Source: Salegentibacter tibetensis (GTDB lineage: Bacteria > Bacteroidota > Bacteroidia > Flavobacteriales > Flavobacteriaceae). From it: DNA of 64,000 bases. Made by a program: the position numbers and the translations under genes. The notes below the pieces were generated by a model, which saw only the letters and a list, made by a program, of their open reading frames with translations, ran no database searches and was not told the origin of the DNA. Shown piece after piece: positions 1-64,000 of the stretch (positions are counted from its first letter, which is position 1; each line of letters opens with the position of its first letter). The stretch spans positions 1 through 64,000 of the forward strand of contig NZ_JAIQZA010000005.1 in assembly GCF_020164485.1 (NCBI RefSeq), in the 5' to 3' direction.

Positions 1-127
1 TCAGTATGCTCCGGAATAATTTTGCCGGCCAGCCATTTTTTTAATTTATAAGGGGGTCAGCATCCGCCGGAATGACAGATACCTAAAAGGTGGGCTTTAG
101 AGGGGTCAGCTTAGTCCGGAATATCCA
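1..127. mobile_element. End of an IS21-like insertion sequence
   Basis: Three imperfect copies of a short motif of the form GGTCAG-N(4-6)-CCGGAAT lie here; the CCGGAAT cores are at 11-17, 67-73 and 116-122. Multiple repeats of about 20 bases at each end are a known trait of the IS21 family (istA/istB). The last copy ends inside the cas3 reading frame, right after the helicase VNTV motif, so the element boundary is near 122-127. The transposase genes would lie left of the window and are not seen, so the family call rests on the terminal repeats alone. Confidence 0.55.
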
Positions 128-1578
128 ACTGTATTGACTACTATCAATACCTTTTTGCCATCTTCAATATTTGCAATAATTTCATCTAAAGATTCTTCAA
201 TTAGGTTTTCCCTTATTTCAAATTGATTTCTAGACTCTTCCAGTAATTCAGTATCTTTTATAACAGTGACATTTTCTAAAGTCTTCTCCAATAAGAGCTT
301 CAATTTTTCGGGCATAGTAGCCGTCATTATATAAAAACGAGTGTTGAAATTATCTTTCAAATATTTTATTGTAGAAATAATCAAACCTAATGTATAGGGG
401 CTGTACAAATGTATCTCGTCAATGATTACACGTGCATTCATCATATGAAAAGTCTTGACTTCCCAAAAACCCAGATTAAAGCCAAGTGTTAGCAATTGAT
501 CTACTGTACAAATATTAACATTTTTAAAAAATGACTTATCCCTGAAATATTTCTTTTGATCATAAGAATCATCTAGCTGTTCTTTAATATATTGACGAGC
601 AGATGAATGAATTAATTGGGTGTACTGATCTCCAAAATAAGCGGTCAATCTCCTGTAGATAGCATTAGATGTTACCCGGGTAGGTAGTAAATAAATGATT
701 CGTTCCCAATCCTTTTTTGAAGAAGCCCAAAGTAACGCAGCTTCTGTTTTTCCGCTACCTGTAGGTGCAAGGACAAGTACGTTAGTTTCTACTAAACTCT
801 CCTTTTGGAATTTTTTAAAATCAAATTTATCAGCAATTTCCTTCTTACCATCTTCTCTAAGCTTAGCTATAATTGTATCTGCTAAAAAATTTTGATTATA
901 TGCAATACCTCTTTCTAATGGAAGGTGTCCAGAAGCTGTCCAGTCAGAAATATTTAAGAGAGCTTTATGAAGGATATAATTTTTTCGATTATTGGTGTTT
1001 AAAAAATTCTCTTGGCTCAATTTATTATAAACCTTTTGCTTGTATAATTGCAGCAGCACTCCATAAGAAGTTGTTATGGTATACTTTAATTTATTATCAA
1101 TAGAAGGGAAGGCTACTTGAAAATCTACAGCTTGCTTATTAATGAAATCAACGAACTCATCAATTAAACTATTTTCAATGGTAAACGGAATAATGCTATT
1201 TCGTGATATATTTTCATTAAAACCCTCATCGTTAAAGGCTTTGTGATGAGAAAATACAGCTATTAAACTTTCAATATCCTGCTCATAGAATTCAATATTA
1301 TTCAGATACAGAAATATTCCAGAAAAAAACTCGTGACGCACTCGTTCGTCATCACTAAAAGCCCTTACCCCCTTTATAGTTTCTTGAAAAATATTGCATA
1401 ATTTTCCGAAATCGTGATAGGCAACAGCTGTAAAAGAAGCATCCCAAAAATCTTTGCTGTCAATCTCTTTAGAATACCTTCCTCTTAATTCTAGCCAGAT
1501 ATCAAGAACCGCTGAAGTATGTTGAGTTAATGTTTCAACAGGTTTGGATTTTGCCCATATTTCATTTAATTCACTCAT
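106..1578 (-). pseudogene. cas3: Cas3 HD nuclease-helicase, 3' end cut off by an insertion sequence
   Basis: Cas3 is the nuclease-helicase that degrades DNA marked by type I Cascade. Visible are an N-terminal HD domain (HD at residues 55-56, HH at 110-111), Walker A APTGSGKT at 271-278, a DEIH box at 387-390 and the TAT motif near 419-421. The protein stops at residue 490, just after the motif VNTV (482-485) that opens the second RecA-like domain; the last few codons come from the inserted element at its left. Full-length Cas3 proteins usually have 700 or more residues, so most of the C-terminal helicase domain is missing and DNA unwinding is unlikely. The start overlaps the cas5 stop by 4 bases, the usual coupling in this operon. 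The HD domain could still be made as a fragment. The 3' part, and any cas4-cas1-cas2, would lie beyond the insertion. Confidence 0.85.
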
Positions 1579-2306
1579 ATTTTGAATAGTGGGATAAAAT
1601 GATTTTTATAGGTTAGTCCTTTCAGATTGAAATTTGTTTTCATTCTATTTCCTATCAAAGAATAGGTTTCTACTTTAGAAACTGTTCGTCTCCCATAATC
1701 ATCCTCATATTCAAATCTTACAGGCAAATCGTAGGTTAATGTATCATTCGAGTAAATAGAAAAACTTAGATTACCAGAGTCTGCTAAACTCATTACATCT
1801 TTAACCACATCACCTTGAACAAAACAGTTTTCAATTTCATCAGCTTCAGTATCACTGATATTCACTTCAATGTTTTTAATTTGAGCTAAAGAATCACTAT
1901 TTCCCATGGTGAGTGCATAAACCGGATTTAAGAAAGCTTCATTCAGTTGTTTGACAGCACTTTGATTTTCGGAAGAAAAAGCAATGTAAAATCTTGAAAA
2001 AATTAGGAACTCCTTTTGGATGATACTTCCATCAAGTCCTGGGACATACAGCCTCATATCTCGAATCCCTTTGTTGTACTTCCAGGTATCTTTACATTTA
2101 CCCTTGTAAGTACCATAAATCCCTATTTCAAACTGGGAATTATCAAAAAAATCCTGAGCCATAAGCGGGGAATAACCTAAAGCAGCCCCTGCAAATCCAA
2201 TAATTGTCGTAGGTGGCGGTAGTTCTAACGATTTATGGAAGTTCTGAAAGTCCGGGTTTCTGAAAGATGCGGTTTGACATACAATTTCGATGACAAAATT
2301 TTTCAT
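1575..2306 (-). CDS. cas5: Type I-B CRISPR-associated protein Cas5
   Basis: This 243-residue protein is a Cas5 of the Cst/Cas5t group, the Cascade subunit that caps the 5' handle of the crRNA. The N-terminus has the beta-strand FVIEIVCQTASFRNP followed by the glycine-rich PPPTTIIGFAGAALGY segment, which is typical of Cas5 RAMP proteins. It lies 5 bases downstream of cas7 and overlaps cas3 by 4 bases. No damage is seen in this gene. Its function depends on a complete effector and on crRNA made elsewhere, because no cas6 or array is present nearby. Confidence 0.88.
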   Translation of the reverse strand: MKNFVIEIVCQTASFRNPDFQNFHKSLELPPPTTIIGFAGAALGYSPLMAQDFFDNSQFEIGIYGTYKGKCKDTWKYNKGIRDMRLYVPGLDGSIIQKEFLIFSRFYIAFSSENQSAVKQLNEAFLNPVYALTMGNSDSLAQIKNIEVNISDTEADEIENCFVQGDVVKDVMSLADSGNLSFSIYSNDTLTYDLPVRFEYEDDYGRRTVSKVETYSLIGNRMKTNFNLKGLTYKNHFIPLFKI

Positions 2307-2311
2307 CTTTC

Positions 2312-3232
2312 TTAATTTACTCCGTAATAATTGTTAACCCAGTTTTCTAGTTTTTCAAACCCTTCTTTTAGGCTGACCATCCCATCTTGTTTATTGAAAA
2401 CTGCTTCTTGAACTGCAAAAACATGACCCTCTATAAATTTCTCATAATCAGAAACAACCGTGTTAAGTTTTTCGATATTAATTTCTCCATCCGCGCTTAG
2501 ATCAACAGCTTCAAGAAATATTGGGTTTTTGGATTTCATTAAACCCGCTGCAACGAATTTCGGTGAAATATCAGCCAAAAACCGGGTTTGTCTTCCCTGG
2601 CTCCATAACATTTGCAAGGCATTGATAAAATTGTTTACCCGAGCAGCTTTTTCTTTATTTTCAACTAAATCGACAGTTTCTAATTCTCTGGTTTTTTCAT
2701 CTTTCAACTTCGTTTCTTTTCCAATTCTATCAAGCTCAATTAGAATAGTTCCTCGATAAACTCCAGAATGTATCTCCGTTTCAAAAATATTGGCATTTAA
2801 CTCGATCTTCTTGCCCATAAAATTAGTGGCATAATCTAAATCACCTTTGTAAGTAGCTAGGGCAAGTAAAGACTCTACACGAATGGGTGAAGTTCTAACT
2901 GTTGATGTCCCTGCTGCACCATCTTTACCCTTTGAGGCATCCATATAACCAAATAAATCATCATCCATATATTTAATTGGATTCATTTCGGTTTTAGGTG
3001 CTCCTTTGTCAGTACTGGAAAGACCTACAGGAGAAATATCACTCCCTAATTCTTCTAGTTTGTCCCTTAGAGCACGACGTATTGCTTGAGAAGATACATA
3101 AGGCAATTCTTCACCATCTTGTAAAGTAATCTTCTTTATGGGATTAATATTGTCGACTTCTTTATCGCCCCCGTTTAAGCTGGCAAATGATACTTTTGAT
3201 AAATACGTAAGGGTAATACTGTTTACTTTCAT
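2312..3232 (-). CDS. cas7: Type I-B CRISPR-associated protein Cas7 (Cst2/DevR family)
   Basis: Cas7 forms the backbone of Cascade along the crRNA. The N-terminal stretch (LTYLSKVSFASLNGGD, then the INPIKK and PYVSSQAIRRALR motifs) matches the Cst2/DevR group, which recognises its start with SQAIRRALR. The reading frame could begin 33 bases upstream at 3265, but that would add a basic leader lying inside cas8. The ATG at 3232 comes directly after the cas8 stop and gives the usual N-terminus (MKVNSITLTYLSK), so it is preferred. About 306 residues, normal for the family. It sits between cas8 and cas5 in a compact operon read right to left. Confidence 0.88.
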   Translation of the reverse strand: MKVNSITLTYLSKVSFASLNGGDKEVDNINPIKKITLQDGEELPYVSSQAIRRALRDKLEELGSDISPVGLSSTDKGAPKTEMNPIKYMDDDLFGYMDASKGKDGAAGTSTVRTSPIRVESLLALATYKGDLDYATNFMGKKIELNANIFETEIHSGVYRGTILIELDRIGKETKLKDEKTRELETVDLVENKEKAARVNNFINALQMLWSQGRQTRFLADISPKFVAAGLMKSKNPIFLEAVDLSADGEINIEKLNTVVSDYEKFIEGHVFAVQEAVFNKQDGMVSLKEGFEKLENWVNNYYGVN

Positions 3233-3233
3233 T

Positions 3234-5042
3234 TTAAGATTCTTTTTGGTTAGATAAAACAACATTCAGGCTATTTAATGCGCCTATTTGTGCATACTGC
3301 TTAATAGCGATATAATTTTTTTCATTTAGGCTTTCTAAAATCTCATTGGCTATAGAAACTTGATACTTACGCTGAATTCTAATCAACGTTTCCCTAAATT
3401 GCTCAATGGTTCTTGCTTTATGAAGACTTATTAAATATTTTCTTCCATTTTTGGCATTGGCTTTTTTCTCGTTTTCACTTTTAGGATTGTCATAGTTTAG
3501 AATTGCGTAACCAATGCTTTTTCCCAAACCAATAGCTCTCTGTTGTAATGATTCTTCCATAATTATAGTTCCAAAATTTATTGATTGTTCGTATATTTTT
3601 ACAAATTCTAAAATGAGGTCATACCTCCTAAAGCCAGGATTATCCCCATTAGCCAATAGCAAATAGCTTTTCTGAAAAAGGGACTCAATAATTGCCAAAA
3701 TTGACCTTCCTTTCAATAGATGATCTAAAATTTTTATTCTTAACTGTCGCTGAGATTTTTTCTTTTTATTTCTTTTCTCGCCTATATCTTTATTTGATAT
3801 TTCATTCTTAGGTGTTATGAAAATAAATCCTCTCCATAATTCTCCAATTGGAACACGTTTATCTTTATTTGTTTCGAGCTTGTGAATAAACTGAATAATG
3901 AATTTCACATTGGTATATTCCTCATAAAAATTTGGTCTTAGAGTGGAAGCGAATTCATCAGCTTTAAAAGTAATAAGGCTTATGGGTTTTGTCTCGATTC
4001 CAAGCAAACTTAAAAGATCATTAGAATCTATCTCCTCCATGTTATTTAATGAGAGTTCATCTGCGAATTTCTTCTTATAGAAAGTAAGTAAAATTAAAAA
4101 GGTGATTTCTTGTGGGGAAAATGAATCTTCGCTAGAATTTATAGAATATTTTTCACTATCCTTTTTTGCAAATTGAAAATTATGGAGTTTTATGTTACGA
4201 ATAAAAGGCCATTTCCAAGCTTGCATAACCTCCTTATCATAAAAAAATTCTTCATCATAAAGAGCATTAATATTTCTTAGAGAACTGGAATTAAAAAAAT
4301 TGGATACAAAAGATTTATTTTCGTTATAATAAGTATACATTCCCAATACTGGAGAAAAACGTACTAAAAAAATTGCCTTTTGGCTAATTTTAATTTCTGA
4401 AGATGTTAAGTGAGAATTAAAAACTTTTAGGCCCTCTCCACCTTTAAGAAAAGGAGAGATATTTTTTCCATAATCTAAAGTTTTAAAATTTTCACCAGTA
4501 ATAGGACAGGTGTTCTTTCCTTCTTCCCAATATTTTTTCTCCAGATTTAATATCGTAATTTTTTTATAGGGTTCATTAAAATATATCTTGGATAATAATT
4601 TTAAATTCTGCTTTTTAAAATACGCCTTAAACTTTAGTGCTAACTCAGGATTTTCTTTGTCAAGTTTTTTTATCGTACTCCAATTGTTTTCATTTCTTGT
4701 AGTGGGAACAGGGTCATTGGTAATTAAATGACCCAAGCCATATGTCTTCATTTTAGGAAAAAGATGGAATTCGTCTTTTTTAACATCATAATAAACATTT
4801 TCTAGTTTATCAAGCTGTTTTTTGGAAGAGGTATCATAAATATCCTTTCCCATAAAATAGTAGACTTCTTCTAAAAGATTAAGTATATCATCAGACTCAA
4901 CAATCAATTTGTCATCATAAAGCTGATAACTCAGATTTGCTACCGTATTTTTTCTTTCAAACTTAACCAGATAACGATACAGGGCAATTATACCTGTATT
5001 TATAAAAATGTTTGAGGTTTTGTTGAATTCTATTTTATTCAT
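3234..5042 (-). CDS. cas8: Type I-B CRISPR-associated protein Cas8 (Cst1-like)
   Basis: The large subunit of a type I-B Cascade, 602 residues, first gene of the surviving operon. The call rests on position directly upstream of a Cst2/DevR Cas7 and on the N-terminal motif SNIFINTGIIAL, which resembles the NPFVDTGLAAL-like opening of Cst1/Cas8b1 proteins. Cst1 proteins often have two CxxC knuckles; only a single Cys is visible here (CPITGENF, about residue 180), so the zinc site appears to be lost. The rest of the protein is rich in Lys, Phe and Ile and is poorly conserved, as usual for Cas8. Gene order cas8-cas7-cas5-cas3 fits Bacteroidota type I-B loci, where cas6 normally comes before cas8; it is not found here. 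Confidence 0.75.
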   Translation of the reverse strand: MNKIEFNKTSNIFINTGIIALYRYLVKFERKNTVANLSYQLYDDKLIVESDDILNLLEEVYYFMGKDIYDTSSKKQLDKLENVYYDVKKDEFHLFPKMKTYGLGHLITNDPVPTTRNENNWSTIKKLDKENPELALKFKAYFKKQNLKLLSKIYFNEPYKKITILNLEKKYWEEGKNTCPITGENFKTLDYGKNISPFLKGGEGLKVFNSHLTSSEIKISQKAIFLVRFSPVLGMYTYYNENKSFVSNFFNSSSLRNINALYDEEFFYDKEVMQAWKWPFIRNIKLHNFQFAKKDSEKYSINSSEDSFSPQEITFLILLTFYKKKFADELSLNNMEEIDSNDLLSLLGIETKPISLITFKADEFASTLRPNFYEEYTNVKFIIQFIHKLETNKDKRVPIGELWRGFIFITPKNEISNKDIGEKRNKKKKSQRQLRIKILDHLLKGRSILAIIESLFQKSYLLLANGDNPGFRRYDLILEFVKIYEQSINFGTIIMEESLQQRAIGLGKSIGYAILNYDNPKSENEKKANAKNGRKYLISLHKARTIEQFRETLIRIQRKYQVSIANEILESLNEKNYIAIKQYAQIGALNSLNVVLSNQKES

Positions 5043-5103
5043 TCTTTATTAGAGTTGTATTTAGATGTTGCCATTCCCCAATTTTTAATAATGTTTGAAG
5101 CAT
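5035..5103 (-). CDS. 22-codon ORF overlapping the cas8 start
   Basis: An ATG-initiated frame of 22 codons begins with MLQTLLKIGEWQ and overlaps the first codons of cas8 by 8 bases. A stop lies in frame shortly upstream, so it is not the tail of a longer gene as the sequence stands. It may be a leader peptide for translational coupling to cas8, a scrap of a deleted upstream gene (cas6 is expected at this place), or chance. No function can be assigned. Confidence 0.25.
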   Translation of the reverse strand: MLQTLLKIGEWQHLNTTLIKNE

Positions 5104-5491
5104 AGATGTATTTTAGTTTCTTCTAAATATAAATAGGTTTTCTTCCAGGATTTTACGGTTTACCACATTTGGGAAAAATGTTAAATAATATTACAATAAG
5201 GATTATTCCGTTGTGAAAACATTTAAAGCGGCCTTAACGGGTCGCTTTCATTTTTTGGAATAGTAGGGTAGGCCAAATAGATTAACATAATTACTGAAAA
5301 TAATTATAAACTCCTACAAAAAACTAGGAAAAACCCTTAATTAAAGAAAGATTCTAAGCTATTGAAAAAAGACCATTAGTGATAGGTGTCGTTAGGTTAT
5401 AGGTCCTACGATTTTCTATTAACCTGTCTCATCTTTAACTTTCCAATGCTCTTAACTTAATTTATATGACACCTACTAGTATAATATTTTC
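5104..5491. other. Non-coding gap between cas8 and the AbiE operon, with a terminator-like hairpin
   Basis: No convincing gene is seen; cas6 and a CRISPR array are both absent. On the + strand a hairpin (AAAGCGGCC, short loop, GGGTCGCTTT) at 5224-5248 is followed by six T residues to 5256, the form of an intrinsic terminator, although no + strand gene precedes it. TAGGTGTC at about 5383 and its complement GACACCTA near 5467 form a distant inverted repeat just past the AbiE toxin stop codon. A TATATTTAG box around 5130-5138, read leftward, could serve as the cas8 promoter. Confidence 0.4.
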
Positions 5492-6286
5492 TTAAATCAA
5501 TATCTTCTGAACTATTTCTTCCTTCAACCATTGAAATGCTTTTACCTGGTTATATTGAATTTCTGATCTTAATAAGGCTTCCATATCGCCAGTAAAATCC
5601 GGATCATTTTCTTTCTCTTCTATATTTAGTAAAAACTCCTTAGCGCTGGGAGATTGGCTTACAGAGAAATCCATATAAACCTTAAAGCACTTTAAAATCA
5701 GCTGAATGTCTAGATCCATATTGCGCCTGGAGTAGTCCAGGTCGAAGAGATCTCTACCTTTGCTGCGTTGAAATAGGGCTCTTAATTTTGTTCCCAATAA
5801 TTCGTTGATATTGTAAGTACGAATATTCGCTTTTCCTTCAAACCAGTTGCTTTTCACTTCAAAAGGATATTCAACCCAGGGCAATACATTAAAATGTTCT
5901 TTACAGTTTATTTCTAGCTTTAGCCTTAGTCTGATATTCTCATATTCTGAATTGAATCGATATAGTGCTTTTGCTCCGTGTCCTTTAACTTGAGTACGCC
6001 TTTCTTCTTCAAAGAAAGTAACGACTTCACCTATCCGTTTCATAATTGGTTTAATTGGTCCCGGTTTTATTTGCACCAGGTCAATATCTTCTGAATATCT
6101 TGGAGCAGGATTTAAGTAAAGTTTATGTAGTGCGGTTCCTCCACGAAATGCTAAATTTTCCCTCAAAAAATCATCGGAAAATAACTCCACTAACGTCCTA
6201 CTGATCACCAAATCTTGCTCGACTTGCATAAACTCTTTCCAGGGGGCATTCACCTGCCATTTCGCTATATCTGGTCTTGGTATCAT
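5492..6286 (-). CDS. abiEii: AbiEii/AbiGii-type nucleotidyltransferase toxin
   Basis: The toxin half of a type IV AbiE toxin-antitoxin and abortive-infection system. The family consists of DNA polymerase beta-like nucleotidyltransferases, and characterised relatives act on tRNA or bind GTP. The fold signature is clear: FRGGTALHKLY at residues 47-57, RYSEDIDL at 63-70 carrying the metal-binding acidic residues, and a later KGRDLFDLDYSRR motif near residue 176. Length 264, slightly shorter than many relatives. The start codon overlaps the antitoxin stop by 4 bases, so translation is coupled and the antitoxin is made first. The pair lies between a decayed cas operon and a mobilization module, a common location for such defence genes. 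Confidence 0.88.
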   Translation of the reverse strand: MIPRPDIAKWQVNAPWKEFMQVEQDLVISRTLVELFSDDFLRENLAFRGGTALHKLYLNPAPRYSEDIDLVQIKPGPIKPIMKRIGEVVTFFEEERRTQVKGHGAKALYRFNSEYENIRLRLKLEINCKEHFNVLPWVEYPFEVKSNWFEGKANIRTYNINELLGTKLRALFQRSKGRDLFDLDYSRRNMDLDIQLILKCFKVYMDFSVSQSPSAKEFLLNIEEKENDPDFTGDMEALLRSEIQYNQVKAFQWLKEEIVQKILI

Positions 6287-7119
6287 AAATCACTTTCCAT
6301 TTTAATATTAACATCCACTTTCCAACGATTATTGACTGCACCTGGTTTTTGATTCGATTTAGGACTTAATAAAACAGGATAAAACTTTTGAAGCTTCAAA
6401 TGACTATAAATTAATTCGGCTGGTTCAGAGTTCGAATTGTATTCATTTAACAAAAAACCAAAACGTTGCAATACGCTTCTTTGGGAATACCAGGAGAGCA
6501 GATCATTTACATCCGAAACTTCTACTTCTTCGAACAACTCTTCTAAAATGGAAAGTGTTCTGTTCAACCCCCCAATTTTGGATTGATGGTGTAATAAATC
6601 GACTGCTGTTAATGCCGGACTGGATATTTTAAACATTCCCGCATCACCCTTACGATTTAAAATATTTTTTTCTGGCCAGTTGGAAACGGTAAAAAAGTCA
6701 AGTTTAACAGCTCCTTTGGAGACTGAAAGCAATGGAGATTTATCGTGAAGTATATACTCCTTTTGAATTTGTTGATGGCTTGCTCCATAATACCTCGCGG
6801 CCGAATACAATCCTAAATAATAGTTCCTATTTAGGAAACTAAGCAGTTTATCTATATATAGCTCAATTGGTAGTTTGCCGGAATGAGAATATCTAGGCGG
6901 AATAATTAAATAGAATTTATGCCGGAGGGAAACAACATCACCATTACCCACAGCATAATAAAGATCATTACGAATCAAGGATTCCGACTTACCAGACGTC
7001 GTCCCTTCAACTAGTTCATTCCACGTAAAAGCATATTCCTCATAGGATAATCGCTCTTTTATAAATTCGCTTAAACTCACCTTTAGTAAAATTTCGAGAA
7101 ATATAGTGATTTTTGCCAT
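6283..7119 (-). CDS. abiEi: AbiEi-type antitoxin and autorepressor
   Basis: The antitoxin of the AbiE pair. The N-terminal part (SEFIKERLSYEEYAFTWNELVEGTTSGKSESLIRNDLYYAV) is a winged-helix DNA-binding domain, followed by the AbiEi C-terminal region (YLGLYSAARYYGASHQQ, then a strand-rich part). Known AbiEi proteins bind inverted repeats in their own promoter and repress the operon. Here a large inverted repeat covers the annotated ATG, so the start is uncertain: a GTG at 7080 (residue 14) would leave the whole repeat upstream and would still include the winged helix. Unlike toxin-binding antitoxins, AbiEi is thought to counter AbiEii without direct contact. 278 residues from the ATG, 265 from the GTG. 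Confidence 0.85.
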   Translation of the reverse strand: MAKITIFLEILLKVSLSEFIKERLSYEEYAFTWNELVEGTTSGKSESLIRNDLYYAVGNGDVVSLRHKFYLIIPPRYSHSGKLPIELYIDKLLSFLNRNYYLGLYSAARYYGASHQQIQKEYILHDKSPLLSVSKGAVKLDFFTVSNWPEKNILNRKGDAGMFKISSPALTAVDLLHHQSKIGGLNRTLSILEELFEEVEVSDVNDLLSWYSQRSVLQRFGFLLNEYNSNSEPAELIYSHLKLQKFYPVLLSPKSNQKPGAVNNRWKVDVNIKMESDL

Positions 7120-7140
7120 ATTTCTCGAATAATTACTAAA
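7082..7140 (-). promoter_or_regulatory. Two-part palindromic operator of the AbiE operon
   Basis: A nested inverted repeat: TTTAGTAA (7082-7089), 3 bases, TTCGAGAAATA (7093-7103), 15 bases, TATTTCTCGAA (7119-7129), 3 bases, TTACTAAA (7133-7140). Both arm pairs are perfect complements (11 and 8 bases). It covers the antitoxin ATG. A TATATTAG box about 30 bases upstream, read leftward, could be the promoter. AbiEi repressors are known to bind inverted repeats at their own promoter, so this is very likely the autoregulatory site. Confidence 0.75.
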
Positions 7141-8089
7141 AACATAATGAGGTTTTTTCTAATATAGGTTGTCTAAGAAAAATCATTTATTGAAAAATTA
7201 TACTTTTTCGGCAATATCTTTTACGATGAACCTACAGAATTTCACTTCTAATCCATAGTATTCAATTTGTAGCTGGTGAATTTTCAAATACTATATGGGG
7301 GAGTTATCGGCTTAAGAAAGTTGAAGAATAAAAATTCATCTTTTATTATACGTACGAATGTTTGACTAGCAATATGTTATAATACCCGTTCAGCCCATTC
7401 CCACTACATTTCGCAAAAGCTTCATTCCGGGAAAAGCGCTTCTCTACAAAGGTCTTGGACTTCATCCTAAGAGCCATTCCTTTTTAAGACGCAAAAAAAC
7501 AACATCCTTTCCTGGACAGCGGCATAAAGCCGTTCCGGCTTCGCCTACCCTTTTTATACGCTTTACCAGGCCAGGATATTGTATAGCAAAAGCATCAAAA
7601 AAGGTAATGTGACGGCTCTATAGGAAGTAAATCTAGAAGGAAAAGGTCTCAATTCAAAACCTAAAAAAATAAATCGAGTCTGAGGTTAAAAAACAAAAAA
7701 AAAGGAAAATGCTCTGGATATAATAAGTAAATCATTTAAAAATTAGTTCAATAAGTGGATTAGGTAATGTGAAATTGAAACGGTAGAAATTTTAGATGGG
7801 TTTTTGACGTCTAAAATTAAAAATCTGCCGTCTCAAATTTTCCAATTTCAAAAAATTGTAGGTATTGATATCAAAATAACTCAAATGACACCAAATCGTA
7901 TGAAACTTTCACTTTTATTGAATAGGTATAAATAGTATCTTAAAGTGATGATTTCCTGATTAATATCATAATTGGAATTCTACTGATTTGACTTTCGTCC
8001 TATAATTATATGTGTTTAAAAAAGGAAAGAGATTTTTTTAATTCCTTTTTTAAGAATGCAGTTGGTGCAAACCAACTTGTATGGAAATT
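7141..8089. other. Non-coding stretch upstream of the mobilization genes
   Basis: No gene is recognised. Bases 7385-7570 are richer in GC than their surroundings and contain short inverted repeats (for example CGGCATAAAGCCG and CGGCTTCG near 7520-7550); they may be the remains of a transfer region, but no reading frame is convincing. The rest is AT-rich, with many stops in all frames. Confidence 0.3.
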
Positions 8090-8231
8090 TTGTCCCGCCT
8101 GCGGGACGAAATCGAATAGCAAGAGGGTGACACGCAGAGCGATGTCGTTCGATCTCTTTAATGTGTAAAAATCTGGTTTTGTGTTGTTTAGCAATTATTA
8201 AAACCAGAAAAATATCCACCCTGGTGGATAT
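8090..8231 (+). other. Structured region upstream of mobilization genes, candidate oriT
   Basis: Several inverted repeats are packed into 140 bases directly before the mobilization operon: GTCCCGC/GCGGGAC near 8092-8105, an AGAGCGA/TTCGATCTCT stem around 8142-8160, CTGGTTTT/AAAACCAG at about 8173-8207, and a perfect 9-base palindrome ATATCCACC-CT-GGTGGATAT at 8212-8231. Origins of transfer usually lie just upstream of relaxase operons and carry such repeats next to the nick site. The nick site itself cannot be named from sequence alone. Confidence 0.45.
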
Positions 8232-8297
8232 GCCCCACTGGAAAGGTCTGTAGAATATAGATGGTGGTAGCCAGTAAGTATTAAAATAGTATCCATT

Positions 8298-8822
8298 ATG
8301 GCAAAATCAAGGCTGCAATTAAAGGCGAGTACGGCAAAGAGGTTCCGGGAGTTTTCTAAAAAAAATAATAGCAAACAGTCCGAAACTTTAGACCTGGTAC
8401 TGGACTTTTTTGAGAAAAATAACCTCTCTCCTTTTGAAACCTTAGTGCCTTCAAAAGTGAGCCTGGAACAGCTCATTAAAAAAAGGATTGATGCCGTTAT
8501 TGCCATCCTTAAAAATATTGAAAAGACCCAAACCAAACCAGGTTTATTAATGCTGGAATTACTGTTAGAAGGGCGCTCAGTCCCAAAACTTGAAATTGCA
8601 AAAAAGGAAAATGTTTCCGCTTCTAATAAAAAAAGCCTGACCCAATTAGAATTAGAAATCTCCAGGCTTCAGGATTTATTGAAAGCTAACAAAAAGGACC
8701 TGGAATACCTGCTACATCATGTGGAAATAAAGAGCGGGGCCTTCGGGCCGGATTATCTAAAATTGAATATCCCCAGAACCGAGTTTGAGCAATTTAAAAT
8801 AGCCATAAAACAGAAGAACTAA
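8298..8822 (+). CDS. BfmA/BtgA-like mobilization accessory protein
   Basis: A 174-residue basic protein resembling the BfmA/BtgA mobilization proteins of Bacteroidota plasmids and mobilizable transposons. These bind oriT and help the relaxase form the relaxosome. The N-terminus (KASTAKRFREFSKKNNSKQSETLDLVLDFF) has the look of a ribbon-helix-helix-type DNA-binding domain, followed by a long helical region with coiled-coil character (residues about 105-145). It ends directly before the relaxase start (stop at 8820-8822, relaxase ATG at 8823), so the two are translationally coupled. The structured region upstream is its likely binding site. Confidence 0.75.
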   Translation: MAKSRLQLKASTAKRFREFSKKNNSKQSETLDLVLDFFEKNNLSPFETLVPSKVSLEQLIKKRIDAVIAILKNIEKTQTKPGLLMLELLLEGRSVPKLEIAKKENVSASNKKSLTQLELEISRLQDLLKANKKDLEYLLHHVEIKSGAFGPDYLKLNIPRTEFEQFKIAIKQKN

Positions 8823-9848
8823 ATGTATATCAGCATCTCCCCTCAGAAAACTGGTGGCGCTTTTTCAAAAAGCGCAGGGGATTTTGTGAGCTACCTGGAA
8901 AAAGAAAACCAGGGAAAAAGCCCGTTGGATAAAGAATATTTCTTTAATCAGTATGATGATAAAATAAAGCCGTACGAGGTGATTAAAGAGATCGACGGGA
9001 ATACAGCGAAATTAAAACTCAAAGAACCCAAATATTATTCCATCACCATTAGTCCCAGCCAGTATGAATTAAAACATATCCATAATAATCCTGAAAAACT
9101 AAAGGCTTTTGTCCGTGAGACTATGAAGGAGTATGCCGGCTCCTTTAACCGGGAGATAGACGGTAGGCCTATCAATGTTGACGACATTAAATATTTCGCC
9201 AAAATTGAATATGAAAGAACCTATAAAAGTAACGATGTAGCCATTCGGGAAAATAGCCCCTATAGCAAGCAGATCGCCCACCTGAAAAATGAACTTCGGA
9301 AGGTAGAACGTGGTGAGATTCCCGGAAACACCCGGACACTAGAAAATGAGATTCAAAAGCTAGTGAGGGATGCTCCCTATAAAATTCGGGGACAGGTGGT
9401 GGAACCGGGAATGAAAAAAGAAGGACTGCAAAGCCATATCCATATCATTGTAAGCAGGAAAGATGCGTCAAATACTTACAGCCTTTCCCCAGGCAGCAAA
9501 TATAAAGCTTCAGAAGTAGAGATGCATGGTAAAATGGTGAAGCGAGGATTTGAACGGGATCGTTTTTTTCAAAATTCTGAAAAAGCTTTTGACAAGATGT
9601 TCCAGTACAACAGAAATTATGTGGAAAGTTATACCGCAAGGAAAATGCTGAATAAGGATCCAAAGCAATATATTTTATCCTTAAGAAACCTGGGGATCAA
9701 CGAGAAAAAGATCGCTTTTAAGATGATCCGACAAGCGGGGTTACAATTGCCCGTTTTACAACTGCCTCAAAATAAAGTGGGGTTCGCCTATAAACAACTA
9801 AAAAAAATCATCGAAACCGGAATTAAAGCAAGTTCTATCGGCTATTAA
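8823..9848 (+). CDS. MobB/BfmB-like relaxase (DUF5712 type)
   Basis: A conjugative relaxase of the Bacteroidota MobB-like class, 341 residues. It would nick one strand at oriT and stay attached to the DNA during transfer. The histidine pair SHIHIIVSRKD (H205 and H207) is the metal-binding HxH of relaxases, and Tyr residues near the N-terminus (Y2, Y24) or in the YYSITISPSQYE strand (71-81) are candidates for the nicking Tyr. The C-terminal 100 residues are basic and helical. It follows the BfmA-like gene with no gap and precedes the coupling ATPase by 11 bases, so the three form a compact mobilization operon. No mating-pore genes are present, so transfer would rely on a helper element. Confidence 0.78.
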   Translation: MYISISPQKTGGAFSKSAGDFVSYLEKENQGKSPLDKEYFFNQYDDKIKPYEVIKEIDGNTAKLKLKEPKYYSITISPSQYELKHIHNNPEKLKAFVRETMKEYAGSFNREIDGRPINVDDIKYFAKIEYERTYKSNDVAIRENSPYSKQIAHLKNELRKVERGEIPGNTRTLENEIQKLVRDAPYKIRGQVVEPGMKKEGLQSHIHIIVSRKDASNTYSLSPGSKYKASEVEMHGKMVKRGFERDRFFQNSEKAFDKMFQYNRNYVESYTARKMLNKDPKQYILSLRNLGINEKKIAFKMIRQAGLQLPVLQLPQNKVGFAYKQLKKIIETGIKASSIGY

Positions 9849-9859
9849 AATTATCTGTT

Positions 9860-11464
9860 ATGCTGTCAAATATTTATTTTTTCCTTTTTTTTATTACAGC
9901 GGTTGGGGGCTTGTTTTACTATTCCCTGAAAAATACCTCCTGGGGTTTTATCATCAACTTTGGGTTTATATTCCTGCTGTTTGTAACAAGTTTTACTTCA
10001 CGTTTTGATTTTAACTTGTTCGTGCTGCTTTCCATCCGCCTATTTATTCCACTAATCCTGATCAATGTGCTACTGAGTGAATGGTTGCTTACGATTGAAA
10101 AGGATAAGTTGACCTACAAGTACGCTTTCAGGATGCCGCTATCTTCGGGATCGATTAAATTGAAAGATATCCGCCGAGGGGTTTCCATCATTGGAGCTGC
10201 GGGTAGCGGAAAGACCGAAAGTGTGGTCGCCCAATTCCTAAGACATTTCAGTAAGCAAACTTTCTGTGGAATTATTCATGACTATAAAAATTTTGAACTT
10301 TCCAGAATTGCCTACCCATTATTTAAAGAAGGTAAAATGCCCTTTTATATAATTTCCTTTGATACCATTTATAATAAGGTAAATCCCATTGCACCTCGCT
10401 ATATGCCGGATGCAGAAAGTGTGAACGAGATTTCCCGGGTACTGCTGGAAAATTTATTGGAAAAAAAGGAAAATGTATCTTCCGGAAGTTCCCAATTCTT
10501 TAATGATGCTGCAGAAGGCATAATTGCAGGGCTTATCTGGAAACTTAAAACTGATCATCCCAGCTACTGTACCCTGCCGCATATGATCGCCCTATTCCAA
10601 CAATTAACTACCTATGAGTTAGTAGGCTTTTTAAGTTCTAATCTCACCTCCCGGGCTATGGCGAATGCGTTTATAAACGGGGTGGATTCCGAACGACAGA
10701 CAGCCTCGGTAAAGAGCACGCTCTCGAATGCTTTTAAAAAAGTTAGCACGCAGCGGATCTTCATGGTCCTTTCAGAAGATGAGATTCCGTTAAATATCAA
10801 TCATTCCGAAAATCCAGGGGTGATTTCAGTAGTGAATAATCCTAAATTCGAATCGGCATATTCCCCCATCGTAGCTACCATTATTCATAGTATTACCAAG
10901 CAGATGAGTGTACATGAAAGGCTTGGTTCGTTTATCCTTATGGAAGAAGCTTCCACGATTCGCTTACTGAACATGCACCGTATTCCGGCAACGCTACGAA
11001 GCTATAATATTGCCACGGTCTATGTAATCCAGGATAAAATACAGAATGATATCCTTTATGGTAGAGAAGTAGGAAAAGCGATCCTGAGTAACCTGTCCTA
11101 TCAGTTTTTCGGAAAGGTGAATGACCCCGATACTGCGAAATATTATGAAAGTTTCTTCGAGATTGTAAAGAGGAAAAGTATCAGTGTAAGCAAAAGTGAT
11201 AACCTGAATTTTGATACCCGAACCACCAAAAGTGAACGGGAAGTAGCCAAGATAAGGGCCGATGTTTTCTTTCGCTTAAAACCGGGGCAGTTCGTAACTT
11301 TTGCCGATGGCAAAGACCGTAAAGTAAAATTCTCGACACCCGAATGGCCGAAGGAATTACCGCTTCCTAAGCAGGAATTTTCTGCAGAAGACCTGGAATT
11401 GAATTTTCAGAAAATATACAGGGAAGCCAAAGCGATCTATAAATCTGAAAACTTCCAGAAATGA
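9860..11464 (+). CDS. Type IV coupling protein-like ATPase (TraD/TraG family, BfmC-like)
   Basis: An inner-membrane ATPase that would hand the relaxase-DNA complex to a conjugation channel. It has two or three N-terminal membrane helices (residues about 4-20, 30-46 and 54-72), Walker A GAAGSGKTE at 112-120 and a Walker B-like strand FILMEEAST followed by the helicase-like ATLRSYNIATVYVIQDK. At 534 residues it is somewhat shorter than full TraG proteins. The stop codon overlaps the next gene by 4 bases. Carrying its own coupling protein is usual for mobilizable elements of the BfmABC type, which then need only a helper's pore. Confidence 0.8.
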   Translation: MLSNIYFFLFFITAVGGLFYYSLKNTSWGFIINFGFIFLLFVTSFTSRFDFNLFVLLSIRLFIPLILINVLLSEWLLTIEKDKLTYKYAFRMPLSSGSIKLKDIRRGVSIIGAAGSGKTESVVAQFLRHFSKQTFCGIIHDYKNFELSRIAYPLFKEGKMPFYIISFDTIYNKVNPIAPRYMPDAESVNEISRVLLENLLEKKENVSSGSSQFFNDAAEGIIAGLIWKLKTDHPSYCTLPHMIALFQQLTTYELVGFLSSNLTSRAMANAFINGVDSERQTASVKSTLSNAFKKVSTQRIFMVLSEDEIPLNINHSENPGVISVVNNPKFESAYSPIVATIIHSITKQMSVHERLGSFILMEEASTIRLLNMHRIPATLRSYNIATVYVIQDKIQNDILYGREVGKAILSNLSYQFFGKVNDPDTAKYYESFFEIVKRKSISVSKSDNLNFDTRTTKSEREVAKIRADVFFRLKPGQFVTFADGKDRKVKFSTPEWPKELPLPKQEFSAEDLELNFQKIYREAKAIYKSENFQK

Positions 11465-12165
11465 AAGAGGTCAATTACATTAGCCACCTAAACGGAGTAT
11501 TACGAAAATTTTCCAATGACAACAAAATCTCATCTTCACACCGCAGTTTTTACCTGGCGTTTTTTGAGTTATGGAATCAGAAACGTTTTCCAAAAACCAT
11601 CATGGTAAATAGTAAACGGGTAATGTCGCTGGCTAAAATAAGGTCTCGAACTACCTACCATAAATTACTTTGGGATCTAAAAGCCTGGGGATATCTTCAA
11701 TACCATCCTTCCAATAATCCCCAAATTGGATCACTCATTGACATGTTCAGATTTGACATCCTCGCTGATCAAAAAATGAACAAGACTTATCCATTTTCTG
11801 AACAGGTACCTGTTCAAAAATTGGTCTCTTTTAATAAACATAAAAGTAAACATAAAAGTAAACATAAAAGTAAACATATAATAAACTCTTATGGAAACAC
11901 AGGTCCAGAAAATGAACAAGTAGTCATTGCCTATTTCAAAAAAGAAAAAAGAAGTTCTATAGAGGCTAAAAAATTCTATAATTTTTACGAATCCATAGGA
12001 TGGAAATTAAATGGCAAAAATCCAATTAGAAACTGGCAGGCCTGTGCCCAAAATTGGATGATAAAAGCTGACGAAATAAAAATTGATCAAAAGTTTAATT
12101 CACCGCCCTATAATCGGGACAACTTGCATACTAGTAAGAATAAAAACTATGGAGAGCCACTGTAA
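11461..12165 (+). CDS. Helix-turn-helix protein of the mobilizable element, with a KHKS repeat
   Basis: A 234-residue protein translated from a start that overlaps the coupling-protein stop. The first 90 residues (SHRSFYLAFFELWNQKRFPKTIMVNSKRVMSLAKIRSRTTYHKLLWDLKAWGYLQY) look like a winged helix of the replication-initiator or DnaD type; similar proteins accompany Bacteroidota mobilization operons. A low-complexity basic spacer made of KHKS units (residues about 127-139) follows, then a short domain around YFKKEKRSSIEAKKFYNFYESIGWKLNGK that resembles the C-terminal part of phage-type replication proteins. It could control replication or transcription of the element; the exact role is unknown. 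Confidence 0.6.
   Translation: MKEVNYISHLNGVLRKFSNDNKISSSHRSFYLAFFELWNQKRFPKTIMVNSKRVMSLAKIRSRTTYHKLLWDLKAWGYLQYHPSNNPQIGSLIDMFRFDILADQKMNKTYPFSEQVPVQKLVSFNKHKSKHKSKHKSKHIINSYGNTGPENEQVVIAYFKKEKRSSIEAKKFYNFYESIGWKLNGKNPIRNWQACAQNWMIKADEIKIDQKFNSPPYNRDNLHTSKNKNYGEPL
11839..11877 (+). repeat. 12-base tandem repeat inside a coding region
   Basis: The unit CATAAAAGTAAA is present three times without mismatch (11839-11874) with the start of a fourth copy. Because the unit is a multiple of three, changes in copy number would lengthen or shorten the KHKS linker of the encoded protein without a frameshift. Confidence 0.9.
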
Positions 12166-12242
12166 AAAATTCTGAGTGCTAGATTTTGAATTCATTCGTT
12201 CACAGGATGATTTGCAAACGATAAAAGCCGAAGTTCAACCGA

Positions 12243-12473
12243 TTGAGGCCGATTACGACCGATTACGGACGATTAACTCCCGAGAAGCAAAAAATTCTTC
12301 TCTACCTTTTAGACCATCAAACCATAAACAGGGGTACAGCTTCTCCATTAATTAAGGCTAAATCAAGTAAGACTTCAGAAATTTTAGCTCAATTGGTAGA
12401 TGAGGACAAGTTAATTATTCGACAAGGAAAAGGCCCCGGCACCTATTATAAACTAAAACAAAATAATAATTGA
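12243..12473 (+). CDS. Short winged-helix protein, possibly the tail of a larger gene
   Basis: A 76-residue frame opening with TTG. Residues 10-70 (RLTPEKQKILLYLLDHQTINRGTASPLIKAKSSKTSEILAQLVDEDKLIIRQGKGPGTYYKL) form a winged helix like the one that ends RecG-like or AlbA-type ATP-binding regulators of mobile elements. A stop codon lies only 7 codons upstream, so no longer frame exists. In another frame the preceding bases also read as protein-like (GTG start near 12174), so this could be the 3' part of a frameshifted gene. The 10-base period GATTACGACC at 12241-12275 spans the possible shift. Either a small regulator or a remnant. Confidence 0.45.
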   Translation: MRPITTDYGRLTPEKQKILLYLLDHQTINRGTASPLIKAKSSKTSEILAQLVDEDKLIIRQGKGPGTYYKLKQNNN

Positions 12474-12474
12474 A

Positions 12475-12655
12475 AGGAATATAATATCTGAATTAGATAC
12501 CAGGGCTAACTTTATTGACCCGAAATTGGTTGATGGAAACCTATTCATATTGTACGAGAGTATTGATAGAAAGTGGTTGAGGAACAAAGGAGGAAAAAGG
12601 CTTTTCCTGGACTATCTTTTAAAGTATAACATGCTTATCCGTTTAGAAACCTAAA
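12475..12655 (+). pseudogene. Open fragment without a start codon
   Basis: After the winged-helix frame stops, another frame stays open without an ATG and reads ISELDTRANFIDPKL, then about 40 more residues ending in NMLIRLET before TAA near 12655. It looks like protein code, and the DTRANFIDPKL piece recalls the opening of type I restriction HsdR proteins, but it is too short to assign. Probably a gene remnant left by rearrangement in the island. Confidence 0.3.
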
Positions 12656-12881
12656 AACAGTTTTTGTCACTCTGAGCGCAGTCGAAGGGTCAAACAAAAA
12701 CGTCTCGACTGCCCGCCAGTACCTAGTCGGGCTGGCGCTCGACGTGACACTTTATTTCAATTTTGCCTTTTTGGTCTCTTAGCGGATATACAAAAGTATA
12801 ACAACACTAACCTGGCATGACAAACAGACCTGAAAATGGTGAAATTATAAATTTTTGATAATAAATACTTCCCGAGTTAAT
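12656..12881. repeat. Palindromic dispersed repeat and otherwise empty sequence
   Basis: Bases 12665-12749 begin with TGTCACTCTGAGCGCAGTCG and end with CTCGACGTGACA, so the outer ends are inverted repeats, with an inner CGCCAG/CTGGCG stem. This form of hairpin repeat is common between genes in Bacteroidota genomes. It lies between convergent transcription units and could act as a bidirectional terminator. Nothing else is seen up to 12881. Confidence 0.55.
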
Positions 12882-14180
12882 CTATTTACACTCTTTTGAC
12901 CAGATACTTTTCTTCAGTCTATAATGAAAGATATAGTATGCAATAAATAAGAAAACAAGCCATCCAAAAGTTATTGTTATCAAAGCCTGGCTGGATATGT
13001 GATATCGAGTAATTAAAATTGTATACATAAACGCAACAAAACCAATAAATATTCCCCAGTTTATATAACGCCATATGCCCATAACAGGCTTGCGTTTAGT
13101 TTTTCTTTTAACAGCCTGGCGTTTAAGGGTTATCCAAATTCCTGTTAAAATTAGTCCGCTAATTCCCAATCCAAAAATAAACCAGATGAATTTTGTTATA
13201 AGTCCTCCCCAATATCCAAAATGCAAAGGATCGGCTATATCATTCAACCACATAGCTGTACTTATATCTTCAGCCTTTTGAACTTTTACAGTCTCATAAG
13301 TTATAGGATCTAAATAAACGCGGTTCGCTCTTTTTCTTACTAGAGGAACATCGCTTTTTCCCGTGACATAAATAGGATTTTCAAGGGAAGTTGGGGGTAA
13401 TAAAGTTCCTATTTTAATTCCGGGTATTTCTTTCTTAGCAATCGCCGAAGCCCTCGCATAATCAACAGTGTAACTAATATTTTCTTGAGATTGTTTTTCT
13501 GCATTATAAGTAAGTTCAGGAGATGATGGATTTACCTCATCAGATATTCCACCAATATTTGTCCGCTCCACAAAATACCAGATTCCGGTAATGGAAAACA
13601 GTATAGTAAACGGGATAGACCAAAGCCCTACCAATCTGTGTAAGCTTCTAAAAAGAACCAATCTTCCTTTTCCTGTCTGCAATTCAAAAAGTTTTCGCCA
13701 CCATTTTTTGTAAAAATATAAAGCCGTTATTAAGGATATAAGTAAAAGGAAGCCAAAAATTAATACCGTAAAATGACCAATTTGAAATGGTATAAATAAA
13801 TAGTAATGCAGGTCTCTGAAAAAACGTTGGAAAGTTAAATTAGTACTTCCCTGAATTTCTCCTGTGTAAGGATTGGCAAAAACATATGTTCTTTTACCAT
13901 CAATGCCAACATAAATTATATCGCATAGATAAGACTCTTCAGTAAGGTCCCAATATTGAATTTTACCATTGGGATATTTCTCACGTACATTTTCAACAAT
14001 AACATTCTTATTAATTAATTCAGTTTGGGGTTTCGCTCTTATTTCAGGAAAAAAAAGCCAGTCCATTTCATTACTAAGCGTAGCTAAAGTACCAGAAAAG
14101 CATACTATAAAAAATAGTATGCTTAACCTGGTGCCAATCCAACTATGTAATTGAAAAAAATGTTTTTTCTTTAATTTCAT
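12882..14180 (-). CDS. PepSY-associated transmembrane protein, iron-uptake partner
   Basis: A PepSY-type inner-membrane protein of about 432 residues, of the kind encoded next to siderophore receptors and thought to act as a membrane reductase or accessory factor in iron uptake. It shows the N-terminal HSWIGTRLSILFFIVCFSGTLATL helix, a periplasmic PepSY domain, a paired helix block around 130-215 with the HRLVGLWSIPF motif, a second periplasmic domain and three more C-terminal helices. The frame could open at 14201, inside the receptor gene, but the ATG at 14180 directly after the receptor stop gives a typical N-terminus (MKLKKKHFF). It forms an operon with the receptor. Confidence 0.85.
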   Translation of the reverse strand: MKLKKKHFFQLHSWIGTRLSILFFIVCFSGTLATLSNEMDWLFFPEIRAKPQTELINKNVIVENVREKYPNGKIQYWDLTEESYLCDIIYVGIDGKRTYVFANPYTGEIQGSTNLTFQRFFRDLHYYLFIPFQIGHFTVLIFGFLLLISLITALYFYKKWWRKLFELQTGKGRLVLFRSLHRLVGLWSIPFTILFSITGIWYFVERTNIGGISDEVNPSSPELTYNAEKQSQENISYTVDYARASAIAKKEIPGIKIGTLLPPTSLENPIYVTGKSDVPLVRKRANRVYLDPITYETVKVQKAEDISTAMWLNDIADPLHFGYWGGLITKFIWFIFGLGISGLILTGIWITLKRQAVKRKTKRKPVMGIWRYINWGIFIGFVAFMYTILITRYHISSQALITITFGWLVFLFIAYYIFHYRLKKSIWSKECK

Positions 14181-14181
14181 T

Positions 14182-16605
14182 TTAGAAGGAATATCCAACA
14201 CTCATTAAATAGTTTCTAGGTGCTCCTGGGAATAATCTTACATAATTATACCCACCTACCCAATGAGTTTCATCAAAAACATTGTTTAAAAGAAAAGATA
14301 TATTGAAACGATCTACTTTATATGAAACTCCTGCATCAACTATTGTATAAGATGGTAATTGTAATTCACTTGAGAAAGTATTTCTTTCTGATACAAAATT
14401 GGTTCCCAAACTTATTCCCAAGCCTTCTAGTTTATTATCTATAAAAGTATATTTTCCAAAAAATCCTCCCTGGTGTAGCGGTGCATTTTCTTTTCTAAGC
14501 CCAATTTCATTTGGGTTATCACTTTCTGAAATTATTGCTTCGTTATAAGCATAATTTGCGGTTAAGCTTAAGTTGGGAAGAATTCTACCATTAATATCCA
14601 GTTCAAAACCTTTGGATTCTTCCTGCCCTCTTTGTCTCAATAGTTCGGGATTTCCAGGTTCATTTGCATTTACCAGAATATTATTATTTTCGATATAATA
14701 CACCGCCAAATTCGCTCCCAAACGATTGTTGAAGAACTCTCCTTTTGCTCCTACTTCTACCATTTCGGCAGTTACAGGGTCAAAAGGTCCACCAACGTTT
14801 GGATTTGTTTGGGCGGCCAGGCCTTGTGGTTGGAAACTTTGCGTATAGGTTCCGTATAAATTTATTTCGTTGGTTGCAGAATAAACTAATCCCAGACGGG
14901 GTAAGAATTTATTTTGAGTGGTAGTCTCTTCATCTGGCTGGTCTACATTTACAATATCATTGTAATATTCCTGACGGCCACCCAGTAAAACCTGCCATTT
15001 ATTAAATTTTATCTGATCCTGAATATAAAAACCATAGGTATAATATCTTGTGGCAGAACTTGCGCTCTGGGTAAAAGTATAGTCGCTTAGCTGGGCTACG
15101 TTATAAGTAGGGTCGTCCAAATTAAAATGAGGAACATTAGGAACAGGATTTCCGTTTGCATCAAGCAGGAAATTTTGAAAATCGGCAGGATTAGAAGAAA
15201 CTCCACCGTTCTGTAATCTATAACCTCTGGCAAATGCTGAAGCTGCTCCTCTTGGTTGTTTCTGCTCTATAAAATCGAAACCTGCTACTACTTTATGCTC
15301 TAAAGCTCCAGTATTTCCATCAAACACAAAATAACTCGAAAGGTTATCAGCTATGAATTGGCGTTGACGCTGTATAACCTGCATACCCATTTGGGTTGGA
15401 ATTTGCTCACCGTTACCATCTATAGCAAATTGATTTGAAGTTCTATGTTCTACCAGGTTCTCTTCAAATAAATACTTCATATAAGAAGCATTGAAAGAGA
15501 TATTGTCTGAAAATTTATGGTTTAAAGATAAGGTAGAGTACACTACATCACTTTTTTGAAAATCATTGGTTTGGTTTATGGCAAAAGAAATTGGAGTAGA
15601 ATTTAAATCAGTTCCTGCGCTAGCTCCAAAAATTGGTTGTCCACGGTCTAATTTTCCATCAAAATTAGTGATAACCAAATCAAAATTTATTCGGGTTTTA
15701 TCGGTAGGTAGAAAAGAAATGGAAGGCGCAATCATATAAGATTTGAATTCCTGCAAATCACGAAAGCTATCGGAATTTTCATAGGCGAGGTTCAGCCTGT
15801 ATAAAAGCGTTTCTTTTTCATTTACTGGCCCTGTAAAATCTGCTGTTGTTCTTAGGGTATTAAAACTACCAAGAGTAAAGTTTATAGATTTTCTATCCTC
15901 TGCCAATGGCTTCTTTGTTACCCTGTTCATAACTCCTCCTGGAATTGAATTCCCAAACATGGCAGAAGATGGCCCTTTAATTACTTCTACACGTTCAATA
16001 TTTGCGAGAAGAGGTTGTGGCCCAAAAAGGCCTACAACACGTAAACCATTGATATAAGTATCTCCAGATCTAAAACCCCGCATTGTAAAATCGTCATAAT
16101 AGGAAAACATATTAACTCCACTGACATTTTTTACAATATCATTTACGCGGTAAGCCTGTTGATCAGCAAAAACTTCTTTTGTAACATAGCTTATAGCTTG
16201 CGGAACATCCTTTATAGGTGTTGCGGTTTTTGTGGCTGCATAGGTTAATTCATTTTTATAAGATCTGGCCTTTCTTCCGGTAATCTCTACTTGTTGAAGG
16301 TTTTCTTGAGAAGTAGAAATAGTAAAATTAACGATTTTAGTTGCTCCTTTTTCTAAAGCAATCGATTTAGTTTGTTTCTCGTATCCTAAAAAAGTAACAG
16401 CAATTTCATAGCCATCTGAGGGTAAATTCTTAAATGAGTATTTACCATTTTCATCTACCATGGTTCCATCACCATTAGATAACAAAACATTGGCTCCGAA
16501 TAAAGGATTCCCTTCTTCGTCAACCACCCTTCCTTTAATGGAAGAATTCTGAGCATTAATCGTAAAAAAAGATAAACTGAAAAATAATAGTAGTAAAGTT
16601 TTCAT
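14182..16605 (-). CDS. TonB-dependent siderophore receptor
   Basis: An outer-membrane receptor for ferric siderophores of the FhuA/FecA type, about 807 residues. It has a signal peptide (MKTLLLLFFSLSFFTINA), a carboxypeptidase-regulatory-like domain (GRVVDEEGNPLFGANVLL, to about residue 100), a TonB plug (TPIKDVPQAISYVTKEVFADQ; IERVEVIKGPSSAMFGNSIPGGVMN) and a 22-strand barrel ending in an aromatic strand (RNYLMSVGYSF). The FNKWQVLLGGRQEYYND and LNLYGTYTQSFQPQ-like strands are family features. The start at 16605 gives a proper signal peptide; a longer frame from 16632 adds nine residues. Regulation by iron is likely, and a palindromic site lies upstream. The ferric ligand cannot be named. Confidence 0.9.
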   Translation of the reverse strand: MKTLLLLFFSLSFFTINAQNSSIKGRVVDEEGNPLFGANVLLSNGDGTMVDENGKYSFKNLPSDGYEIAVTFLGYEKQTKSIALEKGATKIVNFTISTSQENLQQVEITGRKARSYKNELTYAATKTATPIKDVPQAISYVTKEVFADQQAYRVNDIVKNVSGVNMFSYYDDFTMRGFRSGDTYINGLRVVGLFGPQPLLANIERVEVIKGPSSAMFGNSIPGGVMNRVTKKPLAEDRKSINFTLGSFNTLRTTADFTGPVNEKETLLYRLNLAYENSDSFRDLQEFKSYMIAPSISFLPTDKTRINFDLVITNFDGKLDRGQPIFGASAGTDLNSTPISFAINQTNDFQKSDVVYSTLSLNHKFSDNISFNASYMKYLFEENLVEHRTSNQFAIDGNGEQIPTQMGMQVIQRQRQFIADNLSSYFVFDGNTGALEHKVVAGFDFIEQKQPRGAASAFARGYRLQNGGVSSNPADFQNFLLDANGNPVPNVPHFNLDDPTYNVAQLSDYTFTQSASSATRYYTYGFYIQDQIKFNKWQVLLGGRQEYYNDIVNVDQPDEETTTQNKFLPRLGLVYSATNEINLYGTYTQSFQPQGLAAQTNPNVGGPFDPVTAEMVEVGAKGEFFNNRLGANLAVYYIENNNILVNANEPGNPELLRQRGQEESKGFELDINGRILPNLSLTANYAYNEAIISESDNPNEIGLRKENAPLHQGGFFGKYTFIDNKLEGLGISLGTNFVSERNTFSSELQLPSYTIVDAGVSYKVDRFNISFLLNNVFDETHWVGGYNYVRLFPGAPRNYLMSVGYSF

Positions 16606-16646
16606 ATTGTTTGATTGAATATTTTTCGGCAAATATATATTCGTAG

Positions 16647-16683
16647 TTTATTTAGACCAAATATAAATAAAGATTTATTTAGA
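16647..16683 (-). promoter_or_regulatory. Candidate iron-dependent operator before the siderophore receptor
   Basis: TTTATTTAGA occurs twice as a direct repeat (16647-16656 and 16674-16683), and the second copy overlaps the perfect palindrome TAAATAAA-GA-TTTATTTA (16664-16681). Such AT-rich palindromes 40-80 bases upstream of a siderophore receptor suit a Fur- or DtxR-type repressor. The assignment to a regulator is inference. Confidence 0.5.
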
Positions 16684-17117
16684 GTGGTTCTAATTAATTT
16701 AACTCTGATTTTTATGATCTGAATCCTTTAGAATATTCTTCCAATAAAATATGAATCGCACCCAAGATTTATAAAACTTTGAATTTCAAATATCTATTCG
16801 AATGGAGAATTAGATTTCGTTACGTCAAATGGTTATTCACAACTGACTTGAGTGAAAGTAAAAAAGAACCCAGGTAAATAACAGACCGGATAGAATCATC
16901 AAGGTGCTCAATAGAAGCGCGGTTAAAAAGAAAAGGGGGCAGGTAAAAGATCTGTCCAAATTGCGAATTTGTCTCACGAAACAAATAACTATGTGATTTC
17001 CTGAGCCCTGCTACAAACCGGAGAGTAAAGATTGCGAAGCGCTCCAGAAAAATAGTATTTTTCTTCTTTTAAATTATTGAAAGATAATGAATAGGGGAGG
17101 AGTTAGTTTTTAGATTT
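16684..17117. other. Non-coding gap between receptor and integrase
   Basis: No gene, terminator or repeat of note was found. Several short frames exist but none has a start, a ribosome-binding site and plausible composition together. Bases 16880-17040 are a little richer in GC and could be a decayed gene. Confidence 0.3.
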
Positions 17118-18332
17118 TCAAAAATCTACCACACTATTTAAAGCTTTATCTGTCTCCTGACTTATAAAATAGGATTGGTACATCATAGTCGTGGTGACAG
17201 AAGAATGTCTATATAATTGTTGGAGCATTTGAACTGGAATTTTATCTCCTGCAATATTTCCAAAGCTATGTCGTGCAATGTGCATTGTTAACTTCTTAGT
17301 TATACCGGCTTTGATTGCCACTTCAGTTAAACGAGAATTCAGCCATTTATTAGCATTTTTGGCTTTTGCATAAAGCTGCTTCTCATTACTGGGATCAACA
17401 ACCTTTAGTTCGGGGAAAATAAAATCATTATCAGATCCCTTATCATTAATATAATCTTTAAGGATCGCGTGAATCTTTTCAGGTAGCTGGAGAGAAACTA
17501 GTTTAGAATTTTTATTCATGGTATAATGAAGGCGGTTGTCGTAAATATCACTCCAGCGAATTCTTAATACATCAGATACTCTTATTCCTGCTAGATAGAA
17601 ACTAAAAAGCCATATATTCCTGGCGTGGTATTCTTCATCTGTAAGTTCATTGAGCTTTTCTATGCTTTGAATTTCTTGTACAGTTAAGCCAATTTTTCTA
17701 GTCTCGGGAAATTTAATCTTAACTTTATCTTTCCCGAATGGATATAACTTCCTATCTACGAGTCCCTGTTTAATAGCTCTATTAAATAACAGGCGGATTA
17801 AAACAAGATGGTTTACTATAGTCCTTTCAGATAATTTTTTAGAATTTTTTAAAAAGTTCATGTATTTCCTAAGAAAAGTCTCATCGAGATCCTGAAAAGA
17901 TAATTGTCTGGATTTTACAAAAGTTGCAATATGTCCAATGTAGGCTTTGTCAACTGTTAACCGACCAAATTTGTTGTTAGCTTTAATTTCTTCTAAGTGT
18001 GCGTCTGCTATATCAAAAAAGTTTTTATCAGAATTTAAAAACAGAATGTCCTTTTTTATCTGAGCCGCAGAGAAATCTTTTCCTTCTGCCTGGAGCTGTA
18101 ATAGAAACCTATTAGTTTCTGCTAATTTTGTTAATAGAAGGTAATTTAGACGAGCAGCGTTAGGATGAGATTTTTTTACTATACATTTTTCATCATCCCA
18201 ATAATTCAAAGAGATATAGTGACCAATATAAAGATAAGAAGATTTCCTAAATTTGGTTATGCGAATTGCCAGAGGGTATTGCTCTTTTTTATTAGGTTTT
18301 TTTCGAAGGGTTATTGATGCATTGGACGACAT
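17118..18332 (-). CDS. Tyrosine recombinase integrase of the island
   Basis: A phage-type integrase of 404 residues. It has the N-terminal arm-binding part common in Bacteroidota integrases (ITLRKKPNKKEQYPLAIRI), a SAM-like core-binding domain (about 105-200) and the catalytic domain with Arg in YLAGIRVSDVLRIRW (about 250), HIARH near 350, RHSSVTTTMMYQSY near the end, and the nucleophile Tyr in MYQSY. The gene points away from an att site 160 bases upstream that is the 3' half of tRNA-Leu, which identifies it as the integrase of the genomic island to its left. All catalytic residues are present, so the protein should be active. Confidence 0.9.
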   Translation of the reverse strand: MSSNASITLRKKPNKKEQYPLAIRITKFRKSSYLYIGHYISLNYWDDEKCIVKKSHPNAARLNYLLLTKLAETNRFLLQLQAEGKDFSAAQIKKDILFLNSDKNFFDIADAHLEEIKANNKFGRLTVDKAYIGHIATFVKSRQLSFQDLDETFLRKYMNFLKNSKKLSERTIVNHLVLIRLLFNRAIKQGLVDRKLYPFGKDKVKIKFPETRKIGLTVQEIQSIEKLNELTDEEYHARNIWLFSFYLAGIRVSDVLRIRWSDIYDNRLHYTMNKNSKLVSLQLPEKIHAILKDYINDKGSDNDFIFPELKVVDPSNEKQLYAKAKNANKWLNSRLTEVAIKAGITKKLTMHIARHSFGNIAGDKIPVQMLQQLYRHSSVTTTMMYQSYFISQETDKALNSVVDF

Positions 18333-18494
18333 AACAATCTGATATTTGCCTAATAAAGATAACTATTTTTGGTACAACATAGGTACAACATTTGTTGATA
18401 TCATATAAAATCAAATGATATTAAATGACACTAAAAAATTTATAACTAATTGATTTTGAGATGTTTTGGGTTATTTTGTGATATAATTTTAACA

Positions 18495-18546
18495 ACTTAG
18501 GATCTAGTGCCGCAAGGTGTGAGAGTTCGAGTCTCTCCGCCCGCAC
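18495..18546 (+). other. Attachment site: 3' half of a tRNA-Leu(UAG) gene
   Basis: The sequence starts in an anticodon loop (ACTTAGGATCTAGTG, anticodon TAG) and continues through a type II variable arm (GCCGCAAGGTG), the T arm (GAGAGTTCGAGTCTCTC) and the 3' acceptor strand CGCCCGC plus A. The D arm and 5' acceptor strand are absent; the bases before 18495 do not match a tRNA. This is the 3' half left at one end of an element that integrated at the anticodon loop of tRNA-Leu. The intact tRNA should flank the other end of the island, to the left. Confidence 0.85.
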
Positions 18547-18812
18547 AAAAAGCTCTTCAGAAATGAAGGGCTTTTTTTATATTGAAAAAATGAATGAAAT
18601 AAAAGAGGGGAGAGGGGAGAAGTTTATCCCGATGAATATCGGGAAGTCTCTCCGCCCGCACAAAAAGCTCTTCAGAAATGGAGGGCTTTTTTTATATTGA
18701 AAAAATGAATGAAATAAAAGAGGGAGAGGCGAGAAGTTTATCCCGATGAATATCGGGAAGTCTCTCGGCCCGCACAAAAAACTCTTCAGAAATGGAGGGC
18801 TTTTTTTGTTTG
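18531..18812 (+). repeat. Tandem repeat of a tRNA 3' end with its terminator (115-base unit)
   Basis: A unit of about 115 bases starts GTCTCTCCGCCCGCAC, runs through a hairpin terminator (AAGCTCTTCAGAAATGAAGGGCTTTTTTT) and ends with a CCCGAT-GAAT-ATCGGG palindrome. Copies start at 18531, 18646 and 18760; the third is cut off after its terminator at about 18812. The copies differ by only a few bases. They look like duplications of the tRNA-Leu 3' end and its transcription terminator, which gives a small array of potential att sites. Confidence 0.85.
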
Positions 18813-18862
18813 GGTACAACAGGGGGAACACATTTGGATGGATCAAGCCAAAATTGTGTAAA

Positions 18863-19897
18863 TCATGAGGGGGTATCATCTCCATTTTCATCATCACCTG
18901 TTTTTAGTATTGCCCTAATCCTATCGATATGAACCTGTGACATTTTAGCTCTTTCTAGAGCTGATTTAGAACCAACACCCTTTTTCCCGTGTGCGATTTC
19001 AGTTAATAGGTTTTTACGCTCCTCGAACATCCGTAACGCAGTCCACATAGTCTCTTCAATCTTGTTTGTTTGTTCAGCCAAAAGAGCAGCAGCCGTATAC
19101 GCGTGCCCGGTATGACAACGGAACCGCATGTCATCATCTTTATCTACCTGCCATAAAACACCACCACAGCCCGGACAGTTAAAAGGAACCTGATCGCCCA
19201 CTGTATTAACTGAAGACAAATCGCTCAAGACACGAGCGGCAATTTTTGCCTCTATTAAAACATCTTTAGGAACCGTTTTGTTTTTTTGCAATTCCTGGGG
19301 AATAAGCTCATACAGTAATGCTCCCATTGCAGATATTGGTAAGCTATAATCTACTTTTACATTATTAATGGCATTTCTTGGCATAGCAGGATATTGGGCA
19401 TCATCAGGGTCTTGTACAATGCAAATCCCACCGCATCTTTTAATGGCCTTCATTCCTGCCGTTCCATCATCAAGATAGCCTGTTAGTAATATCCCAATAA
19501 CACCGGCGCCAAATGCAACGGCTGTAGAGCGGAACAGTGGATCAATAGCAGGACGTGATCTATTTTCCTGAGCTCCTTTGGTTACCAGCAACTTTAGGTC
19601 TTTACCAATCATTAGGTGATGATCTGAGGGTGCCAGATATAAATACCCGGGTTTTAAATCGTTTCCGCTTTTTGCGTGTTGACACTTTACTGTATTGAAC
19701 TTATTTAGCTCGTCCAGGACCACATTTCCAGTAGCATCTGCTGAAATATGGCGAACAACCAATATTGGCAATGGGAAGCCTTTGCGCAGTTGACTGATTA
19801 ATTTTTTTAATGCATTTAGCCCTCCTGCAGATGTACCTATGACAACTACCTTAGAAAATTCCTCAGGCTTATGAGGTTTATTAGTTTTTTTCATCAA
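18863..19897 (-). CDS. Orphan CheB-type methylesterase
   Basis: A CheB methylesterase catalytic domain without a receiver domain: VVVIGTSAGGLNAL (Ser23), ILVVRHISADATG (His50) and LTGYLDDGTAGMKAI (Asp143 or 144) supply the triad. Residues about 229-262 form a zinc-ribbon-like module (CPGCGG, then FRCHTGHAY), followed by a helical tail. In chemotaxis CheB removes methyl groups from receptors, but no chemotaxis genes are nearby and gliding flavobacteria usually lack flagellar systems. Such stand-alone CheB proteins occur widely in Bacteroidota with unproven targets. The gene lies between two tRNA-Leu-derived sequences, so it may be cargo of an older integration. 344 residues. Confidence 0.85.
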   Translation of the reverse strand: MMKKTNKPHKPEEFSKVVVIGTSAGGLNALKKLISQLRKGFPLPILVVRHISADATGNVVLDELNKFNTVKCQHAKSGNDLKPGYLYLAPSDHHLMIGKDLKLLVTKGAQENRSRPAIDPLFRSTAVAFGAGVIGILLTGYLDDGTAGMKAIKRCGGICIVQDPDDAQYPAMPRNAINNVKVDYSLPISAMGALLYELIPQELQKNKTVPKDVLIEAKIAARVLSDLSSVNTVGDQVPFNCPGCGGVLWQVDKDDDMRFRCHTGHAYTAAALLAEQTNKIEETMWTALRMFEERKNLLTEIAHGKKGVGSKSALERAKMSQVHIDRIRAILKTGDDENGDDTPS

Positions 19898-20885
19898 CTA
19901 AAAATTAATAAAATGCTAAAATGGAGATAAGTTATTTTCTCGTGTATGTTTTCCATAAACTGCAGTTAATTGTGTTATGCCGGGTGTCCTAAAAAATAAA
20001 AATTTGTTAGTTGAAAACCAGCCTTTTAAAGATACGCAAATATTTCCGTATGGTTAAATGAAGTTATTTATTAGTGTAATGTAATCTAGTTTTTTTAGCT
20101 TGATTTGAACAATTGTAAAGTCAGGATCTAGTGCTGCATGGTGTTTTAATCTCTCTGCCCGCACAAAGAGATAACACATTCAGTAAATTCAGGAGTCAAT
20201 AATCTTAATCTTTATTACCATTGAAGGCATTTCTTTTTTGAAATTTTTGGATATGAAAAGTAACCTCAGGCATCAAGAGCATTACTCCATATCAAATTGA
20301 TTTCTATTCTGATAAAAAATTTTGAGTAGTGCTATATATGCGTCCAATGTTTCCTTCAAAATATTTTTCGATTCACGCACAACTTTGGAGAGTAATCCGT
20401 TAACGCTGTTAACATAATTTTAACATAATAAGCATTTAAATGCTTTTATAAAATTTTCTGAATTCAAAAACAATTGGATCCAGTCTAATTATTGAGGGAT
20501 TCTGCTCCAAAATAATCAAATTGGGTTTGTATCATCGGCTCTCTTACCTGTTTGTAGCATGTGAAAAGTTTTCACAATTTTTTTGTTAAAAAATTTAACA
20601 AATTAAAAAAAGCGTAATATGTTCGGACTTGTCTCTGAAAGTTTAAAAGTCGTTTTAATTTAAAAAATCATCGAAAACAGTTGTAAAAATAGGCCTTCAA
20701 GAAAATTATGAAAAAGTTTGTTTGTTAGTTTTAAGAATTTCCAAATCATTTTTAAAACTAGAAACTCATCTTCCTTGTAGGAATCTGACTATTAAAATAT
20801 TAACATAGTTGATGTGATTTTTTGGAACGGCCTTTGTAAACTTCAGAACAAAAAATTTTGATAATTTAACATAAAAAACCTACTT
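19898..20885. other. Long non-coding region with a decayed att copy and paired palindromes
   Basis: About 990 bases hold no gene I can support. At 20123-20164 there is a degraded copy of the tRNA-Leu 3' half. At 20561-20575 lies GTGAAAA-G-TTTTCAC, closely followed by GTTAAA-AAA-TTTAAC (about 20585-20600); these two adjacent palindromes could be operator sites or part of a long leader for the astacin gene, which starts at 20886. The rest is AT-rich with frequent stops. Confidence 0.4.
20123..20164 (+). other. Degraded second copy of the tRNA-Leu attachment site
   Basis: AGGATCTAGTG is identical to the site at 18495-18546, followed by diverged bases and then ATCTCTCTGCCCGCAC close to the same 3' end. 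The T arm has been partly lost. It probably marks the far end of an earlier integration whose remnant includes the CheB gene. Confidence 0.6.
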
Positions 20886-21914
20886 ATGAAAAAATGTAAA
20901 TTTTTATTGCTACCTGTTCTGGCGATTCTGGCATGTAGTAAAGATCCAATTTCAGAGAATGAAAATGCAGAAACGCAACTAAAACCAGAAGAAATTTCAG
21001 ATCAACAATCAGAAATGGCCTTTCCGAACGATCTGGGCCCCGTCTCACAAATTTATTATGCCGGGCAAAAGATGCCTGTTGAAGAACATAATGGTGATTA
21101 TGTCTATCAGGGCGATATTATGATTCCTGTAAACCAAAGCAGCAAGTCCCCACAATCCATTATTTATGAAAATAAGGAGGCTATTCCACAGGAGAAGAGT
21201 ACAGGACGTACTTCAGGCCTTTGGCCCGATAATACTGTTTATTACTCCATTGATTCCAATCTTTCTGATAAAAATAGGGTATATGACGCGATAAAACACT
21301 GGGAGGATAATACTACGCTAAAATTTGTGGAAAGATCAGGAGAGTCTAATTATATCTATTTTATTTCCGGGTCCGGTTGTTCTTCTTATGTTGGGATGAT
21401 TGGAGGAAGACAAAACATTACCTTATCTAAATACTGCAGCACGGGAAATACCATCCATGAGATAGGTCACGCAGTAGGTTTATGGCACGAACAGAGTAGA
21501 GTAGATAGAAATAATTACATTACAGTGCACCTGGATAATGTTAAAAGCGGATATGAGCATAATTTTCACACTTATGAAGACAGTGGTTACGATGGTGAAG
21601 AATATACTACTAGCCTGGATTTTGGCTCCATTATGATGTATGGCGCATATTCCTTTTCTACTAATGGAGAGCCTACAATAACCAAAAGTAATGGTAGTAC
21701 TTACCAGGTTCAACGTTCGACACTTTCTTCGGGTGATATTACAGGAATAAAAAGTATGTATCCTGAGGATGGAACTGAACCTACCTATATAAACGGTGAA
21801 TACTATACCATTAACGGGCTTACCGTTTTAAGAATGTATGATGCCTGGTTGCATTATTCAAAGTATGGATGGTTAGAAGTGAAATTCTATAAAAATTACT
21901 GGTATTATGTTTAA
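20886..21914 (+). CDS. Astacin-family (M12A) zinc metalloprotease, lipoprotein
   Basis: A secreted zinc endopeptidase related to flavastacin and myroilysin. Lipoprotein signal with Cys17 (LAILAC), a propeptide-like region to about residue 108, then the catalytic domain with HEIGHAVGLWHEQSR at 191-205 (His191, His195 and His201 bind zinc, Glu192 is catalytic) and the Met-turn SIMMY at 248-252 with its Tyr. A short C-terminal extension of about 50 residues rich in Tyr and Trp follows and may be a binding module or a sorting tail. Predicted to be anchored at the cell surface or the periplasmic face and to degrade proteins outside the cell. A single gene with its own terminator. Confidence 0.93.
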   Translation: MKKCKFLLLPVLAILACSKDPISENENAETQLKPEEISDQQSEMAFPNDLGPVSQIYYAGQKMPVEEHNGDYVYQGDIMIPVNQSSKSPQSIIYENKEAIPQEKSTGRTSGLWPDNTVYYSIDSNLSDKNRVYDAIKHWEDNTTLKFVERSGESNYIYFISGSGCSSYVGMIGGRQNITLSKYCSTGNTIHEIGHAVGLWHEQSRVDRNNYITVHLDNVKSGYEHNFHTYEDSGYDGEEYTTSLDFGSIMMYGAYSFSTNGEPTITKSNGSTYQVQRSTLSSGDITGIKSMYPEDGTEPTYINGEYYTINGLTVLRMYDAWLHYSKYGWLEVKFYKNYWYYV

Positions 21915-21940
21915 GGCATAAAGATGATTTTTTTCGAGAA

Positions 21941-21970
21941 AACCCGGGTTTGTAACCCGGGTTATTTTAT
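21941..21970 (+). terminator. Intrinsic terminator of the astacin gene
   Basis: A perfect hairpin of AACCCGGGTT, a three-base loop and AACCCGGGTT (21941-21963), followed by an A/T-rich tract, 27 bases after the stop codon. Confidence 0.75.
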
Positions 21971-22278
21971 AAAAAAATGGAAAAACAATGGGTTAAGGGT
22001 GTCTCATGCTTATTTAGAGTGACTACCGAACGGACGGCATAGGCTGGAAAACCTGATAAAAGATAAATGGTTTGTAGTTTATATTCCCCTGGAAAATCCC
22101 CTGTTTTTTATTGTTGGCTTGAAAAGAATCTATTTTGACGTCTCATATGTAAAATTTTGCAGTTGAGTATATCCTCTATTTTTTAAATTACTGGAGCAAA
22201 CTTTTTTGAAAATCGGCCTGGATTTGGAAAAGGAATTTTTTATTGTATTATATTGCCAATTCTCGCAAATAAATTTTT
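21971..22278. promoter_or_regulatory. Intergenic region with a promoter for the carboxypeptidase gene
   Basis: No gene is seen. TTTG at 22223-22226 and TATATTGC at 22249-22256, 22 bases apart, resemble the flavobacterial -33/-7 promoter (TTTG and TAnnTTTG). The distance to the ATG at 22279 would leave a short leader. Confidence 0.35.
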
Positions 22279-24876
22279 ATGAAAAGATTTTTACTACCCC
22301 TGCTGTTTTTTTGTTCTTTTTCCCTTTTGGCCCAGGAGGCTTATTTCTTTCCGGATAAAGAAAATTTTAATAAAAATATTCCCAGTCCTCAGGAGTTTTT
22401 GGGCTATGAAATTGGGGATTTTCATACCCGCCATGACAGGATTGTAGCTTATTTTAATGAACTGGCAAAACTTTCAGATCGGGTTCACGTTCAGGAAATA
22501 GGAGAGACCTATGAGCAGCGGTCAATGATTGTTGCAACCATAACGAGTCCTGAGAATTACAGGAACCTTGAAAATATTCGCAGTGAGCATTTAGAGCTTA
22601 TAGACTCAAAATCACCATTACCGGAACTCGAAAATATGCCTGTAATTGTCCAGCTGGGCTATAACGTACACGGAAACGAACCTTCCAGTAGTGAAGCCTC
22701 AATGCTCACAGCCTGGTATCTTACTGCTTCTGAAGATACTGAAGTCTTGCGATACCTTGAGGAAGCTGTTATTTTTGTAGAGCCGGTCCTTAATCCCGAC
22801 GGTCGTGACCGGCATACGAACTGGGCAAATATGCATAGAGGTTTTCCTCCGGTTGCCGATGCAAATGACAGAGAACACAATGAGGTATGGCCTAGCGGAA
22901 GAGTGAATCATTATTGGTTTGACCTAAACAGGGACTGGCTACCTCTGGTGCACGTAGAGAGCCAGGCGCGACTGGATTTTTATCACAAGTGGTATCCCAA
23001 TGTGGTGACAGATTTCCACGAAATGGGAACAAACAGCACCTATTTCTTTGAACCTACCAAACCCTACGGCTCGGAGAATCCAATTATCCCACGCTCTAAT
23101 TATGAGGAGCTGAACAATCTACTGGCACCTTATTTTGCCGAAGCCATGAACGAGATTGGCTCCCTGTACTTTACGAAGGAAGTGTTTGATAATTCCTATC
23201 CCGGTTATGGTTCTACCTATCCAGACATTCAGGGCGGATTGGGGTTGGTTTTTGAACAGGCTAGCTCCAGGGGTCATCTCCAGGAGAGTATTCATGGAGA
23301 TGTTTCCTTTGCTTTTACCATACGCAACCATCTGGTTAACAGTCTTGCTACAGTTAAGGCGGCCGTAGAGAATAGGGAAGTATTTTTACGCCATCAAAAG
23401 GATTTCTTTGTTTCTGCCCTGGATCAGGCCGGAGATCATTATGCAAAAGGCTATGTGTTTAGCGATGGTGACGACATGAATAGAACAAAAGCTTTTGTAG
23501 ACTTGCTTTTGCAACACAAAATAGAAGTATATAAAGCAAAAAATGATATACGGGCAGCTAAACGCACTTTTGGGGAAAATAATTCTTATGTAGTACCGGC
23601 AGAGCAGTCCCAGTTCAGGATGGTAGCTACTATGTTTGATACGGTTACCAAATTTCATGACAGTCTCTTTTACGATACTTCTGCCTGGTCTATGGTTCAC
23701 GCATACGGTCTCCCGTCCTCACCTTTACAAGCACGTGAGATGAGAGGATTAGAGATGGGAGAGCAGATAGACTCATCGTTCCTTAAACCTATGGAGTACG
23801 CTGTTGCAGAGAGTGATTATGCCTATCTCTTCAGCTGGCAGGATTATAACTCCCCACGTATCCTTCACGAACTTTTAAAGAATGAAATCATCACTAAAAC
23901 TGCCTTTAGGCCGTTGAGTATCCAGAGTAATAATGACCGAAAGGAAATTGGTTATGGAAGTATTCTTGTGCCCGTAGCAATGCAGAAAATGACGGGCGAG
24001 GAGCTCCATAGCCTAATGAATGAATTGGCAAATAAACACCAGGTGGCCGTAGAATCGGTTTCAGGTGGATTGAGCAGTTCGGGAATAGACCTGGGAAGCA
24101 GGAATTTTGTGAAGGTAGAAATCCCGCAGCCACTTATGCTTATAGGTGAGGGCATTTCTCAATACGAAGCCGGCGAGGTATGGCATCTTCTGGACAGCAA
24201 ATTAAATATGCCACTTCCAAAAGTTGATATTCTCGACTTCCGTCGGGTAAACCTGGATAAGTATAATGAGCTTATTATGGTAGACGGAAATTACCGCCTT
24301 TTGCAGGAACAGGACGTAGAAAGAATAAAGGACTGGGTTGAAAATGGCGGTACTCTTATCGCGCAGAAATCTGCTGTAGCCTGGGCAATAGATAAGGAAC
24401 TCATTAAGGAAGAAGGGATAGTTATAAAAGATACCACAGCTAAAAAAGAAGAAGAACGAGTGCGGTACGATTTTGTTTCTGCCGAGGCTCGGGAAGGAGC
24501 TAAGGTCATTGGCGGATCTATTTATAGAGTGGATCTTGATATCACACACCCGCTTGGTTTTGGATATACAGACCGTGATCTGGTAGTATACCGAAATAGT
24601 AATTTATTCCTTAAGCTTCCGGAAAATCCATACAGCGCCGTGGCGGTTTATAAAGAAGATCCATTGGTTAGCGGATATGTTTCAGAAGAAAATCTGGAAA
24701 AACTCCCGGGCACCAGTTCCATTATTGTAAGTAAACTTGGCTCAGGAAGAGTGATCTCATTTGTCGATAATCCAAACTTTAGGGGAACCTGGTATGGTAC
24801 GAATAAACTGTTTTTTAATGCTTTGTTCTTTGGGCCGATTATTAATATTCCAGATGTTGCAGATGAATATAAATAG
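22279..24876 (+). CDS. M14-family zinc carboxypeptidase, secreted
   Basis: A large secreted carboxypeptidase-like enzyme, 865 residues. It has a signal peptide (to about residue 19), an M14 domain with the zinc ligands H131 and E134 in YNVHGNEPSSSEA, the substrate-binding NPDGRDR near 172-178, the third zinc ligand H247 in VVTDFHEMG, and the catalytic Glu in GLVFEQASSRGH near 322. The second half (from about 400) has a glutamine-amidotransferase-like or ThuA-like fold (for example IKDWVENGGTLIAQKSA) that is common in this Bacteroidota group. It would trim C-terminal residues from peptides outside the cytoplasm, together with the proteases nearby. Single gene with a terminator downstream. Confidence 0.9.
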   Translation: MKRFLLPLLFFCSFSLLAQEAYFFPDKENFNKNIPSPQEFLGYEIGDFHTRHDRIVAYFNELAKLSDRVHVQEIGETYEQRSMIVATITSPENYRNLENIRSEHLELIDSKSPLPELENMPVIVQLGYNVHGNEPSSSEASMLTAWYLTASEDTEVLRYLEEAVIFVEPVLNPDGRDRHTNWANMHRGFPPVADANDREHNEVWPSGRVNHYWFDLNRDWLPLVHVESQARLDFYHKWYPNVVTDFHEMGTNSTYFFEPTKPYGSENPIIPRSNYEELNNLLAPYFAEAMNEIGSLYFTKEVFDNSYPGYGSTYPDIQGGLGLVFEQASSRGHLQESIHGDVSFAFTIRNHLVNSLATVKAAVENREVFLRHQKDFFVSALDQAGDHYAKGYVFSDGDDMNRTKAFVDLLLQHKIEVYKAKNDIRAAKRTFGENNSYVVPAEQSQFRMVATMFDTVTKFHDSLFYDTSAWSMVHAYGLPSSPLQAREMRGLEMGEQIDSSFLKPMEYAVAESDYAYLFSWQDYNSPRILHELLKNEIITKTAFRPLSIQSNNDRKEIGYGSILVPVAMQKMTGEELHSLMNELANKHQVAVESVSGGLSSSGIDLGSRNFVKVEIPQPLMLIGEGISQYEAGEVWHLLDSKLNMPLPKVDILDFRRVNLDKYNELIMVDGNYRLLQEQDVERIKDWVENGGTLIAQKSAVAWAIDKELIKEEGIVIKDTTAKKEEERVRYDFVSAEAREGAKVIGGSIYRVDLDITHPLGFGYTDRDLVVYRNSNLFLKLPENPYSAVAVYKEDPLVSGYVSEENLEKLPGTSSIIVSKLGSGRVISFVDNPNFRGTWYGTNKLFFNALFFGPIINIPDVADEYK

Positions 24877-24939
24877 GAAGGTATGATTAGGATATGTTTT
24901 TATTAAGGCCGGAAGTGAAATAAATTTTTATAGAATTCT

Positions 24940-24970
24940 GAAGCCAGCTTTTTGCTGGCTTTTTTTATTT
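24940..24970 (+). terminator. Intrinsic terminator after the M14 carboxypeptidase gene
   Basis: AGCCAGC (24942-24948), a T5 loop and GCTGGCT (24954-24960) form a perfect stem followed by seven T residues. Confidence 0.85.
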
Positions 24971-25087
24971 CCGAAAAATTAAAGAAATTAATCAAAATGG
25001 AGAGACGAAAAGTTTATATCGATCCTAACCGGAAAGTTGCTTCCCTGCCAATCGCTTTTTAAAAGATAGCAAGTATTATTTTTACAA

Positions 25088-25300
25088 TTACCGATCTACA
25101 TCAGACTTTACTTCACAATTTCCTGTTGAACAATTTCCCCCCGCACAGGCAAGTCCGAAAAGACCCATTGCAGCCGGCCAGGCGCCAAGTAATACTCCAA
25201 TCCACTCGCCTTCCACTGCACTTTGCACAATTACCCAGGATCCTATAAAGAAGTAGGCTGCCCGTATCCAGGTCCATCCTGTAAAAATTCTCTTCTTCAT
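25088..25300 (-). CDS. DUF2892-type small membrane protein
   Basis: A 70-residue protein with two membrane helices (about 10-26 and 33-52) of the DUF2892/YgaP type, often fused to or next to rhodanese domains. The C-terminal tail has three Cys residues (CAGGNC, GNC). It lies 2 bases after the second rhodanese gene, so it is part of the same operon. In YgaP the membrane part holds the rhodanese at the inner membrane, and a similar role by association is possible. Confidence 0.8.
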   Translation of the reverse strand: MKKRIFTGWTWIRAAYFFIGSWVIVQSAVEGEWIGVLLGAWPAAMGLFGLACAGGNCSTGNCEVKSDVDR

Positions 25301-25302
25301 AA

Positions 25303-25623
25303 TTACCGGGAAATTTTACTATTTAGGCTAGACCAGCTCCCTCCATTATACACATTGGTGTATCCTTTTGAATTCATCAGGCTTTTTGCAGAACCGCTTC
25401 GCATTCCAGACGCGCAACAGAAAATAACAGGTTTGTCTTTTGTTTTTAGAAGTCTGGGGTTTGCATTCAAGGATTGCAAAGGGATATTTTTTGAGCCTTT
25501 AATATGACCACCCGAAAATTCTGCTTTACTTCTCACATCTATAATTACTCCACCTTCTTTAAGGAGTATATTATAATCTGGAGCTGGTTTTATTCCTAAA
25601 AGCTCTTTAAGTTTTGAGATCAT
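25303..25623 (-). CDS. Rhodanese-like sulfurtransferase, second copy
   Basis: A single rhodanese domain of about 106 residues with the active-site loop FCCASGMRSG and the N-terminal signature IDVRSKAEFSGGHIKGSKNIPL. The ATG at 25623 is chosen because the frame upstream of it lies inside the preceding rhodanese gene; it follows that gene's stop by 2 bases. It would carry persulfide on its active-site Cys, passing sulfur between partners. Residues 1-20 (MISKLKELLGIKPAPDYN) precede the domain and are typical of flavobacterial paralogs. Confidence 0.9.
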   Translation of the reverse strand: MISKLKELLGIKPAPDYNILLKEGGVIIDVRSKAEFSGGHIKGSKNIPLQSLNANPRLLKTKDKPVIFCCASGMRSGSAKSLMNSKGYTNVYNGGSWSSLNSKISR

Positions 25624-25625
25624 AA

Positions 25626-25910
25626 TTATGCATTTTCGGATGTTAGATAATTTACTTCGAGCCACGAGCCTCCATTGAGACAATTTACGCCATGTTGTTT
25701 TAAAAAATTCTCTGCCTGGCCACTTCTGTTTCCAGTGGCACAACATAGAATCAGGGGTGCTTTCATTTCCTTAAATTCCTCTATCCTGTGTGGAATCTCA
25801 TTTAAGGGAATATTCACAGCTCCCGAAACGCTCCCTCCCATAAATTCCTGAGCGGTACGCACATCTACAACGGTGCCTTGGCTATTTTTAATTATTTCTT
25901 CTTTATTCAT
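25626..25910 (-). CDS. Rhodanese-like sulfurtransferase, first copy
   Basis: A single rhodanese domain of 94 residues: VDVRTAQEFMGGSVSGAVNIPL, and the active-site loop LCCATGNRSGQA with the persulfide-forming Cys. First gene of a three-gene operon (rhodanese, rhodanese, DUF2892). About 92 bases upstream is a 20-base motif shared with the flavoprotein operon, so the two are likely co-regulated in sulfur metabolism. Confidence 0.92.
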   Translation of the reverse strand: MNKEEIIKNSQGTVVDVRTAQEFMGGSVSGAVNIPLNEIPHRIEEFKEMKAPLILCCATGNRSGQAENFLKQHGVNCLNGGSWLEVNYLTSENA

Positions 25911-26001
25911 TACTAGTTATTTTTGATTTAGAATTGCTTGAATTCAGTGTAAATTATCTGCTGAATTATACCTGCAATTTAAGCTCAAAGCTACGTTCCT
26001 A

Positions 26002-26021
26002 CAGTTACTATTGTTACATAG
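26002..26021 (-). promoter_or_regulatory. Shared upstream motif, copy 1 (rhodanese operon)
   Basis: CAGTTACTATTGTTACATAG on the + strand matches the copy at 27575-27594 at 16 of 20 positions and lies at a similar distance (about 90 bases) from its gene start. The GTTAC-N4-GTTAC layout, read on the minus strand as GTAAC-N4-GTAAC, is a plausible site for a Crp/Fnr-type regulator. Confidence 0.55.
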
Positions 26022-26105
26022 AAACCTGAATTACAGCTTTTAAAGCTTAAATGAGCTGCTGTAATGAAGAAATTTTCTTATCCTTAAAGTGGAAAATTAA
26101 GCTAA

Positions 26106-27257
26106 TTAAAAGTTTTTAAAAAACCAGAATTTTTCATCCCACCATTTGGAGAAATGTCCCCATTGGGCAGGAGTTGCCATCTTTACCTCATTCTTTCCGA
26201 CATTCGAAAATTTTCCGCCGGTTTCACTGGCCATTCCTTCACCCGCTTCTATAAAGTACTTTCCTTCGGGCACGAAAGTTAGATCGGGGGCCTGGTTGGC
26301 CATTTTTCGGAAAATATTATGGGCCACCACAGCTCCTTGCTGCCTGGCGAATACTCCAATTTTTGGAAGAATTGTACCGGTTTCTGTTGTGATATTGGTG
26401 ATATCTCCAATGGCATAAACATTTTTAAAGGCGGTTTCCAGCGTCTTTCTTTCTACTTCCACCCAGCCTGATTTCCCGGCTAATGGACTTTTCTGAATAA
26501 CATGTGGTAGCTGGTGCTTTGGAGTGTAGGCTAATAGGTTATAAGAATAATTTTTCCCATTGCTGAATTCCAGTTTATTCCCCGAAACCGCAGTCAGCGC
26601 ATGGTTCGGGTAATATTTGATTCCTTTCTTTTCTAAGAGGTCTCTTAGTTCCTGTGAAGCTTCAGGACCTGCGAATTCCATTGGTCCGGCTTCAGGAGTA
26701 TAAAGAGAAACAGTGGTATTATTAGCCATGTTGTTTTTTCTAACAAAATCTTCTATAAGCATGGCTGCTTCATAAGGTGCAGCCGGACTTTTAAAAGGAA
26801 GGGAAGAAATTAATAAGGCAATGTCGCCTCCATCAAACTTCTGTATATCAGAATAAAAACTTTCAGCTCCTTTTAACGTGAAAAAATTATGGCCAAATTG
26901 ATCAAGATTATAAACATCGGCCTGAGCAACGCCCAGTGAAACTACCATATAATCTCCTTTATATTGCTTTCCTTGTATGCTTACACTAATATTTTCTGGA
27001 TCTATAGTCTCGATTTCTCCTTTTATAACCTCGAGTCCGGAAGCCTGGAGTCTGTTGGTTTTTTCGGTAATCTCTTCCTGCTTTCTTTTGCCAACCATCA
27101 CCCAGGGGAGAGAAGGCCAAAACACATTGGTTTTTTCTTTCTCAAAAACCAGGATCTTTACAAGATTGATGTCTTCTTCGTTGCCGCTGAATCTACTTAA
27201 TTCTCTGGCCGTAACTATCCCGCCTGTACCTGCGCCTAAAACTAAAATCGTTTTCAT
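26106..27257 (-). CDS. Sulfide:quinone oxidoreductase-like FAD protein lacking cysteines
   Basis: An FAD-dependent oxidoreductase of the SQR/FCSD/NDH-2 group, about 383 residues from the ATG at 27257 (a frame from 27281 adds eight residues before the FAD-binding ILVLGAGTGG). A second nucleotide site (VVSLGVAQAD) and NVYAIGDIT near the C-terminus complete the fold. True SQRs need two or three Cys to oxidise sulfide. This protein has no Cys at all: where SQR has KCAGAP, it has KSPAAP. It is therefore probably not a canonical SQR but a quinone or NAD(P)H oxidoreductase of the same fold, despite its place beside two rhodaneses. The C-terminal amphipathic part (WWDEKFWFFKNF) may attach to the membrane. 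Confidence 0.8.
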   Translation of the reverse strand: MKTILVLGAGTGGIVTARELSRFSGNEEDINLVKILVFEKEKTNVFWPSLPWVMVGKRKQEEITEKTNRLQASGLEVIKGEIETIDPENISVSIQGKQYKGDYMVVSLGVAQADVYNLDQFGHNFFTLKGAESFYSDIQKFDGGDIALLISSLPFKSPAAPYEAAMLIEDFVRKNNMANNTTVSLYTPEAGPMEFAGPEASQELRDLLEKKGIKYYPNHALTAVSGNKLEFSNGKNYSYNLLAYTPKHQLPHVIQKSPLAGKSGWVEVERKTLETAFKNVYAIGDITNITTETGTILPKIGVFARQQGAVVAHNIFRKMANQAPDLTFVPEGKYFIEAGEGMASETGGKFSNVGKNEVKMATPAQWGHFSKWWDEKFWFFKNF

Positions 27258-27342
27258 ATGTAGATATTTATTGTTTTTCAATGATCATATGTAATTCACA
27301 TATTTTCATCGTTGTTTGTATCGCCTTTCCGTTATGCTCATT

Positions 27343-27486
27343 TCATAATGTGAAATTTTTAAGCTTACTGAACTTCTTGTTTACCCGCACCGGTTCAGGT
27401 TTTAAATGCAATGTTTGATGAGAATGAAGCCAATCTTTCTGGATCGCTGTAAAATCTTCTTTTAATTTATATAACAGATTTTTCAT
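27343..27486 (-). CDS. Small protein of 47 residues before the flavoprotein gene
   Basis: An ATG frame (MKNLLYKLKEDFTAIQKDW and further) with a basic second half, 85 bases upstream of the flavoprotein start and on the same strand. It reads like a real small protein and may be the first gene of that operon. No family is recognised. Confidence 0.45.
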   Translation of the reverse strand: MKNLLYKLKEDFTAIQKDWLHSHQTLHLKPEPVRVNKKFSKLKNFTL

Positions 27487-27574
27487 TATTTAGATTTTTC
27501 TATAGTTTGAAAATAGCTTCTAAAGTTCTATTTCAGAATTGCATAGTAAAAATAAACTAAGAGACATATATGGG

Positions 27575-27594
27575 AAGCTACTTTTGTTACACAG
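27575..27594 (-). promoter_or_regulatory. Shared upstream motif, copy 2 (flavoprotein operon)
   Basis: AAGCTACTTTTGTTACACAG on the + strand, 16 of 20 identical to the copy before the rhodanese operon. It lies about 89 bases upstream of the small-protein start. Confidence 0.55.
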
Positions 27595-27744
27595 TGGCGT
27601 GCATAGAATATTGATCTCTAGATGTTTGATAGTATTCTGCATTTTGAATTAGTTATCAGTGTTTCTTTCAAAGTTTTTTTCGGCTTGCATTTTTAAATTC
27701 TACTTTACCCTATTTGAATACTTAGGCAGCAATTTTTTAATTCC

Positions 27745-27785
27745 TCATTGAGGGTTTAATTCCCCGAGGTTCTTGATTTAATTAT
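27745..27785 (+). repeat. Short copy of a dispersed intergenic repeat
   Basis: TCATTGAGGGTTTAATTCC joined to CCGAGGTTCTTGATTT. The same two ends enclose a longer insert at 56336-56465, so this copy looks like an internal deletion of that element. Confidence 0.6.
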
Positions 27786-27933
27786 TTAAAGGGAAGAATT
27801 TTCGGGATGCTATTTGCTCCGGGAACGTTTTGGAATCAGTGAATATGACAATAAAGAACCAAGAGAATTGTTAAGAATAACTGAATAAATTAAGAGTTTA
27901 TGTAATGGAATTATTAAATAAAACCGGCAAAAG

Positions 27934-27964
27934 TTTGTAAATTATCGATAAAGTGATAGATTTG
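27934..27964 (+). promoter_or_regulatory. Promoter of the subtilisin gene
   Basis: TTTG (27934-27937), 19 bases, then TAGATTTG (27957-27964), a full match to the flavobacterial consensus TTTG and TAnnTTTG. The ATG follows 41 bases later. Confidence 0.7.
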
Positions 27965-28004
27965 GGTGATCTATTAACCTTTTGTTAACCAAACATTTTA
28001 ATTT

Positions 28005-29255
28005 ATGATTTTACACAAATTCAAACCACTCGCGGTAATTGCAATAGCTGCCGCCTTTTTTGCTTCCTGTTCACAAGATGAAGTGCGGGAACAGCCAATG
28101 AATGAAGAATTGGTAGCTCCTTCTTCAGCAGATATTATTGAAGGGCAATATATTGTTGTTTTCAATAAAGATATTACCGGCAATGCTTCTTCCAAATACC
28201 CGGAGAGTTATACAAAAGCTCAGGAAGCTGTAGCAAATACTACGAAAAAAGTTCTTTCTGATGCGAAAATAGCAGACGCCGAGTTATTAGCTGTATACAG
28301 TAAAACAATTAACGGTGCAGCTTTAAAACTTACCCTTGAGCAGGTGGAAACCTTAAGAGGTAAAAAAGAAATTGCTTTTATTGAAGAAGACAGAATCGTA
28401 CAATTTGCTCCTCCTTGTGGAACGCCAAATGGCGGGCCGTGTGATGGAGATCCTGGAGATGGAGATTCTGGCGGGGGAGATTCAGCTCAGGATATTCCAT
28501 ACGGAATTACTCGAGTTAACGGAGTCTCTTCTTATACAGGATCTAATGTTGCGTGGGTTATTGATAGTGGAATTGACACAGATCACCCAGATCTTAATGT
28601 AGACGCATCCAGAGGATTTAACGCTTTTACTTCAGGTAAAGATGGGAAATCTACTGACGATGGAAACGGTCACGGGACACACGTAGCCGGAACTATCGCA
28701 GCTTTAAATAACGATTTTGGAGTTGTTGGTGTAGCTCCGGGAGCTTCTGTTATACCTGTAAAAGTTTTGGATAGCCGTGGTAGCGGATCTTATTCTGGCG
28801 TTATAGCTGGTGTAGATCACGTAGCAGCTTACGGAAGTGCCGGGGACGTTGCCAATATGAGTCTTGGAGGACCAACTTCAGATGCTCTTGATAGTGCAGT
28901 GCTTTCGGCTTCAGAAAACGGAATTATTTTCGCTCTTGCAGCAGGTAATGATGGTGCTGACGCTAATAACAGCTCTCCCGCTCGAGTGAATGGGCAATAT
29001 ATTGTAACGATTTCTGCTATGGATTCTAACGATAACTGGGCATCTTTTTCTAACTATGGAAATCCTCCAGTAGATTATGTAGCTCCTGGAGTAGCTGTTA
29101 ATTCTACCTGGAAAGACGGTGGTTATAATTCAATAAGTGGTACTTCAATGGCCGCTCCACACGCAGCCGGTGTATTGTTGTTGGGTGTTGCATCTACAGA
29201 TGGTACTGTAAATGGTGATCCAGATGGAAATCCAGATCCGATTATTGTTCACTAA
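28005..29255 (+). CDS. Subtilisin-family (S8) serine protease, lipoprotein
   Basis: A secreted subtilase of 416 residues. Lipobox FFASC (Cys22), an I9 inhibitor propeptide (IEGQYIVVFNKDI to about residue 134), a Gly/Asp-rich linker (140-160), then the catalytic domain: Asp187 in VIDSGID, His223 in NGHGTHVAGT, Asn315 of the oxyanion hole in AAGND and Ser381 in SGTSMAAPHAAG. The polypeptide ends soon after the catalytic Ser, without a C-terminal sorting domain, so it depends on its lipid anchor. It would degrade extracellular protein, along with the astacin and the carboxypeptidase. Own promoter and terminator. Confidence 0.95.
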   Translation: MILHKFKPLAVIAIAAAFFASCSQDEVREQPMNEELVAPSSADIIEGQYIVVFNKDITGNASSKYPESYTKAQEAVANTTKKVLSDAKIADAELLAVYSKTINGAALKLTLEQVETLRGKKEIAFIEEDRIVQFAPPCGTPNGGPCDGDPGDGDSGGGDSAQDIPYGITRVNGVSSYTGSNVAWVIDSGIDTDHPDLNVDASRGFNAFTSGKDGKSTDDGNGHGTHVAGTIAALNNDFGVVGVAPGASVIPVKVLDSRGSGSYSGVIAGVDHVAAYGSAGDVANMSLGGPTSDALDSAVLSASENGIIFALAAGNDGADANNSSPARVNGQYIVTISAMDSNDNWASFSNYGNPPVDYVAPGVAVNSTWKDGGYNSISGTSMAAPHAAGVLLLGVASTDGTVNGDPDGNPDPIIVH

Positions 29256-29280
29256 GAAATAACTTTAAAAATTTTTATAA

Positions 29281-29311
29281 AAGCATCCCATCCGGGGTGC
29301 TTTTTTTATTC
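29281..29311 (+). terminator. Intrinsic terminator of the subtilisin gene
   Basis: GCATCCC (29283-29289), a 4-base loop and GGGGTGC (29294-29300), then seven T residues. Confidence 0.85.
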
Positions 29312-29399
29312 CGGAAAGGATGGTTTCTCAGGTTTTGTATTTTAACCCTCAAAATTTTGAAGGAAGCCACATCAATGTTAATTTCCTAACCAACATACA

Positions 29400-29520
29400 T
29401 GCTTCTTCGATTTTTACTCGATAATCGAGATTTATCCCGATAATATTGGGAGCTGCGAGGCTTGCCTCGAAATTAAAATATTTCCTATAATGACTCGTGG
29501 GATTGCTCCGAGATAGTTTA
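29400..29520 (+). repeat. Dispersed intergenic repeat
   Basis: Contains ACTCGATAATCGA, TTTATCCCGATAATATTGGG and CCTCGAAATTAAAATA. The first two parts are shared with 53198-53290 and the third with 56336-56465. It lies between convergent genes and could also help to end transcription. The remaining gap between 29311 and 29561 holds no gene. Confidence 0.6.
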
Positions 29521-29561
29521 CTAGATGTAGAGTTAAATTGTCTTCTGAATAATTGTGCAGA

Positions 29562-30233
29562 TTATTCTTCACATTGTCTAATTAGGCTTACTAATGCCGC
29601 CCCGTTGTTAACTGGAGTTAATATATTGTTCACGCTTATTTCTAATGGGAACTCAAAACTTACTACAGAACTGGCCGTTAAGTTGTCGAAATAGACAAAT
29701 AAGTCTTCCTGAGAATTGAGTACTGCTGAATTTGCTTGCTGAGAAACACTATTGTAGGAATTAATGCGTAATGGGAATGAAAAATTCACACAAGTAATTG
29801 GTGTACCGCGCTCATTTGTCATATTGCGGCAGGCTTGCTGCAAACCTGCAAACTGCTGTCTGTTCCTCACTGTAATTCTTTGATGTCCCGGGTTAATAAC
29901 TGTAACTGGAAAATCCAGTACAATATCCTGAGGGTTAGCATTAGCAGGTAAACTTTCTAAAAAGTTCTGGCGTTCAGTCTCAGAAGAAATATTTATTTCG
30001 CTTCCCTGGAAAGTTATAGTATAAGGAAAAAGCAGGGAAAAACAGGGATTGTTATCTATTTGATCATCTGCAGAACCGTCGTACATAGCTGCCCGATAAA
30101 TAAGGTTATAAGCCTCCATATCAATACTTATAGAGTTTTGATCCTGCTCTGTAATTACTTCATACTCTTCTTTTTGACAAGCTGCCAAAAAAAGAAGGAG
30201 AAATAATAGAATGAAAGGTAGTCTCTTTTTCAT
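29562..30233 (-). CDS. Lipoprotein with two similar beta domains
   Basis: A 223-residue lipoprotein (Cys19 in FLAACQ) of unknown function. Two stretches look like copies of one domain: CFSLLFPYTITF to about residue 133, and CVNFSFPLRIN to the end, each opening with Cys-x-x-x-FP and closing near a second Cys, so disulfides are possible. It lies in a group with a DUF4382 lipoprotein and an ECF sigma unit and carries the same promoter motif, which suggests co-expression at the cell surface. Confidence 0.7.
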   Translation of the reverse strand: MKKRLPFILLFLLLFLAACQKEEYEVITEQDQNSISIDMEAYNLIYRAAMYDGSADDQIDNNPCFSLLFPYTITFQGSEINISSETERQNFLESLPANANPQDIVLDFPVTVINPGHQRITVRNRQQFAGLQQACRNMTNERGTPITCVNFSFPLRINSYNSVSQQANSAVLNSQEDLFVYFDNLTASSVVSFEFPLEISVNNILTPVNNGAALVSLIRQCEE

Positions 30234-30262
30234 ACCGGATAAGGTGAATCGTTTAAGGTTTA

Positions 30263-30298
30263 TATAAATAAGACAATTAAGATTAAATTTACCCTACC
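30263..30298 (-). promoter_or_regulatory. Bipartite ECF-type promoter before the two-domain lipoprotein gene
   Basis: Read on the minus strand: GGTAGGGTAAA (30288-30298), 11 bases, TTGTCTTATTTATA (30263-30276), then 29 bases to the ATG. The same two boxes with the same spacing precede the DUF4382 and fecR genes. Confidence 0.65.
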
Positions 30299-30395
30299 TA
30301 TAAGGGTGATAATATTAAAACTAATTTTAAAAAAAACACAAATTATCTCGTTTAATTTCCTGGAATGCTCTTAACCCGCCAATATTAGTAAAAAT

Positions 30396-30430
30396 AAAAA
30401 AGGCTGCCCTTTTTCAAGACAGCCTTTCCC
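30396..30430 (-). terminator. Intrinsic terminator after the DUF4382 gene
   Basis: Read on the minus strand: AAAGGCTG, a loop of about 13 bases, CAGCCTTT followed by a T-rich tract, 22 bases after the stop codon. Confidence 0.75.
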
Positions 30431-30451
30431 GGGAGGATCAATTTAACATCA

Positions 30452-31231
30452 TTATTCAAAATTAACCGTCCCCATTTGGGTGGTTTCTCCAATTTCTACA
30501 ACGATATCTGTTTCAGTTATAACCTCTCCTTCAGCAGATTCGATAAGTACGGTATAGGTTCCTTCGGGTACACCGAACAGCAAAAACTCACCGGTTTCGG
30601 TATTGGTATTGGCGGTAACCTGAGTCTCACCGTCTGTGGCGGTAACACTTGCTGCCATAGCAGGAGATACTACTCCGGCAATAGCTCCACTTTCAGCCTC
30701 AGTGGTCACCCTTATTACAGGCTTAAGAATATATCCCTGATCGGCTCCAAGTTTAACCACAGATTCATCTACGTTAAAATCAAGAATAAAATCATAGGCA
30801 ACTCCGGGTTGTAAATCATAATTCACATTAAGCTTAAGACCCGATTGCTGAGCACTTGGGGTTTTTAGATCTACGGGACTTGTCTCTCCGTTAAGTACAG
30901 CTTCATTACCATCTTCACCAAGGATCAAACGAATTTGGCTCAATCTTCCTGCAGGAATATCTTCATCTAATAAGGATGCAAAGTTTCCTGCGGTTAGTTC
31001 CAGAAGATCATATTGTCCCGGTTGATTAACGTTAAACTCCATAGGAGAACCGTCTACAATAACTTCAATAGCCTGAACATTCACAAAAACATTCAGATAA
31101 TCTCCGGGGGCATCTACCATTTTAACGCTGATGTTTGCCGTTTCTCCCGTGTTGTTGTCGTCGCTGCTGCAGGAATATAAAGTAGTTGCTGCAACTGTCA
31201 GGAATAAAATAGATTTTAAAACATTTTTCAT
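30452..31231 (-). CDS. DUF4382 lipoprotein with a carboxypeptidase-regulatory-like domain
   Basis: A 259-residue lipoprotein (Cys21 in TTLYSCSS). Residues about 33-175 match DUF4382 (NISVKMVDAPGDYLNVFVNVQAIEV), a domain found in secreted proteins of Bacteroidota and other phyla with no proven function. The last 75 residues form a small beta-sandwich (GAIAGVVSPAMAASVTATDGETQVTANTNTETGEFLLFGVPEGTYTVLIESAEG) like those in carboxypeptidase-regulatory or CNA-B domains. It lies divergent from the ECF sigma gene and has the shared bipartite promoter, so it is probably part of that regulon. Confidence 0.85.
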   Translation of the reverse strand: MKNVLKSILFLTVAATTLYSCSSDDNNTGETANISVKMVDAPGDYLNVFVNVQAIEVIVDGSPMEFNVNQPGQYDLLELTAGNFASLLDEDIPAGRLSQIRLILGEDGNEAVLNGETSPVDLKTPSAQQSGLKLNVNYDLQPGVAYDFILDFNVDESVVKLGADQGYILKPVIRVTTEAESGAIAGVVSPAMAASVTATDGETQVTANTNTETGEFLLFGVPEGTYTVLIESAEGEVITETDIVVEIGETTQMGTVNFE

Positions 31232-31287
31232 AATTAAGATTGGATTTTAGGTTTCTAATTTTGGGTTGTAAAGTTTTTACCGCCTTC

Positions 31288-31323
31288 TACACATAAGACA
31301 ACCTAAATATGTTTTACCCTACC
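31288..31323 (-). promoter_or_regulatory. Bipartite ECF-type promoter before the DUF4382 gene
   Basis: Read on the minus strand: GGTAGGGTAAA (31313-31323), 11 bases, TTGTCTTATGTGTA (31288-31301). The ATG lies 57 bases downstream. On the opposite strand the divergent sigma gene has a housekeeping-type TACATTTG box near 31344-31351. Confidence 0.65.
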
Positions 31324-31379
31324 CCACAGTAATTTTTTTTAAATACATTTGGTAGTAATAAGGAACTTATATCCCCAAT

Positions 31380-31889
31380 ATGTCAAACCAGGACCTTTGT
31401 AAGGAAAATATTTTTCTGGCTTTTTACAGGAAGCACTCCAGCGATCTCCATAATTTCATGTACTACAAGTGCGGAAATAAAGACACGGCATCAGATCTAA
31501 CTCAGGAGGCTTTTATAAAGATATTTGAGAATTGCAGTAAAATAAATTTCCTTAAAGCAAAATCCTATTTGTTTACAGTAGCTAATAATTTATTCCTGAA
31601 TACTGCTAAACACGAAAAGGTAAAACTCCATTATAGTAAGAATAATCCTGTGGAAGACAGGGATCATGAACATCCCGATTTTCTTTTGCAGGAAAAGGAA
31701 TTCATGCAGAAACTGGAAAAAGCTATAGGTGATCTTACTGAAGGCCAGAGGGAAGTTTTTCTCCTTAACCGCATCGATGGAAAAAAATACAGGGAAATAG
31801 CCGAAATGCTAAACATATCTGAAAAAGCTGTTGAAAAAAGAATGATGGGGGCCTTAAAATCCTTGCGGAAGAAGATTGGGAATATTTAA
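31380..31889 (+). CDS. ECF-type RNA polymerase sigma factor
   Basis: A sigma-70 family factor of the extracytoplasmic-function class, 169 residues. Region 2 is visible in DLHNFMYYKCGNKDTASDLTQEAFIKIFEN, and region 4 in LTEGQREVFLLNRIDGKKYREIAEMLNISEKAVEKRMMGALKSLRKKI with its helix-turn-helix. It is followed by a FecR anti-sigma gene and a TonB receptor with an STN signalling domain, the standard set for cell-surface signalling: substrate binding outside releases the sigma factor. Its likely targets are the three promoters with the bipartite motif. The gene itself seems to have a housekeeping promoter. Confidence 0.95.
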   Translation: MSNQDLCKENIFLAFYRKHSSDLHNFMYYKCGNKDTASDLTQEAFIKIFENCSKINFLKAKSYLFTVANNLFLNTAKHEKVKLHYSKNNPVEDRDHEHPDFLLQEKEFMQKLEKAIGDLTEGQREVFLLNRIDGKKYREIAEMLNISEKAVEKRMMGALKSLRKKIGNI

Positions 31890-31899
31890 TACACTTAAG

Positions 31900-31935
31900 G
31901 GTAGGGTAAAGCGGATCTTAATTGTTCTATTTATA
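31900..31935 (+). promoter_or_regulatory. Bipartite ECF-type promoter directly before fecR
   Basis: GGTAGGGTAAA (31900-31910), 11 bases, TTGTTCTATTTATA (31922-31935). The fecR ATG is only 7 bases further on, so a transcript from here would be almost leaderless. Confidence 0.6.
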
Positions 31936-31942
31936 GAATCAC

Positions 31943-32851
31943 ATGGAAAATAAAAAGCTGATAAAGAAATGGTTAAACGGGGAACTCTCCCCGGTAGAAC
32001 GGGCTGTGTTTGAAAAATCACCCGAATACCACGATTATAAAGAAATTGTGCAGAAAGCTGCACTTTTCCAGAAGCCAGATTTTAATGAAGAAAAAAATCT
32101 GCATCTTCTTAAGGAGAGGATGAAAAGGAGTCAGTCGCGAAAAGGTAGATTGTTACGTCTTCCTGCTGTTCTTAAAATAGCTGCTATCCTGGTGCTGCTT
32201 TTGGCCTCTGGCTTTTTTATATATTTTAATGCTTCAGAGTCCGTAATAACAGAAACAGGACAGTTTTCCTTAGTCGAATTACCCGATAATTCTAAGGTTC
32301 GTTTAAGTGCTGAAAGCAAGGTGAAATATTATCCGCGTAGATGGGAGGGGAAGCGAATAGTACATCTGGACGGAGAAGCTTTTTTTGAGGTTGAAAAAGG
32401 CAGTGAATTTAAAGTTAAGACAGACGAGGGGATCGTAGAGGTTTTGGGAACCAGTTTCAATGTAATAAACCGTGCAGGATTTTTTGAAGTCATATGTTAT
32501 GAAGGATCGGTAAAAGTAACTCATTCTGGCAGAGAAAGCGTGTTACTGAAAAACGAATTATACCAGGTAATAGAAGGACAATTACAACAAGGTGCCGCGG
32601 TAGTGGAAGAAACTCCGGGTTGGATAAAAAATGAAAGCAGCTTTCGTGCGGTTCCGTTTAAGTTCGTACTTTCGGAAATGGAAAGACAGTTTGGTTTAAA
32701 GATAACAGCAGATAATGTGGATGGGGAACAGCTTTTTAGTGGAAGTTTTAGTCACTCAGATCTGGAAACTGCATTGAGGTCTATCACTGTCCCCCTTGGA
32801 TTAAATTATAAGATTGAATCTGGCAATAAAGTTGAATTATATGAGGAATAG
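31943..32851 (+). CDS. FecR-family anti-sigma factor
   Basis: The membrane regulator that holds the ECF sigma factor until a signal arrives from the TonB receptor. It has a cytoplasmic N-terminal domain (KKLIKKWLNGELSPVERAVFE), one membrane helix (about residues 78-96) and a periplasmic FecR domain (SLVELPDNSKVRLSAESKVKYYPRRWEGKRIVHLDGEAFFEVEKG; VEVLGTSFNV). The C-terminal domain (WIKNESSFRAVPFKFVLSEMERQFGLKI) resembles the STN-like fold that contacts the receptor. 302 residues, normal length. It overlaps the receptor start by 11 bases. Confidence 0.95.
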   Translation: MENKKLIKKWLNGELSPVERAVFEKSPEYHDYKEIVQKAALFQKPDFNEEKNLHLLKERMKRSQSRKGRLLRLPAVLKIAAILVLLLASGFFIYFNASESVITETGQFSLVELPDNSKVRLSAESKVKYYPRRWEGKRIVHLDGEAFFEVEKGSEFKVKTDEGIVEVLGTSFNVINRAGFFEVICYEGSVKVTHSGRESVLLKNELYQVIEGQLQQGAAVVEETPGWIKNESSFRAVPFKFVLSEMERQFGLKITADNVDGEQLFSGSFSHSDLETALRSITVPLGLNYKIESGNKVELYEE

Positions 32852-35396
32852 GCGTTCAAGCCGGTTAAATAAAATTATTCCTTCTATTATTTTCCTGCTG
32901 TTCTTCACCTTCTCTTTTGGGCAGGACAGCCCGCAAAACAAACAATTGCCTTTAAAGGAAATATTAGCAGGAATTGAACAAAGGTTTGAGGTACGTTTCT
33001 CCTACCTGGATAGGGATTTAGATTCTATTCAACTGCTTCCACCTCCTGCATCCCTGGGCCTGGAAAGATCGCTTGATGATCTTCGGTCCAAAACAAACTT
33101 ACATTTTGAAAGAATAAGTAGTAGGTATATAGCTGTAAAAAAGAAAGATTTGCAGGCGGTATGCTTATTATTGTTAGATCGTAGCACGGAACAACCTCTT
33201 CCAAGTGCCACAGTATGGATAGGGGATACTGCAACTGCGGTTACAGATTCTTCCGGTAAATTTCAATTGAAAGAGTTTCTTTCAGACACATCGATAAGGA
33301 TTACTCATCTCGGGTATGCTCCTATTATTTTAAGGGATTTTTCTTTCCCTGAAAGGGATTGCAAAACCATTTATATGGATGCCATAGCCGAAGATTTGCA
33401 GGAAATGCTCGTGGTAAATTATCTTACCTCGGGAATCAGCAAAGATGAAGATGGTTCTATAAAAATTGATACCGAAAGGTTTGGAGTACTTCCGGGATTA
33501 ATGGAGCCCGATGTACTACAAACTCTGGAAGCTTTACCCGGAGTGGAAAGTGTAAATGAAACGATCTCCAATATTAATATTCGCGGGGGTACAAGTGATC
33601 AAAACCTCGTTTTATTTGATGGGATTAAAATGTATCTCACCGGGCATTTCTTCGGATTAATTTCAGCCTTTAATTCTAACCTTACCAAGAAAGCGACTTT
33701 AATAAAAAATGGGACTGAGTCTTCTTTAAACGAAGGTGTATCAGGAACCTTAGACATTCGTTCCCAGAATGAGCTCACTGGAAAATTTTCAGCAGGAGCA
33801 GGGGTTAGCCTGGTGAGTGGCGATGCATATTTTAGAGTGCCTATTACAGAAAAACTGGAGGTTCATTTTTCAGGAAGACGGTCGCTTAACGACTTTTTTA
33901 ATACGCCTACCTATAACAGTTATTTTGACCGCACCTTTCAGGATACCGAAATTCAACTCCCCGGAAGGGAGGATGAGGTTAATGATAGAACCGCAGATTT
34001 TAATTATTATGATTTCAGCTTTAAAGCCCTTTACGACTTAAGCGACCGACACAAATTGCGATTAAGTACACTTTATATAGATAATAATCTTAATTATCAG
34101 GAGTTATCATCTAATGATCTTGCTGAAGAGAAAAAGAAAAGCAGTCTTGCCCAGCGAAACTTAGCGACCGGCGGCTCCTGGAGTGCTCACTGGAGTAATA
34201 ACTTTCATACCGAAACCCTTGCTTATCTCACCCGGTATGAATTGGACGCGGCAAATCTTAATATAGATGCGGCCCAGCAACTTTTACAGCGTAATGAAGT
34301 GCTGGAAACCGGCTTTAAAATTAACGCCATAAATAAGTTGAATCAACAGCTTAAATTGACCAATGGTTATCACTTTTACGAAGTAGGTGTTTTAAATGCC
34401 GAAAATTTGAATAATCCTTTTTTTAGCAGCAGAATTAAGAATGTTATAAGGAGCCATTCGGCCTTTTCTGAACTAAGTTATGAAGGGGGCAGGATCTTTT
34501 TAATGACAGGATTGCGTTATAATTATTTCGATAAATTCGAGAAATTTCTCATCGAACCCCGCCTGAGTTTTAATTATAAAATAAAACCGGGGATTAATTA
34601 CAAAGTACAGGGAGAATTTAAGAGCCAGATTACCAGCCAGTCAATCGATCTTCAGGAAGACTTTTTGGGGGTGGAAAACCGACGCTGGATTTTAGCCGAT
34701 AATGAAAATTTCCCTGTAATTCAAAGTAGGCAGGTGTCTACAGGAATAGATTTTCGTGCCGGAGGTTGGTATATAGACCTTGAAGGATATTATAAACAAG
34801 TAGAAGGCATAAGTACCTCAAACCAGGGGTTTCAGGATCAAAACGAGTTTAGAAGAGTAGCGGGAAACTATACTGCAAGAGGGGTTGAGCTTCTCGTGAA
34901 TAAGAAGTACAGGAATTTTCACACCTATTTCACTTATACTTTGGCAGAGAGTGATTATAATTTTGAAGCACTGGAACCACAACAGTTTCCAAACAATTTT
35001 GATATTCCCCATTCGGCTTCCCTTGCAGTAAATTATCACTATGAGGATTTAAAATTTTCCATTGGAGGAAAATGGAGAAGCGGCAGGCCATACACATCCC
35101 CCGTAGAAGAAAACCAAACCCGCAGGGAAGGAAATACTATAGTGGTAAATTACGATGATCCAAACTCTTCACGCTTACCTTATTTTTTCCGGCTGGATGC
35201 CTCTTCCTCGTACACATTTTCCATGTCAGGTGAAGTACAGGCTCATATAAGCCTGGGGTTTTTAAATATCTTAAACCGCGCGAATATTATTAATAGTTAC
35301 TTTCGTGTCGATGAGGAAGATAATTCCCGGGCAGTACGAATTGATAACGCCTCTCTTAGGTTCACGCCAAATGCACTGTTTAGAATAGATTTCTAA
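32841..35396 (+). CDS. TonB-dependent receptor with an N-terminal signalling (STN) domain
   Basis: An outer-membrane transducer that starts the sigma cascade and imports a ligand. It has a signal peptide, an STN domain (LKEILAGIEQRFEVRFSYLDR, about residues 38-110), a carboxypeptidase-regulatory-like domain (LLLDRSTEQPLPSATVWIGD), a plug (LQTLEALPGVESVNETISNINIRGGTSDQNLVLFDGIKMY) and a beta barrel that ends in NALFRIDF. The ATG at 32841, which overlaps the fecR stop, is preferred to one 27 bases upstream because it gives a short basic start before the signal helix. The ligand is unknown: the receptor is not of the SusC type and has no SusD partner. Confidence 0.92.
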   Translation: MRNRRSSRLNKIIPSIIFLLFFTFSFGQDSPQNKQLPLKEILAGIEQRFEVRFSYLDRDLDSIQLLPPPASLGLERSLDDLRSKTNLHFERISSRYIAVKKKDLQAVCLLLLDRSTEQPLPSATVWIGDTATAVTDSSGKFQLKEFLSDTSIRITHLGYAPIILRDFSFPERDCKTIYMDAIAEDLQEMLVVNYLTSGISKDEDGSIKIDTERFGVLPGLMEPDVLQTLEALPGVESVNETISNINIRGGTSDQNLVLFDGIKMYLTGHFFGLISAFNSNLTKKATLIKNGTESSLNEGVSGTLDIRSQNELTGKFSAGAGVSLVSGDAYFRVPITEKLEVHFSGRRSLNDFFNTPTYNSYFDRTFQDTEIQLPGREDEVNDRTADFNYYDFSFKALYDLSDRHKLRLSTLYIDNNLNYQELSSNDLAEEKKKSSLAQRNLATGGSWSAHWSNNFHTETLAYLTRYELDAANLNIDAAQQLLQRNEVLETGFKINAINKLNQQLKLTNGYHFYEVGVLNAENLNNPFFSSRIKNVIRSHSAFSELSYEGGRIFLMTGLRYNYFDKFEKFLIEPRLSFNYKIKPGINYKVQGEFKSQITSQSIDLQEDFLGVENRRWILADNENFPVIQSRQVSTGIDFRAGGWYIDLEGYYKQVEGISTSNQGFQDQNEFRRVAGNYTARGVELLVNKKYRNFHTYFTYTLAESDYNFEALEPQQFPNNFDIPHSASLAVNYHYEDLKFSIGGKWRSGRPYTSPVEENQTRREGNTIVVNYDDPNSSRLPYFFRLDASSSYTFSMSGEVQAHISLGFLNILNRANIINSYFRVDEEDNSRAVRIDNASLRFTPNALFRIDF

Positions 35397-35522
35397 AAGA
35401 GGATTTAGGATAAGAACGTTAAGAGAATTAATAAAAAAGAAATGCTAAAAGCCTAAATAAACCGGGGTTTTGGCAGGTTGCTTCTTTTTGTTATATTTAT
35501 CATAATTTAAAGTCTTTTTATT

Positions 35523-35612
35523 ATGAAAAACACAAAATCATTACCTAAAATTTACTGGGTTTATATTTTCTTTATTCTTACGGTTTTATTAGCTTTTTTA
35601 TTTACAAAATAG
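35523..35612 (+). CDS. Small single-helix membrane protein of 29 residues
   Basis: MKNTKSLPKIYWVYIFFIL and a further hydrophobic run to LFTK make one membrane helix with a basic N-terminus. It begins with an ATG between the receptor and sulP genes, on the same strand as both. Such tiny membrane proteins are common but rarely annotated; expression is not shown. Confidence 0.35.
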   Translation: MKNTKSLPKIYWVYIFFILTVLLAFLFTK

Positions 35613-35749
35613 GGCATTTCTAAAAAGCATTAAAATTGACTTTATTTTAAAAAAAATGCCTGATTTCAAAACTCTTTAATGATTTTTTAACTTTAAATCT
35701 ATAAAAATTACTATTTTCGCGGCTTAAATTTTAAGAAAATTTTAAGCTT

Positions 35750-37327
35750 ATGAAAGAGAATTTAGAGTTTATGAAAAAACATTTTGTGACCGATATTTCT
35801 GCCGGTCTGGTGGTTTTTCTAATTGCTTTACCTCTATGCCTTGGAATATCACTTGCCTCTGGAGCACCTTTGTTTTCCGGAATCATTGCAGGGATTATTG
35901 GGGGTATTGTTGTAGGGTTTTTTAGTAATTCCAGTATAAATGTTAGTGGTCCCGCAGCTAGTGTTGCCCTTGTTATATTTACCGCAATTCAGAGTATGGG
36001 TAGCTTTGAAGCTGTTTTGGTTGCGGTTATCTTATCAGGTATCTTCCAAATAGCCCTTGGTTTTCTAAAGGCCGGTACTGTAGCATATTTCTTTCCTAAT
36101 GCCATGATTAAGGGTATTCTTGCCTCTATTGGTTTAATTCTTATTCTAAAACAAATCCCTCATGCATTTGGAGTAGCTGATGTTTTCCAGGGAGTAGAAA
36201 CTTTTGGAAGTACTGATGGATCCAATACATTTTCTGAACTGGCAAAAATATTTTATGCTATAAGTTATGGTACTACAATCATTACCATTGTCTCTTTGAT
36301 AATCATTATTGGATGGGACAGGCCTGCACTTAAAAAGTTTAAATTCTTTAATTATTTCCCTTCTGCTCTGGCAGCTGTTATCGTTAGTATCCTTATCAAC
36401 GAGTTTTTTAAATTATATCTCCCCGAGTTGGCACTGGAAGCTTCTCAGCTGGTGAAATTACCTGTGGCCGACTCATTTGGAGAATTCTTTAATTTCTTCC
36501 AATTTCCAGATTTTAATGCTCTTGGGAATCCTGAAGTTATTACTGTCGCGTTATCCATAACATTTATAGCCAGTTTAGAATCGCTTTTAAGTACTGAAGC
36601 CGGTGATAAATTAGATCCTTATAAAAGAAGGACATCTACCAACCGCGAATTAAAAGCGCAGGGTATTGGTAATATCGTGGCCGGATTTGTAGGAGGTTTG
36701 CCAATTACTGCGGTAATTGTAAGAACTTCTGCAAACGTAAGCTCTGGCGGTAGGACTAAAACTGCTACAATTACTCACGGTTTAATAATGCTGGTTTGTG
36801 TAGCCTCTATCCCTATGATACTTAACTTAATACCATTAGCTGCATTATCTGCAGTGCTATTTGTAGTAGGTTATAAATTAACAAGTATTCCAATTTACAA
36901 AGCGATATTTAAGCAGGGTAAAAAGCAATTTCTTCCCTTTATAATTACCATTTTAGTGGTTATGTTTACCGATTTAATTACCGGAATAATGGTTGGTGGT
37001 ACAATTGCCGTTTTCTTTATTTTGCGAGATAATTATAAGAATGCATATATTACTCAGGAAAAAGTTAAAGAGGAGGCAGGAACAAAAACTTTGAAACTGG
37101 CGCAGGAAACTACTTTCCTGAATAAAGCTGATATTATGCTTTATTTAGATCATATTCCTGAAAATTCTCATTTGGTAATAGACGGTACAGAGGCTAAATT
37201 CGTACACCACGATATTTATGAAATTATAGACGAATTTAAGGAAACTGCCAAGTATAAAAACATCAAGCTTGAAGTTGTTAACCTGGAACAGAACCTCACC
37301 GAGAAATTCTGGAGAAAGCAAAGTTAA
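35750..37327 (+). CDS. SulP-family anion transporter with a STAS domain
   Basis: An inner-membrane transporter of 525 residues. SulP proteins carry sulfate, bicarbonate or other anions, and in Bacteroidota many are bicarbonate:sodium symporter-like. It has about 10-12 membrane helices, with SulP motifs such as ISAGLVVFLIALPLCLGISLASGAPLFSGI near the N-terminus, and a C-terminal STAS domain (about 430-525). No carbonic anhydrase gene lies adjacent, so the substrate is open. Single gene with a strong terminator. Confidence 0.92.
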   Translation: MKENLEFMKKHFVTDISAGLVVFLIALPLCLGISLASGAPLFSGIIAGIIGGIVVGFFSNSSINVSGPAASVALVIFTAIQSMGSFEAVLVAVILSGIFQIALGFLKAGTVAYFFPNAMIKGILASIGLILILKQIPHAFGVADVFQGVETFGSTDGSNTFSELAKIFYAISYGTTIITIVSLIIIIGWDRPALKKFKFFNYFPSALAAVIVSILINEFFKLYLPELALEASQLVKLPVADSFGEFFNFFQFPDFNALGNPEVITVALSITFIASLESLLSTEAGDKLDPYKRRTSTNRELKAQGIGNIVAGFVGGLPITAVIVRTSANVSSGGRTKTATITHGLIMLVCVASIPMILNLIPLAALSAVLFVVGYKLTSIPIYKAIFKQGKKQFLPFIITILVVMFTDLITGIMVGGTIAVFFILRDNYKNAYITQEKVKEEAGTKTLKLAQETTFLNKADIMLYLDHIPENSHLVIDGTEAKFVHHDIYEIIDEFKETAKYKNIKLEVVNLEQNLTEKFWRKQS

Positions 37328-37347
37328 GTATTGATTTTAGAGTAAAA

Positions 37348-37388
37348 CAAAAAGGCCGGCATATTTTTATGCCGGCCTTTTTGTGTAT
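37348..37388. terminator. Bidirectional terminator between sulP and the next convergent gene
   Basis: GGCCGGCAT, a 5-base loop and ATGCCGGCC, flanked by A and T tracts on both sides, between convergent genes. Confidence 0.85.
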
Positions 37389-37402
37389 AAAAAATGCAAG
37401 AA

Positions 37403-38827
37403 TTAAGTAGTTTGAAATAGTTGCTCTTCCTGGATTTGTTTAGTAGTCTTTTCCGGCAGCATGGTTTCCCAGCCTTTTTCTCCTTCCATGATCATTTCAT
37501 GAACTTTCCTGGAATGAATATCGAGAATTTCAGATTCATAATTCTCTATGTCTACAACCCGCTTGTTGTCTTTAAAGTACTGGTAGAGTTCTTTCATTCC
37601 TTCAGGGATATTAATATTCTCACTATTTAATATTTCACCGTTTTCCTTTAAAGGATAGAGGTAAATCTTTAAATTTTTAAAGAATAATTTACCAAAAGCC
37701 TCCAGGATCCCGCCACTTAGGTTTGTATAGTATTCAGGATTAAAAATATCGGTTAGCGTATTTACCCCCATAGTTAAGCCCATTTGCTTTTTAGTATGCT
37801 GGGAGAAATATTCCACAACTTTATAATATTCCTGGAAATTGGAGATCATTACCGTATGCCCAAGCGAACATAATAAGTCGGCCCTATCCAAAAAGTCCTT
37901 TTCATTAATATCACCTTCAGCTTTGAGGTTGTTTAAGGTGATTTCAAAAATTACAATAGTATCTTCTTCTTCCACCTTTTTTTCCTGAAGAAACAGCTTT
38001 AAAGATTCTTCATACATATTCATATTAACCCGGGTAACCGGCCTGAAACTACCCCTTAAAGTGAGAATATTTTTTTTGTAGAGTACACTGGCGGGCAATA
38101 CATTATTACCATCGGCACCAAACATTACCGCTTCAGTTATTCCATTTCTAAGTAGTTCAAGGCTAATTAAACGGTTATCAACTTTTTCAAAGGATGGCCC
38201 GTGAAAATTTATGGCGTCTATTTCAATTTTATCGGTGTCTATATGGTCGTAAAGACTTTTTAATAATTTCTTCGGATTATCATAGTAATAATAAGAACCA
38301 TAGATTAGGTTTACTCCCAAAAGACCCAACGTGATTTGTTGCTGGGCCGCATTGTTCTCATTAAACTGAACATGAATTAAGATCTGATTATATTCTGTTT
38401 CAGGCTGGGTTTGAAATTTAATTCCTAACCATCCGTGCCCTTTATATTTCTTGGCGAAATCTATTGTGGCCACCGTATTTGCGTAGCTAAAAAATAGTTT
38501 TTTTGGATGTTTTTCCCTTGAAATCCTTTCTTCAATAAGTTTGGTTTCAAAGTCTAGCATGTCTTTTAATCGCGCTTCAGTAACATACCTTCCTTGTGGT
38601 TCTGGCCCATAAATGGCATCGCTAAAATCCTTATCGTAAGCACTTATGGTTTTAGCAATAGTGCCAGATGCACCACCGGCCCTAAAGAAATTTCTTACCG
38701 TTTCCTGGCCGGCACCAATTTCAGCAAAAGTACCGTAGATATTCTTATTTAAATTAATGCGCAGGGCTTTATTCTGAATAGACCTGCTGGACTCGAATTT
38801 TTTTTCTCCTTCAATTATATTTTTCAT
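37403..38827 (-). CDS. Conserved Bacteroidota protein of unknown function
   Basis: A 474-residue soluble protein with no signal peptide or membrane helix. The opening SSRSIQNKALRINLNKNIYGTFAEIGAGQETVRNFFRAGGASGTIAKT is highly distinctive and I have seen it in many Bacteroidota and other proteins that are labelled with doubtful names such as nicotinate-nucleotide adenylyltransferase. None of the usual adenylyltransferase motifs is evident. Gly-rich and acidic motifs (GHGWLGIKFQTQPE; NAINFHGPSF-like; GADGNN) suggest an enzyme. It lies 110 bases downstream of a HelD-like gene on the same strand, but not close enough to prove an operon. Confidence 0.7.
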   Translation of the reverse strand: MKNIIEGEKKFESSRSIQNKALRINLNKNIYGTFAEIGAGQETVRNFFRAGGASGTIAKTISAYDKDFSDAIYGPEPQGRYVTEARLKDMLDFETKLIEERISREKHPKKLFFSYANTVATIDFAKKYKGHGWLGIKFQTQPETEYNQILIHVQFNENNAAQQQITLGLLGVNLIYGSYYYYDNPKKLLKSLYDHIDTDKIEIDAINFHGPSFEKVDNRLISLELLRNGITEAVMFGADGNNVLPASVLYKKNILTLRGSFRPVTRVNMNMYEESLKLFLQEKKVEEEDTIVIFEITLNNLKAEGDINEKDFLDRADLLCSLGHTVMISNFQEYYKVVEYFSQHTKKQMGLTMGVNTLTDIFNPEYYTNLSGGILEAFGKLFFKNLKIYLYPLKENGEILNSENINIPEGMKELYQYFKDNKRVVDIENYESEILDIHSRKVHEMIMEGEKGWETMLPEKTTKQIQEEQLFQTT

Positions 38828-38936
38828 GTAATTCTTTTTTTATTTTTTCCGCTCTAATTACTTCTGAATTTTTTGAAATAGAACGCTGTTCTTACTTTTT
38901 CTATAGCTTAATGGCAAAGGAAACAATTTAAAGCCT

Positions 38937-40985
38937 TCAATTGCTTATAAACCCGGAAATCTTACTTGTTGCCGTTATTTCTAAAATATGCATTGCTCTT
39001 GTACAGGCTACATACAGCATTTGCCGGTCTGGGGCGGTTTTATAATTTTTATCGGTGCAATTTGGAACTATTACCATATCAAACTCCAGGCCTTTAGCCA
39101 AATGCGCCGTAGTAATTACTACGCCGCTACCAAATGCCACACTTTTTCCGTCCAGCAAGCTTACCTGATATTCCTCTTTTAACTCTTCATAAAGTTTGTT
39201 TACTTCATTTTGGGTCTTACAAATTATCCCTAGCGAATTATGATCCTCTTTTTTAAACCTATCAATAAGCTCTTTGAGGTATCTCAATTCTTTCTCTTTG
39301 GTTTTAAAACTGTTTATTCCTGGTTCACTGCCGTGGCGTTTTAAAGCTTCAACCTCAACTCTATCACTTATCCTTTTAGAAAATTGGGTGATCTCATAAG
39401 TAGATCTATAACTTTTGAGCATCGTCATTGCTGTAGAATCCGGGAAAATAGATTGAATGGTTTTAAGATCTGATGAGCTAAACGGATTCACAGATTGGTT
39501 GATATCTCCCAAAATGGTTTTCTTACAGCTGAATAATTTAGAAAGGACCTTATATTGAACCGGAGAATAATCCTGCATTTCGTCAATAACCAGATGTTTT
39601 ACTTCGGTAAAGCCAGGAAGTCCCTCTAATTTCATTTTTAAATATAAAAGCGGATAAACATCACTGTATTCGTAAGTTCCGCCTTTGCGCATTTTCAGCA
39701 AATCCTTGCGATCCATCCATTCATAAAAACCTTTATAAAGCATCCTAAGATTGGTAGAAGGGAACATCTTTCTAATAGTGGAGTGAAGATCTGTACGCTC
39801 TTTTCCTTTAACTTCATACTTATAATACATAAAGGTGTTATTTACAATTTCCCGAACCACTTCATTAAACCTTTTAAGAATAGGGAGACGGTGGAATTGC
39901 TTGAATTTTTCCTCGATAAACCAGGCTGGAACCGGATTTTTATTGATGAAAATATCCTTAGGCTGAAAAGCATTATTTTCTAAATGAACCAGATATTCAT
40001 CCATCTTTTTCAGGATTTCCCGGGACGATTTAAACTCTATGCGTTCAATTGATTTTTCGTTGGTGCGCTCCAATAATTCTGAAACCTGTTCAAAAAAGCT
40101 TTGAAATTTAATTTGATAGTCAAAAAGTCGGTCTGCGATTTCTTCCAGGCTAATCTCTTCAACGGTTTCCTCACCTAATTCGGGTAAAACATTAGAGATA
40201 TAACTGGCAAATACCTTATTGGGCGAAATAATTAAAATATCTTCAGAAGAAATATCATCCTTAAACTTATATAAGAGAAAAGCGATTCGGTGCAGGGCAA
40301 TAGAGGTTTTTCCCGATCCTGCAACTCCCTGAATAATTAAATTTCGGGCTTCTTCGTTACGAATAATTGCATTTTGTTCCCGCTGAATAGTTGCAACAAT
40401 ATTTTTCATTTTACTGGAAGAAGCCTGCTTCAGTTCTTTTTGAAGTACCTCGTCCTGTATGGCAATATCGTTATCCAGCATATATTCCATTTCCCCGTTC
40501 CTAATCCTGAATTGCCTTTTTAAAGACATTAGGCCTTCTACTTTTTCTTCCTGGGTTTCATAGTAAGAAGGGCCGGGTTCAAAATCGTAGAACATACTTG
40601 AAATTGGGGCGCGCCAATCGTAAACCAAATTCCTGTTGGTTTCTTCATCTTTAAAATTATGTACCCCTATATAAATTTTATCTTTTTCTGAATTTTTAGC
40701 TTCCTTAAAATCCAACCGACCAAAATATGTAACATTTTTTAAACGTAAAAGGCGTTTTTTTTTATCTAAAGAAGCCCGGCCCAGCATAGCCATATTGGCT
40801 ATAGATTCACGAACGGCATTTTTTTCCAGATGATCCATATCGCGTTTATGCTCCTGCATATAGGTATTGGCATCTTTAATATCCTGTCCCTGGTTGTTTA
40901 ATCTTTTGGTGATATTAGCAATGGCAAGGTCTATTTTTGCGAGTATTTGATTTAATCGCTTTTTTTCTAAATTTTCCTGTTCCAT
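38937..40985 (-). CDS. helD: HelD-like UvrD-family ATPase
   Basis: An SF1 helicase-like protein of 682 residues related to HelD, which frees stalled RNA polymerase from DNA. The N-terminal part (about 1-60) is a long coiled coil, as in HelD, followed by the motif YDWRAPISSMFYDF typical of this family. Walker A is GVAGSGKTSIALHR (about 218-231), Walker B is HLVIDEMQDYSPVQY, and the later motif VITTAHLAKGLEFDMVIVPN is helicase motif V-like. Slightly shorter than the Bacillus protein. It can also be annotated as a general UvrD/Rep helicase; the coiled coil and YDWRAP motif favour HelD. Confidence 0.8.
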   Translation of the reverse strand: MEQENLEKKRLNQILAKIDLAIANITKRLNNQGQDIKDANTYMQEHKRDMDHLEKNAVRESIANMAMLGRASLDKKKRLLRLKNVTYFGRLDFKEAKNSEKDKIYIGVHNFKDEETNRNLVYDWRAPISSMFYDFEPGPSYYETQEEKVEGLMSLKRQFRIRNGEMEYMLDNDIAIQDEVLQKELKQASSSKMKNIVATIQREQNAIIRNEEARNLIIQGVAGSGKTSIALHRIAFLLYKFKDDISSEDILIISPNKVFASYISNVLPELGEETVEEISLEEIADRLFDYQIKFQSFFEQVSELLERTNEKSIERIEFKSSREILKKMDEYLVHLENNAFQPKDIFINKNPVPAWFIEEKFKQFHRLPILKRFNEVVREIVNNTFMYYKYEVKGKERTDLHSTIRKMFPSTNLRMLYKGFYEWMDRKDLLKMRKGGTYEYSDVYPLLYLKMKLEGLPGFTEVKHLVIDEMQDYSPVQYKVLSKLFSCKKTILGDINQSVNPFSSSDLKTIQSIFPDSTAMTMLKSYRSTYEITQFSKRISDRVEVEALKRHGSEPGINSFKTKEKELRYLKELIDRFKKEDHNSLGIICKTQNEVNKLYEELKEEYQVSLLDGKSVAFGSGVVITTAHLAKGLEFDMVIVPNCTDKNYKTAPDRQMLYVACTRAMHILEITATSKISGFISN

Positions 40986-41404
40986 TTTATGCTGTTTTTT
41001 TTGTTGAAATCTATTTGATGAAAGATTTGCCTTTATGAATGTGCTTTAAATAACTTCTACAGAATTCCCTTCTGTGATATTTAACTTCATTTCGTGCTTT
41101 GCACAATTTTTAAATTATTCGATCTAACTTCAACGCAATGACTGAGAGAAAATATTTGAAATTGAATTCTGCAGCCAGAAATAAAAAGAAGAGAAAGATT
41201 TCGAAGAAATAAGGGAGGAAGCCCGGAATTTAGGGCGGAGTAAGCTTGGTGAATTTAACAATCCTGTTTTTATTCATAACGCCCGCAAAAATATCCTAAA
41301 TTAGAAGTATAACCAAATCGCTGCTACAATAAAATTGAATAATTGCCCAAGCTGATCTAGAGATAACTACTTCTTTTTTCAAGCTAATTTCCTACTTTTG
41401 AAAT
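40986..41404. other. Intergenic region with one tiny basic ORF
   Basis: Bases 41138-41212 encode 24 residues starting MTERKYLKLNSAARNKKKR, 40% Lys or Arg, with an ATG but no clear ribosome-binding site. Near 41393-41400 a TACTTTTG box lies just before the next gene (ATG at 41405), so its mRNA would have hardly any leader. Nothing else is seen. Confidence 0.3.
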
Positions 41405-41731
41405 ATGAGAATCCTGGCGGCTTTATTAGGAATTTTTTGTTTGGTTATTTCGGCATATCCGTGCTGTATTTTGGATGGTTGTGATTCAGATTCCATAGAT
41501 AAAATTGCGGAGAATGAAAACAGACAGCAGGAGGAGGAATGTGGATTATGCTCTCCTTTTATTAACTGTGGAACTTGTACAGGATTTGTTCCCAGTATTG
41601 ATGAAGCAGTAGCTGATTATAAATTCCAACCTCTAGCATTATCAAATTTATTCGGACTTGCCTTTAAAAGTGTGGAAGCAGAATACGCCGATAGGGTATG
41701 GCAACCGCCTCAACAGGTTATTGTTTCTTGA
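41405..41731 (+). CDS. Cys-rich exported protein, DUF6660-like
   Basis: A 108-residue protein with a signal peptide (RILAALLGIFCLVISAYP) and a Cys cluster (CCILDGC, then CGLCSPFINCGTC). It ends with YADRVWQPPQQ. Short Cys-rich proteins with the CSPF motif and WxPP end (DUF6660) are commonly found before TonB receptors in Bacteroidota and may bind metal, usually copper or zinc. It is followed 34 bases later by such a receptor. Confidence 0.65.
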   Translation: MRILAALLGIFCLVISAYPCCILDGCDSDSIDKIAENENRQQEEECGLCSPFINCGTCTGFVPSIDEAVADYKFQPLALSNLFGLAFKSVEAEYADRVWQPPQQVIVS

Positions 41732-41765
41732 AAACATACTTTGAATAATAACCTAAATTTTCACA

Positions 41766-43934
41766 ATGATTAAATTCTTATTTAAACTTGCGATCTTTCT
41801 GATCGCATTCAACGCTGTGGGCCAAAATTCCCTGGAGGCAGTAATTAAAAATGCGGAAGATAACACACCTTTATTAGGGGCTAATGCCCTAGTTGCAGGA
41901 ACCGATATTGGTGCGACGGCAAATATAGACGGGAAATTAACTTTAAAAGATATTCCCAATGGGACTCAGAAAATCATTTTTAGTTTTGTGGGCTTTGCTT
42001 CAGAAGAAATCACGCTTGATTTTCCCAGGACTACAAAAGATACGCTGGAAATTTTCCTGAAGCCCGGTGGGGAAGAAATGGAAGAAGTCATTATTCAATC
42101 TACCCGTTCCAGGCGTAGCATCGCCGATCTGCCTACCCGGGTAGAAGTGATTTCAGGAGAAGAACTGGCTGAAAAAGGAAATATGAAACCCGGCGATATC
42201 AGGATGTTGCTGAACGAAACCACCGGAATTCAAACCCAGCAAACTTCCCCTATTTCTGGTAATTCCAGTATTAGAATTCAGGGGCTTGATGGGAAATATA
42301 CCCAGCTCCTTAAGGACGGCTATCCATTATATTCCGGATTTTCCGGCGGACTCAGTTTGTTACAAATCGTGCCTTTAGACCTGCAACAGGTTGAGGTTAT
42401 TAAGGGGTCTTCCTCAACGCTTTATGGAGGTGGAGCTATTGCGGGACTGGTGAATCTTATTTCTAAAACACCCGGAGAGGAACAGGAACTTAATTTTATG
42501 CTTAATGCCACTTCAGCCTTAGGACTGGACTTGAGTGGATTTTATTCCGATACCTACGGAAAATTGGGGACCACAATTTTTGCGTCTTATAATCTTGGTT
42601 CACCTTACGACCCCGCAGATATTGGTTTAACAGCAATTCCGGAATTCAATCGCTACACTGTTAATCCCAGGGTTTTTTATGAATTCACAGAAAATACCAA
42701 ACTCGATGTTGGTGTGAATACTACTGTAGAAGAACGCACCGGTGGAAATGTCGCTTACCTGGAAGGGGAGGAGGTTGAAGATCCTTATTTTGAGAGGAAC
42801 AACACGGCAAGGACCACTCTGCAGTCTGGTTTTGAACATTCCTGGAATGATGAAAATCGCTTTAACCTTAAAAACAGTTTCAGTTTTTTTGACCGGAAAA
42901 TAGAAACCGGGGACTATGTTTTTGCAGGCAATCAATTTGCCTCTTATAATGAAGCTTCCGTAGTATTGGGTACTGGTGAAATGGAATTGATTGGCGGCCT
43001 AAATTTGTGGGTAGATCGCTTTGAACAGGATGTACTTACCGATGCTCCCGTGGTAGATTATGAGCATCTTACGTATGGAGCTTTTGTTCAGAATAACTGG
43101 CGGGCCAACGACTGGTTTCAGCTGGAAACAGGTCTTAGAACTGATTATCAAAATGAATATGGATGGTTTGTATTGCCCAGGATATCTGCTATGTTCACTA
43201 TTTCTGATGCCATTACTACCCGAATTGGCGGCGGAATGGGTTATAAAACACCTTCAGTTTTTACGGAAGATGCAGAGCGACTTCAATTTAGAAATGTAAT
43301 GCCTATAGATGTAAGCACAACCGAAGCTGAAAATTCCATCGGTGGAAATTTTGATATTAATTATCGTACTGAACTTTTTGAAATCATAGAATTTACGAGT
43401 AACACGCTTTTCTTTTACACAAAAATTGATAAGCCCATCATTCTTGAGAATACTGCGGAAGGTGTATTTGAATACCTGCAACCTAATGGATTTATTGAAA
43501 GTAGGGGAATAGAAGCGAATTTAAAATTTGGTTATAAAGATTTCAAACTATTTACCGGCTATACTTATGCTGATGTTGATCGAACAGAAAACGGGAGTTC
43601 CTTTGAAATGCCCCTGGTTTCAAAGCATCGGTTAAACAATGTAATAATGTATGAGCTACATGAAAAGCTGAAAATTGGTTTAGAAGGCTATTATTTTAGT
43701 CCGCAGCAGTTAAGTGATGGTGCCACCGGGCAGGAATACTGGATTTTTGGTTTAATGATGGAAAAATTATGGGAAGACTTCTCAATCTTTCTGAATTTTG
43801 AAAACTTTACCGATACCCGCCAAACCCGTTTCGATTCCATATTTACCGGTTCGATTTCCGATCCACAATTCAGGGATATTTATGCCCCGGTAGATGGATT
43901 TGTAGTAAATGGAGGTGTGAAATTGTTCTTTTAA
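41766..43934 (+). CDS. TonB-dependent receptor, probably for a metal or small cofactor
   Basis: An outer-membrane receptor of 722 residues: signal peptide (FLFKLAIFLIAFNAVG), carboxypeptidase-regulatory-like domain (LEAVIKNAEDNTPLLGANALV), plug (IADLPTRVEVISGEELAEKGNMKPGDIRMLLNETTGIQ; LDLQQVEVIKGSSSTLYGGGAIAGLVNL) and a barrel ending in VNGGVKLFF. It follows a Cys-rich exported protein, a pairing seen for metal or copper-responsive receptors. The substrate is not shown by the sequence. Confidence 0.92.
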   Translation: MIKFLFKLAIFLIAFNAVGQNSLEAVIKNAEDNTPLLGANALVAGTDIGATANIDGKLTLKDIPNGTQKIIFSFVGFASEEITLDFPRTTKDTLEIFLKPGGEEMEEVIIQSTRSRRSIADLPTRVEVISGEELAEKGNMKPGDIRMLLNETTGIQTQQTSPISGNSSIRIQGLDGKYTQLLKDGYPLYSGFSGGLSLLQIVPLDLQQVEVIKGSSSTLYGGGAIAGLVNLISKTPGEEQELNFMLNATSALGLDLSGFYSDTYGKLGTTIFASYNLGSPYDPADIGLTAIPEFNRYTVNPRVFYEFTENTKLDVGVNTTVEERTGGNVAYLEGEEVEDPYFERNNTARTTLQSGFEHSWNDENRFNLKNSFSFFDRKIETGDYVFAGNQFASYNEASVVLGTGEMELIGGLNLWVDRFEQDVLTDAPVVDYEHLTYGAFVQNNWRANDWFQLETGLRTDYQNEYGWFVLPRISAMFTISDAITTRIGGGMGYKTPSVFTEDAERLQFRNVMPIDVSTTEAENSIGGNFDINYRTELFEIIEFTSNTLFFYTKIDKPIILENTAEGVFEYLQPNGFIESRGIEANLKFGYKDFKLFTGYTYADVDRTENGSSFEMPLVSKHRLNNVIMYELHEKLKIGLEGYYFSPQQLSDGATGQEYWIFGLMMEKLWEDFSIFLNFENFTDTRQTRFDSIFTGSISDPQFRDIYAPVDGFVVNGGVKLFF

Positions 43935-43941
43935 AATGAAA

Positions 43942-44359
43942 AGAGGCTGTTTTAAAGTAATTGAAAACGTCATCCTGAGACCCGTGATAAAAAATTTTAT
44001 ATAGCGTAGGAAAATGACGTTGCGAGCATAGTGAGATTTAAATTCCGTGTGTGAGTGTAGAAAATCAGCAGCGTTAATAATTTTTGAAGCCATGGAAAAA
44101 ATTTAGCTGCTGATTTGCGATTTTTTGGCCTTGTTGCCAAAAAAACACCTCCACATAGGACGCCCTTTTTTGTTTCGTTTTTTGGGCGAACAAAAAATGA
44201 AAAAGCAAACCTAAATAACAGGATATTTAAAATACGTCAATGGTAACCTCCACGTCCGTTCAGGCGGGTTCATTTCAAAATCTAATTTTTTTGATAATAA
44301 GAACATGTTAGATGTTGAAATAAATTCAGCTTAATGAAATATAATTTTCAGACAGCCTC
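43942..44359. mobile_element. MITE-like element with GAGGCTGT terminal repeats
   Basis: Begins AGAGGCTGT (43942-43950) and ends with the complementary CAGACAGCCTC (44349-44359). No transposase gene fits inside 418 bases. It shares its ends with a 178-base element at 53613-53790. The middle has AT-rich runs and inverted repeats (for example GGGCG near 44200), and no coding frame. Probably a non-autonomous element moved by a transposase encoded elsewhere. Confidence 0.6.
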
Positions 44360-44377
44360 ATTTTAATTTTCTCAAAT

Positions 44378-46222
44378 CTATTTACTTAGCGCCTTGATGA
44401 TTCGTTGTTCATTGATTAACACATCTCTAAATAATACGTGGGGAAATTGATTATACGAAGAATCTTTAAAAGCATCATAGATTTTTAATAGAGAAGAGGC
44501 GGTAATTAGCGATAAGTTTAATTCAACATTCATTTCAGAATCAGTGATAAAATCGTCACTAAATTCAGGCGCCAAAAGAAGAATTTTAATCACTCTTCTG
44601 TCCATCTTTTCTACTCTGGCTTTGTAGGCTTTTAATTGTCTGGAAACGGTACTAAATTTATTATATCCCTTTTCTTTACGGGTTTTGCATTCCACAATAA
44701 TTACATCCCCGTTTTCCAAATGCAAAAGAATATCCATAATGTCTTTATTGGAATTAAGTGATTTCTTTAATTCTTCATCCACATTAAAACCTAGATCCTC
44801 AAATATTTTTCTGGTTAGCTCTTCAAATTTAATCCCCAGTTCACTTTCTTTTGTGGTAATTCCATTTTCTTTAAGCGCATTTAGATCTCGATAGGCCACT
44901 TTTTCATAATTTTCCAGAAATAGGTTTTCGGAATCTTTGTAGTGTTCTAAAATATTGAGAATATTATTACCTCGCTGCTTTATTTTATTATCCAGAATAA
45001 ACTTTTTTAGGTCTTCTTTCTCAATCAAATCAAGGATATCCCTTGGCTTAATATTGTAATTTATAAGAAATTCACCTTTCAGAACAAATTCATCTTGCAG
45101 TTCAAACTGATCTTTTATTTGTTTGTTTAATTTGGGAAGGGAATCATTTAGTTCAGCCAGCATTTTTTCAAACCCATCTAGGGCAATGTTAATACTGTCA
45201 TCCCTGTCAATACTTTCAAAATAATCAATGAGGCTATCAATTTTTTCTTCTATTGTGCTTCCTCTTAAATTTTGAATATCCAGTCCTTTTTCAACGATAT
45301 TGTTTAAGAATTTTTTTCTTTCTGTAAGTGTGGTTCCTTTCTTATGGATATCTTCGGCAAGTAAATTTTTAAATGAAATTCCTTCTTTAATTATTTCGTC
45401 AATTTTAGTAGAAAAGCCATCTTTAGTTTGTATTCCATGATTTCTACAGATTTGATTGATTACCGGTTCTCTTAAAATACGCAAGGTTCTTCTCAAATAT
45501 TTATCAGCTACTTCTTTTCCACGTAGTTGTCTTAGTATCCTAACCATTTCATCAGCAACATAAATGGTGTTTTCCTTTTTAGAGAAAAAGATTACACCTA
45601 TGTTTTTAAGGTTATTTATAACCTCAAGAACTTCCAATTTCTTAATAGGAATAATTGAATAATTTATGAGTTTAACTTCTTCTTGAGATAACTGCAATTC
45701 TTTAGAAAGCGTTAGAATTATAGAGAGCTCATCTGAAGTTACTTTTGCTTCCCTGTTATTATCAATATCGTTTTGGTAAGCTGTTTTTAAACAATTTCTG
45801 TAAACCCGGTAGTCTCTTTTTCTTTCTTCTAGAAGTTCAGATTTCGGATTACTAATCTCTGCTTCAACTTGCTTTATTTTCGCTTTTATAGTTTTGATTT
45901 CTTTTTTATATAAACGGGAGAACCAATCCTGTTTCATTATACAATTTCCGTCCCTAATAATTATATCGATTAAAATATCAAGTTGAGAAGATGTTTCCTG
46001 AAATTCACACTTTAAATGCTTGTAAAATTCCTGATGAATTAAAGAAAATACTTGAGTTATATTTTCACTATCTGCCGATTTAAGGCCTTTGTCAGCGGAA
46101 CTTAAAATTTTTTCAATTTCCCTGGAATTTTTGGGTTGGTCTGAAATTATATTGTCTACTACTTTTATGAAGGAATTCTTTTCAATAGACCCAAGTCGGT
46201 CTAAGATCTTTTCTAATTTCAT
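44378..46222 (-). CDS. Large protein with a C-terminal PD-(D/E)XK nuclease domain
   Basis: A 614-residue protein without recognised homologs beyond its end. Residues about 1-470 are helical with several coiled-coil stretches (RLYKKEIKTIKAKIKQVEAEISN). From about 480 the protein shows a restriction-endonuclease-like fold: LGIKFEELTRKIFEDLGFNV, then the Asp of NKDIMDILL and the ECK of VIIVECKTRK, with a final QLKAY helix, matching the D...ExK active-site layout of Mrr-like or VSR-like nucleases. A single gene with no methylase next to it, placed directly beside a MITE-like element. A defence or DNA-repair nuclease is a fair guess; nothing here proves it. Confidence 0.7.
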   Translation of the reverse strand: MKLEKILDRLGSIEKNSFIKVVDNIISDQPKNSREIEKILSSADKGLKSADSENITQVFSLIHQEFYKHLKCEFQETSSQLDILIDIIIRDGNCIMKQDWFSRLYKKEIKTIKAKIKQVEAEISNPKSELLEERKRDYRVYRNCLKTAYQNDIDNNREAKVTSDELSIILTLSKELQLSQEEVKLINYSIIPIKKLEVLEVINNLKNIGVIFFSKKENTIYVADEMVRILRQLRGKEVADKYLRRTLRILREPVINQICRNHGIQTKDGFSTKIDEIIKEGISFKNLLAEDIHKKGTTLTERKKFLNNIVEKGLDIQNLRGSTIEEKIDSLIDYFESIDRDDSINIALDGFEKMLAELNDSLPKLNKQIKDQFELQDEFVLKGEFLINYNIKPRDILDLIEKEDLKKFILDNKIKQRGNNILNILEHYKDSENLFLENYEKVAYRDLNALKENGITTKESELGIKFEELTRKIFEDLGFNVDEELKKSLNSNKDIMDILLHLENGDVIIVECKTRKEKGYNKFSTVSRQLKAYKARVEKMDRRVIKILLLAPEFSDDFITDSEMNVELNLSLITASSLLKIYDAFKDSSYNQFPHVLFRDVLINEQRIIKALSK

Positions 46223-46359
46223 ACAGGTTGATTTGTTTATAGATAAATTAGCCTTGATGCAACCAGAAGAGAGTAGTAGGGTAAGTCTGTATTTCTAGTT
46301 AAGGCTCTCTAAATATATAAATAATTTGCTAATAAGCATTTATCGGAAAAAAATTATGA

Positions 46360-47736
46360 TCATTGCGCAGCGTTACCGCCCAAAGCTTGCAGATATTCTG
46401 CCTGGGTTCTTAGATATTTAATTTCAAGGTCTAGCTGCTCGAGCCTGGCTTCAATTAAGCGTGTTTCGCGGGTATTTATTAAGAAGATAGAACTTTCCCC
46501 AAAATTAAACTTTCGCACTTCGGCATCCAGTAGTGCGGTAGCATCGGTCGCCATTTGCTCGGCCATTACAATTTGTTCCAAAAAAGCCTGAAGTTGCTGC
46601 TGTAGGGCATTAATACGAGCTTGTAATTGGTTGTCCTGAAGGTTTAATTCCAGTTTTGCATCCTGTAATTCATATTCGGCAATTTTAAGATCACCTCGTT
46701 CCTTTCTAAGGAATAAGGGCATGGAAAATTTTAAACCGGCTTTATAGGCATTAGCATTAAAGGTTTCAAAATTATCGGGTTCTTCAGATAGAAAATTATA
46801 TTCCAGGTCAATTTGCGGTAATAATCTATTGAAACGATAGCGTTTTTCTATTTGCAGCGCTTCAATTCTTCGGCGGTAAAATTCTAACTGAGGATGAGAA
46901 TTTAAATTTGCTTGAGGAATTTCAGAAATCAAATTCCCTAAAACTACATCTGTATCTACCGGTCTTACCTGTTCCTGTAATAGAAGGGGTTGATCCTGGT
47001 CCCATAAATAGGTAGAAAGTTCCAGCCGGGTTTTTCTAAGTTCTACCGCTGCCTGGTTAGCCTGTAACATACGTTTCTGAATGTTAAGCCGGGCTTCTAC
47101 TGTATCAATTCCTGCTATATCCCCTGTTTCTGCTCCCCGCTTAATACCCCTAAATCGCTCGTTGGCGTTTTCTAAAAAAGCCTCAAAGATGTCTAATTTT
47201 TCATGTGCTCTTACCCACTCAAAATAGGTGAAAGATGCTTGCAGAAGAATATCGTTTATTAATAGCTGTTGTTCGGCTTTACTTTGTTCCCTGTAAGCCT
47301 GTGCCTGGCGCAAACCGGCCATGCGGGAATTGATCCATAATCCTTCTCCTAGCGATAAAACTACCCCGGCCTGGAAAAGACCGGCATCAGGTACCTGGTT
47401 TTGCGGGTTTATATAAACACCTTGATTTTGTTGAAATCCGCCCTTTAATTTCAATCCATACCACATAGGCACCTGCAACTGGGCGTCTAGAAGATCATAA
47501 TATTCGGTGCCTTTGTATTCTTTTGCTTTATAATCTACCACAAACCTCGGATCAAATGCGCCTCTTGCAGATTGAACCTGAGCATCCCCCAGGTTTCTTA
47601 CCAATCCGGCCTGGCTCACCACCGGATGCTCGCTTATAACCTTATCTAAAAATTCGGTATAACTCAGGCTGTCTATTTGTGCAGATGCTGAAGAACAAAT
47701 AAAAAATAGCAGATAAAAATAGAGTACAAAGCGCAT
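46360..47736 (-). CDS. TolC-family outer-membrane efflux protein
   Basis: The outer-membrane channel of a tripartite exporter, 458 residues: signal peptide (LYFYLLFFICSSASA), two repeats of the OEP fold with long helices (for example QAQAYREQSKAEQQLLINDILLQASFTYFEWVRAHEKLD, and the C-terminal helix to the end). Third gene of an operon with an ABC transporter and an HlyD adaptor; the gap to the adaptor is 8 bases. Confidence 0.92.
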   Translation of the reverse strand: MRFVLYFYLLFFICSSASAQIDSLSYTEFLDKVISEHPVVSQAGLVRNLGDAQVQSARGAFDPRFVVDYKAKEYKGTEYYDLLDAQLQVPMWYGLKLKGGFQQNQGVYINPQNQVPDAGLFQAGVVLSLGEGLWINSRMAGLRQAQAYREQSKAEQQLLINDILLQASFTYFEWVRAHEKLDIFEAFLENANERFRGIKRGAETGDIAGIDTVEARLNIQKRMLQANQAAVELRKTRLELSTYLWDQDQPLLLQEQVRPVDTDVVLGNLISEIPQANLNSHPQLEFYRRRIEALQIEKRYRFNRLLPQIDLEYNFLSEEPDNFETFNANAYKAGLKFSMPLFLRKERGDLKIAEYELQDAKLELNLQDNQLQARINALQQQLQAFLEQIVMAEQMATDATALLDAEVRKFNFGESSIFLINTRETRLIEARLEQLDLEIKYLRTQAEYLQALGGNAAQ

Positions 47737-47744
47737 TTTTTAGT

Positions 47745-49112
47745 CTACTTTTTATTATTGTTTTTAGAAGCCTGATTCTGGGAATTATTGTCTGCTTCAT
47801 AATAGTTAGGAGGGAAACCATTTAAGTTTCGCCATAATTCATACCAAATTGGCACGTCTTCTAACAGAGCAATGGTTTCGGCTCCACTTCCAATACCTAT
47901 TTGTTCTGGCCACGGATTATCATTAGGATCTGGGGCCAGTAATACCCGGTATTTACCATTTTGTGAAATGTAATTTTCTACAGCAACAACTTTAGCACCG
48001 TAAGTACCAAAAGAAAGATTGGGCCAGCCCCTAAATATAATTGCCGGCCAGCCATCAAATTGTATACGTACCTCTTCGCCCACATGAATTAATGGTAAAT
48101 CCAGCGGCCTTACATAGGTTTCTACCGCAATTTGATAATTTGATGGCATAATACCTACCAATTGTTCTCCCTGGCCAAAAGTTTCACCCAAACCGGCACG
48201 CAAAGCTTTGTTTACGTATCCGTCCTGGGGTGCCACGATATGGTATAAATTGCTACGTTGCTCGTAATTGGATCGCTGTATTTCAAGTTTATCTACTTCA
48301 GCGCGGGTATTAAATTGATTTCCCTGGGAGGTGAAGATTTCCTGTCTGGTTTTCGAAATTTTATCAGCATATTCAGCGGTAATCCTGTTGATTTCAATTT
48401 CAGCATTAATTACCTCATTTCTACTGGACAATAGTTGATTTTCCTGAGCGATTAATTGGGCTTGTGCCTCCTGTAATCTTAAACGTCTTGCTTCCAAATC
48501 GGTTAAAGATTTTAAACCTTCTTCCTGTAGGGTTTGTATTCGCTCAAACTGTGTCCTGGCGATTTCTATCTGGGTTTTTGCAGCTTCAAGTTTTATACTG
48601 TCACTTAGTACTTTTAAGCGGGATTGTTCTATTTTATTGATGGCCTGCTCGCGCTTTAGTTCCCTTTCGTTTTGCTGGGCTTCCAGTTGTTGGCGCAGGG
48701 CGTTAATCTTTTCATCGTAAGTTAAGGCAGAACTGCTTTTTGCATCAATTTGTCCCGTGGTTCTGCTTATAAGTTGAGGGTCAAAATAGTCGCTGCTTAC
48801 TTCTGAAATCCTTAAAATAGTGTCGCCTTTATTTACATAATCACCTTCATCTATGTACCACTGTTCAATTTTTCCCGGAATTGGAGATTGTATAGTTTGT
48901 GGCCTGTGTTCCGGGCTAAGCGTGGTCACGTTTCCTGTAGATCTTATGTTCTGTGTCCAGGGTAAGAAGAGAATAATAACAAATAGTATAAAAAGGCCAA
49001 CGAGTACTTTATTGAAAATTTCGTAGTGTTTTCTAAAAAAAACGAATTTTCCCGATTTAGTATCGGTAATATCTATGCGTTCGTTGAGTTTTTCGTCAGA
49101 AATATTCAGCAT
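47745..49112 (-). CDS. HlyD-family membrane-fusion protein
   Basis: The periplasmic adaptor of the export operon, 455 residues. It has one N-terminal membrane helix (VLVGLFILFVIILFLPW), a biotinyl-lipoyl-like domain split by a long alpha-helical hairpin (LRQQLEAQQNERELKREQ and further, about 130-275), and a beta barrel (ILGIMPSNYQIAVETYVRP-like; IRIQFDGWPAIIF). It overlaps neither neighbour and lies 2 bases after the ABC gene. Together with TolC it bridges the envelope. Confidence 0.92.
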   Translation of the reverse strand: MLNISDEKLNERIDITDTKSGKFVFFRKHYEIFNKVLVGLFILFVIILFLPWTQNIRSTGNVTTLSPEHRPQTIQSPIPGKIEQWYIDEGDYVNKGDTILRISEVSSDYFDPQLISRTTGQIDAKSSSALTYDEKINALRQQLEAQQNERELKREQAINKIEQSRLKVLSDSIKLEAAKTQIEIARTQFERIQTLQEEGLKSLTDLEARRLRLQEAQAQLIAQENQLLSSRNEVINAEIEINRITAEYADKISKTRQEIFTSQGNQFNTRAEVDKLEIQRSNYEQRSNLYHIVAPQDGYVNKALRAGLGETFGQGEQLVGIMPSNYQIAVETYVRPLDLPLIHVGEEVRIQFDGWPAIIFRGWPNLSFGTYGAKVVAVENYISQNGKYRVLLAPDPNDNPWPEQIGIGSGAETIALLEDVPIWYELWRNLNGFPPNYYEADNNSQNQASKNNNKK

Positions 49113-49114
49113 AA

Positions 49115-50779
49115 CTACAGGGGTTTAACGATTCTACCATCCTGTAACTCCAGGCTTTCGTCACATACGTCTTTCCATAAATCATCATTACTGGCAACAA
49201 TGAGACTCCACTTATGCTGCGGATTGGTTAAAAACTCCAATAATTTTTTCCTTTCCTGGGGTTCAAATTTTTCAAATGGTTCTTTTAAAATCAGGACTGA
49301 AGGCTTTTTTACAATGGCTCTTGCCAGGATTATACGTTTCGCGATTAGCGTAGATAGATATCTACCTTCCGGATGAATTGGTGTGAAAATACCATTAGGC
49401 TGATCTTTTACAAATTCTTTTAAGCCTGAATGCTCCAGTGCCCAATCAATATTCTGGTCTGAAATTGATTCATCTCCAAAGGTTATGTTCTCCCAAAGAC
49501 TACCTTCAAAAGGAATTTCATCGGGTAAAAAGGTGCCCAGATGCTGCCTGTATTCATTGAGCACCAATGTGTGTCTAGCGGTGTCGTTAATATATATTTT
49601 TCCGCGAGTAGGTGTGAAAATACCAGAGATAAGTTTTAAAAGACTGGTTCTTCCATTTCCCGCAGGTCCTTTAATCAGCATACTTTTTCCGGGAGAGAGG
49701 GTAAAGTTTATGCCCTTTAATACTGTATGCCCTTCCGGTTCGAATGCGACGTCTTTTAATTCTAACTTAATCCCATTGGAAACGTCTATGGTGTTTTGGT
49801 TTTCAAAAGCCTCCAGAGGTTTGTCAACGACCTGGGCCAATTTTTCCAGGGAAGTTAGCGTGTCATAAATATCTTCCAAACCGCGAATTAATTTTTCTAC
49901 CGAAGAGATGACCAATAAAATAATGATCTCAGCAGCTACGAATTGACCAATATTCATTTGTTGGTTTAGAACCAACATCCCTCCAATGGCAAGTAGTCCG
50001 CCGGCCACTAAGACTTTGAAAACAATGAGTTTGATATATTGAATCTTGAGAATCCCAAAATGTTCTTCTCTTTCCTTCAGGTATTTTGCGGTAAGCCTGT
50101 CGTTTTTATCCATGGCTAATCTACTTCGGCCAGAAATTTTAAAACTCTTTAAATTGCGGGCTATTTCCTGAATCCAGTAGGCAACCGCGTATTTGTGCTT
50201 AGACTCATCTAAACTGGTTTTTAGACCTTTTTCTGCGGTAAACTTAAAAACGATGTAAAGGAGTAGAACAAGTAATAAGCCATATAGAATAAAAAATGGA
50301 TGATATAACGATAGTAGAATTACCCCGAATATAATTTGCACCGTAGCTGATGGTAGGTCCAGCAATATTTTACTCACTCCTTTTTGAACGGTAGTGGTAT
50401 CAAAAAAGCGGTTTGCCAATTCGGGAGGATAGATATTTTGAAGCGCTTCACTTTTGATTTTTGGAAACCGAAAAGAAAATTCAAAACTGGAACGTGTAAA
50501 GATTTTTTGCTGAATATTCTCTGCCAATCTAAGCTGTAATAATTCAAACACTCCTACCAAACCTACGGCGAGAGTCACTAAAACAACCAAAACTATCCAG
50601 CTGGTACTAACTTTCCCTCCCTGTATTAGGTTAACGATAGCCTGGATTCCCAAAGGGACAGCTAAGTTAATTAAACCGGCGAAAAGTGCGTAGAAAAGAA
50701 TGTGTTTTACATCGCGTTTATCTAATTTTAGTAAATTCCAAAGTCGTTTTACCGGGGTTCCAGGTTTCGTTTTCTTCAT
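49115..50779 (-). CDS. ABC exporter with a degenerate ATPase domain
   Basis: An ABC transporter half (554 residues) with a six-helix membrane domain (about 1-310, no N-terminal C39 peptidase) and a nucleotide-binding domain that has lost almost all key residues. Walker A is GPAGNGRTS (Lys replaced by Arg), the LSGGQ signature is LSTLI, Walker B is LILKEP (Asp replaced by Lys), the Q-loop position is LPDEIP, and the H-loop reads VASND. The fold seems intact and the gene is not broken. Unless it pairs with a second, active ABC half elsewhere, it can hardly hydrolyse ATP. First gene of the HlyD-TolC operon. Confidence 0.88.
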   Translation of the reverse strand: MKKTKPGTPVKRLWNLLKLDKRDVKHILFYALFAGLINLAVPLGIQAIVNLIQGGKVSTSWIVLVVLVTLAVGLVGVFELLQLRLAENIQQKIFTRSSFEFSFRFPKIKSEALQNIYPPELANRFFDTTTVQKGVSKILLDLPSATVQIIFGVILLSLYHPFFILYGLLLVLLLYIVFKFTAEKGLKTSLDESKHKYAVAYWIQEIARNLKSFKISGRSRLAMDKNDRLTAKYLKEREEHFGILKIQYIKLIVFKVLVAGGLLAIGGMLVLNQQMNIGQFVAAEIIILLVISSVEKLIRGLEDIYDTLTSLEKLAQVVDKPLEAFENQNTIDVSNGIKLELKDVAFEPEGHTVLKGINFTLSPGKSMLIKGPAGNGRTSLLKLISGIFTPTRGKIYINDTARHTLVLNEYRQHLGTFLPDEIPFEGSLWENITFGDESISDQNIDWALEHSGLKEFVKDQPNGIFTPIHPEGRYLSTLIAKRIILARAIVKKPSVLILKEPFEKFEPQERKKLLEFLTNPQHKWSLIVASNDDLWKDVCDESLELQDGRIVKPL

Positions 50780-50934
50780 TCAGTTTGTTATAGAATCTCA
50801 TTTTTCCAGTTGCAAAAATAAATTTATGTAAATTGTTTTTGCAAGGTTTAAAAAAGTTTTAACGCTTGTTTTTTAATATTTTTCATTTTTTCATTTTTAT
50901 GAAAATAACTATAAGAAATTCTTGGTTTTTTACC

Positions 50935-52209
50935 TTAATTTTTTGCATTTAAAGAAATATTAATTGTATCTTTTTTTCCTGCCCTTTTAATTTTTAACTT
51001 ACCAGGACCTTCATTTCCCTGTATTTTTAATTCAAATTCTGATCTTGGTGCAAGGATAAAGGGTAAGCTTTCCTTGTTCAGGATAGTGAAATTATCGCTG
51101 ATAGTAATTTCTGTAATTACAATGGCCTGGTTTCCTCCTCTATGAGAGATCCTCAAATTTTTTGTTTTTCCTTTAGGAATATCGAGGTTGCTTTCTGAAG
51201 CTTTTAAGTCTCCGGCAAGGATGGCTTCGGTGCTAAAGTTAAGCTTATTATCCCGGGAGTAGATTTCGAAAGATTGCAGTTCGGGTCCGCCACCTCGATT
51301 ACCACTACCAGCTCCGATAATAATTTGTTTGTTAAGATTGATGGCCTGGGTACCGTGCCTGCCTTTGTTCATTGCTGGTAAACTCTTCCATTCTCCTTTT
51401 CCAAGATCAAAAATTTCAGCTTCATTGTGCGCTGCTTCCTGCGAATCGCTTTCGCCACCCAAAATCACAGGATTATTATCTACAAGCCCTATTGCGGTCC
51501 CGGCCCTTGGAGTAGGGATTTCCGCAATAGTTCTCCATTTTTCAGAATCAAAATCATAAATATCGGTAGCGTTTATCGTACCGGCAAATCCGTTACCTTG
51601 CACACTGCCCGATTTTCTCCCGCCGGCAACAAAAAGAATATTTTCTGTAATTACCGTCTGAAAGTGGTCTCGTGCATTTGGAGAATCTGGTAGTTTTTTC
51701 CACTTGTTTTTGTAAAGATCATACTCATCAAACCAATTCACCCAGCCTGAGGTATGGCCGTTGGTGATTCCGTTTACCAGATAGATTTTTTTATCTTTTA
51801 CAGCAACTCCGGCCGCGCCGCGTCTACGGTCTTCAGGAATTTCCGGGCCTTTTATCCAGAGATCTTCCAGGGGATCGTAGATATAAATATTCGGGATTGG
51901 GTCTTCGTCAGGCCAGCCGCCAGTAAAAGCACCCAGGACATAAACGAGTCCGTCCAGGCTAACCGCCTGGAAATGGTGCATCTCCAGGGGCGGTTGTGCG
52001 CCTTGTTTCCAGGTTTGATTTTCAGTATGATAAATATCTATAGGTTTATTGCCACGCCCGCCAATTAAGATAAACCGTTTCCCGGCCTGTACAAAAGCAT
52101 TCTCATGTCGTTCCTGCGCTTCTCCGTTAGCAGGAAGTTTTTTCCAGGATTGGGAATTCAGGCTAATTACCGAAAAACAAAAGAGGCTAAGCAGAAGGTA
52201 TTTTTTCAT
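50935..52209 (-). CDS. Secreted kelch-repeat protein
   Basis: An exported protein of about 424 residues with a signal peptide (KYLLLSLFCFSVISLNSQS) and six kelch motifs, seen as repeated VxxGG or VxGGR turns (FILIGGRGNKPIDIY, VYVLGAFTGG, IYLVNGITN, LFVAGGRKSG, PVILGGESDS, IIIGAGSGNRGGG) that build a beta propeller. The C-terminal 100 residues form a beta sandwich. The ATG at 52209 is used; frames from 52212 or 52248 are possible but add residues before the signal helix. Function is unknown; related proteins bind sugars or proteins. Confidence 0.85.
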   Translation of the reverse strand: MKKYLLLSLFCFSVISLNSQSWKKLPANGEAQERHENAFVQAGKRFILIGGRGNKPIDIYHTENQTWKQGAQPPLEMHHFQAVSLDGLVYVLGAFTGGWPDEDPIPNIYIYDPLEDLWIKGPEIPEDRRRGAAGVAVKDKKIYLVNGITNGHTSGWVNWFDEYDLYKNKWKKLPDSPNARDHFQTVITENILFVAGGRKSGSVQGNGFAGTINATDIYDFDSEKWRTIAEIPTPRAGTAIGLVDNNPVILGGESDSQEAAHNEAEIFDLGKGEWKSLPAMNKGRHGTQAINLNKQIIIGAGSGNRGGGPELQSFEIYSRDNKLNFSTEAILAGDLKASESNLDIPKGKTKNLRISHRGGNQAIVITEITISDNFTILNKESLPFILAPRSEFELKIQGNEGPGKLKIKRAGKKDTINISLNAKN

Positions 52210-52334
52210 CATAAATTGCATTTGTGATAAATATAGGGCTTCTAACAAAATCCTAAGGCAGGTTTAACCAAGCCTTAACTGGTTTAGGTTTTTATTTTTA
52301 ATAAGTTGTACGGATTAACCATAAAATCTAAATT

Positions 52335-52985
52335 ATGAAACTGAAAGCTTTATTTATGAATTGTACCTTAAAAAAATCGCCTAAAACCTCCAATACCGAA
52401 GCCTTTATTGAAGAAGCTGAAAAGATATTTAAAGACCTGGATGTTGATACCGAAATTGTTCGCGTAGTAGATCACGATGTGAAATTCGGAGTTACTTCCG
52501 ATGAAGGCAAAGGCGACGAGTGGCCAAAGCTTTTAAAGAAGATTAAAGCCGCTGATATTTTAATTCTAGCCACTCCAATTTGGCGTGGAGACCGCGGTGC
52601 AGTTGCCAAGATGGTTGCCGAGCGTTTTGACGGAATTATGGAAGAGGGAAACGAAGAAAACGGACAGTTCCCGACTTATAATAAAGTTGCCGGAGTAATG
52701 GTAGATGGTAATGAAGACGGTGCTAAAAAAGCGATTTCCAGTATGGTTTTTGATCTCTCGGAACACGGATTTACCGTTCCCGTTAATGGATTCTGTTACT
52801 ACGTGGGTGAAGCCGGTCCCGGGCCAAGTTATATTGAAGCCGAAGGGAATAAGCACGAATTCACCAATAATATGATGTTACTTATGGCGCACAACCTGGT
52901 GCATTTGGCAAAAACCTTAAAAGAAAACCCGTATCCCACCGACGTAAAGAAACTGGAAGAAAAAGCTAAAAAGATGAGTAAGTAG
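52335..52985 (+). CDS. NADPH-dependent FMN reductase-like flavodoxin protein
   Basis: A 216-residue flavodoxin-fold protein. The opening KALFMNCTLKKSPKTSNTEAFIEEA and ILILATPIWRGDRGAVAKMVAERFDGI motifs fit the NADPH-dependent FMN reductase or flavodoxin family; FMN would bind in the loops after the first and third strands. It probably transfers electrons from NAD(P)H to flavin or quinone-like acceptors. Single gene on the + strand, read away from the kelch gene. Confidence 0.88.
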   Translation: MKLKALFMNCTLKKSPKTSNTEAFIEEAEKIFKDLDVDTEIVRVVDHDVKFGVTSDEGKGDEWPKLLKKIKAADILILATPIWRGDRGAVAKMVAERFDGIMEEGNEENGQFPTYNKVAGVMVDGNEDGAKKAISSMVFDLSEHGFTVPVNGFCYYVGEAGPGPSYIEAEGNKHEFTNNMMLLMAHNLVHLAKTLKENPYPTDVKKLEEKAKKMSK

Positions 52986-53035
52986 GAAGTTAGAAAATTT
53001 GAAAAAGATCATAGGAATTATTTTTAAGTGCTTTT

Positions 53036-53188
53036 TTAATCTAAGGAATTTCTGGTCACCCAGGATTTCCAGCCAATTATTGCCATTTGCACTTTACTGG
53101 CTTTTCTAAGATCCAGTTCTTTTTTGGTATAATTGGGGAGGACTTTTTTGTTAAGTTTAGAAAGTACTTTAAAGAATGTCTTTTTCAT
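53036..53188 (-). CDS. Small conserved flavobacterial protein of 50 residues
   Basis: MKKTFFKVLSKLNKKVLPNY, continuing to QMAIIGWKSWVTRNSLD. Similar short proteins are found in many Flavobacteriaceae and are sometimes mislabelled as SsrA-binding protein. The ATG at 53188 is preferred; a frame from 53227 would begin inside a dispersed repeat. Function unknown. Confidence 0.65.
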   Translation of the reverse strand: MKKTFFKVLSKLNKKVLPNYTKKELDLRKASKVQMAIIGWKSWVTRNSLD

Positions 53189-53197
53189 TGTTGGTTG

Positions 53198-53612
53198 GTT
53201 TACTCGATAATCGAAATCTATCCCCATAAATATCGGGAGCTTGGAGGATAGACTCGAAAGGAATATCGTTTTCTTAGCGTATTTCGTGAGTATACTCCAA
53301 AGCGGTTTACTTCAAAGATATCGAAAATCGGGTAAAAGAAAAAGCAGGTGCTGCCCTTGAAGTCAAATTCTGCAATAGATAAAATTCCCACAGCGCATTG
53401 ATAGTTTTATCTTAATTTCTTACATTATTTTTTGATTTTCAATGCTTTAACAATTAATTATGCCTTTGGTCTAAAAAAATTGTGAACAAGGTTTATTCAT
53501 TATACTTTAGAATCACCATAACATAAGTAGGTTAAGTTCATGGTAGATTTGGGGCAAAGAAAGGTGGATCTAAAAAATCCGCCTTTTTTTATTTTAAACA
53601 TACTTGCAAAAA
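53198..53612. repeat. Dispersed repeat and otherwise non-coding sequence
   Basis: Bases 53198-53290 repeat the sequence at 29400-29520 (ACTCGATAATCGAAATC, CCATAAATATCGGGAGC, CTCGAAAGGAATATCG). Between 53544 and 53588 a TAGATTTG box is followed within a few bases by a hairpin (AAGGTGGAT/ATCCGCCTT) and seven T residues, a terminator with no gene before it. Confidence 0.55.
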
Positions 53613-53790
53613 AGAGGCTGTCTGAAAAAGTTTTTTAAACCGTCATTCTGATTTCTTTTTAGAATCTAAGATGTTGATAATTAAAAGTTGTTAGAATCCC
53701 GATATAAATTCGGGATAAAGTCTGAAACAAGCCCGCCTGAACCGACGGTCAGGTTCAGCTTGACGAAATTAGACTTTCCAGACAGCCTCT
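53613..53790. mobile_element. MITE-like element, short copy
   Basis: Perfect 12-base terminal inverted repeats (AGAGGCTGTCTG at 53613-53624 and its complement at 53779-53790) enclose 154 bases without a reading frame but with the internal palindrome CCCGATATAAATTCGGG. Its ends match those of the element at 43942-44359. Confidence 0.75.
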
Positions 53791-53822
53791 TTAAAATATT
53801 CAAATTACAATGAAAAGCGAAA

Positions 53823-55868
53823 TTATTCTTTTGTGGTTTTTTCTTTCTTGGTGGTGATTTCTATTACACCATCTTTAGTTTCTTCGCCATATTTTTCTAT
53901 AGCTCCTTCGCCTTTAAGAACATTTATTTTTTCAATATTTTTTGGATCAATAGCTTTTAATGCAGTTCCATTGGCTTTTACACCGTCAACTATAACTAAG
54001 GGTGAAGATTGTAATTCACCATTTGTGAAAATATTCGCTTTCACACCAAAACCTTTTATCTTATCCGAATCAGGCTTTTCTTCAAATTTCTGGAATGCAT
54101 GAATATCTTTCGCATCAGAATAACTAAAACCTTTACCGGTTATTATTTGATAATCAGTTTTTTTCTTGAATTCCTGAAATCCAATCGACAATGCCTTCGC
54201 CTCAATCACTTTGTTTTTAGCTTTCTTTTGTGATTCTTCATCATCTAAAACCTTAGTAGTGATTATCACCGCACCATCTTTCGCATCTTCCCCGTAGAGA
54301 GAAATGGCACTTTCTCCTTTCAACACGTTAACACTTTTGATTAAGTCTTTATCAATAAGGTCTATAATTTCCTTTTTTGTGGTTGCCCCGTTAAGAATAT
54401 AAAGCGGATCACCGGGGATTTCTGTAGGGTTTTTAGAAGTTTTGGTATTGATAAGTATTACTCCATTTTCACCCTTCTTCCCAGCTTCATCTATTGCTTT
54501 TTCTCCTTCAATTACCTGTATTTCGGCTATTTCCTCGGGATTTAGTTTTTTTGCATCTTCCACAGAGACTATTTCACCATCAATTTTATAAACTAAATTT
54601 TCAGGTAGTTTTTTATGTTTTATTGGCGCAACCTCTTGTTCCACTAATTGAGAATTAATGGGTTCCCCTACTTTTTGATTACTAATTGAAATAAAAGCTA
54701 TTTTTCCGTTTTCGTGAAATCGGGCACCAATTTTAAATGGTAATAAATTGCCATCTTCATCGGTTTCTGATTGAAATTCCCGGCTATCGCCTGTTTCTAA
54801 AGTATAGGTTATATGAATATTTTTTAGCTTATGAGCTGAATACCGTATGTCGCGCCACTCAAGTGTTACATTGTTTTCAGCAAAAGCATCCTTATATTTC
54901 TCAAGGTCTGCTTTTGATGTGTTTTCTGAAAAATGAGCTTCTAAAAGTTTTTGATCTTCTTCATCGTTAGTATTTAAAATTTCATAGTTTTTCGAGGAAT
55001 TAATTCTGGCTTCAGTCTTTACATTAAAAGCTAGCATAAAAGCCAGGACTAAAGGAAAAACAAGGCTTATTTTCCAAAGACCGGAATTTTGAGATGATTT
55101 TTTATTCAGCATAAGAATTCGTTTTTTGATAAATGATTGATAAAAATGATTGGTAAGCGCGGGCTGTAAGTTGGCAATAGAAACTTTTACCAGGGCTTGT
55201 TGATATGACTTTTTTGCACCGGAAATTGCGACGGTTTCCCTGTCGGCTATATACTCCAGGTTTTGTTCCACACTCTTTTTGTACAACCAGCTTAAAGGAT
55301 TAAACCAGAGTAGGGCAGTGATGAGGTTGGCGATTAAAATATCTACAGAATGCCATTGGGAGGCGTGAATTTTTTCGTGCTGTAAGATCATTTTCAGATC
55401 TTTTTCTGAATGTGCTACAGGATTGTAAACTATAAATTTGAAAAATGAAAACGGACTTATTGTAGTATTGGTTTTTATGAATTTAAAGCTTTCAGCATTT
55501 GTGATTTTACTCTGTAGAATGAGTTTAGAAATATGGAATAGCTGACGAATAATCCGGGTTATGAAGAAGGTAGCAATAAAAATATATATAATTCCCAATA
55601 ATTCCCACACTCCAATAGTTGATGCTAGATCTTCTGAAGAAATATTTGTGCTAATTGGGATCTCGTTAAATGAGATACTATTAGCTTCAACAATAACTTT
55701 CCTTGTAAAATATATTCCAGGTAATACAGCAGATGCGAGAATACCACCCAGTAAAAACCTGCGGTTCACCTGAAAACTGGTTTCTCTTTTTAGCAAGATG
55801 ATATATGCCAGGTAAAAAATATTTAGCAATCCCGCACTTTTGAGAAGATAAATTAATAATGCCTCCAT
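53823..55868 (-). CDS. M56 (BlaR1-type) membrane protease with TonB-plug-like repeats
   Basis: A BlaR1/MecR1-type sensor protease of 681 residues. It has four membrane helices (about 5-25, 38-56, 88-104, 268-285) and the zinc site HEKIH at 164-168 with a later Glu in EYIADRE. Instead of a penicillin-binding sensor, the periplasmic part contains three repeats that resemble the TonB-receptor plug (IAEIQVIEGEKAIDEAGKKGENGVILINTK; IKSVNVLKGESAISLYGEDAKDGAVIITTK; IEKINVLKGEGAIEKYGEETKDGVIEITTKK). Such fusions are frequent in Bacteroidota. It would cleave the BlaI-like repressor encoded 3 bases upstream, but the signal is unknown. Confidence 0.88.
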   Translation of the reverse strand: MEALLIYLLKSAGLLNIFYLAYIILLKRETSFQVNRRFLLGGILASAVLPGIYFTRKVIVEANSISFNEIPISTNISSEDLASTIGVWELLGIIYIFIATFFITRIIRQLFHISKLILQSKITNAESFKFIKTNTTISPFSFFKFIVYNPVAHSEKDLKMILQHEKIHASQWHSVDILIANLITALLWFNPLSWLYKKSVEQNLEYIADRETVAISGAKKSYQQALVKVSIANLQPALTNHFYQSFIKKRILMLNKKSSQNSGLWKISLVFPLVLAFMLAFNVKTEARINSSKNYEILNTNDEEDQKLLEAHFSENTSKADLEKYKDAFAENNVTLEWRDIRYSAHKLKNIHITYTLETGDSREFQSETDEDGNLLPFKIGARFHENGKIAFISISNQKVGEPINSQLVEQEVAPIKHKKLPENLVYKIDGEIVSVEDAKKLNPEEIAEIQVIEGEKAIDEAGKKGENGVILINTKTSKNPTEIPGDPLYILNGATTKKEIIDLIDKDLIKSVNVLKGESAISLYGEDAKDGAVIITTKVLDDEESQKKAKNKVIEAKALSIGFQEFKKKTDYQIITGKGFSYSDAKDIHAFQKFEEKPDSDKIKGFGVKANIFTNGELQSSPLVIVDGVKANGTALKAIDPKNIEKINVLKGEGAIEKYGEETKDGVIEITTKKEKTTKE

Positions 55869-55871
55869 GAA

Positions 55872-56237
55872 TTAATCCTTTTTCTCCTTTTCTATAATTT
55901 CAAGGATTTCCCGAAGCTCATCGGCACTAATTTTTTCCTCTTTAGCAAAAAATGAAACCATGCTTTTATAAGAATTATCAAAGAAGCGTTTTGATGTCAA
56001 ACTCATAATATGCTTTCTATATTTCTCTTTAGAAATCACTGGGTAGTATTGATGCGTATTACCGTAAGCATCGTGAGCTACAAAACCTTTATCTTCCAAA
56101 TGCCTTACTATAGTAGAAACCGTATTGTAATGTAACTTCTTATCCTGGATATGTGGTATGATCTCTTTTACAAAGGCTTTCTCCAGCTGCCAGAGAATGC
56201 GCATTACTTCTTCTTCTTTATTAGTTAATCGTTTCAT
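55872..56237 (-). CDS. BlaI/MecI-type transcriptional repressor
   Basis: A 121-residue winged-helix repressor: LTNKEEEVMRILWQLEKAFVKEIIPHI and HYNTVSTIVRHLEDKGFVAHDAYGNTHQYYPVISKEKY, then a helical dimerisation part. It is co-transcribed with the M56 protease (3 bases between them), which should inactivate it by cleavage in response to a signal. Usual targets are its own operon and nearby genes. Confidence 0.92.
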   Translation of the reverse strand: MKRLTNKEEEVMRILWQLEKAFVKEIIPHIQDKKLHYNTVSTIVRHLEDKGFVAHDAYGNTHQYYPVISKEKYRKHIMSLTSKRFFDNSYKSMVSFFAKEEKISADELREILEIIEKEKKD

Positions 56238-56335
56238 TTGTATATAAATTTAATCCCATAGGGGGAATTTTTCACAGACTTATAATCATTTCACTGTAAG
56301 TTGCTAATTTCTGGGTCCAGCATCATGCTGGTTTC

Positions 56336-56465
56336 ATTTTAATCCCTGATTGAGGGTTTAATTCCCTAAGGCTTGCCAGCCCGTTCCGCAGGCGGGCCTC
56401 GAAATTATAAAATAGTTTTCCAATTCATACCTCGTAAGCTTACCCCGAGGTTCTTGATTTCATTT
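56336..56465 (+). repeat. Dispersed intergenic repeat, long copy
   Basis: Starts CTGATTGAGGGTTTAATTCC and ends CCGAGGTTCTTGATTT, enclosing GC-rich (CCCGTTCCGCAGGCGGG) and AT-rich parts. Its ends equal the short copy at 27745-27785, and its middle shares CCTCGAAATTA with 29400-29520. Confidence 0.65.
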
Positions 56466-56510
56466 ATTCAAATATAACGAAATAAATAGTTTATCAACGA
56501 ATAAAACAGT

Positions 56511-57521
56511 TTAATCATTTTCGTTAAAATCTGTCGGTAATAAATACGCCAGTCTTTTATTGCCCATACTCCCGCTAAGTACAAGGTTTTGCGGTGGATC
56601 GTGATTGCCAAATTGGTCTATAGAAAATTTTCCACTTGCCAAAAGGCCGGATTGCTCGGTATTGTTATAAAGAATATTTAGTTTTTCAGCTAAAACCTTA
56701 ACGAGCACCAAATTATCTTTTTGAGTAAGCTCAAAATATTCGTAGGGCCTAACTTCAGAGCTCTTTTTAAAAATTCTGAAGCCTTCTTCTGCTAAAGTTT
56801 GGTTGCTTAGTGCTCTCATAAAATGAAGTAGTGAACCCTCAAAAGATTTCTTTCTACGTCTTATATATCGTTTCTTGGTTTTTGTCTTAGTTTCTTTAAA
56901 AAAACCGAAACCTTCGTAATAAATCATATAAGGTATAATTAATCCGGAATCACTTTTTTGGTAAGTAACTTTAAATGAACTTAAATTGTAGGTTATTGTA
57001 TAACCCAGGTATCGATTTACCACTTTTAAGGGCTCAGATGCATTAGCGATTAGGGTTTTCTGGGAAGGGCTGTATCTTAATTTAAGGATATCTTCGTTTT
57101 CTATCCTTAATGAAGAAGCTACCGGGGTAGGGCCAAAAAACTCCCTTCTAAACTCTGCTAACTTTTTTTTTCTGGTCCAAGGGTCAGCCTCCAGTAAAAC
57201 GGCATCTAGAGCTTCGGGCTTTTCAATTAAAAATATAGGATTTTCTTTAGTTATTTCTGAAAGGTCTGCGATTGCTTTAACTTGAAAACCTAGAGAACTA
57301 ATTATAAGCGGGGAATTGATGTGCTCTGGTACTTTAATGGAGAAAAAGCCTTTGGAGTTGGTAGAAACTCCAATACTGGTGCCGTCAAAATAAACCGAAG
57401 CTGCAGCTATAGCGGTAGAATCGTCAATATTTAATATATAACCTTCAACATTTTTTTGAGCTTTAATTTGCTGACTTAAAAAACAAATTAAGATTAGAGT
57501 AAATATTTTTTGCATAAACAA
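56511..57521 (-). CDS. Exported protein with a carboxypeptidase-regulatory-like domain
   Basis: A 336-residue exported protein. Signal peptide (KIFTLILICFLSQQIKA), then a CarboxypepD_reg-like domain (VEGYILNIDDSTAIAAASVYFDGTSIGVSTNSKGFFSIKVP) to about residue 110 and a predicted domain common to flavobacterial proteins of unknown function. Such proteins are often anchored at the outer membrane. Start at the first or third codon; the start at 57515 gives the better signal. Single gene. Confidence 0.8.
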   Translation of the reverse strand: MFMQKIFTLILICFLSQQIKAQKNVEGYILNIDDSTAIAAASVYFDGTSIGVSTNSKGFFSIKVPEHINSPLIISSLGFQVKAIADLSEITKENPIFLIEKPEALDAVLLEADPWTRKKKLAEFRREFFGPTPVASSLRIENEDILKLRYSPSQKTLIANASEPLKVVNRYLGYTITYNLSSFKVTYQKSDSGLIIPYMIYYEGFGFFKETKTKTKKRYIRRRKKSFEGSLLHFMRALSNQTLAEEGFRIFKKSSEVRPYEYFELTQKDNLVLVKVLAEKLNILYNNTEQSGLLASGKFSIDQFGNHDPPQNLVLSGSMGNKRLAYLLPTDFNEND

Positions 57522-57644
57522 TATTTATATTTATTGAATAATATACTAAAAAAATAGTTTGTCAACGTTTCTGTTAGTTTTAAAATGCCTTTATACTTTG
57601 GTTGAGAGTTGGGGGTATTATTTTATCTTCGCAAAAAACTACAG

Positions 57645-58592
57645 ATGAGCATTGTTTTTATTCTTATAGGTCTTGTTTTACTTGTGGTGGGAGGAGAATT
57701 TCTGGTTAGGGCTTCTGTGGCTTTGTCTTTTAAATTCAATATTTCCCGAATGGTAATTGGGTTAACGGTGGTTTCTTTTGCGACTTCGGCACCCGAACTT
57801 TTGGTTAGTTTACAAGCTGCCTTAAGTGGGTTTTCTGATATTTCCCTGGGGAATGTAATAGGCTCCAACATCGCTAATTTAGGTTTGGTATTGGGAATAA
57901 CGGCAATAATAACCTCTATTTCTGTAGACAGGGAGTTCTACCGGTTTAACTGGCCAGCGATGATGTTGTTTTCCATTGTGCTCTATTACTTTTTAAATAC
58001 CGGGGGGCATATCTCGCGTCTGGAAGGTTTAATCTTATTTTTAGCACTTATCCTCTTCCTATTTTTATTGATAAGAAGATCGCGAAGAAAAACTGAAATT
58101 GCAGTGGAAGGAATAGACGATTCTTTAAAGAAAACTTCTAATTTTAAAATGATTATCTGGTTGGTTATTGGAGGTGTAGCGCTGTGGGGAGGATCTGAAC
58201 TGCTGGTAGATGGCGCGGTAGATTTGGCGACTATGCTTGGTGTGAGCGAAAGGGTGATTTCGGTTACTATGATTGCAATAGGTACCAGTGTACCCGAACT
58301 CGCAGCTTCGGTTATCGCAGCCTTAAAAAAGGAAAAAGCGCTTTCCCTGGGGAATCTAATAGGCTCCAATATTTTTAACATCGCTTCGGTTTTAGGTATT
58401 ACCGCGATGATTCAACCTATTTATATTCAGTCAGATGAAATTCTTACAAATGACATTTTCTGGATGATAGGGATCTCTTTTGCTATTGCTCCTTTAGCTT
58501 TTATTCCAAAAAAGTTTCTTTTCAATCGATACAAAGGTGTGATTTTATTCGTGAGCTACGTAATTTTTACGGGTCTTGCATTTTTGGGTTAA
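57645..58592 (+). CDS. Calcium/sodium antiporter
   Basis: A CaCA-family exchanger of 315 residues, like E. coli YrbG and the archaeal NCX. It has ten membrane helices and the two family repeats VGLTVVSFATSAPELLVSLQAAL (about 40-62) and ISVTMIAIGTSVPELAASVIAAL (about 200-225), with the acidic residues that bind Ca. An internal duplication is clear from the paired GNVIGSNIANLG and GNLIGSNIFNIA. The ATG at 57645 is chosen because a TATCTTCG promoter-like box lies just upstream of it, within an apparent N-terminal extension. Exports Ca in exchange for Na. Confidence 0.9.
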   Translation: MSIVFILIGLVLLVVGGEFLVRASVALSFKFNISRMVIGLTVVSFATSAPELLVSLQAALSGFSDISLGNVIGSNIANLGLVLGITAIITSISVDREFYRFNWPAMMLFSIVLYYFLNTGGHISRLEGLILFLALILFLFLLIRRSRRKTEIAVEGIDDSLKKTSNFKMIIWLVIGGVALWGGSELLVDGAVDLATMLGVSERVISVTMIAIGTSVPELAASVIAALKKEKALSLGNLIGSNIFNIASVLGITAMIQPIYIQSDEILTNDIFWMIGISFAIAPLAFIPKKFLFNRYKGVILFVSYVIFTGLAFLG

Positions 58593-58645
58593 TTTTAAGG
58601 GGGTATATTAAGGAATACATAAAAATTTAAATCTGGGTAGACTTA

Positions 58646-58679
58646 TTTGGTGGGGTATGTGTAAAAATACATACATTTG
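58646..58679 (+). promoter_or_regulatory. Promoter of the glutamine synthetase gene
   Basis: TTTG (58646-58649) and TACATTTG (58672-58679), 22 bases apart, match the flavobacterial consensus; the leader to the ATG is about 35 bases. Confidence 0.6.
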
Positions 58680-58713
58680 GTAGCTGAAATTTAAAATTAT
58701 CAAAAACACCAAT

Positions 58714-60900
58714 ATGTCAACTTTACGATTTGAAGCTTTAAAAGAAACCTTTAACCGCAAGCCGGTTAAAATTAAGGAGCCGGCCCGAAGGTCTGAGCTG
58801 TTTGGAACGAATGTGTTCAACGAAGCCTCCATGAAACAATACCTTACCAAGGAAGCCTATGAAAATGTGATGGAAGCTATAAAAACCGGTAAGAAAATTG
58901 ACCGTAGAGTGTCTGATCATATTTCTACCGGAATGAAAGAATGGGCCATCTCAAAAGGGGCGACCCACTATACGCACTGGTTTCAACCACTAACCGGAGC
59001 AACTGCCGAAAAACACGATGCCTTTTTTGAAACTCAGGCTGATGGTAGTGCAATAGAGAAATTTGGTGGTGGTGCTTTGGTACAACAGGAACCAGATGCC
59101 TCAAGTTTCCCGAGTGGAGGAATTAGAAATACTTTTGAAGCTCGTGGCTATACCGCATGGGATCCTACTTCTCCCGCTTTTATTTGGGGAACCACGCTTT
59201 GTATTCCTACAATCTTCGTTTCATATACTGGCGAAGCTTTAGATTATAAAACACCGCTTCTAAGAGCATTGCAAGCAGTAGATCAGGCGGCAACTTCAGT
59301 AGCTAAATATTTTGATAAAAATGTTACTAAAACAACTGCAACCTTAGGCTGGGAGCAGGAATATTTTCTTATCGATTCTGCTTTAGCGGCGACCCGCCCT
59401 GACCTTTCTTTGGCAGGACGTACTTTGCTGGGACATTCTCCCGCAAAAGGACAACAATTAGACGATCATTACTTTGGTTCAATCCCTTCAAGGGTATTGG
59501 CTTATATGCGTGACCTGGAAATTGAGTGTATGAAACTTGGTATCCCGGTAAAAACACGTCACAACGAGGTAGCTCCAAATCAGTTTGAGCTTGCTCCAAT
59601 TTTTGAAGAAGGTAACCTTGCCGTAGACCATAATTCATTAATTATGGATATTATGAGCAAGATTGCCGAAAAACATCATTTTAAAGTAATTCTGCACGAA
59701 AAGCCTTTCGCAGGAATTAACGGTAGTGGTAAACACAATAACTGGTCTCTGGCTACAGATACCGGTACAAACCTATTGGCGCCAGGTTCAACTCCAATGA
59801 AGAACCTTCAGTTTCTAACTTTCTTTATTAACAGCATTAAAGCAGTACACGATAACGAAGAATTGTTGAGAGCTGCCATTGCAAGTGCATCTAACGATCA
59901 CAGATTAGGAGCTAACGAAGCACCACCGGCAATTATTTCGGCATTTATTGGAACTCAGCTAACCGAGGTGCTGGATGAATTAGAAAAAGTAACCGATGGA
60001 AAATTGTCTCCGCAGGAAAAAACAGATCTAAAACTTAACGTAGTAGGTAAAATTCCGGAAATTCTACTGGATAATACCGACCGTAACCGTACTTCTTCTT
60101 TTGCCTTCACAGGTAACAAATTTGAGTTTAGAGCAGTTGGTTCTACCGCAAACTGCGCTAATCCAATGACGGTTCTTAATACTATTATGGCCAAGCAGCT
60201 TAAAGACTTTAAAATTGAAGTTGATGAGTTGATTAAAGGCAAGAAGATGAAGAAGGATGATGCCATCTTTAACGTGCTTAGAGATTACATCAAGAAATCC
60301 AAAAACATTCGTTTTGAAGGTGATGGTTATGGTGAAGCCTGGGAAAAAGAAGCTAAAAAACGTGGTTTAAGTAATAATAGAACTACGCCGCAAGCATTAA
60401 AAGCTCAGGTTTCCAAGAAAACGATCGCTCTTTATGAAGAAATGCAAGTGATGAACAAAGTGGAGCTGGAAGCCCGTCACGAAATCGAGCTTGAAGACTA
60501 CGCGATGCGAATTCAGATCGAAGGTAGAATTCTTGGAGATATCGCCAGAAATCACGTGATCCCAACAGCGGTTCGTTATCAGAATATTCTTATTGAGAAC
60601 GTAGAAGGCTTGAAGCATATCTATAATGAAGACTTTAAGAAACATTCTAACGAGCAATTAGAGATCATTGAAGAGATATCTGCACATATCGCTAAAATTA
60701 ACAGCGGAGTGAAAGCTATGATCGAGGCTAGAAAAGTTGCCAATAAGATAGAAGACTCTGAAAAACGTGCCTTTGCTTATTGTGATGATGTTAAGCCTTA
60801 TTTTGATGAAATAAGATATCACTGTGATAAACTGGAACTTCTGGTAGATGATGAGCTTTGGCCATTAACTAAATACAGAGAGTTGCTTTTTACCAAATAA
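58714..60900 (+). CDS. glnN: Glutamine synthetase, class III
   Basis: Class III glutamine synthetase, which makes glutamine from glutamate, ammonia and ATP and is the usual form in Bacteroidetes and some cyanobacteria. 728 residues, the typical length, much longer than class I. It shows the class III motifs GTTLCIPTIFVSYTGEALDYKTPLLRAL, RHNEVAPNQFELAPIFEE (around residue 290) and KPFAGINGSGKHNNWSL (substrate and metal site), plus the C-terminal helical region. Single gene with its own promoter and terminator, key for nitrogen assimilation. Confidence 0.97.
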   Translation: MSTLRFEALKETFNRKPVKIKEPARRSELFGTNVFNEASMKQYLTKEAYENVMEAIKTGKKIDRRVSDHISTGMKEWAISKGATHYTHWFQPLTGATAEKHDAFFETQADGSAIEKFGGGALVQQEPDASSFPSGGIRNTFEARGYTAWDPTSPAFIWGTTLCIPTIFVSYTGEALDYKTPLLRALQAVDQAATSVAKYFDKNVTKTTATLGWEQEYFLIDSALAATRPDLSLAGRTLLGHSPAKGQQLDDHYFGSIPSRVLAYMRDLEIECMKLGIPVKTRHNEVAPNQFELAPIFEEGNLAVDHNSLIMDIMSKIAEKHHFKVILHEKPFAGINGSGKHNNWSLATDTGTNLLAPGSTPMKNLQFLTFFINSIKAVHDNEELLRAAIASASNDHRLGANEAPPAIISAFIGTQLTEVLDELEKVTDGKLSPQEKTDLKLNVVGKIPEILLDNTDRNRTSSFAFTGNKFEFRAVGSTANCANPMTVLNTIMAKQLKDFKIEVDELIKGKKMKKDDAIFNVLRDYIKKSKNIRFEGDGYGEAWEKEAKKRGLSNNRTTPQALKAQVSKKTIALYEEMQVMNKVELEARHEIELEDYAMRIQIEGRILGDIARNHVIPTAVRYQNILIENVEGLKHIYNEDFKKHSNEQLEIIEEISAHIAKINSGVKAMIEARKVANKIEDSEKRAFAYCDDVKPYFDEIRYHCDKLELLVDDELWPLTKYRELLFTK

Positions 60901-60923
60901 TCTGTTTAAGTAAATAAATATTC

Positions 60924-60956
60924 AAAACCACGTGTGTAATGCACGTGGTTTTTTTG
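60924..60956 (+). terminator. Intrinsic terminator after glnN
   Basis: AACCACGTG, a 7-base loop and CACGTGGTT, then seven T residues. Confidence 0.85.
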
Positions 60957-61034
60957 TTTCTATTGAAATTAGTAATCGGCATTATACGCTAAAAAATCTA
61001 ATCTGTTTATCTTTGGGCCTTCAACAATACAATT

Positions 61035-62213
61035 ATGAGTCAGGAAGTAAGTAAAAGATATGCCCAACGTGGTGTTTCAGCAGGAAAAGAGGATGTGCAC
61101 AATGCGATTAAAAATGTAGATAAGGGATTATTCCCAAAAGCATTTTGCAAAATTGTGCCCGATCATCTCACGGGAGATACAGATCATTGCCTTATTATGC
61201 ACGCCGATGGTGCGGGTACGAAATCTTCCCTGGCCTATATGTACTGGAAAGAAACCGGAGATCTTTCGGTTTGGAAAGGCATCGCGCAAGACGCCTTAAT
61301 TATGAATATAGACGACCTGCTTTGTGTGGGCGCTACAGATAACATAATGCTTTCTTCTACCATTGGCCGCAATAAAAATAAAATTCCGGGTGATGTGATT
61401 TCAGCAATAATAAATGGTACTGAAGAATTGCTTGCTGAATTAAAAGAATTTGGTGTTGAAATTCATTCTACCGGTGGTGAAACTGCCGATGTTGGCGATC
61501 TGGTGCGAACTATAATTGTAGATTCTACAGTAACTGCCAGAATGAAAAAAGCTGAGGTTATCGATAATGCCAATATAGAACCTGGAAATGTGATTGTTGG
61601 TTTATCTTCTTCCGGAAAAGCTTCTTACGAAAAAGAATATAATGGCGGAATGGGAAGTAACGGACTTACATCTGCACGCCACGATGTTTTTTCTAAAGTT
61701 TTAGCTAAAAAATATCCCGAAAGTTTTGATAATGATATTCCTGAAGAATTGATCTATTCAGGAACAAAATCTTTAACCGATTCAGTTAAAAATTCACCTT
61801 TAGATGCCGGGAAATTAGTGCTTTCCCCAACCCGAACTTACGCACCTATTATTAAGAAAATCCTGTCTAAATTCAGCAATAAAGAAATTAATGGAATGGT
61901 GCATTGCAGTGGTGGGGCTCAAACCAAGATCCTTCACTTTATAGATAATCTGCATATTATTAAAGACAATATGTTTGAAGTGCCACCGCTTTTCAAACTT
62001 ATTCAACAAGAAAGTAAAACCGACTGGAAAGAAATGTACCAGGTTTTTAATATGGGCCATCGTATGGAACTCTATGTAAACCCGGAAATTGCCGAAGAAA
62101 TTATCGCAATTTCCAAATCTTTTAATGTTGAAGCACAAATTGTTGGCAGGGTAGAAGCTTCAGAGGAAAAGAAACTCACTATAAATAGTGAATTCGGAGA
62201 GTTCCAGTATTAA
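61035..62213 (+). CDS. purM: Phosphoribosylformylglycinamidine cyclo-ligase (AIR synthetase)
   Basis: The fifth step of purine synthesis: FGAM plus ATP gives AIR. 392 residues, the longer form found in Bacteroidota. Motifs: DHCLIMHADGAGTKSSLAY, MNIDDLLCVGATDNIMLSSTIGRNK and GGETADVGDLVRTI in the N-terminal half, and LSSSGKASYEKEYNGGMGSNG in the second. Single gene. A TATCTTTG box (61008-61015) precedes the start. Confidence 0.95.
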   Translation: MSQEVSKRYAQRGVSAGKEDVHNAIKNVDKGLFPKAFCKIVPDHLTGDTDHCLIMHADGAGTKSSLAYMYWKETGDLSVWKGIAQDALIMNIDDLLCVGATDNIMLSSTIGRNKNKIPGDVISAIINGTEELLAELKEFGVEIHSTGGETADVGDLVRTIIVDSTVTARMKKAEVIDNANIEPGNVIVGLSSSGKASYEKEYNGGMGSNGLTSARHDVFSKVLAKKYPESFDNDIPEELIYSGTKSLTDSVKNSPLDAGKLVLSPTRTYAPIIKKILSKFSNKEINGMVHCSGGAQTKILHFIDNLHIIKDNMFEVPPLFKLIQQESKTDWKEMYQVFNMGHRMELYVNPEIAEEIIAISKSFNVEAQIVGRVEASEEKKLTINSEFGEFQY

Positions 62214-62447
62214 AAGCTGAACGTTCTGTGTATTTAAGAGGGAAATTTACATAGCATTCTTTAGAATTATAGATTTTAAGAGAATACAGCTAAATTTTTT
62301 AAAAACCATAAGTTTAATCGTATATTTTGTTTTTTAATTTATATAGGTAGCCGGCTTAACAAGGTTAAAATCGGATCATTATAGATGATTTTTGAAATAT
62401 TCGCGAAAATGATTCATACCTGGTTTAAGCTGTAAAAATGTAACTTC

Positions 62448-63167
62448 TTGCTGAATAATTTGAATATATATAACTCAAAATTTGTTTTTACTTCTACAAT
62501 ATTTTGGGTTGTACTCAATTTACTTGGGCTCTATTTTTTAGATGATGAGCATAGTAGGTGGTTAAGGGTAGGAGCTTCTTCTTATTTTATTTTATGGAGT
62601 TTATCTTTTCAAGCGCTAAATTCTAAAATTCATTATGTATTGCTTTCTTTTTGGATTTGCGATATATCTCTGCTTTTATACGAAAATCAGATTTTTAATT
62701 TTATTACTTTTATTGCCCGGTCACTTACTTTTTTTCTGTTAGTTTGGATTGTCTTTCCTAAGATTCGAGCTATAAAGTATAGACTTATAGAATTGTTAAT
62801 TGGGCTTTTCGTAATAAGTGTAAATATTTATTTTTTGTTTGAATTGTTAACTATGGTGCCTGAAGCGCATTTATACGATTATTTTAATCCCGCATATTTA
62901 GGGTTTACTATTCTTACAATGGTTTTGGTTGGCGCTGCAATTACATATAACAATAGATATAGTAATAAAAAGAGCTTCTATTTTTTGCTGGCTTCACTTT
63001 TTATGGCCCTCTCTGATGTTAATTTCTTTATTGCATTTTATTTAGATATACCGGTTTTTTATTACCCTGATAGATTTTTTCATATTTTCAGCTTAGGATT
63101 GATACTTCTTTTTTGGATCAAACCACTAGAAATGTCTGCCTATAATATTGAAAATCGTGAAGTTTAA
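62448..63167 (+). CDS. Multi-helix membrane protein, perhaps YhhN-like
   Basis: A 239-residue protein with seven or so membrane helices and few charged residues. The C-terminal region (FYFLLASLFMALSDVNFFIAFY, then FFHIFSLGLILLFWIKPLE) recalls lysoplasmalogenase-like YhhN proteins, but the match is weak. The frame has no ATG near its start and appears to open with TTG at 62448. The + strand upstream (62214-62447) has no gene. Confidence 0.55.
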   Translation: MLNNLNIYNSKFVFTSTIFWVVLNLLGLYFLDDEHSRWLRVGASSYFILWSLSFQALNSKIHYVLLSFWICDISLLLYENQIFNFITFIARSLTFFLLVWIVFPKIRAIKYRLIELLIGLFVISVNIYFLFELLTMVPEAHLYDYFNPAYLGFTILTMVLVGAAITYNNRYSNKKSFYFLLASLFMALSDVNFFIAFYLDIPVFYYPDRFFHIFSLGLILLFWIKPLEMSAYNIENREV

Positions 63168-63195
63168 TCCCTCATTAAGGGTTTTTACTGCAAAT

Positions 63196-63855
63196 CTAGA
63201 AAGTTCCGGGTTGTAAATAATGGTAATCCTCAAGTGCTTTTTTATTTTTAATAAGCTGCGTGCTGCCATTCTTTAACAGGTACAGTTCATCGCTTGCATC
63301 CAAAATATGCCTGTACATATGGTCGGTTATAATTATGGCTTTTTCCTTCTTTAACTTCTGAAGTAAGTCTTTAATTTTTTCAACATAAATCGGGGAAAGA
63401 TGCGAAAAAGGTTCGTCTAAAAGAATGAGTTTGGCTTTGCTGTTTAGGCAAATATAAATTTCTATTACGCGCTGTTGACCACCAGAAAGGTTTCGCATTC
63501 TAAAATTTTTAAAACCTTTGAATTCAGGAAAATCATTTTCAAATTTTTGGAGGTTCAATTTAAAAAGCTGAAAAGCACTTTCAATTTTCATTTTTGGCGG
63601 AATATAGTTCTGTTGCGGTAGATATTTTACGTTCCCGTATTTAAATAGTGGCTTCAGGTAAGGTTTATTGTCAATTCTAATCAGCTTATGCCTGGGTTGG
63701 AGGCTTCCGAAGAAAATATTGAGTAAACTGCTTTTTCCGCAGCCATTAGCGCCAAGTATTCCGGTAACCTGTCCCGTTTCAGCTTTTAAGTATATGCCAT
63801 GGAGGATTTGCTTTTCAGCAAAATAAAGTTCAACATTATCAATTTCAAAAATCAT
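63196..63855 (-). CDS. ABC transporter ATP-binding protein
   Basis: A 219-residue ATPase subunit with an intact active site: Walker A GANGCGKSS, signature LSGGQQ, Walker B LILLDEP and a switch His in ITDHMY. Its start overlaps the preceding membrane-protein frame by 4 bases (ATGA), so the two make one transporter operon. Substrate and direction are not visible. Confidence 0.92.
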   Translation of the reverse strand: MIFEIDNVELYFAEKQILHGIYLKAETGQVTGILGANGCGKSSLLNIFFGSLQPRHKLIRIDNKPYLKPLFKYGNVKYLPQQNYIPPKMKIESAFQLFKLNLQKFENDFPEFKGFKNFRMRNLSGGQQRVIEIYICLNSKAKLILLDEPFSHLSPIYVEKIKDLLQKLKKEKAIIITDHMYRHILDASDELYLLKNGSTQLIKNKKALEDYHYLQPGTF

Positions 63856-64000
63856 AATAGAAGAGAATAAATTCCGGCGGAAAGCATGACGAAAATAACA
63901 TCTATCAGAAAGCTAAAAACAAATAGTTTTATACTGCTCAGAGAAAGATTTTGATAAAAGTAAAGTTGGTTTTGATAGGAGGTTTTATATATATAAAATA
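63852..64000 (-). CDS. Membrane protein, probably the permease of the ABC transporter (partial)
   Basis: The last 49 codons of a gene that begins beyond the right edge, ending IKLFVFSFLIDVIFVMLSAG and a short tail LLL, with one clear membrane helix. The stop overlaps the ATP-binding gene by 4 bases. Its composition and position fit the membrane subunit of the same transporter. Confidence 0.6.
   Translation of the reverse strand, partial: FYIYKTSYQNQLYFYQNLSLSSIKLFVFSFLIDVIFVMLSAGIYSLLL

Follow-up and report, generated by a model that had tools for sequence, protein, structure and literature searches.

The bipartite motif that recurs around a single ECF sigma factor gene of Salegentibacter tibetensis raises the question of whether its copies are promoters read by that sigma factor and, if so, which genes form the regulon. 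The features on which the analysis turns, in the window (the whole stretch of 64,000 nucleotides that was analyzed) and at one unlinked position in the same genome, are as follows.

29562..30233, minus strand: lipo2, lipoprotein of 223 aa with lipobox Cys19 and four predicted beta-beta-beta-alpha units
30263..30298, minus strand: predicted ECF-type promoter of lipo2 (the four-unit, "two-domain" lipoprotein gene), exact motif
30452..31231, minus strand: DUF4382 lipoprotein of 259 aa (PF14321, 110 bits, cut-off 25)
31288..31323, minus strand: predicted ECF-type promoter of the DUF4382 lipoprotein gene, exact motif
31344..31351, plus strand: TACATTTG, which fits TAnnTTTG (the housekeeping -7 box of Bacteroidota) and lies before the sigma gene
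31380..31889, plus strand: ECF sigma factor of 169 aa (PF04542, region 2, and PF08281, region 4, over cut-off)
31900..31935, plus strand: exact motif between sigma and fecR, predicted ECF-type promoter for the operon of fecR and the receptor gene
31943..32851, plus strand: fecR, anti-sigma factor of 302 aa (PF04773, 65.4 bits, and PF16344, 33.4 bits, both over cut-off)
32841..35396, plus strand: TonB-dependent receptor of 851 aa (Plug PF07715, 27.8 bits, cut-off 23.9)
Contig C109, 54837-54867, minus strand: fourth exact site, 60 nt before a 235-aa lipoprotein gene

The sigma factor scored 117.3 bits against TIGR02985 (Sig70_bacteroi1), below the curated cut-off of 126.4, and it is the one close homologue of its type in the genome at an E value of 1e-30 or better (40 of 40 candidates scored); sigma-region-4 matches number 18 in the genome, 15 of them over cut-off. 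The FecR family (PF04773) has a single genomic match, the fecR of this cluster, whose product has a hydrophobic stretch near residues 76-95 visible in the sequence. The receptor start overlaps the fecR stop. In the window's receptor, CarbopepD_reg_2 fell just under its cut-off and Pfam found no STN domain; a FecR_C match was present in 3 of 5 receptors searched, the window's receptor not among them. A subtilase (S8) with an I9 pro-domain, at window positions 28005-29255, converges on the lipo2 gene and has no motif before it.

The preliminary description of this DNA had reported three full, equally spaced matches on both strands, each oriented toward the gene that follows. This proved exact: all three 36-base sites match GGTAGGGTAAA-N11-TTGTYYTATKTRTA with 0 mismatches, and each points into the gene named for it above, with the end of the second box (TTGTYYTAT) 34 nt from the start codon of lipo2, 61 nt from that of the DUF4382 gene, and 12 nt from that of fecR. 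A scan of the window that allowed up to 3 mismatches found no further site, and 0 of 100 shuffles of the window contained a match. The genome (4.2 Mb, 187 contigs) was then scanned at up to 3 mismatches with GGTAGGGTAAA-N11-TTGTYYTAT, the pattern shortened by its five final letters, and this gave 4 exact matches, 0 with 1 or 2 mismatches, and 2 with 3, while the reversed control pattern gave 5 matches at up to 3 mismatches, a count not split by mismatch number. A looser pattern, again with up to 3 mismatches, matched 63 times versus 84 for its control and was noise apart from the same 4 exact sites. The search for both boxes with 11-base spacing thus yielded few sites, the many unrelated hits that would speak against a regulon were absent in this genome, and the earlier judgment that chance is an improbable source of the motif holds. 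The extent first given to the motif holds in part: the core recurs at the fourth site and in relatives, whereas the last five letters, KTRTA, are common to the three window sites only, are lacking at the C109 site, and fall outside the core found in relatives.

Conservation of the motif was analyzed at the loci of relatives, taken as the best 80 of 577 confirmed loci from the receptor alignment. These loci come mostly from Flavobacteriaceae (Salinimicrobium, Flavobacterium, Algibacter, Kordia, Muricauda, and others), and a few are labeled Cytophagales, Cyclobacteriaceae, or Fulvivirga. The usual layout has lipo2 divergent from the sigma gene, followed by fecR and the receptor; at L110 the sigma gene and lipo2 lie ∼8 kb from fecR, and some other loci end at a contig edge. 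Across the 80 loci the motif occurred with 0, 1, 2, and 3 mismatches 3, 26, 30, and 31 times, compared with 0, 0, 0, and 5 times in the reversed sequence, which makes 90 matches with up to 3 mismatches and 59 with up to 2 (reversed sequence, 5 and 0, respectively). The DUF4382 gene was recognized beside the sigma gene in few relatives only, and its promoter is less widely conserved.

The upstream regions of fecR and lipo2 served to refine a weight matrix, which was applied with a threshold at the 99.9% level of mononucleotide shuffles; the relatives provided 79 fecR, 74 lipo2, and 67 sigma upstream regions (80, 75, and 68 when the window is included). Without the window, 75 of the 79 fecR regions and 69 of the 74 lipo2 regions scored above this level, compared with 1 of the 67 sigma regions, and the window's own fecR and lipo2 regions were above it and its sigma region below. 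Because this matrix scored sequences on which it had been refined, it was retrained on one gene class and tested on the other; scores above the best shuffle were then obtained for 75/79 fecR and 59/74 lipo2 regions and for 0/67 sigma regions both times, a result that answers the circularity in part, since the relatives share ancestry. The gap from TAGGG to TGTYWW was exactly 16 in 133 of 143 pairs, and 75 of the 76 fecR sites scored lay 10-22 nt ahead of the gene's start. All 4 fecR regions under the threshold (L081, L082, L085, and L118) carry the variant GGTAGGAAAA; the 5 lipo2 regions under it were L044, L080, L082, L085, and L118, and at L080 the site sits inside the start of the lipo2 ORF and was missed by the chosen start codon. 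Based on these results, ∼70 relatives keep the motif, with fixed spacing, ahead of fecR and of the gene for the two-domain lipoprotein. In L034, L038, L045, L046, L064, and L112, tandem same-strand promoters stand ∼69 to 168 bases apart before lipo2, and in L034, L038, and L064 the upstream tandem copy has no ORF of at least 45 aa starting within 220 nt.

Co-occurrence of motif and sigma factor was analyzed in 299 genomes of the family, 210 of which are sigma-positive (a match at an E value of 1e-30 or better). The strict motif had 16 sites in 11 of the 299 genomes and its reversed control 0. The relaxed core GTAGGGTAAA-N12-TGTYTTA had 90 sites in 50 genomes and 46 of 236 genera, with 1 control match, which fell in the genome of the window; the window's fecR site, with TTCTA, is not covered by this core. 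All 50 core-bearing genomes were among the 210 sigma-positive ones (hypergeometric p 2.8e-9, ignoring phylogeny). The exact core was absent from 160 of the 210 sigma-positive genomes, and the weight-matrix result indicates that variants are common. Among the sigma matches listed, 61 of the 90 relaxed sites lie within 10 kb of a sigma gene and 27 of the 90 directly in the sigma-fecR gap; the other 29 are more than 10 kb from a listed sigma gene, and at least 4 of them precede fecR (L123, L131, L132, and L139). Six motif genomes carry a sigma gene outside the matches listed by position. In the window's genus, sigma factor and motif each occur in 1 of 15 genomes, and it is the same genome; the 14 congeners lack the motif and have 18-45 loose sigma candidates, none at 1e-30. 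At some positions of the sigma factor (137 and 156, for example) variation follows that in the boxes, a pattern confounded by clades and not relied on here. The few genome hits, the fourth target, the fixed spacing, the conservation, and the co-occurrence with the sigma factor together provide strong support from sequence for the ECF regulon that had been proposed.

Three other explanations of the motif have to be weighed against this evidence. The boxes would be hardly credible as copies of a mobile repeat or a chance artifact: the window sites are close together and the fourth adjoins an integrase, but the spacers between the boxes and the sequences after them differ, and in many genera (46 of 236 for the relaxed core) sites are again found ahead of these genes. 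Repeat or chance was rejected on the shuffles, the rarity in the genome, the recurrence at the loci of relatives, and the weight-matrix scores. It is also quite improbable that a transcription factor, passed on together with the cluster, uses the motif as its operator. The motif is admittedly long and conserved, binding by the sigma factor is here predicted from sequence, and the comparison of neighborhoods covered ORFs of at least 100 aa; a DNA-binding regulator co-inherited with the sigma factor would look similar. Against an operator stand the geometry of a promoter, with its one fixed gap of 16 and its position 10-22 nt before the fecR start, and the finding that the sigma factor, FecR, the receptor, and lipo2 lead the families shared across 81 stretches (the 80 loci and the window), the next family being present in 33.

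Unlikely, too, is a regulon that is shared rather than dedicated, in which several ECF sigma factors of the genome read these promoters. The 15 sigma-region-4 matches above cut-off would provide the candidates, and redundancy of ECF sigma factors is suggested for Flavobacterium psychrophilum in the available part of one study (PMC9723704). However, among the 299 family genomes the exact core was found only in those with this sigma type (50 of 50), and the congeners lack the motif despite their loose sigma candidates. We conclude that the four sites are very probably -35 (GTAGGGTAAA) and -10 (TGTYYTA) elements read by the ECF sigma factor encoded at 31380-31889, as parts of a FecI/FecR/FecA-like unit.

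In the circuit that we propose, FecR would keep the sigma factor at the inner membrane until the TonB-dependent receptor, with a ligand in it, signals to FecR by way of its N-terminal domain. Once released, the sigma factor would transcribe fecR and the receptor gene from the promoter in the sigma-fecR gap, and also the divergent lipo2, the DUF4382 lipoprotein gene, and the unlinked, integrase-side lipoprotein gene on C109. Because this promoter lies between sigma and fecR, both the anti-sigma factor and the receptor are predicted targets. With a transcription start 5-9 nt past the -10 box, the 10-22 nt between site and fecR start would leave a leader of a few nt; in F. psychrophilum, 5.5% of mRNAs are given as leaderless in the part of the study available (PMC9723704).

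Control of the sigma gene appears to differ from that of its targets. Its autoregulation through the same promoter was considered and rejected, with 1 of 68 sigma regions (window included) above the 99.9% level and 0 of 67 with the cross-trained matrix. Of the 68 sigma upstream regions, the window's among them, 42 had TAnnTTTG no more than 120 nt from the start of the gene, versus 9.4% in mononucleotide shuffles; this box, described as the Bacteroidota housekeeping -7 consensus in the accessible text of one study (PMC7366714), also stood before 4 of 80 fecR and 23 of 75 lipo2 genes. Without the motif, and often with a box of the housekeeping type, the sigma gene is probably constitutive; the anti-sigma factor and receptor would probably be under feedback while the sigma gene is housekeeping-driven. 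The boxes before 23 of 75 lipo2 genes suggest that some targets may carry a second promoter.

To see which genes follow the motif, 114 distinct sites from the window and loci L031-L162 were classed by the downstream ORF; as most of these loci were chosen for the sigma cluster or the motif, the class shares are not genome-wide rates. fecR followed 39 sites and the lipo2 cluster 34 (33 directly similar to the window's lipo2, with three genes counted twice because of tandem sites). The rest preceded secreted proteins of ∼150 aa (14), the cluster of the C109 lipoprotein (5, of which 2 are directly similar to that protein, one being itself), an OMP_b-brl_2 barrel (one), the window's DUF4382 gene (1), two pairs and seven singletons of unclear relation, and, at 9 sites, no ORF of at least 45 aa within 220 nt. 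Exact strict-motif sites L031, L035, and L041, from three other genomes, have no convincing gene directly downstream and may be noise or small RNAs; two of these genomes (G184 and G218) have a lower-scoring sigma factor only. In relatives, lipo2 is often followed by a 258-aa lipoprotein with HEIGHLLGL (33 of 81 stretches; no Pfam match), which by eye looks metalloprotease-like, and in 28 of 81 stretches by an OMP_b-brl_2 barrel (one member searched); neither follows lipo2 in the window stretch. At L129 (G105) and L134 (G233), from two genera, the gene after the promoter encodes a small protein that resembles a lipoprotein and carries a haem-type CxxCH motif; it may be one more member of the regulon.

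The model of lipo2 (mean pLDDT 91.7, 51 sequences) has four beta-beta-beta-alpha units, with one alignment-invariant proline in each (70, 109, 154, and 196). Within the window's lipo2, units 3 and 4 alone resemble one another significantly in sequence (z 6.4, compared with 1.3 or less for each of the other five pairs), and the remainder of the repeat is predicted from the modeled structure and the family consensus. No Pfam family scored above cut-off for lipo2, and a PDB fold search with its model gave no match (best E 0.04, TM 0.09); as modeled, lipo2 is possibly a new fold. The DUF4382 model is all beta (pLDDT 73.8, three sequences) and gave weak Foldseek hits to beta-sandwiches, including putative adhesins of Bacteroides, with TM below 0.3. 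The C109 lipoprotein scored 14.2 bits against PF14321, under the cut-off of 25, and 31 columns only of its profile aligned with that of the DUF4382 lipoprotein. NCBIfam and Pfam searches gave no function for the lipoproteins, nor did a PDB sequence search for the DUF4382 lipoprotein.

The lipobox cysteines of the lipoproteins stand in the contexts CQKEEYEV, CSSDDN, and CSSDDS, and 46 of 51 lipo2 homologues have at least two D/E residues at +2 to +7 after this cysteine. Acidic residues just past the lipobox cysteine form the LES surface-export signal in the available part of PMC5080379, and the resemblance of these residues to the signals described there makes it likely that the lipoproteins are surface-exposed. 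The suggestion in the preliminary description that the receptor senses a ligand that the two lipoproteins bind or process is a plausible guess.

The DUF4382 lipoprotein of the cluster is an extra copy, 55-56% identical to two Salinimicrobium proteins; a relative at 47-51% is present in 13 of 14 congeners and in this genome on C99. The sigma factor in 1 of 15 genus genomes, together with an extra DUF4382 protein closest to Salinimicrobium, suggests that the cluster was gained horizontally from a Salinimicrobium-like source, and loss of the cluster in 14 species may be the alternative. The C109 lipoprotein gene lies among repeated elements and adjoins a phage-type integrase that has three Pfam domains over cut-off. 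An 80% identical paralogue on C102 and an 82% identical congener gene (G303) both lack the motif. Salinimicrobium catena has the strict motif before fecR, before lipo2, and before a 51% identical homologue of the C109 lipoprotein, so this target recurs. Between the single genes of the C109 array (L042, 5537-10615) stand a direct repeat of ∼75-78 nt around CGCTACAAAGA, in 3-4 copies, and a terminator-like hairpin; the array adjoins a 401-aa integrase (Phage_integrase, Phage_int_SAM_5) and is cassette-like. ARAGORN found no tRNA in it.

In the SusC/SusD loci of Bacteroides, pairs of ECF sigma and anti-sigma factors exert control of the FecR type over a TonB-dependent receptor that has lipoproteins as partners. 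Like SusC homologues in the PDB, the receptor family described here has a carboxypeptidase-like domain at its N terminus; however, no SusD or polysaccharide enzyme was found among the ten window proteins searched, and the lipoproteins are of other families. The unit resembles Fec of Escherichia coli, as far as the available part of one account describes it (PMC9249621), in its cluster of ECF sigma factor, FecR-family regulator, and TonB-dependent receptor, in a receptor driven by a sigma-dependent promoter (here predicted from sequence), and in a sigma gene that is not autoregulated in E. coli and would not be here. Unlike the present cluster, E. coli has fecI and fecR in a single Fur-controlled unit that is not autoregulated, and fecA has a promoter of its own (PMC9249621, same part). 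The other three of the four targets here are lipoproteins, and a transport operon is absent among the four.

Within the available parts of the studies concerned, comparable promoters in the phylum are few. The SM6 promoters of F. psychrophilum, from the same bacterial family, are likewise of the ECF type, but have a CGT box at -10 and targets that include type IX secretion genes (PMC9723704). The PM2 motif and the promoters of SigW-1 and SigH-1 in Bacteroides thetaiotaomicron are also two-box, non-canonical promoters, proposed for ECF sigma factors, with TGTT near -10 (PMC7366714, PMC12596196), but the motif there is near-palindromic, centered at -30/-10 (PMC7366714), and the targets are other ones. 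An EcfO motif was known for B. fragilis and none for B. thetaiotaomicron in the accessible text of a 2020 study (PMC7366714), and a TGTT-type motif has been proposed for two of the 50 ECF sigma factors of B. thetaiotaomicron (PMC12596196). The earlier remark that little is known of ECF target promoters in Bacteroidota is thus roughly right, in that few are described, although the EcfO, CGT-box, and TGTT-type motifs exist.

A literature search with the box letters gave nothing relevant among the matches listed, judged by title and the start of the abstract, and the mainly open literature searched contained no description of the promoter, layout, lipoproteins, or regulon; DUF4382 is mentioned in one paper. 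The ECF reclassification work may predict the motif; its main paper reportedly predicts group promoters. Within the literature searched, we conclude that the FecI/FecR/FecA-type kind of system was already known and that the promoter, the layout, and the lipoproteins may be new.

Bacteroidota carry many ECF sigma factors, few of whose promoters are described in the literature searched. With a promoter this stringent, the regulon can be read straight from sequence, and lipoproteins that are unlinked in the genome are tied to one receptor. The promoter is also a ready reporter for ligand finding, and its place between sigma and anti-sigma genes is a feedback design unlike the E. coli example. More tentatively, and less probably than not, the cluster could be a portable, self-contained surface-signaling module of one sigma factor and one anti-sigma-receptor operon that scattered surface lipoproteins, the integrase-side C109 gene product among them, join by gaining the stringent promoter, with lipo2 as the dedicated ligand-capturing partner of the receptor, a non-SusD counterpart of SusD. 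The promoter would make switching readable in a class of outer-surface sensors about which little is understood.
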